Assembly: GCF_030691135.1 (NCBI RefSeq)
Contig: NZ_JAUYFA010000024.1
Span: forward strand, 1-58,174
Source of the DNA: Phreatobacter sp.
GTDB lineage: Bacteria > Pseudomonadota > Alphaproteobacteria > Rhizobiales > Phreatobacteraceae
Direction of reading: 5' to 3'
DNA length: 58,174 bases
Under the pieces are notes generated by a model, which was given only the letters and a program-made list of their open reading frames with translations, was not told where the DNA came from and did no database searches. The translations under genes and the position numbers were made by a program. Position 1 is the first letter of the stretch; each line of letters begins with the position of its first letter. Of the stretch, positions 1 to 58,174 are shown one piece after another.

Positions 1-2
1 CC

Positions 3-923
<921 letters not shown>

Positions 924-946
924 GGCCCGCAGGGTCTTATCCAGCG

Positions 947-971
947 GGCCCCCGGAGCCATTCCGGGGGCC
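947..971 (+). terminator. Hairpin between dnaK and dnaJ
   Basis: A perfect 10-bp GC-rich stem (GGCCCCCGGA with TCCGGGGGCC) closes a 5-base loop in the dnaK-dnaJ gap. No T-run follows it. It is therefore more likely a partial terminator or 3'-end stabiliser that lowers dnaJ relative to dnaK than a full stop. Confidence 0.5.
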
Positions 972-1001
972 TTCGCTTGAACGGGGGCAGAAGCTGGGTC
1001 G

Positions 1002-2150
1002 ATGTCCAAGCGCGACTATTATGAAACTCTGGGTGTCGGCCGCGATGCCGACGAAGCGGCGCTGAAAGCCGCCTTCCGCAAGAAGGCGATGCAGTATCAC
1101 CCGGACCGCAATCCCGACAACGCCGACGCCGAGGCCCAGTTCAAGGAGTTGAACGAGGCCTATCAGGTGCTGTCCGACGGCCAGAAACGTGCCGCCTATG
1201 ACCGCTTCGGCCACCAGGCCTTCGAGAATGGCGGCGGTGGCGGCCATCCCGGCTTCGGCGGCGATTTCGCCTCCTCCATGTCCGACATCTTCGAGGAGCT
1301 GTTCGGCATGTCCGGCGGCCGCCGTCGCGGCGCCGGCGGGCGCGAGCGCGGCGCCGACCTGCGCTACAATATGGACATCACGCTGGAAGAGGCCTTCGCG
1401 GGCAAGGCCGCCCAGCTGCGCATTCCCACCACCGTCTCCTGCGAGGTCTGTTCCGGCACCGGCGCCAAGCCCGGCTCCAAGCCGAAGACCTGCGGCACCT
1501 GCGGCGGCCAGGGCCGCGTGCGCGCCTCCCAGGGGTTCTTCTCGGTCGAGCGCACCTGCCCGACCTGCCAGGGTCGCGGCCAGGTCATCGAAGACCCCTG
1601 CGGCAATTGCGCCGGCGCCGGCCGCACCACCAAGGAGCGCGTGCTCTCGGTGAATATCCCCGCCGGCGTCGAGGACGGCACCCGCATCCGCCTCGCCAAC
1701 GAGGGCGAGGCCGGCTTCCGCGGCGGCCCGCAGGGCGATCTCTACATCTTCCTGTCCATCGAACCGCACGCCTTCTTCCAGCGCGACGGCCAGGACCTCT
1801 ATTGCCGGGCCCCGGTCTCCATGGTGACGGCGGCGCTCGGTGGCGCTTTCGAGGTGCCGACCATCGACGGCGGCCGGGCCCAGGTGAAGGTCCCCGAGGG
1901 TACCCAGTCCGGCAAGCGCTTCCGCCTCTCCGGCAAGGGCATGCCGGTGCTGCGTTCGAAGGCGGTCGGCGACCTCTATGTGCAGGTCGACGTCGAGACC
2001 CCGCGCGCCCTCACCCGCCGGCAGAAGGAACTGCTCGCCGAGTTCGACAAGGAGAGCTCGAAGGACACCCAGCCTGAGACGGCCGGCTTCTTCGCCAAGG
2101 CCAAGGCCTTCTGGGACGGGCTAGCCAAGGAGGGGGGCGGCCCCCGCTGA
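1002..2150 (+). CDS. dnaJ: Chaperone DnaJ
   Basis: Hsp40 co-chaperone of 382 residues. It stimulates DnaK ATPase activity and delivers unfolded substrates. The J domain is at about 4-70 with the catalytic HPD at 33-35. A Gly/Phe-rich stretch (about 75-115) follows. The zinc-finger domain has all four CXXCXGXG repeats, beginning at residues 147, 164, 186 and 200. Two C-terminal beta-sandwich substrate domains complete a normal type I DnaJ of usual length. The gene lies directly downstream of dnaK on the same strand, the standard arrangement. The ATG at 1002 matches the usual MSKRDYYE start of the family, although no strong ribosome-binding site precedes it. Confidence 0.98.
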
Positions 2151-2232
2151 GCCGGGTCACGGATGGACTGCACGACCCAAGTGCGTCCTTCGAGGCCCGC
2201 TCAGGACCAATGGCCATCAACCCGCCGAGCCC

Positions 2233-3414
2233 TCACTCCGCCGCCAGCGACCCCTTCAGCGGCAGCTTGGCGAGCGGCGGCGGGGCCGTCGCCTCGTCGA
2301 ATTCCAGCGCCTCGATCCGCCCGCCGCGCTTGGCGATCTTGTCGGCCGAGGTGAGGATCTGCCCGAGATCCTCGTGCGCCTGGCCGAAATGCTTCTGCAG
2401 GTTCAGCACCCGGTCGGTCAGCCGCGTGACGTCGTCGAGGAGGTGGGAGACCTCCTTCTGGATGACGCGGGCCTCCTCGCGCATGCGCTCGTCCTTGAGC
2501 AGCCCCTGCACCACCTGCACTGCGAGCATCATCAGCGAGGGTGACACGATGATCACCCGGGCCCGGAAGGCCTTCTGGACGATGTCGTCGAAATGCTCGT
2601 TGAGGTCGGCATAGATCCCCTCCGAGGGCACGAACATCAGCGCCATGTCCTGCGTCTCGCCGGGGATCAGGTATTTCTCGGCAATGTCCTTGATATGGAC
2701 CGTCAGGTCCTGGCGCAGCCGCTGGGCGGCGAGGCGCCGCACCTCCTCGGCATGGGCCTCGCGCCACATCGTCACCGCCTCGAGCGGAAACTTGGCGTCG
2801 ACGACGAGGCCGCGGCTGTCGCCGGCGAGGCGGATGACGGCATCCGGCCGCTTGCCGTTGGTGAGCGTCGGCTGGAAGGTGAAACCGGTGCGCGGCAGGC
2901 CGTCTGACAGGATCGCCTCCATCCGCCCCTGGCCGAAGGCGCCGCGCGCCTGCTTGTTGGCGAGCACATCCTTCAGCGTCACCACCTGGCCCGCGAGGTC
3001 GGTGAGGTTCTTCTGGGCGCTGTCGATGACGGCGAGGCGTTCGTTGAGTTTGCCGAGATTGTCCATCGTCGTCTTGGTCTGTCCCTCCAGCGACTGGCCG
3101 ATGCGGGTCGACATGCCGTCGAGCCGGTCGCCAAGCTGGCGGGCGAGGTCGTTCTGGCGCGAGCCGAGCCCCTCCGCCATGGCCTGCAGGCGGCCGGTGA
3201 GCTCCGACTGGATGCGGGTCATCTCGCCCATCCGCTCCTCGATCTCCTGGGCGTGGATAACGGCGCGCTCCGCCTCCAGCGCGCGGGCGCCCGCCTGCCG
3301 GCGCAGCGCGACGAACAGCACTGCGAGCATCAGCACGGAGAGGCCGAGGAGGCCGAGAGCGAGTTCGCCGGCCGTGATCGCGCGGCCGCCGACGACGAGG
3401 ACGATATCGGTCAT
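2233..3414 (-). CDS. rmuC: DNA recombination protein RmuC
   Basis: RmuC-family protein of 393 residues. It has one N-terminal membrane segment (about 14-38) and a long coiled coil (about 40-150, rich in Glu, Arg and Gln heptads). The conserved RmuC nuclease-like domain follows, with signatures such as VVDAKFPLEAV and the MALMFVPSEGIYADL region. The family limits inversion or recombination at repeats; the enzymatic mechanism is not well established. It is convergent with dnaJ and separated from the upstream SCO gene by about 60 bases, so it may be co-transcribed with it. The start ATG at 3414 has no obvious Shine-Dalgarno sequence. Confidence 0.93.
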   Translation of the reverse strand: MTDIVLVVGGRAITAGELALGLLGLSVLMLAVLFVALRRQAGARALEAERAVIHAQEIEERMGEMTRIQSELTGRLQAMAEGLGSRQNDLARQLGDRLDGMSTRIGQSLEGQTKTTMDNLGKLNERLAVIDSAQKNLTDLAGQVVTLKDVLANKQARGAFGQGRMEAILSDGLPRTGFTFQPTLTNGKRPDAVIRLAGDSRGLVVDAKFPLEAVTMWREAHAEEVRRLAAQRLRQDLTVHIKDIAEKYLIPGETQDMALMFVPSEGIYADLNEHFDDIVQKAFRARVIIVSPSLMMLAVQVVQGLLKDERMREEARVIQKEVSHLLDDVTRLTDRVLNLQKHFGQAHEDLGQILTSADKIAKRGGRIEALEFDEATAPPPLAKLPLKGSLAAE

Positions 3415-3476
3415 GCGACGAGTTTAGGCGATTCGCGCGTCTGCGCCGAACGAAGAGGGAACGGTAGGCGCCGGTC

Positions 3477-4106
3477 CTACATGAAGCGGCGCAGGTCCGT
3501 GGCGGCCCTCGCCGGTTCGCGGGTGACGTCGAAGGTCGAGACGAACTGCCCCTGCCTGTCCATCAGATAGACGAAGGTGGTGTGGTCCATCGTGTAGCCG
3601 CCACCGTCCAGCGGCACCTTGCGGCCATAGGCGCGATAGGCGCGCATCGCCTGCGTCACCTGCTCCTCGCTGCCGGTGAGGCCGCGGATGACGGCGTGGA
3701 AGCTGCCGAGATAGGTCGACAGCAGTTCCGTCGTGTCACGGGCCGGGTCGACGGTCACGAACAGGACGTTCACCTTCGCCGCATCCGGCCCCAGCGTGTC
3801 GAGCAGCTGGGTGATCTCGAACAGCTTGGTCGGGCAGATGTCCGGGCAATGGGTGAAGCCGAAGAAGACGAGGCTCGGCTTGCCCTGCAGGTCCTTCTCG
3901 GTGAAGGGCTTGCCGTTCTGATCGGTGAGGCTGAAGGCGCCGCCGATCGCCGAGGAGCTGGAGGCGAGCTGACCCCCGCGCGGCATGGTGAAATGCACCA
4001 CGGCCGCCAGCACGCCGAGGCCCCCGACCAGCACCGCCAGCGACAGGATGAGAGCGACCGGGCGCGGGCTCTTGCGCGACGTGGCGGGCTTGTTGGACTG
4101 CGTCAT
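3477..4106 (-). CDS. SCO1/SenC family copper chaperone
   Basis: This 209-residue protein has an N-terminal membrane anchor (about 17-38) and a periplasmic thioredoxin-like SCO domain. The copper ligands are present: Cys87 and Cys91 in HCPDIC, and His175 in MDHTTF. Family members deliver copper to, or reduce, the CuA site of cytochrome c oxidase subunit II. A GAGG ribosome-binding site precedes the ATG at 4106. It follows a 56-residue membrane protein gene by 7 bases, so the two are probably co-expressed. No oxidase genes are in the window. Confidence 0.93.
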   Translation of the reverse strand: MTQSNKPATSRKSPRPVALILSLAVLVGGLGVLAAVVHFTMPRGGQLASSSSAIGGAFSLTDQNGKPFTEKDLQGKPSLVFFGFTHCPDICPTKLFEITQLLDTLGPDAAKVNVLFVTVDPARDTTELLSTYLGSFHAVIRGLTGSEEQVTQAMRAYRAYGRKVPLDGGGYTMDHTTFVYLMDRQGQFVSTFDVTREPARAATDLRRFM

Positions 4107-4113
4107 GGAGGCC

Positions 4114-4284
4114 TCAGAAGCACCAGGCGAGGCCGGCGGCGAGCGTCTCGAGGAAGACCTTCGAGCCCTGCGTCCACCACAGCACGCCCGAGGCCGCCAT
4201 AAGCGCGGCGGTGCCGAAACCCGCCGCCCAGAGGGCGAGGCGCGGCGTTTCGGATGAAGGCTGCTGAACCGTCTCGGTCGACAT
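4114..4284 (-). CDS. Small membrane protein upstream of the SCO gene
   Basis: A 56-residue protein with a short polar N-terminus and one hydrophobic segment (about 16-38), ending LAAGLAWCF. I do not recognise a named family. It ends 7 bases before the SCO chaperone gene and starts about 20 bases from the far end of the divergent exonuclease frame. Position and membrane nature suggest an accessory role in respiratory copper handling; that is inference from context only. An earlier in-frame start at 4302 would add six residues, but it crowds the divergent gene and looks less likely. Confidence 0.6.
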   Translation of the reverse strand: MSTETVQQPSSETPRLALWAAGFGTAALMAASGVLWWTQGSKVFLETLAAGLAWCF

Positions 4285-4372
4285 GGCGTTTATGTAGTCC
4301 AAGATGCGCCCCGAGGCAAAAGCCGGAGGCGACAGCCCCGATCCCCTTTTCGTGAAGGCGGCCGATGCCGAT

Positions 4373-5413
4373 ATGGTCCTGATGCGCCCGGACGATCTTC
4401 TCCAGCCGACGCCGCGGGGCCTCTACTGCCCGCCGGCCGACATCTTCATCGATCCGGTCCGGCCGGTGCCGCGGGCGCTGATCACCCATGGCCATTCCGA
4501 CCATGCCCGCGCCGGCCACGACCACGTCATGGCCACCGCCACGACGCTGAAGATCATGGCGATCCGCTACGGCGCCGATTTCGCCGGCACGACCCAGGCC
4601 GCCGCCTGGGGCGAGCGAATCGCGATCAACGGCGTCACCTTCACCTTCCATCCCGCCGGCCACATCCTCGGCTCGGCGCAGATCGCCGTCAGCCACCGGG
4701 GCCTGACCATCGTCGCCTCGGGCGACTACAAGCGCGCCGCCGACCCCACCGCAGAGCGCTTCGAGGTCGTTCCCTGCGACGTCTTCATCACCGAGGCGAC
4801 CTTCGGCCTGCCGGTCTTCCGCCATCCCGTCGCCGCCGGCGAGGTGGACAAGCTCCTCGCCTCCGTCCGCCTCTTCCCGGACCGCGCCCATCTCGTCGGC
4901 GCCTATTCGCTCGGCAAGGCGCAGCGCGTCATCGCCCTGATCCGTGCCCGCGGCTACGACGCGCCGATCTACCTCCACGGCGCCGTGGAGAAACTGACCC
5001 GGTTCTACCAGGCCGAGGGCTTCGATCTCGGCGACGTCCGTCTGGCGAAGGAAGCCGACAAGAAGGCGCTCGGCGGCGCGATCGTCATCTGTCCGCCGGG
5101 CGCCATGAAGGATCTGTGGGCGCGCCGCTTTCCCGATCCGGTGACCGCCTTCGCCTCGGGCTGGATGCGGATCCGGGCGCGCGCCAGGCAGGGCGGCGTC
5201 GAACTGCCGCTGATCGTCTCCGACCATTGCGACTGGGACGAGTTGCAGCAGACGATCCGCGACACCGGCGCCGGAGAGATCTGGGTCACCCATGGCCAGG
5301 AGGACGCCCTCGTCCACTGGTGCGGCACGCAGGGACTGAAGGCGCGGCCGCTGCGGCTGGTCGGCTATGGGGATGAGGGTGAGGGCGATGTCAGTTCGAC
5401 TGGGAATCCTTGA
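4373..5413 (+). CDS. Ligase-associated DNA damage response exonuclease (metallo-beta-lactamase/beta-CASP)
   Basis: A metallo-beta-lactamase fold nuclease of 346 residues from this start. The zinc motif HGHSDH is at 39-44, and further His/Asp ligands appear in HPAGHILGSAQ and ASGDYKR; late motifs are VSDHCDWDEL and VTHGQEDALV. This family normally forms an operon with an ATP-dependent ligase and a helicase in a bacterial end-processing repair set. The frame is open back to 4304, but family members usually begin close to MRPDDLL, and the divergent gene at 4284 needs promoter space, so I prefer 4373 (4382 is also possible). The last residues (about DVSSTGNP) run into AT-rich DNA and look like a tail acquired by insertion downstream. 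Confidence 0.9.
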   Translation: MVLMRPDDLLQPTPRGLYCPPADIFIDPVRPVPRALITHGHSDHARAGHDHVMATATTLKIMAIRYGADFAGTTQAAAWGERIAINGVTFTFHPAGHILGSAQIAVSHRGLTIVASGDYKRAADPTAERFEVVPCDVFITEATFGLPVFRHPVAAGEVDKLLASVRLFPDRAHLVGAYSLGKAQRVIALIRARGYDAPIYLHGAVEKLTRFYQAEGFDLGDVRLAKEADKKALGGAIVICPPGAMKDLWARRFPDPVTAFASGWMRIRARARQGGVELPLIVSDHCDWDELQQTIRDTGAGEIWVTHGQEDALVHWCGTQGLKARPLRLVGYGDEGEGDVSSTGNP

Positions 5414-5759
5414 AGAACATTTTGACCAACTCTAGCTCTGTCGAGTCAGATATATTCCCAGATAGGTATCGGTAAATCAGATGCGCCCTAAAATCGAGCT
5501 GGCTCTGAAATTCAATATTGTTAAACTTATCTCCGATCGATGGGCCGTACCTGGTAACAGACTCTGCATTTCTTGCGGCTTTTCTAAGGACAGTTATTGG
5601 AATTGTGGAAGGATCAACTCCCATGGAAACGAGGCGCTTCTTGATCCAATTCGCGCCGATATACTCTTTGGGGCCGAATATCCCTATCGCGAGTGTTGCC
5701 GCAATATAAAGAACAGCAGCACCCCCGACAAAGGCCAGAGCAAAAACAAAATATTCCAT
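5391..5759 (-). CDS. Small AT-rich membrane protein between exonuclease and ligase
   Basis: A 122-residue protein with one N-terminal hydrophobic segment (about 3-28) followed by a soluble, charged domain rich in Asn, Ile, Ser and Lys. I do not recognise the family. The block is visibly AT-rich: I count 25 G/C in each of the two 60-base rows 5401-5460 and 5461-5520, in a window otherwise strongly GC-rich. It lies on the opposite strand between two genes that are normally adjacent, and its 3' end overlaps the end of the exonuclease gene by 23 bases. Composition and position indicate recent horizontal insertion. It is probably expressed alone. Confidence 0.6.
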   Translation of the reverse strand: MEYFVFALAFVGGAAVLYIAATLAIGIFGPKEYIGANWIKKRLVSMGVDPSTIPITVLRKAARNAESVTRYGPSIGDKFNNIEFQSQLDFRAHLIYRYLSGNISDSTELELVKMFFKDSQSN

Positions 5760-5812
5760 CGTAAGCCTCCAACCGTAGAGCTTTTTAGCTCACGGAGTTC
5801 TGCTTTTTCAAC

Positions 5813-7450
5813 ATGAACCGCTTCGCCGCCCTCCTCGACCGCCTCGCCTATGAGCCGCGGCGCAACGCCAAGCTGGCGCTCATCGCCGACTATTTCCGCG
5901 CGACGCCTGATCCCGAGCGCGGCTGGGCCCTGGCCGCGATGACTGGCGCCCTCTCCTTCCGCAACGCCAAGGCCAGTCTCGTCCGCGGCCTGATCGCCGA
6001 GCGCACGGACCCGGTGCTCTTCGCCCTTGCCTACGATTATGTCGGCGACCTCTCGGAGACGGTGGCGCTGATGTGGCCGGCGCCCGGAGGCCCGGCGCGG
6101 AACGAGCCCCCGCCGGCCCTGTCCGAGGTGATCGCCGCCCTCGGCACGACGTCGAAGACCGCCCTGCCGAAGCTGGTCGCCGGCTGGCTCGACCATCTCG
6201 ACGAGACCGGCCGCTGGGCGCTCCTCAAGCTGATCACGGGGGGGCTGCGCATCGGCGTCTCGGCGCGCCTCGCCAAGACCGCCGTCGCCGCCCTCGGCCC
6301 CCGCGACCCCGACGAGATCGAGCTCGTCTGGCCCGGCCTGAAGCCGCCCTATGTGGAGCTCTTCGCCTGGGTGGAGGGCAGCGGCGAACGTCCGGAAGCG
6401 CTCGATCCCGCCCCTTTCCGCCCGCCCATGCTCGCCCACGGCATCGAGGACGCGGATTTCGACCGGCTCGACCCCGCCGATTTCGCCGCCGAATGGAAAT
6501 GGGACGGCATCCGCGTCCAGGCCGCCGCCGGCACGCTTCCCGACGGGCGGCGCGTCGCGCGGCTCTATTCGCGCACCGGCGAGGATATTTCCCCGGCCTT
6601 TCCCGACCTTGTCGCGGCCCTCACCTTCGACGGCGCCATCGATGGCGAACTGCTGGTCCTGCGGGAGGGGCGGGTACAGAGCTTCAACGTGCTGCAGCAG
6701 CGCCTCAACCGCAAACAGGTCACGGCGTCGCTGCTGGCGGAATTTCCCGCCCACATCCGTGCCTATGACCTGCTCTTCGCCGGCGCTGATGACCTCCGCG
6801 ACAGGCCCTTCACCGACCGCCGGGCGGTGCTGGAGACCCTCGTCGCGACCATGGCGAAGCCGCGCATCGATATCTCCCCGCTCGTCCCGTTCGAGACCTG
6901 GGATGGGCTCGCCGCAGCCCGCCTCGATCCGGCCGCGGCGGCCGCGGGCGACGATGCCGAGGCCATCGAGGGACTGATGATCAAACGCCGCGACGCGCCC
7001 TATCTGCCCGGCCGCCCCAAGGGTCCGTGGTGGAAATGGAAGCGCGATCCCATGGTGGTGGACTGCGTGCTGATGTATGCCCAGCGCGGCCACGGCAAGC
7101 GCTCCAGCTTCTATTCCGACTTCACCTTCGGGGTCTGGCGGGCAGCGCCGGCAGGCGACGAACTGGTGCCGGTGGGCAAGGCCTATTTCGGCTTCACCGA
7201 CGAGGAGCTGGCGCAACTCGACCGTTTCGTGCGCAACCATACGGTCAACCGCTTCGGCCCGGTCCGCGAGGTCATCCACACCGCGCGCGCAGGGCTGGTG
7301 CTGGAGATCGCCTTCGAGGGGCTGCAGCGCTCCACCCGCCACAAGTCCGGCATCGCCATGCGCTTTCCACGCATCTCCCGCATCCGCTGGGACAAGCCGC
7401 CCGGCGAAGCCGACAGGATCGAGGCACTGGAGGTGCGGCTCAAGGGGTGA
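5813..7450 (+). CDS. ATP-dependent DNA ligase (damage-response type)
   Basis: A 545-residue ATP-dependent ligase. The N-terminal alpha-helical DNA-binding domain (about 1-200) is followed by the nucleotidyltransferase core with the adenylated lysine in KWDGIR (Lys229-Arg234). Later motifs include DGELLVLR, EGLMIKRR and WWKWKRDPM, then an OB-fold domain to the end. It seals nicks in double-stranded DNA using ATP. Bacterial homologues sit in an operon with the beta-CASP exonuclease and an Lhr-type helicase; here the exonuclease is 400 bases upstream and no helicase is in the window. No strong ribosome-binding site precedes the ATG, perhaps because the insertion removed translational coupling. 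Confidence 0.95.
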   Translation: MNRFAALLDRLAYEPRRNAKLALIADYFRATPDPERGWALAAMTGALSFRNAKASLVRGLIAERTDPVLFALAYDYVGDLSETVALMWPAPGGPARNEPPPALSEVIAALGTTSKTALPKLVAGWLDHLDETGRWALLKLITGGLRIGVSARLAKTAVAALGPRDPDEIELVWPGLKPPYVELFAWVEGSGERPEALDPAPFRPPMLAHGIEDADFDRLDPADFAAEWKWDGIRVQAAAGTLPDGRRVARLYSRTGEDISPAFPDLVAALTFDGAIDGELLVLREGRVQSFNVLQQRLNRKQVTASLLAEFPAHIRAYDLLFAGADDLRDRPFTDRRAVLETLVATMAKPRIDISPLVPFETWDGLAAARLDPAAAAAGDDAEAIEGLMIKRRDAPYLPGRPKGPWWKWKRDPMVVDCVLMYAQRGHGKRSSFYSDFTFGVWRAAPAGDELVPVGKAYFGFTDEELAQLDRFVRNHTVNRFGPVREVIHTARAGLVLEIAFEGLQRSTRHKSGIAMRFPRISRIRWDKPPGEADRIEALEVRLKG

Positions 7451-7570
7451 GGTTGAAGGGATGACGTTTCCCGGAATCCGGCCGGCGCCTCCCGTGCTGC
7501 GATGAAACGCCTCGGCAGGCATGCCCGGACGGCTTTGCCTGCCGGCGCACTTCATGCGAAGCGGAGCGCG

Positions 7571-8665
7571 ATGCCCCGCATAGCCCCCATCGTCGATTTT
7601 CTGAAGAGCTTCGTCCTGCCTTGTCTGATCGGGGCCGGCGGCGGCTATGCCTTCGACCGGCTCGGCATGCCGGCCGCCTGGCTGTCGGGATCGCTGGTCG
7701 CAGCGACACTCCTGGCGCTGGGCGGTGCGAAGGTTGTGGTACCCGGCCCTATCGCCACCGCCACCTTCCTCCTGCTCGGCACCATCATGGGCGCGGCGGT
7801 GACGCCGGAGACCCTCCGCCTGATGCTGTCCTGGCCGGTCTCGATGGCGGGCCTCGCCGTGCTCGTCCCGGCCATCGTCCTCGCCATCACGGTCTATCTG
7901 GTGCGCATCGAGCGGTTCGACCGCGAGACCGCCTTCTTCGCCTCCATCCCCGGCGCGCTCAGCTATGTCATGGCCATGACGCTCACCTCACGCGCCGATG
8001 TGCGGCGGGTCGCCGTCATCCAGAGCTTTCGCCTCGTCCTGCTGGTCGCGGCGCTGCCCGGCCTCCTGTCGCTCGCCCGCATCGGCGGCACGCCCGTCCC
8101 GGCACCGGCTACGGCCGGTCTCGGACCATGGCCCGAACTCCTGCTCCTGCTGGTCCTCTCGGCCAGTTGCGGCCTCGGCATGGAGCGGCTGAAGGTGCCC
8201 GGCGGCGCCACCGTCGGCGCCATGCTGGCGAGCGCCGTGCTGCACGCCACCGGCCTCGTCACCGCCCTGGTGCCCGAGCCGGTGATGATCGTCGGCTTCG
8301 TCGTCATCGGTGTGCTGATCGCCGCCCGCTTCGCCGGCACCTCACTCGCCGAACTGCGCCAGTTGTTGCGCGCCTCCGTCGGCGCCTTCCTCGCCGGCAT
8401 CGCAGTCACCCTGGTCGTCGCCGCGGCGGTGGCCTGGATCACTGGCCTGCCGCTCGGCAAGGTCATCCTCGCCTATGCCCCCGGCGGCATCGAGGCCATG
8501 GCGGTCCTCGCCTTCGTCCTCGACATGGACCCGGCCTTCGTCGGCGCCCACCATATCGTCCGCTTCGTCGGCATCGCGCTGCTCCTGCCGCTGGCCGCAC
8601 GGATCGTACTCGGACCGCAACGGGCCGCAACGGACCTGTCGATCCCGCCAAAGGACGTTGCATAG
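7571..8665 (+). CDS. AbrB-family membrane protein
   Basis: A 364-residue integral membrane protein with about ten hydrophobic segments and two related halves, each with a Gly-rich GxxxG/PGxxxxxM pattern (SIPGALSYVMAM and YAPGGIEAMAVL). This matches the AbrB duplication family, often mislabelled ammonia monooxygenase or AbrB regulator. Its transport substrate is unknown. The frame is open from an ATG at 7502, but the 23 extra residues are Arg/Ala-rich and have no ribosome-binding site. The ATG at 7571 has GGAG about 8 bases upstream and starts just before the first membrane helix, so I chose it. Confidence 0.85.
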   Translation: MPRIAPIVDFLKSFVLPCLIGAGGGYAFDRLGMPAAWLSGSLVAATLLALGGAKVVVPGPIATATFLLLGTIMGAAVTPETLRLMLSWPVSMAGLAVLVPAIVLAITVYLVRIERFDRETAFFASIPGALSYVMAMTLTSRADVRRVAVIQSFRLVLLVAALPGLLSLARIGGTPVPAPATAGLGPWPELLLLLVLSASCGLGMERLKVPGGATVGAMLASAVLHATGLVTALVPEPVMIVGFVVIGVLIAARFAGTSLAELRQLLRASVGAFLAGIAVTLVVAAAVAWITGLPLGKVILAYAPGGIEAMAVLAFVLDMDPAFVGAHHIVRFVGIALLLPLAARIVLGPQRAATDLSIPPKDVA

Positions 8666-8716
8666 GGCGGTTTTCTTCCGCTATCGATAGGGGATCAGCG
8701 ACCTTGAGGTCCGAGC

Positions 8717-9463
8717 ATGATCGCCCTTCGCCTTCCGCAAGCCGCAGCGGTCGCCCTCTGTGCGGTGCTCGTGCTTCCCGCCTCCACATTGGCCGCCGTC
8801 GCCAATTGCACGGTTCCCTCCGTCGCAGCGGCGACGACCGGCGGAACGCTGCCCCGCACCACGGCACGGCTCAAGACGCGCGAGCCGGTGCGCATCCTCG
8901 CCATCGGCTCGTCGACCACGGCGGGGGTGGGCAGCGGCGGCGCCGGCTTCGCCCACCGGCTCGGTCCGAGGATCAAGGAGCGCTGGCCCGACAAGGCGAT
9001 CGAGGTCATCGTCTCCGGCGTCTCCGGCGAAACCGCTTCGGGCGCTGCCGGACGGCTCGCCCGCGAACTCGCCGAGCACCAGCCGACGCTCGTCGTCTGG
9101 CAGCTCGGAACCAACGACGCCAATTTCGGCGTGTCGGCCGAGGCCTTCCGCGCCACCATCGGCGCCGGCCTCGCGGTCATCCGCCGCGCCAATGCCGACG
9201 CCCTCCTGGTCGACCCGCAGTTTTCGCGCTGGGCCGAGGGAAGCACGCGCACGGCCGAATTCGCCGGCATCGTCGCCAGCGAGGGTTCAAGGGCCGGCGT
9301 ACCCGTCGTCCGGCGCTACCAGGCGATGTTCCAGCTCGCCGTCTCCAACCGCAGCGCCTTCGACGGGCTGATCTCCTTCGACGGGCTCCACCTGAGCGCG
9401 GCCGGCCACGAGTGTATGGCCCAGCAGGTCGCTGGCACGATCCTGCGCACCGCTCGGCGCTGA
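8717..9463 (+). CDS. Secreted SGNH/GDSL hydrolase
   Basis: A 248-residue protein with a signal peptide (about 1-27) and an SGNH hydrolase domain. The catalytic blocks are all visible: block I IGSSTT (nucleophile Ser66), block II SGVSGET (Gly), block III GTND (Asn133), and block V DGLHLS (Asp222, His225). The family includes periplasmic esterases, lipases and O-deacetylases; the substrate cannot be read from sequence. It is preceded by the AbrB-like gene (51-base gap) and followed by the coiled-coil operon, and may be transcribed on its own. Confidence 0.9.
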   Translation: MIALRLPQAAAVALCAVLVLPASTLAAVANCTVPSVAAATTGGTLPRTTARLKTREPVRILAIGSSTTAGVGSGGAGFAHRLGPRIKERWPDKAIEVIVSGVSGETASGAAGRLARELAEHQPTLVVWQLGTNDANFGVSAEAFRATIGAGLAVIRRANADALLVDPQFSRWAEGSTRTAEFAGIVASEGSRAGVPVVRRYQAMFQLAVSNRSAFDGLISFDGLHLSAAGHECMAQQVAGTILRTARR

Positions 9464-9539
9464 CAACTCCCGACCGTCTTGCCTTTGTGACACGCCACCA
9501 CCACATTGACGGCGCCGGCGGCGGGCCGGTTCTGGCCTC

Positions 9540-10748
9540 ATGAGCGTAGCGATGAACACGACCACCACGCCGACGACGACGACCACCATCATCCCCTCCC
9601 CGATGCAATATCTCGATCGCGCCACGGGGGTGCTGCGCGATCTCGGCCTGATGCCGGCGAAGATCGAGGAGCAGCCGATCATCGCCCTGCTGCAGAAGAT
9701 TTCCGATCTCGACCAGGACCGGGTGATGATGATCGCCCGCACGCTGAACCAGGTCGGTGTGTTCAACGAGGTCGTCCGCAATCAGGTGGCCGGCATGGAG
9801 ATCGGTGAGCGCTACGAACTGATCACCCAGGGCTTCAACTCGATCCGCGACGACGCCAAGCGCATGGTCGAGCAGCTCTCCGACGGCAAGCTTTCGACCT
9901 TCGAGCGGCTTGAGAACGTCTGGACCAAGGTGCGGCGCGGCGACATCGCCACCCGCTTCGACTCGATCCGCAACACCTATCTCGACGTCGCCCGTGCGAC
10001 CAAGGACCAGATCCAGCGTGAGGTCACCATCCTCGACGCCTATCGTGACTTCCGCGGCGCGATGAAGCAGGCCGAGGTCCAGGCGCTCGAAGTGCTGGAG
10101 AAGGCCAACGACAAGCTGCTGGCGAAGCAGGCCGAGCTGAAGGCCTCGTCGGAAGCCGTCGCCGCCTATGCCGGCACGGTACCCGCCGAACGGGCCAATC
10201 TCGAGCTCATCCGCGACACCAAGCTGCGCGAGATGCAGGACGAGGAGAAACGCTTCCAGATCGCCAAGGACCTCTCCGACAACCTGACCATCGGCTACAA
10301 CACATCCGAGGTCATCATGGCGCGTCTGATGCAGACGACCAACGCCAAGGAGCGCGTCTATTCGCAGGCGATCTCGTTCTTCTCCACCAACGACGCCGTT
10401 CTGACCGCGCTGAAGGCCTCCTTCACCGGCCTGCAGGGCCTGCACGAGTCGACGCGGACCCTCAACGAGATGAAGGAGGGCGTTTCCAAGTCGCTCGAGA
10501 CCCTCTCGGAGATCGGCGACAAGGTGCAGGAGGAAGCACTGCGCGCCGGCTACGGCCCGACCATCCGCGCCGACGCCGTGAAGAAGCTGGTCGAGAGCGT
10601 CGTCTCCTTCCAGGAGAAGTCGGGCGAGATCATCTTCGAGATGCGCAAGCTCTCGACCGAAAACTCCCGGGAGATCCGCGACGCGGTGGAGGACGGCAAG
10701 AAGCGCCTGTCCGCACTCGCCGAAAAGGGCGCGGCGCTCGGCATGTGA
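9540..10748 (+). CDS. Helical coiled-coil protein, first gene of a three-gene operon
   Basis: A 402-residue soluble, almost wholly alpha-helical protein without a signal peptide or membrane segment. After a Thr-rich start (about 6-17) it has helical segments including LDQDRVMMIARTLNQVGVFN, a strong coiled coil at about 175-240, and a C-terminal EKSGEIIFEMRKLSTENSREI segment. The overall pattern faintly resembles TelA-type proteins (length, coiled coil, C-terminal helical hairpin), but this is only a suggestion. It lies 78 bases upstream of a DUF6384 gene on the same strand. Function unknown; a cytoplasmic scaffold partner of the following membrane protein is plausible. The start could also be the ATG four codons downstream. 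Confidence 0.75.
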   Translation: MSVAMNTTTTPTTTTTIIPSPMQYLDRATGVLRDLGLMPAKIEEQPIIALLQKISDLDQDRVMMIARTLNQVGVFNEVVRNQVAGMEIGERYELITQGFNSIRDDAKRMVEQLSDGKLSTFERLENVWTKVRRGDIATRFDSIRNTYLDVARATKDQIQREVTILDAYRDFRGAMKQAEVQALEVLEKANDKLLAKQAELKASSEAVAAYAGTVPAERANLELIRDTKLREMQDEEKRFQIAKDLSDNLTIGYNTSEVIMARLMQTTNAKERVYSQAISFFSTNDAVLTALKASFTGLQGLHESTRTLNEMKEGVSKSLETLSEIGDKVQEEALRAGYGPTIRADAVKKLVESVVSFQEKSGEIIFEMRKLSTENSREIRDAVEDGKKRLSALAEKGAALGM

Positions 10749-10826
10749 GGGCTCCGGCCGGACGGCCGGCGCCACCTCGTCCGAAGCGCCCCGGCGCATC
10801 CCGCAGTCTGACCGGAGGGTCATCCG

Positions 10827-11771
10827 ATGACCGATACCGCCGTCGCCGCCCCTCCGGCCACGCTTCCGGTCGAGAAGCAGTCCGCCAAGCTCGACGACAT
10901 CATGCTCGCCATGGATGTCGTCGACACGCTGCGTCACGACCAGAAAATCACCGAGCGTGAACTCGCCGAGGGCGACCGGGCCGAGGACCTGATCGAGCGT
11001 CTGCGGGTCGTCTACCGCAACCAGGGCATCGACGTGCCCGACGAGATCCTGCGCCAGGGCGTCAAGGCGCTGCGCGAGGAGCGCTTCGTCTACAAGCCGC
11101 CGCGCGACAGCCTGTCGGTGAAGATGGCGCGGCTCTACGTGACGCGCGGCCGGTGGGGAAAATGGGCGCTGGCGGCGGTCGCGGCGCTGGCCCTCGGCTT
11201 CGGCACCCTCGCCTATCAGGGCTATTCCGAACAGGTCGAACTGACACGCACCATTCCCACGGCCATCACGCGCATCTCCGGCGACATCACCCGCGAGGCG
11301 ACCGCCGAAAACGTGCGCACCCGCGTCGCGGCGCTCGTCTCGGACGGGCAGACCGCCGCCCGCGACGGCAAGACCGCCGCCGCGCGCACCGCCGTCGCCG
11401 ACCTCGAGCGCCTGCGCGAGGACATCCGCACCGAATATGACGTCCGCATCGTCTCACGGCCCGGCGAATCGACCGGCGTCTGGCGCCGCCCGCGGCGCAA
11501 TCCCAATGCCATGAACTACTATGTCATCGTCGAAGCGGTCGGCCGCGACGGCCGGCCGCTGTCGCGCTCGGTCACCTCGGAGGAGGACGGCACCACGCGC
11601 GTCGTGACCAAATGGGGCGTGCGCGTGCCGGAAAGCCTCTACCGCGTGGTCGAGGCCGACAAGCGCGACGACGGCATCGTCCAGAACGCCATCCTCGGCC
11701 GCAAGCAGCGCGGCCAGCTCGACCCGACCTGGCGCGAAGCGCTGCCGGGCGGCGCCATCACGAGCTGGTAG
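10827..11771 (+). CDS. DUF6384 family membrane protein
   Basis: A 314-residue protein with a cytoplasmic helical N-terminus (about 20-95, including the conserved DDIMLAMDVVDTLRHDQ stretch), one transmembrane helix at about 110-131, and a C-terminal extracytoplasmic domain containing a Tyr/Val-rich beta segment (NYYVIVEAVGRDGRPLSRSV). It matches what I know as DUF6384, which has no assigned function. A GGAGG-like ribosome-binding site lies before the ATG. It is the middle gene of the operon and ends 11 bases before the next start. Context suggests that it anchors the flanking soluble coiled-coil proteins to the inner membrane. Confidence 0.8.
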   Translation: MTDTAVAAPPATLPVEKQSAKLDDIMLAMDVVDTLRHDQKITERELAEGDRAEDLIERLRVVYRNQGIDVPDEILRQGVKALREERFVYKPPRDSLSVKMARLYVTRGRWGKWALAAVAALALGFGTLAYQGYSEQVELTRTIPTAITRISGDITREATAENVRTRVAALVSDGQTAARDGKTAAARTAVADLERLREDIRTEYDVRIVSRPGESTGVWRRPRRNPNAMNYYVIVEAVGRDGRPLSRSVTSEEDGTTRVVTKWGVRVPESLYRVVEADKRDDGIVQNAILGRKQRGQLDPTWREALPGGAITSW

Positions 11772-11782
11772 GAGCATCGCGC

Positions 11783-13243
11783 ATGATCCCCGGACATTCC
11801 GCCCTCGGCGGCATCGAGGGTGCCCTCGCCGAAATTCGCCAGGCCGAGAACCAGGTGAACCAGCGGCTCGACAAGGCCAATCGCGGCCAGGCCGAGGCGC
11901 GCGCCGAGGAGGCCGAGCGCTTCCGCGATCTCGCCGCCTTCCGTCTGACGTCCGAGAGCGGGCTCGGCGGCCGCCTGACGCAGGTGGCGACCGAAGTGCG
12001 TGCGCTTCTGGCGCTGCGCCTCAACGACCGCAACAGGCTGGATCAGGACATCGCCGCGGTCGAGGCCGAGATCGGCCGCGTCGCTGCCGAACGGCAGGAC
12101 TTCGCCCGCCGGCTCGACGAGGCGGAAGAGCGCCGCGAGACGGTGGCGAACGAGGCGCAGATCGGCCTTGCCGGCAAGAGCGACTATCTCGCCGCAAAGA
12201 CGGCGGCGGACGGCGCCGTGCAGGTCGCGCAGCAATCGGAAAAGAAGGCGGCACTGGCGGAACAGGAGCTCGAGGAGAAGCGCAAGCCCTACGAGGACGA
12301 CCCGCTGTTCATGTATCTGTGGAACCGCGCCTATGCCACCCAGGCCTACGAGGCCGGCAACGTGGCACGAATGCTCGACGGGTGGGTGGCCGGCATCGTC
12401 CGATACAACGACGCCCGGCCGAACTATGCGCGCCTGACCGAGATCCCCAAGCGCTTGCGCGAACATGCCAATCGCAGCGCCGCCCTCGCCGTCGACGCGC
12501 ACGAGCGGGTGAAGGCGCTGGAGAACGGCGCCTTCCTGGGAACGGGCGGCGACGCCGCCGAGGCCGAAATTGCCACCCTCCGCCAGCGCCTCGCCGAACT
12601 CGACGCCGCCCGCACCGCCGCCGAAGACCAGCATAAGGATCTCGACGCCCGCGCCGCGGCCTTCGCGCGCGGCGAGGACGACCGGTTCCGCCAGTCGGTG
12701 AACCTGCTCGCCGAAACGCTGCGCCGCGAGGACATCGACCGGCTCTATGCCGAGGCGCTGAAGACGCCGGCGCCCGACGACGAGGCGATCGTCGGCCGCA
12801 TCCGCACGCTGCGCGACGCCCAGGAGCGCTTCGAGATCGACGCCCGCCGTGTGCGCGCCGAACTGGCCGACCTGACGCGCCGGCGCGCGGAGGTCTCGCA
12901 GGTGGCCACCGGTTTCCGGCAGCGCCGCTACGACGCCGACGGCTCGGTCTTCAACAACGACGTCGTCGGCGCGCTTTTGCGCGGCCTCGTCACCGGCGTC
13001 ATCAGCGGGTCCGATTACTGGTCGCGCATGGAGCAGGGCCGGCGCGGCAGCCGCTCCGACAACGGGTCGTGGGGCGGCGGCGGCGCCTGGGGCGGCGGCG
13101 GATCATGGGGCAGCGGCTCGTCCGGCGGGAGCTGGAGCGGCGGTGGCGGTTCCTCCGGTGGAGGCTGGAGCGGCGGTGGCGGCTCTTCCGGGGGAGGTTC
13201 CTCCGGCGGTGGCGACGGCTTCGACACCGGCGGGCGGTTCTAG
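11783..13243 (+). CDS. Coiled-coil protein with Gly/Ser-rich tail, third gene of the operon
   Basis: A 486-residue protein starting at the ATG preceded by GGAG at 11770. It has long coiled coils (about 10-150 and 230-400) built of Glu/Arg/Ala heptads, and a low-complexity tail (about 425-486) of repeated GGGS/GGGW/SSGGGS units ending DTGGRF. There is no signal peptide or membrane helix. The tail resembles the Gly-rich ends of TPM-type and some ESX/Tel-like proteins, but no domain can be named. It completes the cassette with the DUF6384 protein. The tail's repetitive DNA (about 13060-13225) is prone to length variation. Confidence 0.75.
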   Translation: MIPGHSALGGIEGALAEIRQAENQVNQRLDKANRGQAEARAEEAERFRDLAAFRLTSESGLGGRLTQVATEVRALLALRLNDRNRLDQDIAAVEAEIGRVAAERQDFARRLDEAEERRETVANEAQIGLAGKSDYLAAKTAADGAVQVAQQSEKKAALAEQELEEKRKPYEDDPLFMYLWNRAYATQAYEAGNVARMLDGWVAGIVRYNDARPNYARLTEIPKRLREHANRSAALAVDAHERVKALENGAFLGTGGDAAEAEIATLRQRLAELDAARTAAEDQHKDLDARAAAFARGEDDRFRQSVNLLAETLRREDIDRLYAEALKTPAPDDEAIVGRIRTLRDAQERFEIDARRVRAELADLTRRRAEVSQVATGFRQRRYDADGSVFNNDVVGALLRGLVTGVISGSDYWSRMEQGRRGSRSDNGSWGGGGAWGGGGSWGSGSSGGSWSGGGGSSGGGWSGGGGSSGGGSSGGGDGFDTGGRF

Positions 13244-13256
13244 CCGCCTGCCTCCA

Positions 13257-13958
13257 TCACAGTCTCAGCATCACCAGGAAGGCGGTCAGGTCGTCGGTGA
13301 GGAAATCGACGTGGTCGTCGTCGCGTCCCTCGAACTCCCAGGCCTCGCGGAACACTTCCCGGGTGCGTTCCGGCACCACCAGCACCGTCTTCATGCCGAG
13401 CGCATGCGGCGCCTCGAGGTTGCGGGCGAGATCCTCGAACATCGCGGCGCGGGACGGCACGACCCCGTGATCGGCGAGGAACTTCTCGTAGGTCGGCCGG
13501 TGGGGCTTCGGCAGCAGCCCGGCATCGACGATGTCGAAGACGCCGTCGAAATGGTTCTCGATGCCGAGCCGGCGCGTCACCGCCGCGACATGCGAATGGG
13601 TGCCCGACGTGAAGACGAACTTGCGGCCCGGCAGCGCCGCGATGGCGGCGCCGAGTTCAGGGTTTGCCTGCAGCGGCGAATGATCGATGTCGTGCACATA
13701 GCTGAGGAAGTCGTCCGGGCTCATGCCATGTTCGATCATCAGGCCGCGCATCGACGTGCCGTAGCGCCGGTAATAGTCCTTCTGCAGGACGAAGGCCTCC
13801 TCGGTGGAAATGTCGAGGAGCCTGGCGACATAGGCCTTGATGCGTCCGTCGATCTGCTGCCACAGCGACAGGTGAGCCGGGTAGAGCGTGTTGTCGAGGT
13901 CAAAGATCCAGGCGTCGACATCGGCGAAGGCGGGTCGGATTGCGGCGGCACTGGGCAT
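13257..13958 (-). CDS. Pyrimidine 5'-nucleotidase (HAD superfamily)
   Basis: A 233-residue HAD subfamily I phosphatase. Motif I DLDNT (Asp20, Asp22) holds the nucleophile and acid/base pair; motif II is FTSGTHSH and the later K/DD motifs follow. The cap region (ALVARLLDIS-like, LMIEHGMSPDDFLSYVHDID) is typical of the SDT1-like pyrimidine nucleotidases that dephosphorylate UMP/CMP and some modified nucleotides. Its ATG shares one base with the stop codon of the upstream DUF1036 gene (TAATG), so translation is coupled. In Hyphomicrobiales this HAD gene commonly follows argB, as here. Confidence 0.88.
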   Translation of the reverse strand: MPSAAAIRPAFADVDAWIFDLDNTLYPAHLSLWQQIDGRIKAYVARLLDISTEEAFVLQKDYYRRYGTSMRGLMIEHGMSPDDFLSYVHDIDHSPLQANPELGAAIAALPGRKFVFTSGTHSHVAAVTRRLGIENHFDGVFDIVDAGLLPKPHRPTYEKFLADHGVVPSRAAMFEDLARNLEAPHALGMKTVLVVPERTREVFREAWEFEGRDDDHVDFLTDDLTAFLVMLRL

Positions 13959-14986
13959 TATGGCTCCCGGAAACGGAGGGACGCGCGGCGGCGTCCATCG
14001 AAGGTGACGACCAGAAAATTTGCCGGCGATCCACCATGGGCTGCGCAGTCCGTCGATCCGCTGATCTCGAACTCAGTCGTACGGATGCAGGCCGGAACCG
14101 CACCGCCGAAGACCAGCGGCCGCCCGTCCCGCGCCACTGGGCGGCCTTCGGCATCGACCGCCTCGGCAAAGGACAGTACCCGAGCCGGAGTGCCCTCCAG
14201 CGGCGGCTTCAGGCAGGCGCCCGGTTCGATGCGGAACCAGCCACGCGTGACGATGCGCCCGGCATCATCGGTGCCGAGCGCCGCCATGATGCGATGGCCG
14301 GTATCGTTGCACCAGGCGAAGCCGGGACCCTCGCCGGCCCTGAGAGCCGCCAGCAGCCGGTCGAAAATGTCCGGCAGCACGGCTGCATCGGCAGGCAGGT
14401 TGAGGTCGGTGACAAAGGCGCGCAGCGACGCGTCGGTCTTCGGGCCTTCCAGCCCGTCGATCGGCCCGGGGTCATAGCCCATGCGTGTCAGCAGGCGCTG
14501 GATGCCCGCCTTGCGCGCCTGCGGCAGGTCGTAATCCGCCTCTTCCGACAGGAACAGCACGCCGATGCCCTCGACGACCGTCGGCTTGACCTCGACGAAG
14601 GGGGCGAGACGGTTGGTCGGCTGGCGGCAGGTTTGCGCGCCGGCCACCAGGAAATCACCGTCGCCGATGCACAGGCTGAGATGCTCGGGCTGGCCGAGGC
14701 TGGCGCCCGGCGGCTCACCGAACGGGCGCGCATGTAGGAACAGGCGCCCGGGCACTTCCGCCGATTGCAGGATGGCGCGGCACTGACCCGGATCGAGCCT
14801 GAACCAGCCGCGGGTCGCGGCGGTGTCGCCGACGACCACGCCAATGGCCGCTTCGGTCATCACGCTCGTGCGGTTGCACAGGCGCGTTTCCGCCGCGGCG
14901 GGATATGCGAGGGTCGCGGCGGCCATGAAAGCCGCTGCGACCGCGCAGATCCGCTCACGCGTGAATGAGCGTGCCGGCGCCACCAT
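13958..14986 (-). CDS. Exported DUF1036 protein with central peptidoglycan-binding-like domain
   Basis: A 342-residue exported protein. The signal peptide ends near residue 33 (AYPAAAE). Two DUF1036-like domains (about 34-130 and 225-340) each contain the CN(R/D)T start and GWFR(L/I)(D/E)PG core. Between them (about 160-210) is a helical segment reading [17 protein letters not shown], which matches the PG_binding_1 fold that attaches proteins to cell wall. The gene starts 32 bases inside the end of argB, with GGAG upstream of the ATG, and overlaps the nucleotidase start. The function of DUF1036 is unknown; periplasmic or envelope location is likely. Confidence 0.8.
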
Positions 14987-15848
14987 CGGTCAGGAGCTCC
15001 ACGAGAACGGCATGGGGGGTCTTGCCGTCGAGAATGACGACGCCCTCGACGCCGCGTTCGATGGCGTAGATGCAGGTCTCGATCTTGGGGATCATGCCGC
15101 CGGTGGCGGTGCCGTCGGCGATCAGGCGGCGGCAGTCCTCGACCGAGAGCGACTTGATGAGGTTCTTGTTCTTGTCGAGCACGCCCGGCACGTCGGTGAG
15201 CAGCAGCAGGCGCTTGGCCTTCAGTGCTCCGGCGATCGCACCGGCGAAGGTGTCGGCGTTGACGTTGTAGGTGTCCCCCTCCACCGAGGTCGCCACCGGC
15301 GCCAGGACCGGGACGAGGTCCTTGCCCAGCACGGTGTCGAGCACCTTGGTGTCGACCTTGTCGGGTTCTCCGACGAAGCCGAGATCGACCGCCTTCTCGA
15401 TGTTGGAATCGGGGTCGCGGGCAGTGCGGCTGACCTTGCGGGCCTTCACCATGTCGCCGTCCTTGCCGCAGAGGCCGATGGCCTTGCCGCCGGCCGCGTT
15501 GATGAAGCCGACGATCTGCTTGTTGATGGAGCCGGCGAGGATCATCTCGACGATTTCCACCGTCTGCTTGTCGGTGACCCGCAGGCCGTCGACGAACTCG
15601 CTCTTGATGCCGAGCTTGGCGAGCATCTGGCCGATCTGCGGCCCGCCGCCATGGACGACCACCGGATTGATGCCCGACTGTTCCAGCATGACGATGTCGC
15701 GGGCGAAGGAGCGTGCCCCGCTCTCGTCACCCATGGCATGGCCGCCATATTTCACCACGACGATCTCGTCGTCGTATTTCTGCATGTAGGGCAGCGCCTC
15801 GTTGAGGACGCGGCCGATATCGTGGGCATCGAGCGGCGTATGCGACAT
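14955..15848 (-). CDS. argB: Acetylglutamate kinase
   Basis: A 297-residue amino acid kinase that phosphorylates N-acetyl-L-glutamate with ATP in the second step of arginine biosynthesis. Diagnostic segments are [10 protein letters not shown] near the N-terminus, [12 protein letters not shown], the FVDGLRVTD acetylglutamate site, and the [23 protein letters not shown] and [10 protein letters not shown] segments. The frame is open further upstream to 15980, but the ATG at 15848 gives the family's normal MSHTP-like start and length. It heads a small operon with the DUF1036 and HAD nucleotidase genes. The 242-base gap to plsC on the other strand presumably holds both promoters. Confidence 0.97.
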
Positions 15849-16090
15849 GGGCGGCTCCGACGGATCGCGTCTTGATCGGGTCGCGTCCGGATGCGCGACG
15901 GTCGCAGCGTCTTTACCCGATTTGCCCGACCGGGTGAAAGCCGCAAACCGCATCGCGCCCCCGCGCCATTCGCCCGACATGATCGACCCGCATCATCTCG
16001 AAGGGTGACAGAGGCGGCGACACTGCCTATGGCATCCACCAACAGGCCAGCGCGCGGCGCGACGGCCGCGAGCAACCACGATCGGAGACC

Positions 16091-16792
16091 ATGACTTCAC
16101 TCCGTTCCAGAACCTTCGACATCCTTCTCGGCGGCTGGACCGCCCTGTTCGGCGCGCTTATCCCGGCGCTGCTCTGGGCGGATGGCCGGCGCCTGCGCGG
16201 CGTATCGCGTCTCTGGGTCTCAGGCGTGATGGGGCTCCTGCGCACGATCATCGGCCTCGACCATGTCGAGATCGGCAGCGCCAACCGCCCTGCCGGTGCC
16301 TGCCTCATCGTCTGCAACCACCAGTCGACCTGGGAGACCATCGCCTTCATCCGGCTGTTCCCGGACGTCGCCATCGTCGCCAAGGAGGAGTTGCTGAATA
16401 TTCCGGTCTTCGGCTGGTACCTGCGCCATTCGCCGATGATCACCATCGATCGCGAATCGGGGACACAGGCGCTGCGCCGCATGGTGGAGGGCGCCAAGGC
16501 AGCCCTGGCCGAAGGGCGCCCCGTCTTGCTCTTCCCCGAGGGCACCCGCAAGGACCCTGACGAGGCCATCGCCTTCAAGCGCGGCGTCGAGCTGCTCTAC
16601 GGCCGGCTCGACGTGCCTGTCCTCCCCGTCGTCGTCAATTCCGGCCGGTTCTGGGGCATTGGCCGCCCGCACAAGCGCCCCGGCACCATCACCGTGTCCT
16701 GCCTGCCGCTGATCCCGGCCGGCCTCAAGGCCGGTGAGATGATGGCGCGGGCCGAGCAGGTGATGGAAGAGGAACGCCGCAGGATCGGTTAG
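16091..16792 (+). CDS. plsC: 1-acyl-sn-glycerol-3-phosphate acyltransferase (PlsC family)
   Basis: A 233-residue lysophospholipid acyltransferase that makes phosphatidic acid at the inner membrane. There are hydrophobic helices near the N-terminus (about 10-30 and 41-56). The catalytic motif is NHQSTWE (His77, Glu82), so this is HX4E rather than the textbook HX4D; the Glu form is, from memory, common in rhizobial homologues. The substrate-binding motif FPEGTR is at 148-153. GGAG sits just upstream of the ATG. It is divergent from argB and convergent with the OmpA-like gene. It could instead acylate another lysolipid such as an ornithine lipid precursor. Confidence 0.9.
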   Translation: MTSLRSRTFDILLGGWTALFGALIPALLWADGRRLRGVSRLWVSGVMGLLRTIIGLDHVEIGSANRPAGACLIVCNHQSTWETIAFIRLFPDVAIVAKEELLNIPVFGWYLRHSPMITIDRESGTQALRRMVEGAKAALAEGRPVLLFPEGTRKDPDEAIAFKRGVELLYGRLDVPVLPVVVNSGRFWGIGRPHKRPGTITVSCLPLIPAGLKAGEMMARAEQVMEEERRRIG

Positions 16793-16805
16793 CGCGACGG
16801 AGATC

Positions 16806-17459
16806 TCACGGCTCGCGCGCGACGAGAATTTCGACCCGCCTGTTGCGCGACCGTCCCTCCGCCGTCGCATTGTCGCCGATCGGCTGGGCAGCGCCGCGCC
16901 CCTCGACGGCGATCCGTGCCGCGTCGGTGAGCCCGGCGGAGATCAGGGCCGAGACCGCCCGGGCCCGGGCGATGGACAGGTCCTGATTGTCCCTGAATGT
17001 GCTGGAGCCGGACAGGGCCTGATTGTCCGTATGGCCGATGATGCGCACCGGGCCCTGTTCGACCTCGACCACCGAGGCGATGCGTCGCCCGAGCGGCGAG
17101 AAGCCCGGCAGGACGGTGGCCTGGGCGGGCTCGAACGTGCCGAGATTGCCGATGCGGACGGCGATCCAGCCCTCGACCGGTTCAACGGTCACCGTGCCGC
17201 TGCGGATGTCGTCCGCCAGAGCCCGGCGCATCCGCTCCAGTTGATCGAGCCGCGGCGGCGGCGGGGGCGTCGGGGGCGGTGCAGCGCGCGGCAGCGGCAT
17301 CTGGGCGAGCCGCGGGGTCTCCTGCGCGCCGCCGAACAGCATCGGAAGCAGCACGGCGAGAACGGCGACCATCGCGATCAGCAGGACGCTGTAGAGAGCG
17401 ATCTGCGCGAACTTGCGCGAGACGTTGACCGGTTCGTCCATCTTATTCGGATTTGACAT
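16806..17459 (-). CDS. OmpA-domain membrane protein resembling the C-terminal half of TssL
   Basis: A 217-residue protein with one transmembrane helix (about 19-43), a Pro-rich linker (PPPTPPPPP near 68-76), and an OmpA-like peptidoglycan-binding domain. The latter includes IIGHTDNQ and the RARAVSALISAGL and SRNRRVEILV signatures. The segment before the OmpA core (GWIAVRIGNLGTFEPAQATV) is characteristic of long-form TssL/ImpK proteins of type VI secretion. The usual N-terminal DotU domain and all other T6SS genes are absent nearby. It may be a stand-alone cell-wall anchor. Start could be 17441 instead. Confidence 0.75.
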   Translation of the reverse strand: MSNPNKMDEPVNVSRKFAQIALYSVLLIAMVAVLAVLLPMLFGGAQETPRLAQMPLPRAAPPPTPPPPPRLDQLERMRRALADDIRSGTVTVEPVEGWIAVRIGNLGTFEPAQATVLPGFSPLGRRIASVVEVEQGPVRIIGHTDNQALSGSSTFRDNQDLSIARARAVSALISAGLTDAARIAVEGRGAAQPIGDNATAEGRSRNRRVEILVAREP

Positions 17460-17502
17460 AGCGAAGCGGCCAAAGACTGGGGAGAAGCCATTGAGGCCGG
17501 CG

Positions 17503-17542
17503 ACAGCGACATGGGCATGACAGCGACATGGGCATGACAGCG
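17503..17542. repeat. 17-bp tandem repeat upstream of thiE
   Basis: Two exact copies of a 17-base unit (ACAGCGACATGGGCATG) plus six bases of a third lie between the OmpA-like gene and thiE. This is too short to be a mobile element. It may be a replication-slippage product within the divergent promoter region. Confidence 0.8.
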
Positions 17543-17626
17543 GCGCGCCGGCAGGAGGACCGCGAGCCGGGATGCCGTTGACATTCCCGCTGCACGGCAG
17601 AACGTGACGCCCCGAAGGAGAATGCC

Positions 17627-18250
17627 ATGTCCATCCAGGCTCGTCCCTATCCCGACCGCTTCTACCCCGTCGTCGACAGCATCCGCACGCTGATGGATCT
17701 CGCCAATCTCGGCGTCGGCACGATCCAGCTCCGGGTCAAGGGTCTCGGCGAGGCACAGGCCGAGGCCCTCGTGCGCGAGGCCGTCGAATCGGTCGAGGGC
17801 CTGCCGGTACGGCTGGCCATCAACGACTACTGGCGAGCCGCCATCGCCGGTGGCGCCCGCCACCTCCATCTCGGTCAGGAGGACCTCGCCACCGCCGACG
17901 TCGCCGCCATCCGGGCGGCGGGGCTGACACTAGGCCTCTCCACCCACGACGAGGCCGAGCTCGACACCGCGCTCGCCCACGCTCCGGATTACATCGCCCT
18001 CGGCCCGATCTACGAGACGACGGTCAAGGCCATGCGCTTCGGACCCCAGGGCCTGGACCGAATCGGCCAGTGGAAGAAGCGGATCGGCGCCATCCCGCTG
18101 GTCGCCATCGGCGGCATCACGCTGGAACGTGCCGCTTCCGTCTACGCGGCAGGGGCCGATTCCATCGCCGTGGTCTCCGATATCGCCGGGGCCGACGACC
18201 CGGAAACCCGGGCGCGCGAATGGCTGGCGCAGGAGCCGGTGGGCGATTGA
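17627..18250 (+). CDS. thiE: Thiamine phosphate synthase
   Basis: A 207-residue TIM-barrel enzyme that joins HMP-PP and thiazole phosphate to give thiamine monophosphate. Recognisable segments are QLRVK near the N-terminus, INDYWR, HLGQEDL, STHDEAEL, the phosphate-binding IALGPIYETTVK, and AIGGI with the late ADSIAVVSDI helix. GAAGGAG precedes the ATG. It stands apart from other thiamine genes (thiC, thiG, thiO), and I see no TPP riboswitch in the 167 bases upstream. A short G/C hairpin follows the stop. Confidence 0.93.
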   Translation: MSIQARPYPDRFYPVVDSIRTLMDLANLGVGTIQLRVKGLGEAQAEALVREAVESVEGLPVRLAINDYWRAAIAGGARHLHLGQEDLATADVAAIRAAGLTLGLSTHDEAELDTALAHAPDYIALGPIYETTVKAMRFGPQGLDRIGQWKKRIGAIPLVAIGGITLERAASVYAAGADSIAVVSDIAGADDPETRAREWLAQEPVGD

Positions 18251-18267
18251 GGGGGGCACCGCCCCCC
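18251..18267 (+). terminator. GC hairpin after thiE
   Basis: A perfect 7-bp stem (GGGGGGC with GCCCCCC) closes a 3-base loop immediately after the thiE stop codon. There is no T-run, so it may act as an RNA 3'-end stabiliser or weak terminator. Confidence 0.45.
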
Positions 18268-18344
18268 TCCCCTAGCCACGAGCGGCCGGGATGGCTAACT
18301 GACAGGGCGGCGGCATTACCCGCCCGGCCTGCCGAGACCTCCTG

Positions 18345-19529
18345 ATGACCAACGCTCCGCCCGGTACGGGGGGCCCGGACGATCCCGGCTTCGGAATCTA
18401 TGTCCACTGGCCCTTCTGCGCCTCCAAGTGCCCCTATTGCGACTTCAACAGCCATGTTCGCCACGTGGCGCCGGATCAGGCGCGTTTCGTCGCCGCCTTC
18501 GGCCGAGAACTGGCGACAGCGGCGCGGCGCACGCCCGGGCGCACGGTCTCGTCCATTTTCCTCGGCGGCGGCACGCCATCGCTGATGGAGCCCGCGACGG
18601 TCGGCGCAGTTCTAGACGCCATCGCCCGGCTGTGGACCGTCTCGCCCGATTGCGAGGTAACGCTGGAGGCCAATCCGACCAGCGTCGAGGCGGAGCGTTT
18701 CCGCGGTTTCCGCGCCGCCGGGGTCAACCGCGTCTCCCTCGGCGTCCAGGCGCTCGACGATGCCGATCTAAAGAGCCTCGGCCGCACCCATTCGGCCGAC
18801 GAGGCGCTGCGCGCCATCGACGTCGCCCGAAGCCATTTCGACCGCTATTCGTTCGACCTCATCTATGCCCGGCCTGGCCAGACCGAGGCGGGATGGGAGA
18901 CGGAACTGCGGCGCGCCATCGCGGAGGCGGCCGAGCACCTGTCGCTCTACCAGCTCACCATCGAGCCCGACACGATGTTCGAGGCCCTGCACAAGGCCGG
19001 CAAGCTGGCCATGCCCGATGCCGAGATGGGCCGCGTCCTCTACGACCTGACGCAGGCGATCTGCACCGAAGCCGGACTGCCCGCCTACGAGATCTCCAAT
19101 CACGCGCGGCCCGGCGCCGAATGCCGGCACAACCTCATCTACTGGCGCTCCGGCGATTTCGTCGGCGCGGGTCCCGGCGCTCACGGCCGCCTGACGCTCG
19201 GCAACGGCCGGGTGGCGACCTCGACCGAAAGGCACCCCGAGACCTGGCTGGAACGCGTCGAGAAACAGGGCTCCGGCATCGTCGCGGAAGAGCATCTGGT
19301 GCAGATGGAAAATGCCGACGAGTTCCTCGTCATGGGGCTGCGCCTCGCCGAGGGCATCGACCTGTCCCGCTACGAGGCGCTGTCGGGCACGCCGCTCGAC
19401 CCCGAGCGCATCGCCTTTCTCACCGGGGAGGGCTTCGTCCAGCCCCTGCCGGGTGGCCGGCTGAAGGTCACGCCGGCCGGCTTCCCGGTGCTGAACGCGG
19501 TGGTCGCCGACCTCGCGCAACCGGCCTAG
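18345..19529 (+). CDS. hemW: Radical SAM heme chaperone HemW
   Basis: A 394-residue radical SAM protein. The [4Fe-4S] cluster motif CASKCPYC (Cys25, Cys29, Cys32) sits in YVHWPFCASKCPYCDF, the distinctive HemW form with an extra Cys-like pattern. Further on are GGGTPSLM, ANPTS, RVSLGVQ and the heme-binding-region residues near NLIYWRSGDFVGAGPGAHGR, and a C-terminal HemN-like domain. HemW transfers heme to respiratory enzymes and is not the coproporphyrinogen dehydrogenase HemN. Its stop codon overlaps the stop codon of the convergent extensin-like gene (shared bases 19526-19529). Confidence 0.95.
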   Translation: MTNAPPGTGGPDDPGFGIYVHWPFCASKCPYCDFNSHVRHVAPDQARFVAAFGRELATAARRTPGRTVSSIFLGGGTPSLMEPATVGAVLDAIARLWTVSPDCEVTLEANPTSVEAERFRGFRAAGVNRVSLGVQALDDADLKSLGRTHSADEALRAIDVARSHFDRYSFDLIYARPGQTEAGWETELRRAIAEAAEHLSLYQLTIEPDTMFEALHKAGKLAMPDAEMGRVLYDLTQAICTEAGLPAYEISNHARPGAECRHNLIYWRSGDFVGAGPGAHGRLTLGNGRVATSTERHPETWLERVEKQGSGIVAEEHLVQMENADEFLVMGLRLAEGIDLSRYEALSGTPLDPERIAFLTGEGFVQPLPGGRLKVTPAGFPVLNAVVADLAQPA

Positions 19530-20239
19530 CGACAGGCGCGACCGCCGCCGACGTCGAAGTGGAAGTGGTCGTAGTGCAGCGGGTTGTGATCCGGCGACAG
19601 CGTCACGTCGAACCAGACGCAGGCGGCGTCGCGGACGGCGCGCAGGAAGGCGGCGCGGCCGGGATCAGCCGACGACCAGTCGGCGGTCAGTGTCAGCCGT
19701 CGCCCATCCGCCAGTTGAAAGCCCGAGATGTCGATCGCGTCGGCCGTGGCATGGCGGCTGCGCCGTCCGGACGCGGCGTGGTTGATGTTGCGGCAGGCAT
19801 AGGTGCCGAGATGTTCGATGCGCGTGACCGGCGTGCCGAGATGCCGGCGGGCCGCGGCGCCGAGGGCGTGGCGGTCGAGCATGGCGAGGGAGAGTGCCAC
19901 CCGGCAGGTCACGATCACCGGCGACGCGAGGCGGGTCGCCCCGACCGTGGGGGTCCGGACGGCATCGGTGAAGCCGCAGCCCTCGCCCGTGACGCGGTCA
20001 GGCACCGGCTCGAAGGCGATCCCGCCGCGGGTCAGGGCGGCGCGGCAGAGGTCCCCGTCGTCACGCGCGCGGGCGAACTTGAACCGCGTCAGGAAACTTG
20101 GCGTTTCGACGATGTCGAAGGGCGCGAAGGGGTCCCAGCGCGGCGGCAGCACGATGCGCCCGGCAGCGACGAGCGCGCCGGTGACGAGAATGGCGAGGAT
20201 CAGCGGCACGACGAGAAGGCGGGCGATGCGGGCGACCAT
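19526..20239 (-). CDS. Extensin-like C-terminal domain protein
   Basis: A 237-residue protein with an N-terminal membrane segment (about 6-28) and the extensin-like domain found in many rhizobial proteins. This includes the Cys pairs (DLCRAAL, GCGFTDAV, VTCRVAL, YACRNI, ACVWF), the ATADAIDISGF metal-like motif, and the C-terminal HYDHFHFDVG. Asp/His residues in the last two motifs resemble the active site of LAS-type peptidases (D,D-carboxypeptidase fold), so cell-wall hydrolysis is possible. The frame is open to 20290, but the ATG at 20239 starts directly before the membrane helix. The 3' end overlaps hemW tail to tail. Confidence 0.85.
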   Translation of the reverse strand: MVARIARLLVVPLILAILVTGALVAAGRIVLPPRWDPFAPFDIVETPSFLTRFKFARARDDGDLCRAALTRGGIAFEPVPDRVTGEGCGFTDAVRTPTVGATRLASPVIVTCRVALSLAMLDRHALGAAARRHLGTPVTRIEHLGTYACRNINHAASGRRSRHATADAIDISGFQLADGRRLTLTADWSSADPGRAAFLRAVRDAACVWFDVTLSPDHNPLHYDHFHFDVGGGRACR

Positions 20240-20355
20240 GCGCCAGCCTAGCCGGATCGGGGGCCGCAGGCACCGCCTGGGGCGCGGCATGCCGCCGCTG
20301 TCGACCGGCGGCGCACTGCTTGGCTTTTGCCCGCGGAACCGCCTATTTTCGTCCG

Positions 20356-21738
20356 ATGCCGAATGCCTTGCTTCCCTCGATGATCGATACCGCGCCGGCG
20401 ATGCGCAGCCTGCGTCTCGAAACGCTCATCCGCCTGCGCTGGTTCGCCGTGGTCGGCCAGACCACCGCCATCGTCGCGGTCTACTGGGGGCTGAACGCCG
20501 ACCTGCCGCTCGATCTCTGCCTTCTCGCGGTGGCGGCATCGGCCTGGATCAACATCACGCTGCGCCTGCGCTATCCGGCGAACCATCGCCTGTCGCCGCT
20601 GGAGGCCGGGTTCTCGCTGGCCTGGGACATCGTGCAGCTCGCCATGCTGCTCTATCTGACCGGCGGCCTCGAAAACCCGTTCTCCTTCCTGTTTCTCGGC
20701 CCCGTCCTCATTTCGGCGACGTCGCAGCCGCCGCGCACCACCTTGCTGCTCGGTCTCCTCACCGTCGTCTGCGCGACCTTCGTCGGCTATATCCACATGC
20801 CCCTGCCCTGGGAGTGGAAGAACGACCTCAGGCTGCCGCCGCTCTATCTCGTCGGCGTCTATGTGGCGCTGCTGATCTGCCTGTCCTTCATCGGCCTCTA
20901 TGTCTGGCAGGTGGCCGAGGAACAGCGCCAGTTCACCGATGCGCTGACCGCCACCGAACTCGTTCTCGCGCGCGAGCAGCATCTCTCGCAGCTCGACGGC
21001 CTCGCCGCAGCCGCCGCCCACGAACTCGGCACGCCGCTCGCCACCATCGCCCTGGTCACCAAGGAACTCTCCGGCGTCCTGCCGAAGGACGGCCCCATTG
21101 GCGACGACATGACCCTGCTTCGCGAGCAGGTCCAGCGGTGTCGCGACATCCTCGCCAAGCTCAAGAGCCTGTCGAGCGGCGATGCGCCCTTCGACACGAT
21201 GTCGCTGGCCCAACTGATCGAGGAAGTGGCCCAGCCGCACCGCTTCTTCGGCATCGCCATCACCGTCGACCTGCCCGACAAGCGCGAGGGCGAACCGCTC
21301 ATCGCCCGCAATCCCGGTCTGCTCTACGGCCTCGGCAACATCGTCGAGAACGCCGTCGATTTCGCGCGGTCCTCGGTGGTGATCGCGGCCCGCTGGGACC
21401 AGGAGAGCGTGACGGTCACCATCATCGACGACGGTCCGGGACTTGCGCCCGACATTATCGAACGCATCGGCGAGCCCTACCTGACCCGCCGCGGCAAGGG
21501 GCTCGGCCGCAGCCGCCGAGCCTCCGCGACGGAGGATCCGGGCGAGGAGAAGGCGGGCATGGGGCTCGGGGTCTTCATCGCCAAGACCCTGCTGCAGCGC
21601 TCCGGCGCGCGCGTCACCTACCGCAACCGGCCGGGGCTCGAGACCGGCGCGGTCGTCGAGGTGACCTGGCCGCGCAGCGCCTTCGGATCGGCAGCGAGCG
21701 GCGGATCGTCGCGGCTGCAAGTGGCCGCGACGCCTTGA
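20356..21738 (+). CDS. regB: Redox-sensing histidine kinase RegB/ActS/PrrB
   Basis: A 460-residue sensor kinase of the RegB family. Six hydrophobic helices occupy about 25-185, including the ubiquinone-sensing loop heptapeptide GGLENPF (103-109). The H-box AAAAHELGTPLAT carries the phosphorylated His222. The redox cysteine conserved in RegB lies in REQVQRCRD (Cys262). N, D and G boxes follow (NIVENAVDFA, DDGPGL, GMGLGVFIAKTLL). It phosphorylates RegA under reducing conditions to control respiration, carbon and nitrogen fixation genes. regA follows after 77 bases. A TTG at 20320 could extend the protein by 12 residues. Confidence 0.96.
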   Translation: MPNALLPSMIDTAPAMRSLRLETLIRLRWFAVVGQTTAIVAVYWGLNADLPLDLCLLAVAASAWINITLRLRYPANHRLSPLEAGFSLAWDIVQLAMLLYLTGGLENPFSFLFLGPVLISATSQPPRTTLLLGLLTVVCATFVGYIHMPLPWEWKNDLRLPPLYLVGVYVALLICLSFIGLYVWQVAEEQRQFTDALTATELVLAREQHLSQLDGLAAAAAHELGTPLATIALVTKELSGVLPKDGPIGDDMTLLREQVQRCRDILAKLKSLSSGDAPFDTMSLAQLIEEVAQPHRFFGIAITVDLPDKREGEPLIARNPGLLYGLGNIVENAVDFARSSVVIAARWDQESVTVTIIDDGPGLAPDIIERIGEPYLTRRGKGLGRSRRASATEDPGEEKAGMGLGVFIAKTLLQRSGARVTYRNRPGLETGAVVEVTWPRSAFGSAASGGSSRLQVAATP

Positions 21739-21815
21739 GGTGAGAGGCCCGCGACCCTACATCGCGTGTCGACGCAGTAGCCAGTGATAGTTCCCCTCAC
21801 CGAGGAGAGAGACCG

Positions 21816-22388
21816 ATGCTTCCGACCGAGTCCGGCACGCAGACGCCCGAGTTTGCGCTTCCCGCGGATCGCTCCCTCCTCCTTGTCGATGACGACAAGC
21901 CGTTCCTGCAGCGCCTCTGCCGCGCGATGGAGGCCCGCGGCTTCCAGGTCACCGCCGCCGAGAGCGTCGCCGAAGGGCTCGCCGCCGTCGCGGCCCGGCC
22001 GCCGGCCTTCGCGGTCGTCGACATGCGCCTCGGCGACGGCAACGGGCTCGACGTCATCTCCGCACTGAAAGAGGCCCGCCCCGAAGCCCGCGGCGTGATC
22101 CTCACCGGCTATGGCAATATCGCCACCGCAGTGACGGCGGTGAAGCTCGGCGCCGTCGACTATCTCGCCAAGCCCGCCGACGCCGACGAGGTCTTCGCCG
22201 CGCTGCTCGCCGTCGCCGGCAAGTCCGCCGACCTCCCCGAGAACCCGATGTCGGCCGACCGCGTGCGCTGGGAGCACATCCAGCGCATCTACGAACTGTG
22301 CAGCCGCAACGTGTCGGAAACCGCCCGCCGCCTCGGGATGCACCGCCGCACGCTCCAGCGCATCCTCGCCAAGCGCGCCCCGCGCTGA
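21816..22388 (+). CDS. regA: Response regulator RegA/ActR/PrrA
   Basis: A 190-residue response regulator. The receiver domain (about 18-135) has the acidic pair at DDDK, phospho-acceptor Asp69 in VVDMRLGDG, Thr97 and Lys119 (AKP). The C-terminal Fis-type helix-turn-helix VSETARRLGMHRRTLQRIL (about 165-185) is the near-invariant RegA DNA-binding motif. A GGAGAGAGA ribosome-binding site precedes the ATG. It pairs with the upstream regB in the same orientation. The target genes are not visible here. Confidence 0.97.
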   Translation: MLPTESGTQTPEFALPADRSLLLVDDDKPFLQRLCRAMEARGFQVTAAESVAEGLAAVAARPPAFAVVDMRLGDGNGLDVISALKEARPEARGVILTGYGNIATAVTAVKLGAVDYLAKPADADEVFAALLAVAGKSADLPENPMSADRVRWEHIQRIYELCSRNVSETARRLGMHRRTLQRILAKRAPR

Positions 22389-22445
22389 CGAAGAAGCTGC
22401 CTGCCGGTCGCCGGGAGCCACGCGGGACAACCCCCTCGTTTCCCC

Positions 22446-22934
22446 TCAGAGATCCGTCAAGCCCCGCGCCTGCGGGTCGCAGAGAAGCGTCATCCGCCCT
22501 GCCGCAGCCCGCGCGAAGCGCAGCATCATCACCTTGCGCGTCGGCGCTGACAGCGCAAAGGCCTCGCCCTCGCGCATCAGGTCGGCACCATGGGCGTCGG
22601 CGAGAATGAGGCCGGCATCCTCCGGCAGCAGGTCGGCGGGAAAGTCCGGCGCGACGGCGAAGAGCACGCGGTCGGCATGGGCCCGGTAGTCGCTCCACTT
22701 GCGGTCGGCCCGGAAATCCTCGACCGACGACTTGATCTCGACGATCCACAGCGTGCCTTTGCGCGACAGCGCCGTCAGGTCGGCGCGGCGGCCGGACGGC
22801 AATGCCAGCTCCGGCACGACGGCGAAATCCATCGCCGCCAGCAACCGGGTCGCGCCACGCGCGATGGCGAGCGCGCGCTCGGACTGGCGGCGGTCGGCGG
22901 CCGGCACGATCGGCGCGGATTGGTTTCGATTCAT
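22446..22934 (-). CDS. mmcB: MmcB family DNA repair protein
   Basis: A 162-residue protein with a PD-(D/E)XK nuclease-like core: RRADLTAL, then IVEIKSSVEDFRADRKW, giving the D...EIK motif, with SDYRAHADRVLFAV after it. This matches the MmcB family, induced by DNA damage in Caulobacter and linked to the ImuBC mutasome pathway. The frame continues upstream to 22982, but those extra residues overlap the DUF1801 gene. The ATG at 22934 gives the expected start. No SOS box was recognised by eye. Confidence 0.87.
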   Translation of the reverse strand: MNRNQSAPIVPAADRRQSERALAIARGATRLLAAMDFAVVPELALPSGRRADLTALSRKGTLWIVEIKSSVEDFRADRKWSDYRAHADRVLFAVAPDFPADLLPEDAGLILADAHGADLMREGEAFALSAPTRKVMMLRFARAAAGRMTLLCDPQARGLTDL

Positions 22935-22978
22935 GGCGCCATCATGCCTTAGGCCGCGAGCGGGCAGAAGACCGGCGC

Positions 22979-23440
22979 TCAATCCCGACCCGACCGCTTG
23001 CGGGCGTGATAGGTCAGGGCCAGCGCGATACAGTGGCGGAGCGCCGCCTCTGGCAGGGGCTCGTCAGCATCGAAGACCACGGCGCGGCGGCCGAGGAAGG
23101 TCAGCTCATCGGGGTAGAGCAGGCGGAAGCTGGCGATCAGATCGGTCTGGCAGTGGACATAGAGCGCATAGTGCCGGCCGGACGGCTTGAGCTGATCGAT
23201 GCGGATCGTGGTACCGCTGCTGGGCTGCGTCGCCCGGTAGCTCGGCTGGCCCCATTTCAACGTCTCCTCGATCACGCCGACGCCCGGCGTTCCGGCGGCA
23301 GTCGCCAGGATGAGCGCGCGCAGCGCCAGCAGCCTGGCTCGGACGTCCTGCGGGTAGCGGTCGAAGACCGCATCGACAGCGCTGCCGTCCTTTGGCTGGG
23401 CGGTCCTTGCCGTCGCCGCCCCGATGGATCTGGTGGTCAT
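22979..23440 (-). CDS. DUF1801 domain protein
   Basis: A 153-residue protein with the DUF1801 (YdhG-like) fold: FDRYPQDVRARLLALRALI, ETLKWGQPSYR, LYVHCQTDLIASFRLLYPDEL, and a final ALTYHARKR helix. The function of this small domain is unknown; the fold resembles ligand-binding proteins. It lies 45 bases upstream of mmcB on the same strand, so they may be co-transcribed, and it is divergent from rpsO. Confidence 0.85.
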   Translation of the reverse strand: MTTRSIGAATARTAQPKDGSAVDAVFDRYPQDVRARLLALRALILATAAGTPGVGVIEETLKWGQPSYRATQPSSGTTIRIDQLKPSGRHYALYVHCQTDLIASFRLLYPDELTFLGRRAVVFDADEPLPEAALRHCIALALTYHARKRSGRD

Positions 23441-23484
23441 GTCCGTCTCCGGCTGCAGCCTTGGCCAGACAAGCGGCGCCGCGC

Positions 23485-23512
23485 TTCCCTTTGGGCAAAT
23501 TTCGTGTATAAG
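23485..23512 (+). promoter_or_regulatory. Candidate rpsO promoter
   Basis: A TATAAG -10-like hexamer at 23507-23512 is preceded, 16 bases upstream, by TTCCCT as a weak -35. This is the AT-rich patch in the DUF1801-rpsO divergent gap and lies 138 bases before the rpsO start. Assigned by eye only. Confidence 0.4.
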
Positions 23513-23649
23513 CCGCCCCTTCGGCAGCGCCTGACGGTGCCGCCGATCCGCGAGACCGATCTTCCAAACATTCTCCCGGACTCATCCGACCATGCTGGAC
23601 GACATCCCGGCACGGCCGCAAGACCAACACCCGTCATAAGGAATGCCCG

Positions 23650-23919
23650 ATGTCGATTTCCGACGCCCGCAAGGCCGAACTGATCCTCGAATATGCCACC
23701 AAGACCGGCGACACCGGCTCGCCCGAAGTCCAGGTGGCCATTCTCACCGAGCGCATCACCAACCTGACCGACCACTTCAAGACCCACGCCAAGGACAACC
23801 ATTCCCGCCGCGGTCTCCTGAAGATGGTCTCCGCCCGTCGTTCGCTCCTCGACTACGTCAAGCGCAAGGACGAGGCCCGCTACAAGTCGCTCATCGAGCG
23901 CCTCGGCATCCGCCGCTGA
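23650..23919 (+). CDS. rpsO: 30S ribosomal protein S15
   Basis: An 89-residue primary 16S rRNA-binding protein of the small subunit platform. The sequence is textbook S15: [34 protein letters not shown], and [12 protein letters not shown], ending RLGIRR. It is encoded directly upstream of pnp, the widely conserved rpsO-pnp order, with a 254-base spacer that contains two hairpins. The ATG at 23650 follows AAGGAATG, giving a good ribosome-binding site. In E. coli S15 represses its own translation through a leader structure; whether that occurs here is not shown. Confidence 0.99.
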
Positions 23920-23930
23920 ACTGATCGGAC

Positions 23931-23959
23931 CGGCCCCGGCGGACCACCGCACGGGGCCG
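23931..23959 (+). terminator. Hairpin after rpsO
   Basis: An 8-bp stem (CGGCCCCG with CGGGGCCG) with a 13-base loop starts 11 bases after the rpsO stop. No T-run follows. It probably acts as an attenuator or 3'-end stabiliser between rpsO and pnp. Confidence 0.5.
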
Positions 23960-24082
23960 AGCCGTATTCCGGGCTTCCGATTTTCGGGATGCCCTTCTTC
24001 CATCGCAGGCCGCGACCCGCGCGACCTGCGCGCCAACAAGGCCAATCCACTGGACGACACGACCGCCATGGCAGGATCGCAA

Positions 24083-24118
24083 GGGGCTCGGGATCGCTAG
24101 ATCCTGAGAGCGAGCCCC
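24083..24118 (+). promoter_or_regulatory. Compound hairpin upstream of pnp (possible RNase III/PNPase control site)
   Basis: Outer 8-bp arms (GGGGCTCG with CGAGCCCC) enclose an inner 5-bp arm pair (GGATC with GATCC) around a 4-base loop, with a 6-base bulge on the 3' side. It sits 55 bases before the pnp start. In E. coli an RNase III-cut hairpin in the same spacer mediates PNPase autocontrol, so an analogous role is inferred. Confidence 0.55.
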
Positions 24119-24173
24119 TCGCCGTCTTGCGCATGGCCGTCGGCCGTCCGATCCGTCCGAGAAAGGAAACAAG

Positions 24174-26318
<2,145 letters not shown>

Positions 26319-26348
26319 TCCTCGGCCTCACTGGCTTCAGGGAATCAG

Positions 26349-26375
26349 AAAGGGCGGCCCTCGGGTCGCCCTTTT
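26349..26375 (+). terminator. Rho-independent terminator of rpsO-pnp
   Basis: An 8-bp stem (AAAGGGCG with CGCCCTTT) with a 10-base loop lies 30 bases after the pnp stop and is followed by TTCTC. It is the clearest intrinsic terminator in the window and also separates pnp from the convergent hydrolase gene. Confidence 0.85.
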
Positions 26376-26385
26376 CTCATGGCGG

Positions 26386-27225
26386 TCAGGCGCCGAAGAA
26401 AGCCGTGACGTCGTCGAGCACCGGCGTCCAGCGCATCAGCGGCGCCAGCGCCAGCACCGTGCCCGCATGGCCGACGCCGTCATATCTGCGCACGGTGACC
26501 GGTACACCGGCAGCGCCGAGGCGGGCCGCCAGCGCCTCCGTGTTGCGCGGCAGGACCGTCGTGTCGGCCGTGCCCGTGCCGAGGAAGATGCGCGGCGCCC
26601 CGCGCCGGGCAAAGGTGATCGGCTGCGTCTCGGCAGGATTGCGCACCGCGCCGAAGGCGGCCTGGGTGACGCCGCCCTCGAACGGCAGAAAGTCGTAGGG
26701 GCCGGACAGGCCCGCCGCCGCCTGCACCGCCGAACGCGGCACGCCGGCGCGGGCGAGATAGCGCGGATCGAGCGCCAGCATCATGGCGTTGTAGGCCCCC
26801 GCCGAATGGCCGGCGAGGAAGATCCGCCCGGGATCGCCGCCATAGCGCGCGATGTGGGTTTGCACATGGCCAAGCGCCCGCGCGCCGTCGTCGATGAAGG
26901 CGGGGAAACGGACCTCGGGCACGAGGCGATAGTCGGCGACGACCGTGACATAGCCGCGCGAGGCGAAGGCCTCACCGGCAAAGCCGTAGGTGCTCTTCGC
27001 CCCGCTCGACCAGGACCCGCCATAGATGAAGAACACCACCGGGCTGCGGGACGCACCGCCCCGTGGCAGATAGATGTCGAGGCGCTGGCGCGGATCCGGT
27101 CCGAAGGGAACGTCGCGGGTCGGCAGGTCCCGGCCGAGGGCCGGAGCCGCCGGCAGGACGAGCCCTGCGGTCGCACCGACAATGAGGCCCGACACGGCGC
27201 GACGGGAAAGAGGCGGATGCGTCAT
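26386..27225 (-). CDS. Exported alpha/beta hydrolase (esterase/lipase-like)
   Basis: A 279-residue hydrolase. The N-terminus has a twin-arginine-like signal (SRRAVSGLIVG, about 8-17) and a hydrophobic stretch ending near residue 30. The oxyanion motif YGGSW is at 68-72, nucleophile elbow GHSAG gives Ser141, and Asp221 (GTADTT) and His253 (GVGHAG) complete the triad. This pattern fits the BD-FAE/HSL-like carboxylesterases. The frame is open upstream to 27531, but the Ala/Arg/Pro-rich extension is non-native. The real substrate is unknown. It is convergent with pnp. Confidence 0.88.
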   Translation of the reverse strand: MTHPPLSRRAVSGLIVGATAGLVLPAAPALGRDLPTRDVPFGPDPRQRLDIYLPRGGASRSPVVFFIYGGSWSSGAKSTYGFAGEAFASRGYVTVVADYRLVPEVRFPAFIDDGARALGHVQTHIARYGGDPGRIFLAGHSAGAYNAMMLALDPRYLARAGVPRSAVQAAAGLSGPYDFLPFEGGVTQAAFGAVRNPAETQPITFARRGAPRIFLGTGTADTTVLPRNTEALAARLGAAGVPVTVRRYDGVGHAGTVLALAPLMRWTPVLDDVTAFFGA

Positions 27226-27325
27226 GCGGGCGGCTCCTGCTGCGGCGTCTGCTGCAGGTAACACCGCGGAGCACCATTTGGTTGCACCCTCACCCGGTCG
27301 TGGCGCGGAGCCGCCTCCTTCCCCG

Positions 27326-27970
27326 TCAATTGGCCGCGAAGCAGTAGATGCGGCCATCACCCCCGGTGGCGCGCAGCGAGGGCATGTCGCAGCCGCGCGA
27401 GCCGTGCGAGGTGTTCCAGGACAGCGCCGGCGGCTCGGTGTTGAGCCCCATGCGGTCGTGGTGGCCGACCATGGCCGAGCCTTCGCCGTTCTTCGTCCAG
27501 TTGCCGCAGGTCCGGTCGGCATCGCCGGCAAAGGCGGTGCCGTCGGCCTGGCTGCCGGTGAGGATATCGTGCTGGTTCGGCGTGTCGCCGCGGCCGTTCA
27601 CCACTGCGCCGGCCTCGGTCAGCGCCGTCTGCTTGGTCAGGTTGTTGGTGCCGTGGAGCTCGGCGACGCTGGCGGCGATGACGACGCCGCGGGCATTGGC
27701 CCAGGGGCCCGCGCCGATGCGGTCACGCGCGTTGACCGCGCCGGCTCCCTGCGTCGACAGATAGGCACGCCAGGTCCGGTTGCCGGCCCCCGCCGCGGCG
27801 GCGAGCGTCTGGCAATGCCGGTCGGCACCTGCGAGCCCGCCCAGATTGCCGCCGTCGAGCGGCGCGGAGGTGATGAAGAACCCCATCGGAGCCTGCTGGG
27901 CCGCCGCCGGGCCTGCCAGACATACCAGCGCCCCGACGCCCATGAGCGCCATTCCTAACCGTGCTGCCAT
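27326..27970 (-). CDS. Secreted lectin-like protein
   Basis: A 214-residue exported protein with a signal peptide (about 1-25, ending PAAAQQ) and a Gly/Asn/Trp-rich domain. Recurrent features are DGGNLGGLAGADRHC, TWRAYLST, CGNWT and RIYCFAAN, with four cysteines likely forming disulfides. The pattern resembles the collagenase NC10/endostatin-like or C-type lectin-like domain of secreted bacterial proteins. Ligand unknown. The ATG at 27970 is preceded by GAGGAG, which decides it over the longer frame to 28009. It stands alone between the hydrolase and malonyl-CoA decarboxylase genes. Confidence 0.8.
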   Translation of the reverse strand: MAARLGMALMGVGALVCLAGPAAAQQAPMGFFITSAPLDGGNLGGLAGADRHCQTLAAAAGAGNRTWRAYLSTQGAGAVNARDRIGAGPWANARGVVIAASVAELHGTNNLTKQTALTEAGAVVNGRGDTPNQHDILTGSQADGTAFAGDADRTCGNWTKNGEGSAMVGHHDRMGLNTEPPALSWNTSHGSRGCDMPSLRATGGDGRIYCFAAN

Positions 27971-28092
27971 CGTGATCTCCTCGCCTCGGCGATGCCTTTT
28001 CCGGCTCAAGGCCCGGCATCTGCCGAAAGCCTAGGAAGCGTCGGACGGGCGACCAAGACACAGGTCGGTGAGACAGGTAACGCTGTAACGCC

Positions 28093-29421
28093 TCAGCTTC
28101 GCGCTTCCGCCAGCTTGCGCACCGAGGAACCGGCGACGACCTCACGGCGCTCGGCATAGGCCTCGTGGTTCTCCTCGATGCGGCCGAGATCGTAGAGGTA
28201 GTTGACCATCACCCCGTGGGACTGGCCAAGGCCCGCCTCCGACAGGTCGGCGCCGGCATTGATCCGCTCCAGCCGGGCGCCGTTGCCGAGATGGAAGCGC
28301 GCCACCGGGTCGAGCGGCCGGTTGCCGGTGGTCTTAGCGGTGAGGAAATAGCGCGCCGCGCACCGCGCCAGCAGCTTGTCGACCTTCTGGGCGCGGGCGC
28401 TGTCGGCGCGCCAGTCGGGGGCGTCCAGCGCCGTCAGAACCTGGCGGTCCTCCTCCAGCAGGAATCCGGTCTCGGTCTTGCGCTCCCTGGCGAGCCATTT
28501 GGCGAAGCCCGGCACCGGCGACAGCGTCACGAAGGTGGTCAGCTTCGGCAGTTCCCGCTTCAGCTCCTCCACCACCTGCTTGATCAGGAGGGAGCCGAAC
28601 GAGATGCCGGCGAGCCCCGTCTGGCAGTTGGAGATGGAATAGAAGACCGCGACGCGCGCCTCGTCGGCGGCGAGCGGCGTGCCGCCTTCCGCGATCAGCG
28701 GGCCGATGGCGGCGGGGATGTCGACCGTCAGCGCCACCTCGACGAAGATCAGCGGCTCGTCGTCGAGACGCGGATGGAAGAAGGCGTAGCAGCGTCGGTC
28801 CACGGGCTCGAGCCGGCGGCGCAGCTCGTCCCAGTCACGGATCTCGTGGACCGCCTCGTAGCGGATGATCTTTTCCAGGATATTGGCCGGCGTCGTCCAG
28901 TCGATGCGCCTCACGACGAGGAACCCCCGATTGAACCAGGACGAGAACAGGTGGACGAGGTCGTCGTCCAGCACCTTCAGATCGGGATGGGCGGGCAGCG
29001 CGGCAAGGAGGTCGTCGCGCATCCGCACGAGGGCGGCGGTACCGCGCGGCGCCAGATTGAGGCGACGGATCAGCTCCTGCCGACGCGGTTCGGCAGCGGC
29101 GTGGAGGGTAGCGGCGGCAGCCGGAGAGGGATCCGCCTGGTAGGCGGCGATGGCGGCGTCGAGCTTGCCGCGGTCGGCACCGAACCCTTCGGCGAAGTCG
29201 CGCAGCACGGCGAGGCGTCCGGCGTCGTCGAGGAGACGGTAGCCGTCGAGAATGTCGCGCGCCACCGCTGTGCCGGAGGCCTCCCCCCGTCGCGACAGGA
29301 GCGCGCGCCCCAGCGCCACGACGTCGGACGCCTTGCGGGGCTGCAGTTCGGCCGGCTTCCAGCCGATGAGCTCACGGCTGCGGCGCGAGACGGTCGCCAG
29401 CATGTCGGTGACGAAGGTCAT
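28093..29421 (-). CDS. Malonyl-CoA decarboxylase
   Basis: A 442-residue enzyme that converts malonyl-CoA to acetyl-CoA and CO2, removing malonyl-CoA or serving malonate use. It has the N-terminal helical domain (about 1-170) and the C-terminal GNAT-like catalytic domain: FVEVALT, YSISNCQTGLAGISFG, TFVTLSPVPGFAKWL, and the conserved DPVARFHLGNGA with the catalytic His. The length is typical of rhizobial MCD. No malonyl-CoA synthetase or malonate transporter genes are adjacent. The start could also be the ATG six codons downstream. Confidence 0.95.
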   Translation of the reverse strand: MTFVTDMLATVSRRSRELIGWKPAELQPRKASDVVALGRALLSRRGEASGTAVARDILDGYRLLDDAGRLAVLRDFAEGFGADRGKLDAAIAAYQADPSPAAAATLHAAAEPRRQELIRRLNLAPRGTAALVRMRDDLLAALPAHPDLKVLDDDLVHLFSSWFNRGFLVVRRIDWTTPANILEKIIRYEAVHEIRDWDELRRRLEPVDRRCYAFFHPRLDDEPLIFVEVALTVDIPAAIGPLIAEGGTPLAADEARVAVFYSISNCQTGLAGISFGSLLIKQVVEELKRELPKLTTFVTLSPVPGFAKWLARERKTETGFLLEEDRQVLTALDAPDWRADSARAQKVDKLLARCAARYFLTAKTTGNRPLDPVARFHLGNGARLERINAGADLSEAGLGQSHGVMVNYLYDLGRIEENHEAYAERREVVAGSSVRKLAEARS

Positions 29422-29511
29422 GGGGCCTCCTCGGCCGGGTCACGAACCCGGCTCCCGCCATGCTGCCACAGATTGCTGCGCCGCGGCGAGACCCACGAAG
29501 GACGAAATGAC

Positions 29512-29799
29512 CTAGCCGACCGGTTGCCAGTCGATATGCAGTTCCTCGCGGAAGGCGAAGCGCTTGAGATGATCGGCGACCACGTCCTCGAGGGTCGGCA
29601 GCCGGTCGGCGGAGGCGTCGAGCTTCAGGCTCAGGACGTCGCCGTTGGCAGTCAGAATCAGCGCTGCCTCCTCGCTGAACGGCACCCTTCCGGAGTGCTC
29701 GTCGAAGGAGACGGCGAACTTGTGGCTCCAGTGCTTGCAGAGCTGCTGGAGATAGCGACTGGCGTTAGCCGTCGAGATATCGGCCAGGGAAACAGGCAT
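29512..29799 (-). CDS. DUF2218 domain protein
   Basis: A 95-residue protein of the DUF2218 family: ANASRYLQQLCKHWSHKF, the central LILTANGDVLSLKLDA, and the late VVADHLKRFAFREELHIDW. The family is small, cytoplasmic and uncharacterised; conserved His/Cys near CKHWSHK have led to suggestions of metal binding. It lies between malonyl-CoA decarboxylase and enoyl-CoA hydratase genes on the same strand, with gaps of about 90 and 120 bases. ATG at 29799 gives the usual family length. Confidence 0.88.
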   Translation of the reverse strand: MPVSLADISTANASRYLQQLCKHWSHKFAVSFDEHSGRVPFSEEAALILTANGDVLSLKLDASADRLPTLEDVVADHLKRFAFREELHIDWQPVG

Positions 29800-29921
29800 G
29801 GTCACGACCTCCGAGGACGCCCTCGTTGAGGTCCTGATTGGCACCGATCGTGAGACAATTTGCACCCCGTCGGACCGCAGGGCACCTGCGCGCGACCCGA
29901 ATGCCCGGCAGCCATGCCCAT

Positions 29922-30698
29922 TTAGCGGTTCTTGAAGGCGGGCTTCCGCTTCTCGGCGAAGGCGGACATGCCTTCCTTCTGGTCGGCCATGGCGAACATG
30001 GCGTGGAACACCCGCCGCTCGAAGCGGATGCCCTCGGCCAGCGTCGTCTCGTAGGAGCGGTTCACCGACTCCTTGGTCATCATGACGGTTGGCATCGACA
30101 TGTCGGCGATCTGCCCGGCGACCTTCACCGCTTCGTTGACCAGATCGGCGGCCGGGACGATACGCGAGACGAGCCCGACGCGCTCGGCCTCTGCCGCATC
30201 CATCATCCGCCCGGTGAGGCACATCTCCATCGCCTTCGACTTGCCGACGAAACGGGTGAGCCGCTGGGTGCCGCCGGCGCCCGGCATGACGCCGAGCTTG
30301 ATCTCCGGCTGGCCGAACTTCGCGGTTTCGGCGGCCAGGATGAAGTCGCACATCATCGCGAGCTCGCAGCCGCCACCGAGCGCAAAGCCGGCCACCGCGG
30401 CGATCATCGGCTTGCGCCGCTGGCCGACGCGATCCCAGGCCGTGATGAAGTCCTCCAGATAGCTCTCCGGATAGGTCTTGTCCTTCATCTCCATGATGTC
30501 GGCGCCGGCCGCGAAGGCCTTCTCCGACCCGGTGACGACGATGCAGCCGATGGCCGGGTCCTTCTCGAACCCGTCGAGCACCTGGTTCATCTCGCCGATG
30601 AGCTGGCTGTTCAGCGCGTTCAGCGCCTTCGGCCGGTTGAGGGTGATCAGCCCGACCTTGCCGCGGGTCTCGACGATCAGGGTCTCGTAGGTGGCCAT
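29922..30698 (-). CDS. Enoyl-CoA hydratase
   Basis: A 258-residue crotonase that hydrates 2-trans-enoyl-CoA in fatty acid oxidation. Oxyanion-hole segments are KAFAAGADI and [10 protein letters not shown]. Both catalytic glutamates are present, Glu112 (GGGCELAM) and Glu132 ([19 protein letters not shown]). The length and the C-terminal KRKPAFKNR are typical of short-chain enoyl-CoA hydratase (EchA/FadB1-like). It stands without other beta-oxidation genes, but malonyl-CoA decarboxylase is nearby on the same strand. Confidence 0.96.
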
Positions 30699-30820
30699 GG
30701 ACGGTCCTCGCTGGGTCGGGTGTTGGGAAACAGCTAGCCGAGCCGACGGGGCCTGTCATCTCGTCCGATCGGGGATGCGGCCACAGGGCATGACGGCGCG
30801 GGGGGGCGCGACCCGGTCGC

Positions 30821-31816
30821 TCACACTCGCCTGAGGCTGACGCTCTCGATCTTGTGGTCCTGGGCCTTTTTCAGGATCAGCTTGGCGCGGTGGCGCGTCG
30901 GCAGGATGTTGTCCCGGAGATTGACGAGGTTGATGCCGTACCAGAGCGCCAGCGCCGTCTTCATCGCCTCGAAATCCGACTTCTCGGCATAGCGGCGGAA
31001 ATAACTCTGCGGGTCGCGGAAGGCCGTCTCGCGCAGCCGCATGAAGCGGTCGAGATACCAGCGCTCCAGCACCTCCTCCTCGGCGTCGATGAAGATGGAG
31101 AAGTCGAAATAGTCGGAGACGAAGGGGATCGCCTTGCCCTCGCGCGGGGCGCGGCCGGTCTGCAGCACGTTGAGCCCCTCGACGATGAGGATGTCCGGGC
31201 GGTCGACCTCCACCGTCCCACCGGGCACGACGTCATAGACGAGATGCGAATAGACCGGCGCCCGCACATGCCGCTCGCCCGCCTTCACGGCGGCGAGGAA
31301 GCGCAGCAGCGCCTTGGTGTCGTAGCTCTCGGGAAAGCCCTTCTTCTTCATCAGCCCCTCGCGCTCGAGATGGGCGTTGGGGAAGAGGAAGCCGTCTGTG
31401 GTGACGAGATCGACCTTCGGCGTGTTGGACCAGCGCGACAGCAGCGCCTGCAGCACACGCGAGGTGGTCGACTTGCCCACCGCGACCGAGCCGGCGACGC
31501 CGATGACGAAGGGGATCTTCACGTCCCTGGCGCCGAGGAAGGATTGGCTGGCGCGCGACAGCTTCTGTTGCGCCGCCACATAGAAGGACAGGAGGCGCGA
31601 GATCGGCAGGTAGATCGCCTCGACCTCCTCGATGGACAGCTGGTCGGTGAAGGAGCGCAGTTTCGTCACCTCCTCCGGCATCAGCGTCATCGGCGTGTCG
31701 GCGCGCTTCTCGGCCCATTCGGCGCGCGAGAAGACCCGATAGGGCGAGGGATCGCCGTTGGGAGGCTCGACCAGGGCGGCGGCGGCGAGGCTTGCAGGCA
31801 TCGGGCGCTCGTTCAT
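30821..31816 (-). CDS. coaA: Pantothenate kinase (type I)
   Basis: A 331-residue ATP-dependent kinase for the first step of coenzyme A synthesis. The Walker A motif GSVAVGKS is at 109-116, followed by [10 protein letters not shown], the [14 protein letters not shown] segment, [10 protein letters not shown] and IVEGLNVLQ. These mark the bacterial CoaA, which is feedback-inhibited by CoA. Its ATG immediately abuts the hisE stop codon (no spacer), so translation is coupled. hisE-coaA is a conserved pair in Hyphomicrobiales. Confidence 0.98.
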
Positions 31817-32143
31817 TCAGGAGGACGTGGGACGCGATGCCTTTTCGGCATGGCCCGACTGGGACGTGCGGCGGGCGAGTTCCGCCATCACCTCGTCGAG
31901 GGTGATGCCACGGGCCTTCCAGACGACCAGCAGGTGGAAAAGCACGTCGGCGCTTTCCGCCACCAGGCCGTCATGGTCGTCCTGAGTGGCAGCGATGATC
32001 GCTTCAATCGCCTCCTCGCCGAATTTGCGGGCGCAATGGGCCGCGCCCTTGGCGAGCGACGCCGCGGTATAGCTCTCGGCCGCCGCCGCGCTGGCGCGCT
32101 TGGCGACGATCACCTCGAGGTCGGCGAGCGAAAAGGAACTCAT
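31817..32143 (-). CDS. hisE: Phosphoribosyl-ATP pyrophosphatase
   Basis: A 108-residue MazG-like all-alpha enzyme for the second step of histidine synthesis. It has the metal-binding [10 protein letters not shown] motif with the following [13 protein letters not shown] Asp/His. The usual upstream his genes (hisF, hisA, hisH, hisB) are absent here, so hisE has been separated from the his operon while keeping coaA. A GTG six bases upstream could also start the gene; the ATG gives the common [10 protein letters not shown] start. Confidence 0.95.
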
Positions 32144-32268
32144 CGGCACGCAGTCCCTGACCTTCGGGGACGGGGCCTGCCGCGGCGGACCCCGAAAGAG
32201 GCGGCATGATGCAGATTATGAGGCCGATGTCACGGTGGCAGAAGGGATGACGCGCTGCAGCAGGCGCT

Positions 32269-32760
32269 TCAGGTGAGGGCGCGCACCATGAAGCGGGCGT
32301 CGTCGCCGTAACTGGCGAGCTTGGCCGCAAGGCCCGGCATGTCCTCGCTGGCGAAGCCGTGGCGCTGCCAGAAGCCCATGGAGCCGTTGACCGCGACGAG
32401 GCTCATCGCTGCGAAGCCGGCGGTCGCGGCATGGCTGGCGAGCGCCGCGACGATATCGGTCGCATGCCCCGCCCCCCGCACCGCGGGAGTGAGAGCGACG
32501 TCGTGGATGTAGTAGCTCGCCGCATCTGCCGGCAGCGATCCGAGCAGCGCATTCAGCGGCGGGCAGGACAGGGCCAGCCAGGGATGGCTGACGACATAGG
32601 CGGCGAGCCCGTCTGCGCCGGCGAGCACGTGGCAGCCCTCCGGATAGAGCGCCAGCCGCTCAACGAAGACCGAGTCGTCCTCCGGAAAATCGGGATGGAC
32701 CTCGGCGGCGATACCGCAGACGGCAGGCAGATCCACCGACGTCATGGCACGCCAGGACAC
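32269..32760 (-). CDS. GNAT family N-acetyltransferase
   Basis: A 163-residue GNAT protein with motif A VRGAGHATDIVAAL (acetyl-CoA pyrophosphate loop), a preceding beta strand YYIHDVALTP, and the C-terminal FWQRHGFASE. The substrate is unknown. It probably starts at a GTG (SWRAMTSVDLP continues the family's N-terminal strand); the ATG at 32745 is the alternative. The gene is 5 bases downstream of the CHAD gene stop, so msrA-CHAD-GNAT form one transcription unit. Confidence 0.86.
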   Translation of the reverse strand: MSWRAMTSVDLPAVCGIAAEVHPDFPEDDSVFVERLALYPEGCHVLAGADGLAAYVVSHPWLALSCPPLNALLGSLPADAASYYIHDVALTPAVRGAGHATDIVAALASHAATAGFAAMSLVAVNGSMGFWQRHGFASEDMPGLAAKLASYGDDARFMVRALT

Positions 32761-32765
32761 GGCGA

Positions 32766-33545
32766 TCAGGCCCGCGCCCGGCGCCAGCCCTTCTCGACCT
32801 GCGAGGGCTTGGCGGCGAAGGTCTTGTCGCCGGTGCGGGCGACTTCCCGGGCGAGACGGGTATGGCGTGCCGCGATCCGGACCTTCTTGGCGCGCCCGGC
32901 ATCGTCATGGGTGATCCGCTGCGCCAGGAGCTCGAGATCGCGGATGGCGCCCATCAGTTCGCCGAGCCGGTCGAGCTTGCCCGCCTTCGGCCGGGCCGCG
33001 CGCGGCCTCACCTCGTCCAGCGCCTCAATGAGATGCAGGCAGTCCTTGATGCGCTTGCGGGCATCGTGCAGCGGCTCCTCGCCGGGCGCCGCCTCATAAC
33101 TCCGGTAGGCCCGCCGGGCCTTGGCATAGGCCCGCGCGACGGCCTTGGCGAGATAGTGCCGGGGGGCGTCCTGCGGCGCGAGCCGGCCGATCACCCGCGC
33201 CTGGCGTTGCAGCGCCTCGCCGAGCGCCACGAGATCCACCCGCTCGCCACGCGGGGTACCGGGGCCGCGGGCGCCGACCGTTCGGGCAGCCTCTTCCAGC
33301 GCATGGGCGTCGCGCAGCGGCGCGAGCGCATGGGCGAAGGCGCGCAGGAAGCCGTTCTCCCGTGCCACCGCCTCCCGCGCCAGGGGCCGGAGGGCGCGCA
33401 GCAGGCTGCGGGCCCTCTTGATGTGGCGCCTGGCCATATGCACCGCGGCGACCTGGTCCTTCTCGGAGGCGAGCAGGCGTCCGGCGGCGCGGGCATGGGC
33501 CGCCGCCGCCAGCGCCAGGTCATGCGCCTCCGCCACCGCCTTCAC
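32766..33545 (-). CDS. CHAD domain protein
   Basis: A 259-residue protein made of an alpha-helical CHAD domain. Conserved basic/histidine helices are visible: [44 protein letters not shown], and [21 protein letters not shown] domains bind inorganic polyphosphate and are often linked to polyphosphate granules or to metabolism control. The GTG start at 33545 overlaps the msrA stop by 4 bases (GTGA), which identifies it over a longer upstream frame. The CYTH phosphatase domain often fused to CHAD is absent. Confidence 0.87.
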
Positions 33546-34195
33546 GCGGCGACTCCCGTGCCGATCGGGCAGGAGACGCCGGTGCCGCCGAGCCCGCAAT
33601 AGCCGTGCGGGTTCTTCGCCAGATATTGCTGGTGATAGGTCTCGGCGAAATAGAAGGCGGGCGCCGCCACGATCTCCGTGGTGATCGGTCCGTAGCCCTT
33701 CGCCGCCAGCGCCTGGCCATAGACGGCCTTGGAGGCCTCCGCCGCCGCACGCTGCGCCTCGCTCGTCGGATAGATGCCCGACCGGTATTGGGTCCCGACA
33801 TCATTGCCCTGGCGCATGCCCTGGGTCGGGTCATGGCTCTCCCAGAAGGTCGCCAGCACCTGCTCGGTCGATACTGCCGCCGGGTCATAGACCACCAGAA
33901 CCACCTCGTTGTGGCCTGTCAGCCCCGAGCAGACCTCCTCATAGGTGGGGTTGGGCGTGACGCCGCCGGCATAGCCTGCCGCCGTCACGAAGACGCCGGG
34001 CAGCTGCCAGAACTTGCGTTCGGCGCCCCAGAAACAGCCAAGGCCGACGGCCAGCGTCTCGAACCCTGCGGGATAGGGGGCCTGCAGCGCATGGCCGTTG
34101 ACGAAGTGCCGCTCGGCCGTCGGTGGCGCCGTCGCCCGGCCGGGCAAGGCCTCGCTCGGGGTGGGCAATGCGAGCTTCTTCCTGAATCCGAACAT
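33542..34195 (-). CDS. msrA: Peptide methionine sulfoxide reductase MsrA
   Basis: A 217-residue reductase of the S-epimer of methionine sulfoxide. The active-site motif GCFWGAER has nucleophile Cys54. Other motifs are [43 protein letters not shown] and [16 protein letters not shown]. The C-terminus carries the Gly/Cys tail ([15 protein letters not shown]) with recycling cysteines. It is the first gene of the msrA-CHAD-GNAT unit; the GAGG upstream region has a good start at 34195. Confidence 0.97.
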
Positions 34196-34378
34196 GGAAT
34201 ACCTCCTCGATGCCCCTCATTCGCGATCCCGGGCTTCGGTGTTACCCGTGCGATCCTGACACGACAACATGGGTCCTCTGCCGGCGATCCACAACACGCC
34301 TGCGTGAGTGACCCGCGCCTCACTGTTTCGTGGGTTGCCCGGCGGGGCATCGTCTCGCCATGTCGGTCCGGGGAAATC

Positions 34379-35095
34379 ATGAGGACGACCGCGATGACCG
34401 ACGCATTCACGCCCTCCACGCGGCGTGCCATCACGCCTGCCGTTCCGGAGCGACACCCGCCGACGGACCGGGGAGTCCAGCCTGATGGTCTTCGCCGGAG
34501 CCTGCTCGCCGCACCCGCCCTGATCCTCTTCGCCGGCCCGGCCCTCGCGACGGGCATGGTGACCCCGCCGCAGATGCGCGGCCCCTATTATCCTGCGACC
34601 AAGCCCACCGATTCCGACCTCGACCTGACGCAGGTGGCGGGCCGCAGCCAGCGCGCCGAGGGCGAGGTGATCGAGATCACGGGCCGCGTCCTCGCCGCCC
34701 GGGGCGGCGCCCTCGCCGGTACCACGGTCGAGATCTGGCAGGCCGACCACCAGGGCCGCTACCACCACCCGCGTGAGAGCGCCGGAACGGCCGATCCGAA
34801 CTTCCAGGGTTTCGGCACGGTTCGCACCACGCAGGCCGGCGCATTCCTTTTCCGCACCATCCGGCCGCGCTTCTACGGCAGCGGCTCGTTCATGCGCACG
34901 CCGCATATCCATTTCCGCGTCGCTGCCGGCGGCCGGGCCGATCTGGTCACGCAGATGTACTTCCCCGGCGAGGTGATGAACGCCCGCGATTCACTGTTCC
35001 GCTCGCTCTCGGGAGAAGCTGCGCGCGACGCCCTCACCGCCGTCCTGGAGCCCGGGACCCTGCCGCGCTTCCGCTTCGACATCGTCCTCGCCTGA
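34379..35095 (+). CDS. Exported intradiol ring-cleavage dioxygenase-like protein
   Basis: A 238-residue protein with the intradiol dioxygenase fold. Candidate non-heme iron ligands are Tyr in GPYYP, Tyr in GRYHHP, and both His in HIHFRV. An unusual N-terminus of about 60 residues contains an RR-preceded hydrophobic segment (LRRSLLAAPALILFAGPALA), suggesting Tat or Sec export; this matches the secreted intradiol-like protein subgroup rather than cytoplasmic protocatechuate or catechol dioxygenases. No beta-ketoadipate genes are nearby. An ATG at 34394 is an alternative start. Confidence 0.83.
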   Translation: MRTTAMTDAFTPSTRRAITPAVPERHPPTDRGVQPDGLRRSLLAAPALILFAGPALATGMVTPPQMRGPYYPATKPTDSDLDLTQVAGRSQRAEGEVIEITGRVLAARGGALAGTTVEIWQADHQGRYHHPRESAGTADPNFQGFGTVRTTQAGAFLFRTIRPRFYGSGSFMRTPHIHFRVAAGGRADLVTQMYFPGEVMNARDSLFRSLSGEAARDALTAVLEPGTLPRFRFDIVLA

Positions 35096-35099
35096 AGCC

Positions 35100-35423
35100 T
35101 CAGCGCCGGCCGACGACGCCGATCTGTGGCGCGCGGCTGCGCCCGATCCACATCAGGACCGCGCCGAGCCCGAGGCCGACGGCTGCGACCGGCAGACCGA
35201 TCAGGGAGATCAACACGGGATCCCAGACCCACGGCGGCGCGGCCTCGCGCAGCCAGGCCTCGGCCCGCGTCAGGCTGTCGAAATGCACCGCGCGCCACGT
35301 GTCCGAAACCTCGGTCGCGATCAGCCGCTGACCGGCGATCGAGCGCGTGCCGTCAATGACCAGCGCCACGAAGCCGGCGACGACCAGGAAAAACCCGAAG
35401 ATACGAAACGGGAGGCGGATCAT
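35100..35423 (-). CDS. Small two-helix membrane protein
   Basis: A 107-residue protein with two hydrophobic helices (about 5-27 and 70-95) and a soluble loop with SDTWRAVHFDSLTRAEAWL. It starts MIRLPFRIFGFFLVV. I have seen similar small proteins in Hyphomicrobiales described only as hypothetical. It ends 4 bases after the convergent dioxygenase-like gene stops. Function is unknown. Confidence 0.7.
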   Translation of the reverse strand: MIRLPFRIFGFFLVVAGFVALVIDGTRSIAGQRLIATEVSDTWRAVHFDSLTRAEAWLREAAPPWVWDPVLISLIGLPVAAVGLGLGAVLMWIGRSRAPQIGVVGRR

Positions 35424-35710
35424 GTCTGTCCAGGGGAACGACCTGTCGTCACCTATCCCTGCGTCAGGCCTTCTGCAAGCCCGCCGCCCAGTTGATCGCC
35501 GTCTGTTGATGCCCGACGGAGCGCAGGACGAGCGGCGCGGACAGGATGGACCAGACCGGCCGTCGCGCGCCGCCGGCGCCGAGACCCCCTGCCGCGAAGG
35601 CCGGCGGGCGTACCGGCGCCCGATCCATGGATGCCCCGCAATCTCGAACCGCGAGGCGATTGCGGCGCGGCGGACGATCCGCTAAACACGTCCTGCGCGC
35701 CGCGCGGCAT

Positions 35711-35787
35711 GCACCCGTAGCTCAGCTGGATAGAGCGTTGCCCTCCGAAGGCAAAGGTCGCACGTTCGAATCGTGCCGGGTGCGCCA
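35711..35787 (+). tRNA. tRNA-Arg (CCG)
   Basis: A 77-base tRNA with encoded CCA. The acceptor stem GCACCCG pairs with CGGGTGC. The anticodon stem is TTGCC/GGCAA around the loop CTCCGAA, giving anticodon CCG at 35745-35747. The T arm GCACG-TTCGAAT-CGTGC is intact. It reads arginine CGG codons. It lies alone in a 587-base gap between the small membrane protein gene and aconitase X. Confidence 0.98.
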
Positions 35788-36010
35788 GTTTATTCATCCG
35801 GCGAAATCAGCGGGTTGAAGTCGGCAGCATCACCGGGATAAAGCCTCGTCGGAACGGCCGGCCACAAACTGGTCGCACCATACGAAGGGCGGCGATGTGG
35901 CTTCGAACCGCCACGTCAGCCGACTGCCTCAACCGACAAACCCTGCATCGCGGCAGGAGCCTCGGTCGCCGTTGCGGCGAGCCGCCCGTTCGGGCGGGCG
36001 CCGAGGAGGC

Positions 36011-37729
36011 TCATGGGACCATATCAGCCGCCCCTGGGCTAAGGTCGTTCGCCCTTGCGAGCCAGTTGGGCGGCATACCCGGCGCCTTGCCCGTCCGGGC
36101 GCTCTCGACACATAGCCCGAGGCTGCCGAAGCGCATCCGGCGCCCGGTCAGGCCCGGCCCGTAATGCGCATATTTGCCGGAATTGGTCATCACAACGCGG
36201 GCCGTGGGTGGAAAGACCGGTTCCGAAATCGAGCACCAGCACAGGTCGGGAACGACCCTTGCACCGGAAGCCTGCAAACGGCCGAGCGTTCCGTCCTCGG
36301 TGAGTTCCGCCAGCGTGGCCCGGCCGACAGTCACGATGAGCGTGGTCATGAGACCGCGAGGACCTTCGAGCAGGCTTGCCAGCATGCGGCATTCCGCTGC
36401 CGAGGCGTGGGGGCTGCCGATGGCGATCAGGTCGACCTCCTCGGGAGCCGCATTGAACTGCGCCCAGAGCCTGCGGAAATCATCGAGGGTGAGCGTGACG
36501 TCGTCAGCCCCTTCGGCGCATGGAAGAGCCGCCTCCGGCGTATGCCCGGCGACGTGAAGCATCGGCGCCGCCGACGTCGTCCCGAATGCCGCGCAGAGGG
36601 CCTTAAGGTCGTCGGCGGAGGCGGTCAGCGCCTCGCATCCCGTGACGATCGGGATGCGATCGGGAGCAGCCTCGCCGACGAGCCAGCCAAGCATCGGCCA
36701 GAAGGCGTCATCCACGGAGGCCGGTGCCGCGACACGGATCACCCGCCGCGGACGTCGATTGTCCGCCAGGTAGACGCCGGAGAGCGGGGCACGGCCCGTC
36801 AGCGCGATGCAGAGATCGAGAAAATCGGGATGCTTGACCGTCCGGGCGCCCAGCACCGAATTGGCATAGATCACCGCGTTCGACTCGGACCAGCCGATAT
36901 CCTCACCGGCCTTTGGCGGGTCTGGCAGGAGATAAGGCGCGCAGGTGAAGCTGGGCCTTGCCCCCATGGCGACGTAGGTATCGGCGAGACGGCTGGCCGG
37001 ACCTCCGAAATCATCGGGCACGCCCTGCGCGCGCCAGTTCTGGTGATCGACCGAGATCGCATTGGTGGTTGTCGGCACCACGACCCGGGCGCCCATGGCG
37101 ACCATCTCCTCGGCGAAGCGCAGATGGGCCGGGCTGGCATAAATGCAGCCGTCGATATGCGCGCGGGTGACGGTACACAGGGACGTCGCTCCCTGGCTCA
37201 CCGCCATGGCGACGAGGATCTCCATCGCGCGCTGCGCGGCGAGGCCGTGCGCACCGGCGAGGAAGGCGCGGTCGCCGTCGGTCAGCAAGAGACCGCCGGC
37301 GGCGGGCGGGCTCAGGGCAATCGCCTCGCCGTCGGCAGTCAGCGTGGTTTCCGTGATGTCGACCCTGTCCGCACCTGCCACGCGATCGAATAACCGGCGG
37401 GAAAGCCGCACCACCGGTACGCCGCACCCAAAGAGTCGCGCGGCAACCAGCGCACCGAGGGTCAGCACATCCTCGGGCTCGCAGAAGATGAGCGCAGCGG
37501 GCGCTCGCCGGTTCAACGCGAGATCGAGGAGGACCCCGCTCCCCGTGCAGGAACCGCGACTGGTCGGCATCATCAGCACGGAACCGGCGACGCTCGCACC
37601 TTGCAGCGGGTGATGCACATCGATCACGCGAGCGTTGGCCGGATCGACACCGCCCCAGAAGCTCAACCCCTCCGGGGTCGCGACGACGGGACCCGAGGCG
37701 GCGCCGCCCAGCACGATCTGTGCAGTCAT
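36011..37729 (-). CDS. Aconitase X, fused small and large domains (probable cis-3-hydroxy-L-proline dehydratase)
   Basis: A 572-residue aconitase X. The N-terminal swivelling domain (DUF126, about 1-135) has [17 protein letters not shown] and [14 protein letters not shown]. The large domain (DUF521) has THID-like [26 protein letters not shown], and [22 protein letters not shown]. In this fused class the characterised reaction is dehydration of cis-3-hydroxy-L-proline to pyrroline-2-carboxylate. A GGGGTGA site precedes the ATG at 37729, so the extra upstream frame to 37822 is rejected. It ends the importer/isomerase operon after a 266-base gap. No pyrroline-2-carboxylate reductase is seen, so the substrate is not certain. 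Confidence 0.88.
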
Positions 37730-37995
37730 TGTCACCCCGCTGCCCCCTTGCGTGATGGGACATGAACCGCCCCTCGCCCGTCTCTTGCGCCACCGTCCAG
37801 TTCGGAAGGAGCGCGGAGCCATGAGGAGTTTAGCGCTGCCGGCGGTCCGATGTCGCTATTTCGCGAAGGTCGGGAAGGCGGCGAATTGCAGTTGCGCAAC
37901 CAACCGCCACATATCGCGCCCCGGTCATGGGATGACGGGTGGAAATCAGCCGCATCAAGGCCCGCAGGCAGGGCCGCCCCCCAGAGGGGCCGCTG

Positions 37996-38820
37996 TCAGA
38001 CGGCCAGCCCCATCTCCACCAGATGCCTTGCGCCCTTCTGCAGGTTGGCCTGGTCGCGGACTTCGAGCACCAGGCGGGGATTGGACGCCAGCCGGCCGAG
38101 CGCGCGGAAGACGGCGATCCAGTTGATCGTGCCTTCGCCGGGGAGCCAGTGGCGGTCGGCGAAACCGTCGGCGTCCTGGATATGGACATGTTCCAGCAGG
38201 TTGCCGGCTGCGATCACATGGACATCGACCGGCGGCCCGCCGGTGGAAACATGGGCGTAGTGGGCGTGGCCGGTATCGAGCGAAACCTTGACGTTGGGCG
38301 AGGAAAAGCTCTCGGCCAGCCGGACGCGGTCCATGGGGTTCTTGTCTTCGATGTTTTCGATGACCAGCGTGACGCCCAGTTCCTCGGCCCGCTTCACAAC
38401 GGACCTGAGCGTCAGATGGACGCGTTCGGTCAGCTTCGCGGCCTCATCCGGGAAGACCTGCAGGTTGTTGTAGCCCCAGGTGGTCGCCGGGGAATGGATG
38501 ACCATCTGGGTCGCATGAAGCTTTTCACAGACACCGAGAGCCGTCAGGAAGCGGTCGGTGACGACGCGGCGGATCGCCGGATCGTGGCTCGCGATCGAGA
38601 AGCCCCAGAACGGTCCGTGGATACCGAGCCGGCCGGTATGGCCGTCGAGCGTCTTTTTCGTCGAGGCGATGACGTCGGAAAAGTCGCCGTCCAATGCCTC
38701 CGGCTTGAAGAAGGCTTGCAGCTCGAGGTCACGCTGGCCCTCGATCAGCCAGTCGCGATGAAGGCCGAGATTCTCGTGGGCGATGGCGGCGCCGAGAGTC
38801 GGCAGGTTCGACAGGGTCAT
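37996..38820 (-). CDS. TIM-barrel sugar isomerase/epimerase-like protein
   Basis: A 274-residue AP-endonuclease-family-2 barrel protein. Likely metal ligands are Glu in LVIENIEDKN, Asp/His in SLDTGHAHYA, His/Asp in EHVHIQDADG, and Glu in VLEVRD. Members isomerise or epimerise sugars or act as keto-acid isomerases. It starts 17 bases after the ABC permease stop and is followed by the aconitase X gene, so it probably handles the imported compound or its product. The exact reaction cannot be read. Confidence 0.85.
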   Translation of the reverse strand: MTLSNLPTLGAAIAHENLGLHRDWLIEGQRDLELQAFFKPEALDGDFSDVIASTKKTLDGHTGRLGIHGPFWGFSIASHDPAIRRVVTDRFLTALGVCEKLHATQMVIHSPATTWGYNNLQVFPDEAAKLTERVHLTLRSVVKRAEELGVTLVIENIEDKNPMDRVRLAESFSSPNVKVSLDTGHAHYAHVSTGGPPVDVHVIAAGNLLEHVHIQDADGFADRHWLPGEGTINWIAVFRALGRLASNPRLVLEVRDQANLQKGARHLVEMGLAV

Positions 38821-38837
38821 GATGTTTGTAATCCGGA

Positions 38838-39719
38838 TCAGCGAAGGGTCGGGTCGAGACGGTCGCGCAGCCAGTCACCGACTACCGATACTGCGAGCGT
38901 GGTGAGGATGATGACAACGGCCGGCGACAGCAGGATCCACGGGGCGGTCTGGATGTACTCGCGACCATAGCCGACCATGTTTCCGAGTGACGTGAGCGGC
39001 GGCTGAACGCCGAGGCCGAGGAACGACAGGCCCGACTCGAGCAGGATGACCTCGGGAATGTTGAGCGTCATGGCGACGATGAGGGTCGAGGCGATGTTGG
39101 GAAGGATGTGGGCACCATAGACGCGAAACGGCGATGCGCCGATTTCGCTCGCCGCCGCCGCATATCCCTGTTCCTTTGCGGCAATGGCGAGGCCACGCGT
39201 GATGCGGGCAATCCGCTCCCAGCCATGCATTCCCATCAGGAGGATGAACAGCGTCAGCGTGTTGCCGAAAAAGGCCAGAACCGCGAGTGCGATGATCAGA
39301 AACGGGATCGCCGCCATGAAATCGATGGCCCCGAGGATGATCTGTTCGACCCAGCCACGGAAATGGGCAGCCAGAAAGCCGAGGCTGACGCCGATGCCCG
39401 CGGCGATCAACGTCGAGAGAAAGGCAATGACGAGGCTCATGCGGACCGACTCGATCAGCCGCGAAAGGACATCGCGGCCGAGTTCGTCGGAGCCGAGAAG
39501 ATGGCGGAACGTGCCATCCATGAAGACCGGTTCGGCGAGGCGGTCGCGAAGGTCGAGCGCCATGAAGTCGTAGGGTTTGAGCCAGTCGGCGAAGATCGAA
39601 ACGAGGGCGATGAAGGCGATCCAGGCGAGCGCCAGAAGAACAGCCGGAGGCCAGGCACGGAAGAACCGTCGCCGCCCGCTGGTCTCGACTTCGGTTGAGG
39701 GCAGCGAGGCGTCGCTCAT
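38838..39719 (-). CDS. ABC transporter permease, DppC/OppC type
   Basis: A 293-residue inner-membrane permease with about six helices after an N-terminal tail. The family N-terminal region (RLAEPVFMDGTFRHLLGSDELGRDVLSR) is followed by the EAA loop around GWERIARITRGLAIAAKEQGYAAAASEIGA. This is the second permease of the Dpp/Opp-type importer. Its ATG overlaps the DppB-type stop by 4 bases (ATGA). The upstream continuation of the frame to 40298 is a non-native read-through. Confidence 0.95.
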   Translation of the reverse strand: MSDASLPSTEVETSGRRRFFRAWPPAVLLALAWIAFIALVSIFADWLKPYDFMALDLRDRLAEPVFMDGTFRHLLGSDELGRDVLSRLIESVRMSLVIAFLSTLIAAGIGVSLGFLAAHFRGWVEQIILGAIDFMAAIPFLIIALAVLAFFGNTLTLFILLMGMHGWERIARITRGLAIAAKEQGYAAAASEIGASPFRVYGAHILPNIASTLIVAMTLNIPEVILLESGLSFLGLGVQPPLTSLGNMVGYGREYIQTAPWILLSPAVVIILTTLAVSVVGDWLRDRLDPTLR

Positions 39720-40660
39720 GTTCCACCTCGCGCCGGGCCGCCCCGGGCGGTGCGCAGTCGCGGATCGACGAAGCCGTAGACGATGTCGACGATCAGATTG
39801 GCCGAGACCATGGTGACTGTCACCAGCAACAGGATCGCCTGCACCACCATCAGGTCGCGGTTGCCGACCGCCGAGACCAGCAGGCGGCCGACGCCCGGCC
39901 AGGCGAAGACGCTTTCGACCACCACGGCACCGGCGACCAGCGAGCCGATCATGAAGCCGGCGATCGTCAGCGTCGGAATGGCCGCGTTCGGGAACGCATG
40001 TCCGATGACGACCGCGCGCCAGACGAGCCCCTTGGCCAGTCCGGTACGGATGAACGGCTGGCCGAGGACTTCGAGCATGGCCGAACGGGTGAACCGCGCG
40101 AGGACCGCCGCACCGGCGACGCCGAGCGTGATGATCGGGAGGATCGCGTGGCGCCAGCTGTCCGCCCCGGCCGCCGGCAACCAGCCCAGCTGGACGGCGA
40201 AGACGAGCATCAGTGCCAGACCCAGCACGAAGCTCGGCACCGTGTAGCCGGTCACGGAGAAGGCCATTACCAGACGGTCGACCCAGGTGTCGCGCCAAAG
40301 GGCGGCGACGATGCCGGCGGAAATGCCGATCACCAGCTTGATGATCAGGGCCGGAATCGTGATGGCGAGCGTGACCGGTATGCGCTCCGAGACCACCGCC
40401 CAGGCATCACGCCCGTCGCGCATGGACCGGCCGAGTTCGCCATGGGCGAGGTTCCACAGGTAGCCGAGATACTGCTTCCAGAGAGGCGCGTTGAGCCCCC
40501 ATTCCTCGCGGAACGCCTCGATGGCTTCCGGCGGCGCATCGGCGGAAAGAATCAGGATCGCCGGGTCGCCGGTGGCGTTGAGGATGAAGAACGCGAAGGT
40601 GAGCACGAGGAGAATGGTCACCAGGGCGCGAAAGGCGCGCGACGCGATATAGCCGAGCAT
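39716..40660 (-). CDS. ABC transporter permease, DppB/OppB type
   Basis: A 314-residue inner-membrane permease. It has the first helix with FAFFILNATGDPAIL, a periplasmic domain with WGLNAPLWKQYLGYLWNL, helices, and the EAA loop (FTRSAMLEVLGQPFIRTGLAKGL). It pairs with the DppC-type permease and overlaps it by 4 bases. The start 40660 lies 2 bases after the DppF-type stop (40663), which suggests tight translational coupling. The upstream frame to 40708 is inside the previous gene. Confidence 0.95.
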   Translation of the reverse strand: MLGYIASRAFRALVTILLVLTFAFFILNATGDPAILILSADAPPEAIEAFREEWGLNAPLWKQYLGYLWNLAHGELGRSMRDGRDAWAVVSERIPVTLAITIPALIIKLVIGISAGIVAALWRDTWVDRLVMAFSVTGYTVPSFVLGLALMLVFAVQLGWLPAAGADSWRHAILPIITLGVAGAAVLARFTRSAMLEVLGQPFIRTGLAKGLVWRAVVIGHAFPNAAIPTLTIAGFMIGSLVAGAVVVESVFAWPGVGRLLVSAVGNRDLMVVQAILLLVTVTMVSANLIVDIVYGFVDPRLRTARGGPARGGT

Positions 40661-40662
40661 GA

Positions 40663-41655
40663 TCAGGCGGCCTCGCGAGCGGGCGTTGAAAGGACCGGGA
40701 AATGGCACGCGGCGAAGCGGCCGTCATCGAGAGGGCGCAGAAGCGGGGCCTCGCTGCGACAGCGGGCCTCGGCGCGCGGGCAGCGCGGGTGGAAGGAGCA
40801 GCCCGGGGGTGTGTTGATCGGGCTTGGCGGATCGCCCTGGAGCGCGGCTCGCGCGCGGCCGCGCGTCCGCGGAGTGGGGATCGCACCGACCAATGCCTGC
40901 GTATAGGGGTGGGCCGGGGCGTGAAACAGGGCTTCCGGGTCGCCGCGCTCGACAACACGGCCGAGATACATGACCGCCACTTCATGCGCGACCTGGCGGA
41001 CCACTTTCAGGTCGTGGGAAATGAACAGATAGGTCAGCGAGAATTTTTCCTGCAGATCGACCAGGAGGTTGATCACCTGCGCCTGGATCGACACGTCGAG
41101 TGCCGAAATCGGCTCGTCGCAGACCAGAAGCTTCGGCGACAGGATAAGGGCACGGGCGAGCACCACCCGCTGGCGCTGGCCGCCGGAAAGCTCGTGAGGA
41201 TAGCGGTCGAAGAAGCGCGACGAGAGGCCGACCGCGTCCATGATGGACAGCGCTTTTTCGTGTCGTTCCGCCGCTGCGCCGAGGCCGTGGACGAGCGCCG
41301 GCTCCATGACCTGCTTGCCGACGGTCAGGCGGCGATCAAGCGCCGAAAGCGGGTCCTGATAGACCATTTGCATGGCGCGACGCTGCGACCGCCACCGGGC
41401 ATCGCGAACCGAGCCGACCGGCTCGCCGTCGAACATCACCTGCCCGTCGTCGCGCGCCAGCGTCCCGAGCACGAGGCGGGCTGTCGTGGACTTGCCGCAA
41501 CCCGATTCACCGACGAGGCCGAGCGTGCGGCCGGCCGGAATTGCAAACGACACGCCGTCGACCGCCTTGAGGACGACAGGGGCACCGAAGAGACCGCCAC
41601 CGCCGCGGACATGATAGTGCTTCACGAGCCCCTCGACTTCAAGGAGAGCGCTCAC
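40663..41655 (-). CDS. ABC transporter ATPase, DppF/OppF type
   Basis: A 330-residue ATPase with Walker A GESGCGKS (49-56), signature LSGGQRQRVV, Walker B LLVCDEP, H-loop SHDLKVV, and the C-terminal Opp/Dpp extension with GCSFHPRCPRAEARC, which binds a 4Fe-4S cluster in some members. Starts with GTG, whose last bases overlap the upstream ATPase stop (GTGA, 41652-41655). Part of the five-gene importer. Confidence 0.96.
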   Translation of the reverse strand: MSALLEVEGLVKHYHVRGGGGLFGAPVVLKAVDGVSFAIPAGRTLGLVGESGCGKSTTARLVLGTLARDDGQVMFDGEPVGSVRDARWRSQRRAMQMVYQDPLSALDRRLTVGKQVMEPALVHGLGAAAERHEKALSIMDAVGLSSRFFDRYPHELSGGQRQRVVLARALILSPKLLVCDEPISALDVSIQAQVINLLVDLQEKFSLTYLFISHDLKVVRQVAHEVAVMYLGRVVERGDPEALFHAPAHPYTQALVGAIPTPRTRGRARAALQGDPPSPINTPPGCSFHPRCPRAEARCRSEAPLLRPLDDGRFAACHFPVLSTPAREAA

Positions 41656-42641
41656 GCGGCGATCTCCCAGGGCGTCGCATGGCCGGCGCGAAAGCAGGCG
41701 GTCCGCCGATCGGCGGCGACAGCATCGAGCGAGGGAATCGCCGTCACGCAGCCGGAAATCGCGGCCGGGCAGCGTGGCGCGAAGGCACAGCCGGGCGGGA
41801 GCGCGGCCGGATTGGGCACCTGACCGGGAATGGCGGTGAGGCGGCGACGCGGGCCGGCGACATCCGGAAGCGCGGCCAGCAGTCCCTGCGTGTAGGGATG
41901 GCGAGGATCGTCGAACAAGGCGTCGACAGGTGCCTCCTCGACGATCCGACCGGCATACATGACGGCGACCCGGTCGGTGATGTCGGCGACGATGCCGAGG
42001 TCATGGGAGATCAACACGAGCGCCATGCCGGTCTCGCGGCGCATCTCGGCGAGGAGATCGAGGATCTGCGCCTGAATGGTCACATCGAGCGCCGTGGTCG
42101 GCTCATCGGCAACCAGCAGGTCCGGCTCGCCGGCCAACGCCATGGCGATCATGACGCGCTGGTTGGTGCCGCCCGACAGTTCGTGCGGATAATCGTCGAG
42201 CCGGCGGGCCGCCGACGGGATATGCACACGGTCCAGCAGACGCTTGGCCTCTGCGCGGGCGGCCGCGGCGTCGAAGCCGCGATGGAGACGGACCGATTCA
42301 GCGATCTGGGTGCCGACACGGTGCACGGGGTTCAAGGAGGATGTCGGGTCCTGGAAGATCAGCGCGACCCTTTTGCCGCGCACACCGGCCATCTGATCGC
42401 GGGTCAGACCCTGGATCGGCTTGCCGTCCAGAAGGACCTCGCCATCGATCCTGGCTTTGGCCGGCAGAAGCTTGGTGGCGGCGAGCCATGTCACACTCTT
42501 GCCGGAACCGGATTCTCCGACGAGGCCCAAAGCCTCGCCGCGCCGGATCGTGAGCGAGACACCATGGAGCGCACGGACCCAGTTTCCACCAACGGGAAAG
42601 TCGACCGTCAGGTCTTTCAGTTCGATGAGGGGGACGGTCAT
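41652..42641 (-). CDS. ABC transporter ATPase, DppD/OppD type
   Basis: A 329-residue ATPase with Walker A GESGSGKS (42-49), Q-loop [11 protein letters not shown], signature [10 protein letters not shown], Walker B LLVADEP, and the C-terminal [15 protein letters not shown] cluster motif. It forms a heterodimer with the DppF-type subunit to power uptake of peptides or small substrates. A 63-base gap follows the substrate-binding protein stop at 42705. Confidence 0.96.
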
Positions 42642-42704
42642 GCACGCTACTCCGGGTGGCCGGCCGCGCCAGACTCAGCGCGGCCGCTTGCAGGCGGTGC
42701 CGTG

Positions 42705-44372
42705 TCAGCGGGTGGCGGGAACGATGCGGAAGTTCGACGCCCGGAAGTCCATCGCCTGGGTCGGCGAGGGCTTCCACTCGATGTCCTTGCGCTTGCCGAA
42801 ATAGAGAACCGAGCGATGCAGGACCGTGTAGCCAGGATCCTCACGCTCGATGATCTCCAACATCCGGCGGAAGGTCGACCGGCGCTCGTCGGGATTGGTC
42901 GAGGTTTCCAGCACCGTGCACAGCCGGTTGAAATCGGCGTTGGTCCACTCGCCGGCCTGCTGCTGCTGGCCACGCTCGCAATGCTGGTTGACGATCGACG
43001 ACACGGGATCGTTGAACGGGGCCGAGTTCGACCAGTCGCGGATGGCGCGCGGGTTCTGCGGATTCGAGCGGTCGAAAATCTGCTGCCAGTTCTCGACCAT
43101 CTGGAGCTGCACGTTGAGCCCGACGGCCTGCCACATCTGCTGCAATGCCTGCGCGGTCGGGACCTGGTTGGTGTAGTAGCCCGAGGCGACCCGATAGGGG
43201 ATGACCTCGCCGCGGTAGCCGGCTTCCTGCAGCAGGCGGCGGGCAAGCGCCGGGTCAAAGGCCGGCACGGTCCAGTCGGCATGGAACATCTGGCCGTAAT
43301 ATTCCCACTGAAGGCCAGCGGGGACCGAGGTCTTCCCCTGGAAAAGTGCCTCGACGATCAGGTTCCGGTCGATGGCATGGGTCAGCGCGCGACGGATGCG
43401 GGGATCCTGAAGGCGCGGGTGGTTCTTGTCGAACACCAGGAGGCGGTGATTGAGGATCGCGCCGCCGATCACATCGTGACGTGCCGAACGCTCGATGGCA
43501 CGGAACTGGTCGGGCGGCACGTCGGTGATGAAATCGAACTGACCGGACAGAAGCCCGTTCACCCGGGTGGCGATTTCCGGGACGACGACGAAGCGGAGCT
43601 CGCGGATCGGCGGGCGACCGCCCCAGTACTCGTCATGGGCCTCGAGGACGAGAATATTGTCCGGGCGGAATTCCTTGACCCGGTAGGGACCGGAGCCCAC
43701 CGGGCGGCGGGCCCAGGCTCCCCAGTTCTCCGCGGCCTGGAAACCGGCGCGGGAAATGATCTCGGTGCCGTTGCGGGTCAGGCGGCCTTCCAGCGTCAGG
43801 TCCGCCACGCGGTTGGTGTAGCGCACCGTATAGGGGCCGACGGCCTCCATCGAACCGAAGGCGGGCAGGAGCCGGCCCGCGATGGCGACCGCCTCGCGCG
43901 GCACCGAGGTCGCGCCCTGCGCGCCTTGGGCGAACAGCGTCGCGGTGGGCTGGCCGCTGGTCTGGGGATTGGCCTCGCCCGTGCCCCACATGCGTTCGCG
44001 GCCGAAGGTGAAGACCACGTCCTCGGCGGTCATCTCGCGGCCGTCATGGAACTTGACGCCGCGGCGCAGCGTGAACTCGATGGTCTGGGGGTCGATGCGG
44101 CGGTAGCTCTCGGCAAGGCCGGGCTTGAGGCTGAGATCGCCGGTCTTGTCCACCTCGATCAGGTTCTCGAAGATGGAATCGAAGATGCGCGCGCCGACAT
44201 TGGATTGCTCGCGCAGCGGCTCGAGCGCACCGGAAGTCACGATCTGCTGCACGGCGATGGTGATGACCGGCCGCGTGTCGGCAGGCTGGGCCGACAACGG
44301 CGCCGCGAAGGCGGCGACGATCGGCAGCGCGACCACAAGGCGGCGGGCGAGTTTGGGTATGCAGAACGGCAT
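42705..44372 (-). CDS. Periplasmic substrate-binding protein, DppA/OppA (family 5)
   Basis: A 555-residue solute-binding protein with a signal peptide (about 1-30, ending LSAQPADTR). Family-5 landmarks are LEPLREQSNVGARIFDSIFENL, the LAESYRRIDPQTIEFTLRRGVKFHDG opener, GSGPYRVKEF, RRALTHAIDR, and GLQWEYYGQM. It delivers peptides or related small ligands to the importer. The operon appears to begin here: GGAGG lies before the ATG and a 443-base gap follows upstream. Specificity is likely for hydroxyproline-containing or similar substrates given the aconitase X gene, but this is inference. Confidence 0.94.
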   Translation of the reverse strand: MPFCIPKLARRLVVALPIVAAFAAPLSAQPADTRPVITIAVQQIVTSGALEPLREQSNVGARIFDSIFENLIEVDKTGDLSLKPGLAESYRRIDPQTIEFTLRRGVKFHDGREMTAEDVVFTFGRERMWGTGEANPQTSGQPTATLFAQGAQGATSVPREAVAIAGRLLPAFGSMEAVGPYTVRYTNRVADLTLEGRLTRNGTEIISRAGFQAAENWGAWARRPVGSGPYRVKEFRPDNILVLEAHDEYWGGRPPIRELRFVVVPEIATRVNGLLSGQFDFITDVPPDQFRAIERSARHDVIGGAILNHRLLVFDKNHPRLQDPRIRRALTHAIDRNLIVEALFQGKTSVPAGLQWEYYGQMFHADWTVPAFDPALARRLLQEAGYRGEVIPYRVASGYYTNQVPTAQALQQMWQAVGLNVQLQMVENWQQIFDRSNPQNPRAIRDWSNSAPFNDPVSSIVNQHCERGQQQQAGEWTNADFNRLCTVLETSTNPDERRSTFRRMLEIIEREDPGYTVLHRSVLYFGKRKDIEWKPSPTQAMDFRASNFRIVPATR

Positions 44373-44815
44373 GGCGGACCTCCGACGGCTAACGAGCCCG
44401 ACGAGTGCCACGGCGATGTGAAGGTGTGGTCGCCGTGCGATGACGGTTCAAAGACGGCTGTGGAGTAAAGCGCGCAGGTCTCCAGCAGGCACCGATGTCG
44501 AGGGGAAAAGTTACGAGCCGACGCGCGCCGGACAGCCCCGGGAACCACTTCGTCAGCGAGCTGCGCCGAGCCCCCGGGCCGTCACAAACAAGTTCCCGCT
44601 GGCATGTTGAAAGACATATGCACGGCTGACGGGGATCGTCCCGACGGGGCGCCGAGGCGAAAAGCCGCCGGCCACACGCGTCGATCCGACGGCTTCAAGA
44701 AGCGTCGTCGGAGAACAACCGTCCCGGAGCATGCCTGTTCCGCAAGGAACTGGCAGCACTCCATGCTACCATCATGATTCATGCAGTCGCGAACCCATGA
44801 GCCGAGGCAATTCCG
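44373..44815. promoter_or_regulatory. 443-base divergent intergenic region
   Basis: No credible gene is seen here; the short antisense frame at 44582-44782 lacks a ribosome-binding site and family features. The region must hold the divergent promoters of the importer operon and the FecR gene. It contains the palindrome at 44735-44752. Confidence 0.7.
44735..44752 (+). promoter_or_regulatory. 18-bp palindrome (site A) upstream of the FecR gene
   Basis: CTGTTCC-GCAA-GGAACTG: one arm base pair departs from the consensus CTGTTCC-N4-GGAACAG shared with three other sites near 53.8, 56.4 and 58.1 kb. It ends 63 bases before the FecR-domain gene start. Confidence 0.65.
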
Positions 44816-45421
44816 ATGTCGACGAGGCGTTTGCTGGGTTTTATCGGAGTTGGGATTTTAGCCGTCGGCAGCTTCGGCTCCCCGTCCGCCATGGCAGCGC
44901 AGGTCGGCCGCGTCACCGAGGGTCAGGGCCCGGCTTTTGCAGAGAATGCCGGCACGACCCGCTCGCTGGTCCGCGAAACCGGCGTGATGCTCAACGATCT
45001 GGTCCGAACCGAGCGTGAGGGCCGCGTTGCCATGACCCTTGGTGAGCGCACCACACTCCGCATGGGTGGCCAGGCGCGCGTCCGCATCGACCGCTTCATC
45101 GCCAGCCAGGGCGGCACCATCACGATCGGCTCCGGGGCGGTCGGCGTGGATACGCAGGGCCGCCTGCCGCGGGGCCTGACCGTGCGCAGCCCCTATGCAC
45201 TTGTCGCGGTCAGAGGAACCCGTTTCGTCGTCGGGGCTGAGCCGACCCGCGGTTTTTCTGTTCTCGTCGATGAGGGGCGGGTCGATGTGCGGGCGGGGGG
45301 TGTGACGGTCAAGCTCGGACCCGGCGAAGGAACGACGGTGGCGCGGCGCGGCGAGAGGCCCTCGCCACCGGCACCCTGGTCGCGCGAGCGCGCCGCAAGT
45401 TTCCGGGCGTTGCTGCGCTGA
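44816..45421 (+). CDS. Exported FecR-domain protein
   Basis: A 201-residue protein with a signal peptide (about 1-27) and a FecR-like domain: TEREGRVAMTLGERTTLRMGG, then RSPYALVAVRGTRFVV, and VLVDEGRVDVRAGG. In other bacteria such domains occur in periplasmic proteins that bind peptidoglycan or surface polymers, or sense transported compounds, and they often accompany CHASE2 cyclases. Here the cyclase is the convergent next gene. A GAGG site lies before the ATG, and the conserved palindrome is 63 bases upstream. No FecI sigma factor or TonB receptor is near, so a classical Fec system is excluded. Confidence 0.87.
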   Translation: MSTRRLLGFIGVGILAVGSFGSPSAMAAQVGRVTEGQGPAFAENAGTTRSLVRETGVMLNDLVRTEREGRVAMTLGERTTLRMGGQARVRIDRFIASQGGTITIGSGAVGVDTQGRLPRGLTVRSPYALVAVRGTRFVVGAEPTRGFSVLVDEGRVDVRAGGVTVKLGPGEGTTVARRGERPSPPAPWSRERAASFRALLR

Positions 45422-45504
45422 CGTCTCGACTGGCACCTCTGCCTGCATTCTGCCGGGCCTTCGCAGAACAAGAGCGGCGGCGGGGGCTGCCCGGTTAGAG
45501 TTCT

Positions 45505-47382
45505 TCAAACTGTGAAGACGGTTCTCGGCTCCGAGGCAGGGCTCGCCTGCCAGGCGCCCACCGGCCGCAGATCCTCCGCCTGGAGCCGGGCGGCGGCACC
45601 CGGCCCGATCAGGATCGACGTTCCGAAGGTCTTGTTCGCCGCCTCCAGCTTGGCGGCCGCATTGATGGCGGGGCCGTGGGCTGTGTAATCGAGCTTTCGG
45701 CCACCTCCGATATCGCCGAGGATCGCGGGGCCTGTCTCGATGCCGATGCGCGTGCGCCCGAGTTTGAGCTTTGCGCCCAGCGGTGAGGTCCTGAGCTGTT
45801 CGGTAGCGGCCAGCATCTGCCGCGCGCAATCGAGCGCCTTCTTCGGGTGGTCGTCGCAATCCATCGGCGCGTTGAAGAAGGCGTGGAGGGCGTCGCCGAC
45901 GACCTTGTCGACCATCCCGCCATGGGCGATGACGATCCCGGCCGTCATTTCCACATAGGCGTCGAGGAGCGCGATGAGGTCCTTCGGCGATGCGCGCTCG
46001 GTCATCGCGGTGAAGCCCTCGATATCGGTGAAGAGCGCGGTGATCTCACGCTCTTCACCGTCGATCTTGATCCGCGAGGGATCGTCCGCGATTCTGGCCA
46101 CAACCTCGGCGGGCAGGTGCTGGGCAAAGCGCCGCTCGATCGCCCGGCGCTCGCGAAGGGTTGCCGAGAACAGGATGAGGGCCGTCACCTGGACCGGGAT
46201 GAGGCCGATGAGGGGCGGGCCGAGGGGATCGATCAGGAACCCGGCAAAAGCAAAGAGAGCCAGACAGAGACCGATCCAGCCTGCCGCGAGCACCAGCGAG
46301 ATTGCGGTGGCGATGAAGGGGGAAGTGACGAGGACAGCAATCATCCCGCCGAGGGCGATGATGAATGTCATGGCGATCTCGGCTGACCGGCCATGGGGCG
46401 GCGTGACCGGAGCCTGCCCGCCGAGAATCTGTTCCACCGTTTCGGCGATGATCTGAACCGATGGCATGAAGGGGTCGGTATGGGTGGCGCGCAGGCCCCC
46501 GATCTCCGGGGCGCTGGCGCCGAGGAGCACGATGCGTCCTTTCAGGGCCGAGGAGTCGTCTCCTCGCAGGAGACGCGTTGCGGAGATGGTGCGGGCAACG
46601 CGGTCATCGGCTCGGCCGTGATGAAGGCGAAGCGAGAGGTCGCTCGTCAGCGGTACGGAGGCCTCACCCACCCTGAGGCGCCCGCCGGGAACGTCGATGA
46701 TCACGCTCGACGCATCGAACCGGGCCTGGACGAGCGCCAGTCCTAAGCCGGCGAGGGGCTGACCCTGGGCGCTGACCACGAGCGGGCTCGCGGTGATCAC
46801 CTGCCCGGACACCTCGTCTCCGGCAAGGAACGAGACGATGCCGATGCCCCGGGCGGCCAAGAAGAAGGGCTCGGGAGCAACGATCACTCCAGGTGCTTCC
46901 GGCACCTGAACGTCACGTCCATCGCCGACGACGACGATGGAGAGCGGCTGCACCACCGCCGCCGTGACCTGCTCGGGATCGAGCACCGCGCCGAGGATGG
47001 TGGGCACCTTGCCGATGGCCGCGGCGAGGAGGGGCGTGCCCTCATCATCCCGTCTGTCGGAGAGGACAATGTCGACGCCGAGTACCTGCGGCTCTGCGGC
47101 AGCGATCCTGTCGATCAGAGTTGCGAGCTTTTCGCGCGACCAGGGCCATGGCCCCATCAGGCTGAGGGACGCCCTGTCGATGTCGACGACCATGACGGGC
47201 GTGCCTGGCGGCGCGGTGCGCGGGAAGAACCGCCCGATGAGCGCATAGCCGTTCTCGCGAAGACGGCTCGCAGGCCCCGCCTCGACAAAAAAATAGATCG
47301 CCACGCCCATGATCGCAGCCAGCGCGCCGGCTGCGAGAGCCATCAGCCGCCTGCGGCGGGCTCCAGACAGGAACCCCTTCAA
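45505..47382 (-). CDS. CHASE2-domain adenylate/guanylate cyclase
   Basis: A 625-residue membrane cyclase. It has an N-terminal helix (about 14-34), an extracytoplasmic CHASE2 sensor (about 40-325, e.g. VLGVDIVLSDRR, LKGRIVLLGASA), three membrane helices (about 335-405), and a class III cyclase domain (about 440-600). Metal Asp453 (FTDIEGFT) and Asp497 (VVGDA), adenine-contact Lys493 and Asp565 (KLDYT), and Asn574 are present. The transition-state arginine position is Lys578 (NAAAKLE), an unusual substitution that may lower or alter activity. It starts with TTG overlapping the TGA of the Crp-family gene, so both are co-translated. Lys/Asp specificity residues favour ATP. Confidence 0.9.
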   Translation of the reverse strand: MKGFLSGARRRRLMALAAGALAAIMGVAIYFFVEAGPASRLRENGYALIGRFFPRTAPPGTPVMVVDIDRASLSLMGPWPWSREKLATLIDRIAAAEPQVLGVDIVLSDRRDDEGTPLLAAAIGKVPTILGAVLDPEQVTAAVVQPLSIVVVGDGRDVQVPEAPGVIVAPEPFFLAARGIGIVSFLAGDEVSGQVITASPLVVSAQGQPLAGLGLALVQARFDASSVIIDVPGGRLRVGEASVPLTSDLSLRLHHGRADDRVARTISATRLLRGDDSSALKGRIVLLGASAPEIGGLRATHTDPFMPSVQIIAETVEQILGGQAPVTPPHGRSAEIAMTFIIALGGMIAVLVTSPFIATAISLVLAAGWIGLCLALFAFAGFLIDPLGPPLIGLIPVQVTALILFSATLRERRAIERRFAQHLPAEVVARIADDPSRIKIDGEEREITALFTDIEGFTAMTERASPKDLIALLDAYVEMTAGIVIAHGGMVDKVVGDALHAFFNAPMDCDDHPKKALDCARQMLAATEQLRTSPLGAKLKLGRTRIGIETGPAILGDIGGGRKLDYTAHGPAINAAAKLEAANKTFGTSILIGPGAAARLQAEDLRPVGAWQASPASEPRTVFTV

Positions 47383-48077
47383 ATCTCGTCCAACTGCGCA
47401 AGTTCCGCGAGCTTTTCGAGGTGGCAGGAATAGCCGGCCTTGGTGCGCACGAGGGCCCCCCGGTCAAGCAGTTGAGAAATGGCCTGGTTGACCTTGGGCC
47501 GCGTCGCGCCGACGAGGGACGCCAGTTCGCCCTGGGAATAGGGGAGGCTCACCTCGACCCTGCCACGCTCCTTGCGGCGATCGACGGCGAGGTGATGGAA
47601 GAGCCGGGCCACCCGCGTCTCGATGCTCATCAGGGCGATCGATTCGAGCTGGGCTGTCGTCTCTCGGAGTCGCGAGCAGAGCCCGCCGATGACGGCCTTC
47701 CGGAACGGGCTGGATGCCTCGATCAGGCCCCAGACATCCTCGCGCGCCAGCGTGAAGCCGGCCACCTTGGTGAGCGCGGTGGCATCGGTCGAGCGGGGCT
47801 CACCGTCGAGGATTCCGAGCTCGCCGAAGACCTCGCCAGCCGCCGCCATGCGGACGGTGACCTCGCGTCCTTCCTCGGTGATGAGCGACAGGCGGACGAG
47901 ACCGGAGACGAGGATGACCAGCGTGTCCGCGTTCTCCCGCCGCTGGAAAATGGTCTGGCCGCCCGTCCAGGCCTTTGCCCGGGCCCGTCCGGCGAGCGAC
48001 GCGAGCTGATCGCCTGCTTTTCCAAACCAGGGATGGCGCGACAGGATCTCAAGAGCTGGATTGTTTTCGCTCATCAT
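47379..48077 (-). CDS. Crp/Fnr family regulator with altered recognition helix
   Basis: A 232-residue regulator with a cyclic nucleotide-binding domain (about 12-120) and winged helix (about 150-225). The phosphate-binding cassette FGELGILDGEPRST retains the Glu86, Arg95 and Ser96 that contact cAMP in E. coli CRP. The recognition helix reads TRPKVNQAI: Arg193 matches CRP Arg180, but CRP Glu181 and Arg185 become Pro194 and Gln198. A non-standard binding site is therefore expected, unlike TGTGA. No Fnr-type cysteine cluster is at the N-terminus. It overlaps the CHASE2 cyclase gene. The start is the first of two adjacent ATGs; an upstream frame to 48185 lacks support. Confidence 0.9.
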   Translation of the reverse strand: MMSENNPALEILSRHPWFGKAGDQLASLAGRARAKAWTGGQTIFQRRENADTLVILVSGLVRLSLITEEGREVTVRMAAAGEVFGELGILDGEPRSTDATALTKVAGFTLAREDVWGLIEASSPFRKAVIGGLCSRLRETTAQLESIALMSIETRVARLFHHLAVDRRKERGRVEVSLPYSQGELASLVGATRPKVNQAISQLLDRGALVRTKAGYSCHLEKLAELAQLDEI

Positions 48078-48292
48078 CGATCCCGTTGGACGCCCGTCAA
48101 TGCGCCGCCGGACCTTGCTCGCACTCTCACGCCACCTGCACCACCGGGCATCTGATTCTTCCGCTTCGACGATGGCTCCACGCATGAGCGACGTTGGCTG
48201 CCACCCTCGATCCCGGCATGATCAGCATGACGGTCTCAGCTTCAAGCAAATTCTTCCTGCCGACCAGGCCGCAGATCGTGCGGGCCGGAGAA

Positions 48293-50716
48293 TCAGTCGA
48301 TCTCCCGGATCAGCCGGAAGCCCGCCACCTGATCGCGAATGGCGGGCGCGCTGATGATGCGCGCATCGAGCATGCGCAGGCTCGGCGGGTCGGCCCAAGA
48401 CCCGCCTCGCAGCAGGCGCGGGGCCTGAGGTTCACAATCGCGCGGCGGAAATTCCGCATCGGCCCGCGGCTGCGGGGCGCAGGTCGCGACCCATTCCCAG
48501 ACATTGCCGTTGAGGTCGTGGAGACCCCAGAGCCCCGCGGCAAACCGGCCGACGGGCGCGGTATAGATGGCGCCGTCGGTGCAGCCCGTCGCCTCCCAAT
48601 CGGGGAACACGGCGCGGGCAGACTGGTCCGCCCCGTTGCCGATCATGCACATCTGCGGACTGTCGCGCCTCAGCCACCGCTCGGCGGCGGCAAGGTAGTG
48701 CCACTCGGGATCGGTCGGCAGCCGATAGCGCTGCCCCGTCTTCTGCGACAGCCATGCGGCATAGGCCTTCGCATCCTCGTAGCTGACGCAGACCACCGGG
48801 TGATCGTCCCCCTGATCGAAGCCGGGCGATTGCCAGGATAGGACGGGATCGAGCCGCCAGGAAGGGGATCGCGCATGGCATCCCGGTGCGATCACCCTGC
48901 CGCTCTCCCTGACAAAGGTGGCGAAATCGCCGCGGGTCGTCTCATGGCGAGCGACCGCAAAGGGGCGCGGCAGATCGATGCCGATCTCGCGGCTCGCATT
49001 GGCGATCGAGATCTGCATGGTGACCCGGCCAGCCGGAACCACAACCAGGTCCAAGCAGGTGTCGCAGTCCCGGAAGCCCTCACCGTCTCCGGGCTTGCGG
49101 AATATCCGGGTTGCGCCGGCCTGGATCGGCACATAGCCGAGGGCCGCGATCCGGGTTTCGGCCGCGTTGCGATCGGCGCCACGGCCCATGAGGTCGACAA
49201 GCGCCTGAGCGCTCGTCGCGGTCTCGACCTCACGGCTCAGGATCTCGGCGGGGGTCGGTAGGGCCGAACTCGTCACCGGCGGCGCGAAGGCGATCGCCGG
49301 GGCGCGATCTTCCACCCCGGACGGCGGCGGCGGCGCGCCAGCCTGACCCAGAGCCGGCGTCGGGACGGGGGGCACGGCGAGGCCCGGCGCTCTCGGTGAT
49401 GCCGCCGGCTCCCGCGTCTCGCGGGGCGGCTCGGGGCGCGGTGCGGGCGCAATCGCCGGGGATGCGGGCGTCTCGGCCACCGGCGGTGCGGCCGGCACGG
49501 CCGCAGGTTGAGGCTGCGCCTCATCCCGAGGCGGCGAAACAGGCGCCGGGCGCTCGGCGGGCGTGGCAGGAACCTGACCGGCGGCGCGGGGGGCGGCAGC
49601 GCTCGCGACGGGAGATGGCGCCGACGGGGGCTGGCGGAGGAGCTGGAGGGAGAGCCAGCCGGCAAGGCCGGCCAGCACCAGTCCGGTCAGGACGACCACG
49701 GGCATGACGGCGCGTCTCGGCCGATCGCCGGCGGGCACGGCCTTCGGCGGGTCCGACCGGGGCGTGCCGACGGCCGACACGGCAGGTTCAGACGGCCGCC
49801 GCTCACCCGATGGAAGCGGGGCGGCCGGCGCAGCTTTGGCCGCAGCCGCCGTCTCGCGCGGCGGCGGAACGAGGGCAACGCCCGCAAGTCCCGCCGTCAG
49901 CGCCAGAAAGTCCCGCGTCCAGAGGTCGGGATCGACAGGAATGGCCCCGGTTCCGATTTCCAGCACGGCATCCAGGGCTTCGAGGAGCGCGTCCGGATAG
50001 TCGCCCGCGGCAACGGAGACCGCGGCGAAGCGGGCATCGAGCTGACGGTCCCGCTCCGGCGGCGGCACGGCAAGCCCCGTCACCAGACGGTAGAGGACAC
50101 CCGCCGCCGCGGCGAGATCGCCCGCCCGCGCCTCCGGGCCCGCAGCCTGGAGCAGCGCCCCCGCAAGCACGACGTCGGAGGGTTCGCTCAGTTGAACCTC
50201 GCGCGCCGACACGGCGCCATGGGCGAGCCCGAGGCGATGCAGCCCGGCGAGGCCATGCACGAGACGGTGGCCGATCATGGCGAGGTCGGCGGCGCTCGGC
50301 CGCCTCAGGAGGTCGTTGGCCCAGACATCCAGGGCCGGACGCGACGTGCCGGACGAGGCGAGATAAACCGTCCCGAAGGCCCGCAGCTCCTGTCGCGGCG
50401 CATCGATGGCAGGATCGGCGAGGGCCTGCAGGCCTGCGGCCCGTTCCAGGAAGGCCTGAAGCCTGGCATCGACATCCCCCTCCCAGCCCCGGATCGGCTG
50501 AACCGAGCCGTCGTCGAGCCTCGCCGCAAGACCGGCGGGGAAGAACTCGGTCAAGGTCACGCTCGCCTGGTCGGCGAGCCGCAATCCCTCGTAGCTCAGC
50601 GCCGCTGATCCGGAGGCGCGGTGTTTGAGGACGAGAAAATCGTCACCGACCCGGGTTCCCGGCGGCAAGGGACGGCGATCGTCTGCCGCCGGGGTGGGAG
50701 GGTTGACTGAACTCAT
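48293..50716 (-). CDS. Pseudokinase fused to a formylglycine-enzyme-like (FGE/SUMF1) domain, membrane-anchored
   Basis: An 807-residue protein. Residues about 20-285 have a protein-kinase fold without catalytic groups: the HRD-type segment is HGAVSAREVQL (no Asp), the DFG position reads AGALL, and the Gly-loop is absent. A transmembrane helix (about 333-356) and a long Pro/Ala/Arg linker (about 365-485) follow. The C-terminal FGE-sulfatase domain (about 540-806) has CDTCLDLVVVPAGRVTM, FAVARHETTRGDF, HPVVCVSYEDAKAYAAWL, YRLPTDPEWHY, NGNVWEW, LLRGGSW and GFRLIRE. The layout resembles T6SS PpkA-like kinase/FGE proteins, but here the kinase is inactive and the context is type I secretion. It overlaps the OmpA gene by 4 bases. 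Confidence 0.87.
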   Translation of the reverse strand: MSSVNPPTPAADDRRPLPPGTRVGDDFLVLKHRASGSAALSYEGLRLADQASVTLTEFFPAGLAARLDDGSVQPIRGWEGDVDARLQAFLERAAGLQALADPAIDAPRQELRAFGTVYLASSGTSRPALDVWANDLLRRPSAADLAMIGHRLVHGLAGLHRLGLAHGAVSAREVQLSEPSDVVLAGALLQAAGPEARAGDLAAAAGVLYRLVTGLAVPPPERDRQLDARFAAVSVAAGDYPDALLEALDAVLEIGTGAIPVDPDLWTRDFLALTAGLAGVALVPPPRETAAAAKAAPAAPLPSGERRPSEPAVSAVGTPRSDPPKAVPAGDRPRRAVMPVVVLTGLVLAGLAGWLSLQLLRQPPSAPSPVASAAAPRAAGQVPATPAERPAPVSPPRDEAQPQPAAVPAAPPVAETPASPAIAPAPRPEPPRETREPAASPRAPGLAVPPVPTPALGQAGAPPPPSGVEDRAPAIAFAPPVTSSALPTPAEILSREVETATSAQALVDLMGRGADRNAAETRIAALGYVPIQAGATRIFRKPGDGEGFRDCDTCLDLVVVPAGRVTMQISIANASREIGIDLPRPFAVARHETTRGDFATFVRESGRVIAPGCHARSPSWRLDPVLSWQSPGFDQGDDHPVVCVSYEDAKAYAAWLSQKTGQRYRLPTDPEWHYLAAAERWLRRDSPQMCMIGNGADQSARAVFPDWEATGCTDGAIYTAPVGRFAAGLWGLHDLNGNVWEWVATCAPQPRADAEFPPRDCEPQAPRLLRGGSWADPPSLRMLDARIISAPAIRDQVAGFRLIREID

Positions 50717-51975
50717 GCGCAGCTGGCGGTCCTGAACTCGACACGGCGATCGATATCCGTGCTGCTATCATCCCGCGGCAGCCCGACCAAGACCTCGCGT
50801 GAGCCGACCCCCGCCGGTCTGAGGCGGGCGGCAAGACCGGGAGCACGCTCCGACAGCAGGGCGATGATCCTTTCCGCGCGCTCGCGCGACAGACGCTCGT
50901 TGAACGCCTCGAGGCCCGTCCGGCTGGCATGGCCGACGACCTCGAGACAGCCTTCCGCACTGCCCGCGCGGGTCGCGATCTCGTTGAGCCAGTTGGCATA
51001 ATGCGCGGCGGCCGCCGTCTGCGAATTGAAGTTCGTCGTCCCCACCTCGAAAAGAAACAGAACCCCCAGCCGGCCAAGGTTGAGCCCGTTGCTGACGAGT
51101 TGCGAGAAGGCCTTTGCCGCCTCGTCCCTCTCACCGATGGCCATCAGCGCCAGGTAGAGACCGTTGAGGGCACGCAGCTGATCGCCTTCCGGCATGGCCC
51201 TCGCCTCACGGTAGAGATCGAGCGCGCGACGCGCATCGCCCGCCTCATAGGCGACGGTGGCCTCGCGGATTCGCGCCGCTGCGGGAAGCTGAGCCATATA
51301 GGCCGGGCTGACGGGATCGCCGGGCCGGGAGCGCTGGCAGGTCTCGATATAGGCGGTGGTTGCCGCGTCGAGCCCCCAGACGGGGGTATCGGCATAGAAG
51401 CGAGCCGGCGCAATATCGACGTCGGAGATGGTGGCTCTGGCGACCGATCGGGCGGCGACGGTTTTCGACGCCTGATCGATGAGGGCGAAGCAGATCCAGA
51501 ACGCATCCCGCGGTCCGGCCGGCTGTCCCGCATTGTTGATGGTGTTGAACGTGCCGATGAAGATGAACTTGGCCTTGGCCAGGTTCTCGACCGTGAACGG
51601 CAGCACCTCGATGTGCTGGTAGCGTTCGGCGACCAGCGTCGCGATCCGACGGTCGAAGCCGCGCGTCGCCGCCGACTGGATCCCCGTGACCCCGTCGACC
51701 AGGGGATCGATGACGATAATCGTCTTCTCGGCGGTAACCGGGACGGTGTTGAAGAGGGCTGTCGCCGCATTCAGGAAGGCCCGCTCCAGGGGAACGAGCT
51801 GCGGCGGGCGTGGCATGGCCGGTGGCTGTCCGAGCCCCTGGGCGAAGCCTCCTGCGCTGAACCCGACGAGGCTTGCGCACACGAGAGCAGCAAGGATGGC
51901 GGGCCGGACCAAGGCCGAAGTGCCCTGCTGGCACCTGCGCCAGATCGCAGGGAAGGAGATGATGTCGTTCAACAT
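50713..51975 (-). CDS. Exported OmpA-family protein with TPR-like region
   Basis: A 420-residue protein with a signal peptide (about 1-46, ending GGFAQ). The N-terminal half contains a beta/alpha domain resembling outer membrane assembly or FlgO-type lipoprotein domains (TIIVIDPLVDGVTGIQS, FIFIGTFNTI). TPR-like helices follow (ARRALDLYREARAMPEGDQ, ALMAIGERDEAAKAFSQL), and an OmpA-like domain ends the protein (LEVVGHASRTG, SRERAERIIALL, STDIDRRVEFRT). It probably anchors an envelope complex to peptidoglycan. ATG at 51975 has GAGGA upstream; 51990 is weaker. It precedes and overlaps the pseudokinase gene. Confidence 0.85.
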   Translation of the reverse strand: MLNDIISFPAIWRRCQQGTSALVRPAILAALVCASLVGFSAGGFAQGLGQPPAMPRPPQLVPLERAFLNAATALFNTVPVTAEKTIIVIDPLVDGVTGIQSAATRGFDRRIATLVAERYQHIEVLPFTVENLAKAKFIFIGTFNTINNAGQPAGPRDAFWICFALIDQASKTVAARSVARATISDVDIAPARFYADTPVWGLDAATTAYIETCQRSRPGDPVSPAYMAQLPAAARIREATVAYEAGDARRALDLYREARAMPEGDQLRALNGLYLALMAIGERDEAAKAFSQLVSNGLNLGRLGVLFLFEVGTTNFNSQTAAAAHYANWLNEIATRAGSAEGCLEVVGHASRTGLEAFNERLSRERAERIIALLSERAPGLAARLRPAGVGSREVLVGLPRDDSSTDIDRRVEFRTASCA

Positions 51976-52013
51976 GGCGGATCCTCGCATGAGAATTTTC
52001 GGAACATAAGCTC

Positions 52014-53756
52014 TCAGGCCGCAGAGCTCGTACGTGGGGACTGGACAGCTGCAACCTTGTTGCCGCGCATGCGGGCGATGACGTCGTCCCGGTCACCGAA
52101 GGCGAGTGCGGTGCCGAAGGACATCACCAGCACCTTGTCGACATAGGCGAGCAGCTGCGGGCGGTGGGTGACGACGACCACCGTGCGGCCCGCCTCCTTC
52201 ATCGCGGCGATGGCCTGGCCGAGGGCGCGCTCGCCCTCCTCGTCGAGATTGGAATTGGGCTCGTCGAGGACGATGAGGCGCGGATCCCCGTAGAGGGCGC
52301 GGGCGAGGCCGACACGCTGGCGCATGCCGCCGGACAGCGCGAGGCCGCCCTCCCCGATCGGCGTGTCATAGCCCTGCGGCAGCCGCAGGATGACGTCATG
52401 GGCGCCGGCGGCCTTGGCGGCGGCGACGACTGCACGGCTGTCGACATCGGCAAGACGGGCGATGTTGTCGGCCACCGTCCCGGCGAAGAGCTCCACATCC
52501 TGCGGCAGATAGCCGACGCTCTTGCCGAGCTTGTTGCGGTCCCACTGGTTCAAGGCAGCGCCATCGATGCGGATTTCGCCGGCGCGCAGTTCCCAGACAC
52601 CGGCCAGGGCCCGCGCCAGGCTCGACTTGCCGCTGCCCGACGAGCCGACGATCGCCACGCTCTCGCCGGGCTGAACGCTGAAGGAGACCCCGCGCACGGA
52701 AGGCTTGGCGGCAGCGGGAGGAACGATGGCGACATTCTCGACCTCGATCTGGCCCTGCGGCACGGGAAGGCTGACCGGCGCCGCCTTCTGCGGAAACTCG
52801 TTCATCAGGTGGCGAAGCCGGCGATAGGCGCTGCGGCACCCGACGATCCGCTTCCACTGGCCGACGATCTGCTCGACGGGAGCCAGCGCGCGGCCGATGA
52901 TGATGGAAGCTGCCATCATCGCCCCGGGAGAAATCTGTTTCTCGATGGCGAGCCAGGCCCCGGCTGCGAGAACGCCGGTCTGCACCGCGATGCGGGCGAA
53001 CTTCGACATGGCGACGAGGGCGGCGGTCAGCTCGGCCGAGGCGACATTGGCGGCAACCGCCGCGCTTTGCTGTCCGCTCCAGCGCTCGAGCACGGTATCG
53101 CCCATGCCGAGGCCGCGGACGACCTCGCCGTTGCGGAGCGCCGACGCCGCGAAGGTCGAGGCATCGTTCGACAGACGCGAGGACTGGTCGACGCCGCGCT
53201 TCGTCAGGATCTCGGTGAGGACCGCCAGCGCGAAGAGAACCACGGCACCGGCCAGAGCGATCATGCCGAGCACCGGATGCATGAAATAGCAGAGCAGCAC
53301 GAAAAGCGGCGTCCACGGCAGATCGCAGATGATCGCCACCGTGCCGCTGGCCAGCGAGTCGCGGATGGCCTCGGCATCGCGAATGAGCTGCTGCCCCTGG
53401 CGCCGCTCGGGATCGAGCTCGGCCCGCATCATGGCATCGAAGAGAGGCCGGCGGAGGACGCGTTCGAAGGCGACGGACGAGCGCACCAGCACGCCCGAGC
53501 GGGCATACTCCAGGATGCCGTAGAGCACGAGGAAGATGAGAACGATGAGGGTCAGGAGGAGGAGCGTGGTCTCGTTGCGGCTGGCAAGGACGCGGTCATA
53601 GATCTGCATCGAGTAGATCGGCATCGCGAGCATGGTCGCATTGATGAACATGCTGATGATGACCGCGGCGAACGTCCCCGGCAGACAGGCGCGAATGGCG
53701 ACCTTGAGGGGATCGATCGGTTTCTGGCTCCGAGCCTCGTCCATCGCCTGTGCCAT
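52014..53756 (-). CDS. Type I secretion ABC permease/ATPase (PrtD/HlyB family)
   Basis: A 580-residue exporter half-transporter. Six membrane helices occupy about 20-300. The ATPase domain (about 330-560) has Walker A GSSGSGKSS, YLPQDVELF, signature LSGGMRQRVGLARAL, Walker B LIVLDEP, and H-loop VTHRPQL. No N-terminal C39 peptidase-like domain is present, as in the PrtD class that exports unprocessed C-terminal-signal substrates. ATG at 53756 is preceded by AGGGAC, preferred over 53786. It is divergent from the repeat-protein gene; the 227-base gap holds palindrome site B. The HlyD partner is 2.7 kb away. Confidence 0.93.
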   Translation of the reverse strand: MAQAMDEARSQKPIDPLKVAIRACLPGTFAAVIISMFINATMLAMPIYSMQIYDRVLASRNETTLLLLTLIVLIFLVLYGILEYARSGVLVRSSVAFERVLRRPLFDAMMRAELDPERRQGQQLIRDAEAIRDSLASGTVAIICDLPWTPLFVLLCYFMHPVLGMIALAGAVVLFALAVLTEILTKRGVDQSSRLSNDASTFAASALRNGEVVRGLGMGDTVLERWSGQQSAAVAANVASAELTAALVAMSKFARIAVQTGVLAAGAWLAIEKQISPGAMMAASIIIGRALAPVEQIVGQWKRIVGCRSAYRRLRHLMNEFPQKAAPVSLPVPQGQIEVENVAIVPPAAAKPSVRGVSFSVQPGESVAIVGSSGSGKSSLARALAGVWELRAGEIRIDGAALNQWDRNKLGKSVGYLPQDVELFAGTVADNIARLADVDSRAVVAAAKAAGAHDVILRLPQGYDTPIGEGGLALSGGMRQRVGLARALYGDPRLIVLDEPNSNLDEEGERALGQAIAAMKEAGRTVVVVTHRPQLLAYVDKVLVMSFGTALAFGDRDDVIARMRGNKVAAVQSPRTSSAA

Positions 53757-53847
53757 CGGTCTCAAGTCCCTTTCTAGCGGAGCCAATCTGCTCGTCGCAA
53801 CCGCACCTGTCGCGCGCCATCAATCTGTCCTGCCGAAAAATTTGAGG

Positions 53848-53865
53848 CTGTTCCGCGGGGAACAG
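53848..53865 (+). promoter_or_regulatory. 18-bp palindrome (site B) between T1SS ABC gene and repeat-protein gene
   Basis: CTGTTCC-GCGG-GGAACAG. It ends 118 bases before the repeat-protein start and begins 91 bases before the divergent ABC transporter start. ACATC occurs 31 bases downstream of its end, as at site D. With a start point there the palindrome centre would be at about -40, the position of a class II CRP activator. Confidence 0.75.
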
Positions 53866-53983
53866 CGCCCGCCGGCGCTCGAGGCCAAGGTTGGGACATC
53901 GAGGAGCCGAGACGAACAGCCCCTGCGATGGATCAAAACCTCGAAGGCCCGGAGCGGCCTTCAACACCCAGATGGAGCGGGTC

Positions 53984-56332
53984 ATGAGCAACGGATTTTT
54001 TGGTTTCTTCGAGGACGCAGCCGAGGCTGTCGGCGGGCTCATCGAAGATGGTCAGGAAGCGGTCGAGGATTTCGGCGAGGCTGTCGCCGAAACGGCGGAA
54101 GCCGTGGTCGACGGTGTCACGGGTGCCGCCCAGGATGCGGGCGAAGCCGTCACCAACACCGCCCGTGACGCCTCGCGCGCCGTCGGCGAAGTCGTCGGAA
54201 GCGTTACCTCCGCCGTTCTGCAGGGCGGCCAGGCGGTCACCGAGGGCGTCAACGCCTTCGTCCGGGATCCCGGCGGCACGATCAACCGGACCGCCGAGGG
54301 CGCCGCCCAGGGCTTTGAGACCGCTGGCAAGATCGTGGTTGACGCGATCGGCAACGGCATCGTCGGCACCGGCCAGCTGGTCGGCAAGGCTGCCGATGGC
54401 GTGAAAGAGGGCGCCGAGGCCGTCCAGAATGGCCTGGATGAAGCCGGCAAGGCCGCGGGCAAGGTCGTCGAGACGGTCGGCAAGGCCATCCAGGACGGAG
54501 CCAAGGATGTGGCCAACGAGGCCGGCAAGGTCGTCGACGGCGCCAAGGACGCCGCGGTCGACTTCGGCAAGGGCGCGGGCCAGGTCCTGCGTGATGCCGC
54601 CACCGAGGCCGGCAAGGTCGTCGACGGCGCCAAGGACGCCGCGGCCGACTTCGGCAAGGGCGCGGGCCAGGTCCTGCGCGACGTCGCCGAAGAGACCGGC
54701 AAGGTCGTCGATGGCGCCAAGGACGCCGCGATCGACTTCGGCAAGGGCGCGGGCCAGTTCCTGCGTGACACGGCCGAGGAAGCCGGCAAGGTGGTCGAGG
54801 ATGTTCGCGAGGCGGGCGAGACGGCCCTCTCCGATGCCAGCCGTGTCGCCGGACGGATCGTCGAAGCCGCCAAGGATGGTGCCGAAGCCATCGGTGAGGC
54901 AGCCGGCGAGGTCGCCGACGGCGCCACCAAGGTTGGCGGACGGATCCTCGAAGGGATCGGCGAGGGTGCCAAGAACACCGCGGAAGGCGTGGCCGAGAAC
55001 GTGGTCAATGCCGCCGAGACGGCGGGCAAGGTGGGTGGCGCCTATGTCGAGGGCGTCATCGAGACCGGCCAGAACCTGCTCGACGTGGCTGGCAAGAACT
55101 TCAACGACGTCAAGGACGGCGTCGGGAACGCGGTTGAAAACGCGGCGGAAACCGCGCTCGAGGTCGCGACCAGCGTCATCGATGGCATCGTCACGGCCGG
55201 CAAGAACACGGCCGAAACGGCAGGCGATGTGGCCCGCAATACGCTCGAGGGCATCGGCCGGCAGGCCGCCACCGCCATCGAGACCGGCGCCGAGATCATC
55301 GAGGCCGTCGGAACCGGCATCGGAAATGCCGCCGGAAACGCCGTCGAGGTCGTGGTGGACAATGCCGCCGAGGTCGTCGACACCGCACGCGATGTCGGAG
55401 CCATCATCGGCGACACCCTGCAATCGGCCGGCGACAAGCTCGGCGCGGGTTTTGCCAAGACCGGCGAGCTCGTCACCGAGGCGGCGGAAGCCGCTGAAGC
55501 GACCACGAAGGATGTCGTCGACTTCGTCGCCGACAAGGCGGGCGATGCCGCACGGCTCGGCAAGACGGTCATCGATCAGGTCGTCGAGACCGGCGAGGCT
55601 GCGGTGACGACGGGCAAGGCGGTGCTGGAGAAGACGGGCGAGGCAATCGTCGATGGCGCCCGGAGCGCCGCCAATGGCGCGGCGAAGGTGGTCGACGACG
55701 CCCGGCAGGGCCTCGAAGACGGCGTCGGCATTGCCGCGGATATCGGTGCGGGCCTGGCCGGTGGTCTCGGCAAGGCAGGCGAGACAGCGGTCAAGGCGGG
55801 CGCCGAGATCATCGACGCCTTCCGCGAAGGCTTCGCCGACAACGCCAAGATCGACGACAGCCTGTCGGTCGTCAGCACCGGTCGCTCATCGGGCGAGCAG
55901 GCGCTCGTCGCCGAGAAGGGCGAGAAGGGCAATTCCTTCCTCGGCTCGTTCTTCGACGACGCCAAGGAAGCGGTCGAGGAGGCTACCAAAGCCGCCGGCA
56001 AGGGCTCGCAGGAGAGCAGCGACCCGCGCTTCATCCTGGTCGGCAACGACCAGGCCGGCGGCAAGGTCGCCGACATCGGCAAGGCCAGGGGATCCGAGGT
56101 CGAGAAGCCGCTCTTCGAGCTGAAGGAAGAGCTGCCGAAGGAGATCTTCGACAAGCAGCCGAAGGGCCCCTCCTTCGACGACTTCGACGACTTCGCCGTG
56201 GCCGCGAAGCCGGCCGCCAACTCCTTCGGCAAGGGTGCACCGGTGCAGGACGCTCCCCCGCCGGCCACCTTCGGTGGGTTCGACAAGGACTTCGGTGACG
56301 ATGCCCCGAAGATCTCGTTCAACCTCTTCTGA
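53984..56332 (+). CDS. Large amphipathic helical repeat protein, candidate type I secretion substrate
   Basis: A 782-residue protein with no signal peptide. Almost the whole chain is Ala/Gly/Val/Asp/Glu/Lys-rich amphipathic helix. Three tandem 29-residue repeats start at residue 179 with the core GKVVDGAKDAA-DFGKGAGQ; DNA copies are 87 bases. Less regular copies of GKVV(D/E) and DGAKDAA run through residues 1-640. The last 140 residues are acidic and Pro/Phe-containing and end APKISFNLF, a hydrophobic tail of the kind seen in C-terminal type I secretion signals. No RTX nonapeptides are visible. The helical repeats recall LEA or apolipoprotein-like chains. Location between the ABC and HlyD genes makes it the likely substrate. 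The ATG has GGAGCGG upstream, which decides against longer frames. Confidence 0.8.
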   Translation: MSNGFFGFFEDAAEAVGGLIEDGQEAVEDFGEAVAETAEAVVDGVTGAAQDAGEAVTNTARDASRAVGEVVGSVTSAVLQGGQAVTEGVNAFVRDPGGTINRTAEGAAQGFETAGKIVVDAIGNGIVGTGQLVGKAADGVKEGAEAVQNGLDEAGKAAGKVVETVGKAIQDGAKDVANEAGKVVDGAKDAAVDFGKGAGQVLRDAATEAGKVVDGAKDAAADFGKGAGQVLRDVAEETGKVVDGAKDAAIDFGKGAGQFLRDTAEEAGKVVEDVREAGETALSDASRVAGRIVEAAKDGAEAIGEAAGEVADGATKVGGRILEGIGEGAKNTAEGVAENVVNAAETAGKVGGAYVEGVIETGQNLLDVAGKNFNDVKDGVGNAVENAAETALEVATSVIDGIVTAGKNTAETAGDVARNTLEGIGRQAATAIETGAEIIEAVGTGIGNAAGNAVEVVVDNAAEVVDTARDVGAIIGDTLQSAGDKLGAGFAKTGELVTEAAEAAEATTKDVVDFVADKAGDAARLGKTVIDQVVETGEAAVTTGKAVLEKTGEAIVDGARSAANGAAKVVDDARQGLEDGVGIAADIGAGLAGGLGKAGETAVKAGAEIIDAFREGFADNAKIDDSLSVVSTGRSSGEQALVAEKGEKGNSFLGSFFDDAKEAVEEATKAAGKGSQESSDPRFILVGNDQAGGKVADIGKARGSEVEKPLFELKEELPKEIFDKQPKGPSFDDFDDFAVAAKPAANSFGKGAPVQDAPPPATFGGFDKDFGDDAPKISFNLF
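54518..54778 (+). repeat. Three tandem 87-bp repeats in the repeat-protein gene
   Basis: Units 54518-54604, 54605-54691 and 54692-54778 encode near-identical 29-residue blocks (EAGKVVDGAKDAA and following). A fourth partial copy starts at 54779. Confidence 0.92.
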
Positions 56333-56394
56333 GACGGGCGACGTCTGACGCCCCGCAGGACGGCGCATCGTCCTCCTCGCCTGAACTGGACCGG

Positions 56395-56412
56395 CTGTTC
56401 CCCCTGGAACAG
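56395..56412 (+). promoter_or_regulatory. 18-bp palindrome (site C) upstream of the HlyD-family gene
   Basis: CTGTTCC-CCCT-GGAACAG. Four more bases pair on each side (CCGG and CCGG), giving 11-bp perfect arms (56391-56416). It ends 68 bases before the HlyD start. A TAAACC element at 56434-56439 is placed where a -10 would be expected for class II activation. Confidence 0.75.
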
Positions 56413-56480
56413 CCGGTCTCTCGGCTTCGGCGGTAAACCTTCGGGGCAACATCCGACGAAGCGCCGGGAAGGACCGACCG

Positions 56481-57794
56481 ATGAACGGCAAGACCCTTGA
56501 ATGCGAAGCCTCCTGCGATCACCGCCGCTACTCCAGGCTCGCCTTTGGCGCCATCATCCTGGTGTTCGGAGGCTTTGGAGCCTGGGCCGCGATCGCCCCC
56601 CTCGACAGCGCGGCGGTTGCTCCGGGGCGCATCGCGGTCGAGGGCGACCGCAAGCCCGTCCAGCATCTGGAAGGCGGGATCGTCCGGGAGATTCTCGTCA
56701 AGGCGGCTGATCAGGTCGAGGAAGGCCAGGTCCTGTTCCGGCTCGACACCACCAACGCCAAGGCCAATGTCGACCTCCTCACTCGCCAGCTCGATGCCGT
56801 CTTCGTCCAGGAGGCGCGCATTCTGGCGGAACGCGAAGGCTCGGCCCCCATCGCATTCCCGCCGCAACTCCTCGCCAAGGCCGGCCAGCCCTACCTGGCC
56901 CAGGCCATGTCCGAGCAACAGCGCCTGCTCTCGGAAAGGCGCAACTCGCTGCAGAACCAGATCGGCATCCTGGAGACGCGGATCGAGCAGACCACCCGCG
57001 ACATCGATGGCCGCAAGCGTCGCCTTGAAGCGCTGGCGAGCCAGCGGCAAAGCCTGACGGCCGAGATCGACCGGATTCGTCCCGTCATGGAGCGGGGCTT
57101 CTTTCCCCGCAACCGCTTCAGCGCGCTGGAACGCGATGCCTCCCGTCTCGACGGGGAGGCAGGCGGCCTCGAAGGGGATCTTGCACGGCTCGATCAGGTC
57201 ATTTCGGAGTCGCGTCTGCAGATCCAGCAGATTCGCCAGCGGGCCCAGGAGGAGCAGACACAGGCCCTGACCGACATCCGCGCCAGGATCGCCGACACGC
57301 GCGAAAAGCTCGAGGTCGCCGAAGCGGTCCTGACACGGATCGACGTCCGCGCGCCGCGGGCCGGCATCGTCCTCAACGTCCAGGTGACGACGGCAGGCGC
57401 CGTCATCTCGCCTGGCGCGACGCTCGCCGAGATCATCCCGCCGATGCAGCGCCTGACTCTCACGGCCCGGGTCTCGCCCCTGAACATCCAGAGCGTCGCC
57501 ACCGGTCAACGCGCCGAGATCCGCTTTCCCGCCTTCTCGAGCCGCAAGGCCGACCCGATCTTCGGCAGGGTGGTGACCGTCTCGGCGGACGCCGTCGAGG
57601 ACCCGCGCACCCGGGAGACCTTCTACCAGACGAAGGTGACCATCGAGCGCAGCGACATCCCCGCCGAGCTGGCCGCCAAGATCGTGCCCGGCATGCCGGC
57701 CGATGTGATCATCATCACCGGGGAGCGGACGATGTTGACCTATCTGATCGGCCCCCTGCGCGACACCCTGGCGCGGTCCATGCGGGAGCAGTAA
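56481..57794 (+). CDS. Type I secretion periplasmic adaptor (HlyD/PrtE family)
   Basis: A 437-residue membrane fusion protein. It has a short cytoplasmic N-terminus, one transmembrane helix (about 20-42), the lipoyl-like half (APGRIAVEGDRKPVQHLEGGIVREI), a long coiled-coil hairpin (about 90-290), the second lipoyl half (DVRAPRAGIVLNVQV), and a beta-barrel domain with the conserved C-terminal PGMPADVIIITGERTMLTYLIGPL. It links the ABC exporter to an outer-membrane TolC, which is not in the window. GGAAGGA precedes the ATG. Palindrome site C is 68 bases upstream. Confidence 0.95.
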   Translation: MNGKTLECEASCDHRRYSRLAFGAIILVFGGFGAWAAIAPLDSAAVAPGRIAVEGDRKPVQHLEGGIVREILVKAADQVEEGQVLFRLDTTNAKANVDLLTRQLDAVFVQEARILAEREGSAPIAFPPQLLAKAGQPYLAQAMSEQQRLLSERRNSLQNQIGILETRIEQTTRDIDGRKRRLEALASQRQSLTAEIDRIRPVMERGFFPRNRFSALERDASRLDGEAGGLEGDLARLDQVISESRLQIQQIRQRAQEEQTQALTDIRARIADTREKLEVAEAVLTRIDVRAPRAGIVLNVQVTTAGAVISPGATLAEIIPPMQRLTLTARVSPLNIQSVATGQRAEIRFPAFSSRKADPIFGRVVTVSADAVEDPRTRETFYQTKVTIERSDIPAELAAKIVPGMPADVIIITGERTMLTYLIGPLRDTLARSMREQ

Positions 57795-58151
57795 CCGGTC
57801 ACGGGAACGGCCGCCCACCGTCAGTTCCGCTGGTCCCGCGCCTGAGTTTTCCGGGACGAGGAGTTGGAGACCGGCCCCGGCGAGAGCGGACGAAGGACGC
57901 CAGCAAGAGTTCTACCAGTCGCAGCGGCGGGCAATCTGCACCAACGATGCGGACGGGAAGATGATCCTCGACCGGTCGGCCCGGCCAACGGATCCGGCAC
58001 CAGGAGCGCAACGTCGCAAGGCCATCGGTCCGGAGTTCTTTTGCGGAAAGTTCAGGCCTGTTCCGGCGGGAACAGCCCAGGCTGTGGGGCTGGCCTAGGG
58101 TCTGGACATCGGGGCGGGAGACGCCCCTGCCAAACCTGAGGGACCACCGCC
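57795..58151. promoter_or_regulatory. 357-base intergenic region with site D
   Basis: No credible gene is seen; a frame at 57864-58139 lacks family features. The region carries palindrome site D and the likely promoter of the last partial gene. Confidence 0.7.
58058..58075 (+). promoter_or_regulatory. 18-bp palindrome (site D) upstream of the last gene
   Basis: CTGTTCC-GGCG-GGAACAG. It ends 76 bases before the ATG at 58152. ACATC lies 31 bases downstream, exactly as at site B, and GGACATCG matches there, so the two promoters look related. Confidence 0.75.
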
Positions 58152-58174
58152 ATGACCCGCTTCAAGACCTTCGC
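58152..58174 (+). CDS. Start of a further gene (truncated by window end)
   Basis: An ATG at 58152 is preceded by GAGGGACC, a good ribosome-binding site, and by palindrome site D. Only MTRFKTF is visible, so no function can be given. Its shared control site suggests that it belongs to the secretion module; it could be a second substrate. Confidence 0.6.

Follow-up and report, generated by a model that had tools for sequence, protein, structure and literature searches.

A palindrome repeated across a Phreatobacter secretion locus is the probable operator of a linked Clr-type regulator

Class II promoters of Escherichia coli CRP/CAP have the activator centred at -41.5, and the half-sites read TGTGA-N6-TCACA. 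The CRP-family regulator Clr of Sinorhizobium meliloti (SMc02175; PDB 7PZA/7PZB) has the published core GTNNCN4GNNAC, and strong sites tend to carry pyrimidines on the left and purines on the right. Activation by Clr is confirmed for 20 S. meliloti promoters; 8 of the 20 targets encode proteins of less than 100 amino acids, and the target SMc02177 is a FecR-domain protein. The Clr-repressed flagellin and chemotaxis genes possess no Clr box.

The DNA analysed here, the window, comprises 58,174 nucleotides of a Phreatobacter sp. contig, with the genes of interest at positions 44816-58174. Gene calls used for site placement and geometry are those of a simple codon-bias caller trained on window genes, not curated annotation. 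The cluster opens with a rightward gene for a FecR-domain protein (44816-45421; PF04773, E 3.8e-10) with a signal-like N-terminus, judged by eye. Five genes point leftward: a CHASE2-domain class III adenylate/guanylate cyclase (45505-47343; PF05226 E 1.9e-33 and PF00211 E 7.5e-15, obtained with the longer frame 45505-47382), a Clr-type CRP-family regulator (47379-48077), an FGE/sulfatase-modifying-factor-type protein (48293-50716; PF03781 E 2.6e-40), a protein without Pfam match (50713-51975) with orthologues in two same-genus relatives, and a type I secretion-type ABC transporter (52014-53756; PF00005 E 3.8e-32 and PF00664 E 3.7e-18, from a longer frame to 53786). The cyclase domain matches solved adenylate cyclases and is the likely source of a cyclic nucleotide. 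Rightward again lie the gene of a 786-aa helical repeat protein (53972-56332), possibly a type I secretion substrate, with a homologue beside HlyD and ABC genes in a genome of another family (G091), an HlyD-type membrane-fusion adaptor (56481-57794; PF13437 E 2e-14) and the start of a small protein gene (58152-58174; MTRFKTF...) that is cut by the contig end. Look-alikes of this last gene, with signal-like N-termini by eye, occur on contigs C16, C26, C48 and C111.

The palindrome CTGTTCC-N4-GGAACAG is located at 44735, 53848, 56395 and 58058, as given in the preliminary description, and the window scan found the last three copies perfect and the first with one mismatch. The window has no further perfect copy; a one-mismatch copy at 14540 had gone unlisted. 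This copy lacks a -10-like pair at the constant spacing described below, is absent from the list of composite matches and was rejected as a regulon member. The distances to the following rightward genes, 63, 106 (118 from a later ATG), 68 and 76 bases, agree with those described earlier, and so does the motif ACATC, which at 53848 and at 58058 starts 31 bases past the end of the palindrome. The next ~60 bases are largely common to 58058 and the perfect copies on C16 and C111, which therefore seem to be copies of one promoter that was duplicated together with its gene, not independent sites. All four window sites fit the published Clr core GTNNCNNNNGNNAC; the arm sequence is constant among copies and the four loop bases are variable.

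At up to three mismatches the window contains 6 matches against 1.68 expected, a number reached by 1 of 100 shuffles. The whole genome (4,218,227 bases) possesses six perfect copies, three of them in the window, and no copy of the reversed control. The palindromes are genuine and more frequent than chance predicts. With one mismatch allowed, the whole-genome scan gives 10 matches versus 6 for the reversed control, so that a lone one-mismatch copy is no evidence; scans of this kind, including that of the composite pattern of palindrome and -10 pair (27 versus 14), were dropped as evidence.

The site before the FecR gene (CTGTTCCGCAAGGAACTG, 44735-44752, + strand) has a counterpart with the identical mismatch upstream of the FecR orthologue in the two same-genus relatives with the locus, and is followed by a -10-like CATGAT at 44773-44778. 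The perfect site at 53848-53865 is flanked by such elements both ways, CAAGGT at 53886-53891 (+) and CAGATT at 53822-53827 (-). Since the promoter geometry is present in both directions, the leftward ABC transporter gene, the first gene left of the site, is a likely regulon member. The site is kept in genomes G002 and G009, and its counterpart in G091 matches 13 of 14 positions between the corresponding genes. The perfect site at 58058-58075 (+) has TAGGGT at 58096-58101. Outside the window, three small-protein genes stand behind perfect sites (C16, C48 and C111) and a fifth, on C26, behind a weaker one. The perfect arms at 56395-56412 (+), between the repeat-protein gene and hlyD, are part of a 14-pair RNA hairpin (56388-56419; -30.2 kcal/mol, z -6.6), and the palindrome is likewise kept in G002 and G009. 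Inspection of the site found no -10-like pair at the fixed distance, which together with the strong hairpin places its regulon membership in doubt: the palindrome may serve as a Clr site, as a hairpin in the mRNA, or as both. An intrinsic terminator would have a T run after the hairpin; strong as the hairpin is, the site is absent from the terminator scan list. A sigma-70 scan detected a consensus promoter at none of the four sites. A palindrome near position 47901 of contig C35, one mismatch away from the composite pattern, was left uncounted; it lies directly before a start codon and has other outer arm bases. A UP-like AT-rich patch just upstream of the palindrome, seen by eye at several sites of this genome, is not significant (0.42 vs 0.37, P 0.37, 29 sites).

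The A and T of a -10 element occur at +20 in 16 of 30 oriented sites, compared with a mean of 1.15 at other offsets; in the window they are found at 44735, 53848 (both directions) and 58058. The pair persists in 12 of 25 sites without the window's genome and in 13 of 27 without G265, a genome that lacks the regulator and has the pair at all three of its sites, and it is present on the gene-less side at 2 of 21. Dropped from this comparison were the orthologous sites of G002 and G009, the near copies 58058 and C16 (C111 was kept), sites more than 150 bases from any gene start, and all genomes lacking the regulator apart from G265; the FecR site was put in, and of two qualifying genes the nearer was taken. 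The opposite-side control dropped sites with a gene within 350 bases on that side. By this geometry the palindrome would be centred at -41.5, the class II activator position; the activator-type placement proposed earlier stands, with the centre moved from near -40. The composite pattern has seven exact matches in the genome, all at the sites described, and none for the control.

The closest solved chain to the regulator is S. meliloti Clr (7PZA, E 2.3e-44; next chain 2.6e-21), with ~39% identity over residues 23-232. Its cNMP contacts G85, E86, R95, S96, T140 and T141 are identical in 6 of 6 positions; the base contacts Q184, S194, R195, K197, N199 and L152 correspond to Q, T, R, K, N and I, i.e. 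four of six identical and two conservative changes (S194 to T, L152 to I). An RPKVN helix is present in just one of the genome's 10 PF13545 matches, the linked protein. Closest match and contact residues point to a Clr-type protein (CRP cluster G), the likely reader of the palindrome. The earlier suggestion of a CRP-sized site with changed arms, probably read by this protein, is supported by the Clr match and by the co-occurrence data below; its core holds, but protein and site both belong to a type already described. A leftward transcript could reach the regulator gene and give autoregulation. This gene may have a promoter of its own, since a gap of 215 bp and the only sigma-70-like match in the region (0.7 expected) are located there.

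Among 12 same-genus genomes, the three with the regulator are the three with perfect sites (0 of 9 others). In 347 genomes, Clr-like proteins (E 1e-30, at most 8 candidates scored per genome) are present in 19 of 40 genomes with perfect sites versus 4.4 expected from the product of totals, and in 12 of the 14 that have at least two such sites. In the genome-wide motif scan proposed earlier, perfect sites outnumber the control, and they are intergenic in 45 of 47 cases where the regulator is present and in 6 of 24 where it is absent (P 6.5e-10; kinship among the tabulated genomes makes P values too small). The scan thus did not show the random occurrence inside genes that had been named as the refuting result. 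The perfect 18-mer is absent from 19 of 38 regulator-bearing genomes, and in 21 of the 40 genomes with sites this threshold and number of candidates yielded no Clr-like protein. The composite pattern occurs 107 times in the 38 regulator-bearing genomes versus 16 times for the reversed control (this sum, like the genome counts that follow, was taken by hand from the per-genome table), with at least one match in 32 of 38 versus 94 of 309 other genomes. Seven regulator-less genomes, G265 and G240 included, have three or more matches.

Of 20 fetched Clr neighbourhoods from other genera, all have a match to a cyclase domain close to Clr, which in 9 of them is short and weak (E 1e-7 to 1e-10), and 10 contain FecR. 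Sites matching 12 of 14 positions precede 4 of the 10 Clr-adjacent FecR genes, one of these 4 with the -10 pair. Directly before the clr-like gene, a 13-of-14 site is present in G185 and G331. Sites of the Clr type, with 12 to 14 of 14 positions matching, stand before RTX proteins in G208, G336 and G322; G208 has further ones upstream of both the ABC gene and hlyD, and G091 has one between the repeat-protein and ABC genes.

Palindromic arms might instead form an RNA stem-loop or belong to a repeated DNA element such as a terminator, a REP-like sequence or a mobile repeat. Perfect 7-bp arms around a 4-base loop fit such a structure, as do the fold at 56395 and, to a lesser degree, that at 44735 (z -3.2). 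However, 53848 (z -1.2) and 58058 (z -0.1) fold no better than shuffles, the arms stay constant while the loop varies, and the constant spacing of the -10 pair, seen chiefly on the side of the gene, fits a promoter, which makes this explanation very unlikely. That a different regulator of the genome reads the sites is very unlikely. The three intergenic composite sites of G265, which has no Clr-like protein at E 1e-10, indicate that another reader may exist; against this stand the restriction of the RPKVN helix to the linked protein and the match between regulator and sites within the genus, and in the apparent exception G240 a CRP-family gene with a TRPKVN helix lies ~0.1 kb from the palindrome.

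CRP-family proteins can also repress, and a site at about -41 reaches the -35 region, so that the linked regulator might bind and switch its genes off. The -10-like pair is kept at the spacing of class II promoters, which fits an activator, and in S. meliloti 20 promoters are confirmed as activated by Clr, whereas the repressed flagellin and chemotaxis genes lack a Clr box; repression is therefore very unlikely here.

Direct observations are the sites with their number, position and conservation, the spacing of the -10 pair, and the residues shared with Clr; DNA binding, the ligand and activation over repression are what we infer. Judged from sequence, the palindrome is very probably the operator of a locus-encoded, Clr-type, cyclic-nucleotide-dependent class II activator controlling secretion and small exported-protein genes. 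The CHASE2 cyclase would make cAMP (or cGMP) on an outside signal, and the ligand-bound dimer would bind CTGTTCC-N4-GGAACAG centred at -41.5 and recruit RNA polymerase. FecR (44816), the repeat protein (53972) and the leftward ABC transporter gene (53756) would be switched on, together with the small proteins of 58152, C16, C48 and C111, and the C26 gene would have a weaker site. The small proteins are presumably exported, their signal peptides being judged by eye, and the repeat protein would leave via the neighbouring type I system. The proposal that the palindromes join dispersed genes into one unit is thereby supported in altered form, with 56395 in doubt and the ABC gene and members outside the window added.

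Regulator family, ligand and recognition-helix residues, operator core, targets (a FecR protein and small signal-peptide proteins) and a linked CHASE2 cyclase are shared with S. meliloti Clr. Unlike there, the operators are near-perfect over 18 bp, no plant host is implied, and type I secretion genes and a repeat protein are present, which are absent from the S. meliloti gene list and a related term search. Half-site spacing (TGTTC-N6-GAACA) and centre are those of E. coli CRP/CAP at class II promoters, whereas half-site sequence and helix differ (RPKVN here, RE(T/M)VGR there). Literature searches for Clr with cAMP and type I secretion in rhizobia, and for CHASE2, FecR and RTX together, found nothing; no report on cAMP/Crp, type I secretion and adhesins in Alphaproteobacteria concerned a Clr link by title, nor, among the matches listed for Phreatobacter and cAMP, did any title concern a Clr regulon. 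The regulator/operator pair is thus of a known kind, and its link to type I secretion was not found in print.

An unexplained repeat becomes a regulator-operator pair that has a name and can be tested, with a promoter model at base resolution, and the composite pattern finds such promoters throughout an order of bacteria. Clr control, studied in a plant symbiont, would be carried into a further genus and also cover type I secretion, with a clue to the role of the many small exported Clr targets lacking known function. The Clr-type sites before RTX, ABC and hlyD genes and between the G091 genes suggest a tentative further reading, which we fall just short of favouring: FecR, CHASE2 cyclase and Clr may form an old portable module of the order that switches on surface-protein export, namely a type I secretion system, repeat/RTX substrates and small exported proteins, via -41.5 promoters. 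If so, the plant-infection circuit of S. meliloti (Clr, CyaD1, SMc02177 and SMc02178) would be one specialised descendant.

The preliminary description had placed copies of the palindrome CTGTTCC-N4-GGAACAG at 44735 (before the FecR gene), 53848 (before the repeat protein gene), 56395 (before hlyD) and 58058 (before the last gene). A pattern scan of the window finds all four there; 44735 carries one mismatch, and the other three are perfect. The whole genome (116 contigs, 4,218,227 bases) contains six perfect palindromes, located at 53848, 56395 and 58058 of the window contig (C12) and at C16:17960, C48:3622 and C111:81182, and no copy of the reversed control pattern.

The locus comprises genes for FecR (44816), a CHASE2 plus class III cyclase protein (45505), a CRP-family regulator (47379), an FGE-type protein (48293-50716), a protein without Pfam match (50713), an ABC transporter (52014), a helical repeat protein (53972) and HlyD (56481), besides a last gene (58152-58174) cut by the contig end. 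The FGE-type gene, placed between the regulator and ABC transporter genes, encodes 807 amino acids, with the domain C-terminal and a long N-terminal part without Pfam match. The repeat protein gene contains 3.3 copies of an 87-bp repeat (54512-54798, 89% match), and its product ends in ISFNLF. The start of the last gene resembles, by eye, small proteins with a signal-like N-terminus. Look-alike genes lie 76 bases after each perfect site on C16, C48 and C111, the C48 protein resembling that start less by eye than the other two, and a fifth is found on C26 behind a weaker site (12 of 14 arm positions). Where complete, the small proteins (L023 on C16, L184 on C26, L024 on C48 and L025 on C111) are 84-111 amino acids long and possess, by eye, a signal-like N-terminus, a hydrophobic glycine-rich stretch and a cysteine at the C-terminal end; the three searched against Pfam have no match. 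Sites 58058, C16 and C111 look like a single promoter duplicated together with its gene, because much of the ~60 bases downstream is alike.

The closest solved chain to the regulator is that of Clr, a cAMP-dependent CRP-family regulator of Sinorhizobium meliloti (7PZA, E 2.3e-44; next chain E 2.6e-21). The base-contact positions of Clr (Q184, S194, R195, K197, N199 and L152; PMC10127613, section 10) are occupied in the window regulator by Q, T, R, K, N and I, respectively, and it keeps each of the six nucleotide contacts (G85, E86, R95, S96, T140 and T141; section 9). It is alone among the 10 PF13545 matches of the genome in possessing the RPKVN recognition helix. The window sites match the published Clr core GTNNCNNNNGNNAC, derived from HGTYHCNNNNGRWACA (PMC10127613). 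In S. meliloti, the Clr target SMc02177 is a FecR domain protein, and SMc02178, largely periplasmic, is encoded near cyaD1 and clr (PMC5498481); confirmed Clr genes encode proteins of <100 aa in 8/20 cases and a signal peptide in 10/20 (PMC10127613, section 7). The kind of system is therefore known already, as the Clr regulon. In contrast to the window locus, the genes named in Table 1 of PMC5498481 include none for type I secretion; the text of PMC10127613 covered by a term search has 0 mentions of hemolysin, RTX, calcium-binding or type I secretion, and searches of open-access literature listings found no published link of Clr to type I secretion.

Thirty sites were oriented to the nearest gene start (<=150 bases away), with offsets counted from the palindrome end. 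The A/T pair of a -10 element occurs at offset 20 in 16 of them, compared with a mean of 1.15 and a maximum of 5 at other offsets. The pair is present in 13/27 sites without genome G265, which supplies three of the 16, in 12/25 without the window genome, and in 2/21 on the gene-free side. Taking the T as -7, the palindrome centre falls at -41.5, a refinement of the class II position near -40 proposed earlier; Clr-activated sites lie mostly at -42 to -76 (PMC10127613). The composite pattern of palindrome and A/T pair has seven exact matches in the window genome, all at listed sites (53848 in both directions, 56395 in neither), and its exact reversed control none. The 38 regulator-bearing genomes contain 107 composite matches versus 16 for the control; at least one match occurs in 32/38 of them versus 94/309 other genomes and at least three in 18/38 versus 7/309, counts for which P values are optimistic because the genomes are related.

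Among 12 same-genus genomes, three possess the regulator, and perfect sites occur in those three only. Across a sample of 347 genomes of the order, a perfect site is present in 40 and a Clr-like protein (E 1e-30) in 38, with both in 19 (4.4 expected); of the genomes with at least two perfect sites, 12/14 encode the protein. When the 71 perfect sites are sorted by a codon-bias gene caller, 45/47 are intergenic in regulator-bearing genomes versus 6/24 in the others. Half of the coding sites encode FLFxPEQ (9/18 in regulator-less genomes, 1/2 in regulator-bearing ones; loci L011, L013, L016, L046, L050, L051, L053, L133 and L134), within a conserved ABC-type protein that we take to be ABC-F. These palindromes are a coding coincidence contaminating motif scans (10/71 sites; 9/24 in genomes without Clr). 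The six intergenic sites of regulator-less genomes belong to G265 (three), G105, G181 and G240 (one each). In G240 (L136/L202) the palindrome lies ~0.1 kb from a CRP-family gene whose product has a TRPKVN helix; this protein shares 28-29% identity and the RPKVN helix with the window regulator. G105 and G181 possess weak homologues only, without this helix. G265 has no Clr-like homologue at E 1e-10 despite its three sites (L044, L092 and L093), which are composite, carry CATTCT and precede genes for small proteins whose N-termini are signal-like; it is an exception to the site-regulator pairing.

Outside the genus, the Clr neighbourhoods examined (20, of 35 regulator-bearing genomes) contain a cyclase match in 20/20 cases (nine short and weak) and FecR in 10/20; that of G012, examined in addition, has a weak cyclase match. 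Of these 10 FecR genes, 4 are preceded by a 12-of-14 site, which in one case has the -10 pair. Among 359 background windows of 410 bases, taken from 12 loci of this kind, 19 contain a 12-of-14 match, some of them being real sites. G185 and G331 possess a 13-of-14 site immediately upstream of the clr-like gene. In G091, of another family, repeat protein and ABC genes are divergent, and the 13-of-14 site between them has CAAGGT at the fixed spacing toward the repeat protein gene. Sites lie upstream of an RTX protein, an ABC gene and hlyD in G208, and upstream of RTX proteins in G336 and G322, the G322 site lacking the fixed-distance pair toward the RTX gene.

Site 56395 has perfect arms, conserved in both same-genus relatives with the locus, but at the fixed distance the -10-like pair is missing. 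At the RNA level it forms a predicted hairpin of -30.2 kcal/mol (z -6.6); no T run follows the hairpin, which is not among the predicted terminators of a terminator scan. A Clr site at hlyD is not unique to the window, since hlyD of G208 is preceded, 62 bases upstream, by a 13-of-14 site that has GATGAT at the fixed spacing. Site 56395 may influence the balance between HlyD and the repeat protein, serve as a regulator-binding site, or do both.

The four-site pattern described preliminarily thus stands as an observation, and its interpretation is largely right; the promoter model is sharpened and the membership widened, with 56395 a doubtful member. The best reading is of a predicted cAMP regulon of the Clr type, here in a new genus and tied recurrently to protein export.
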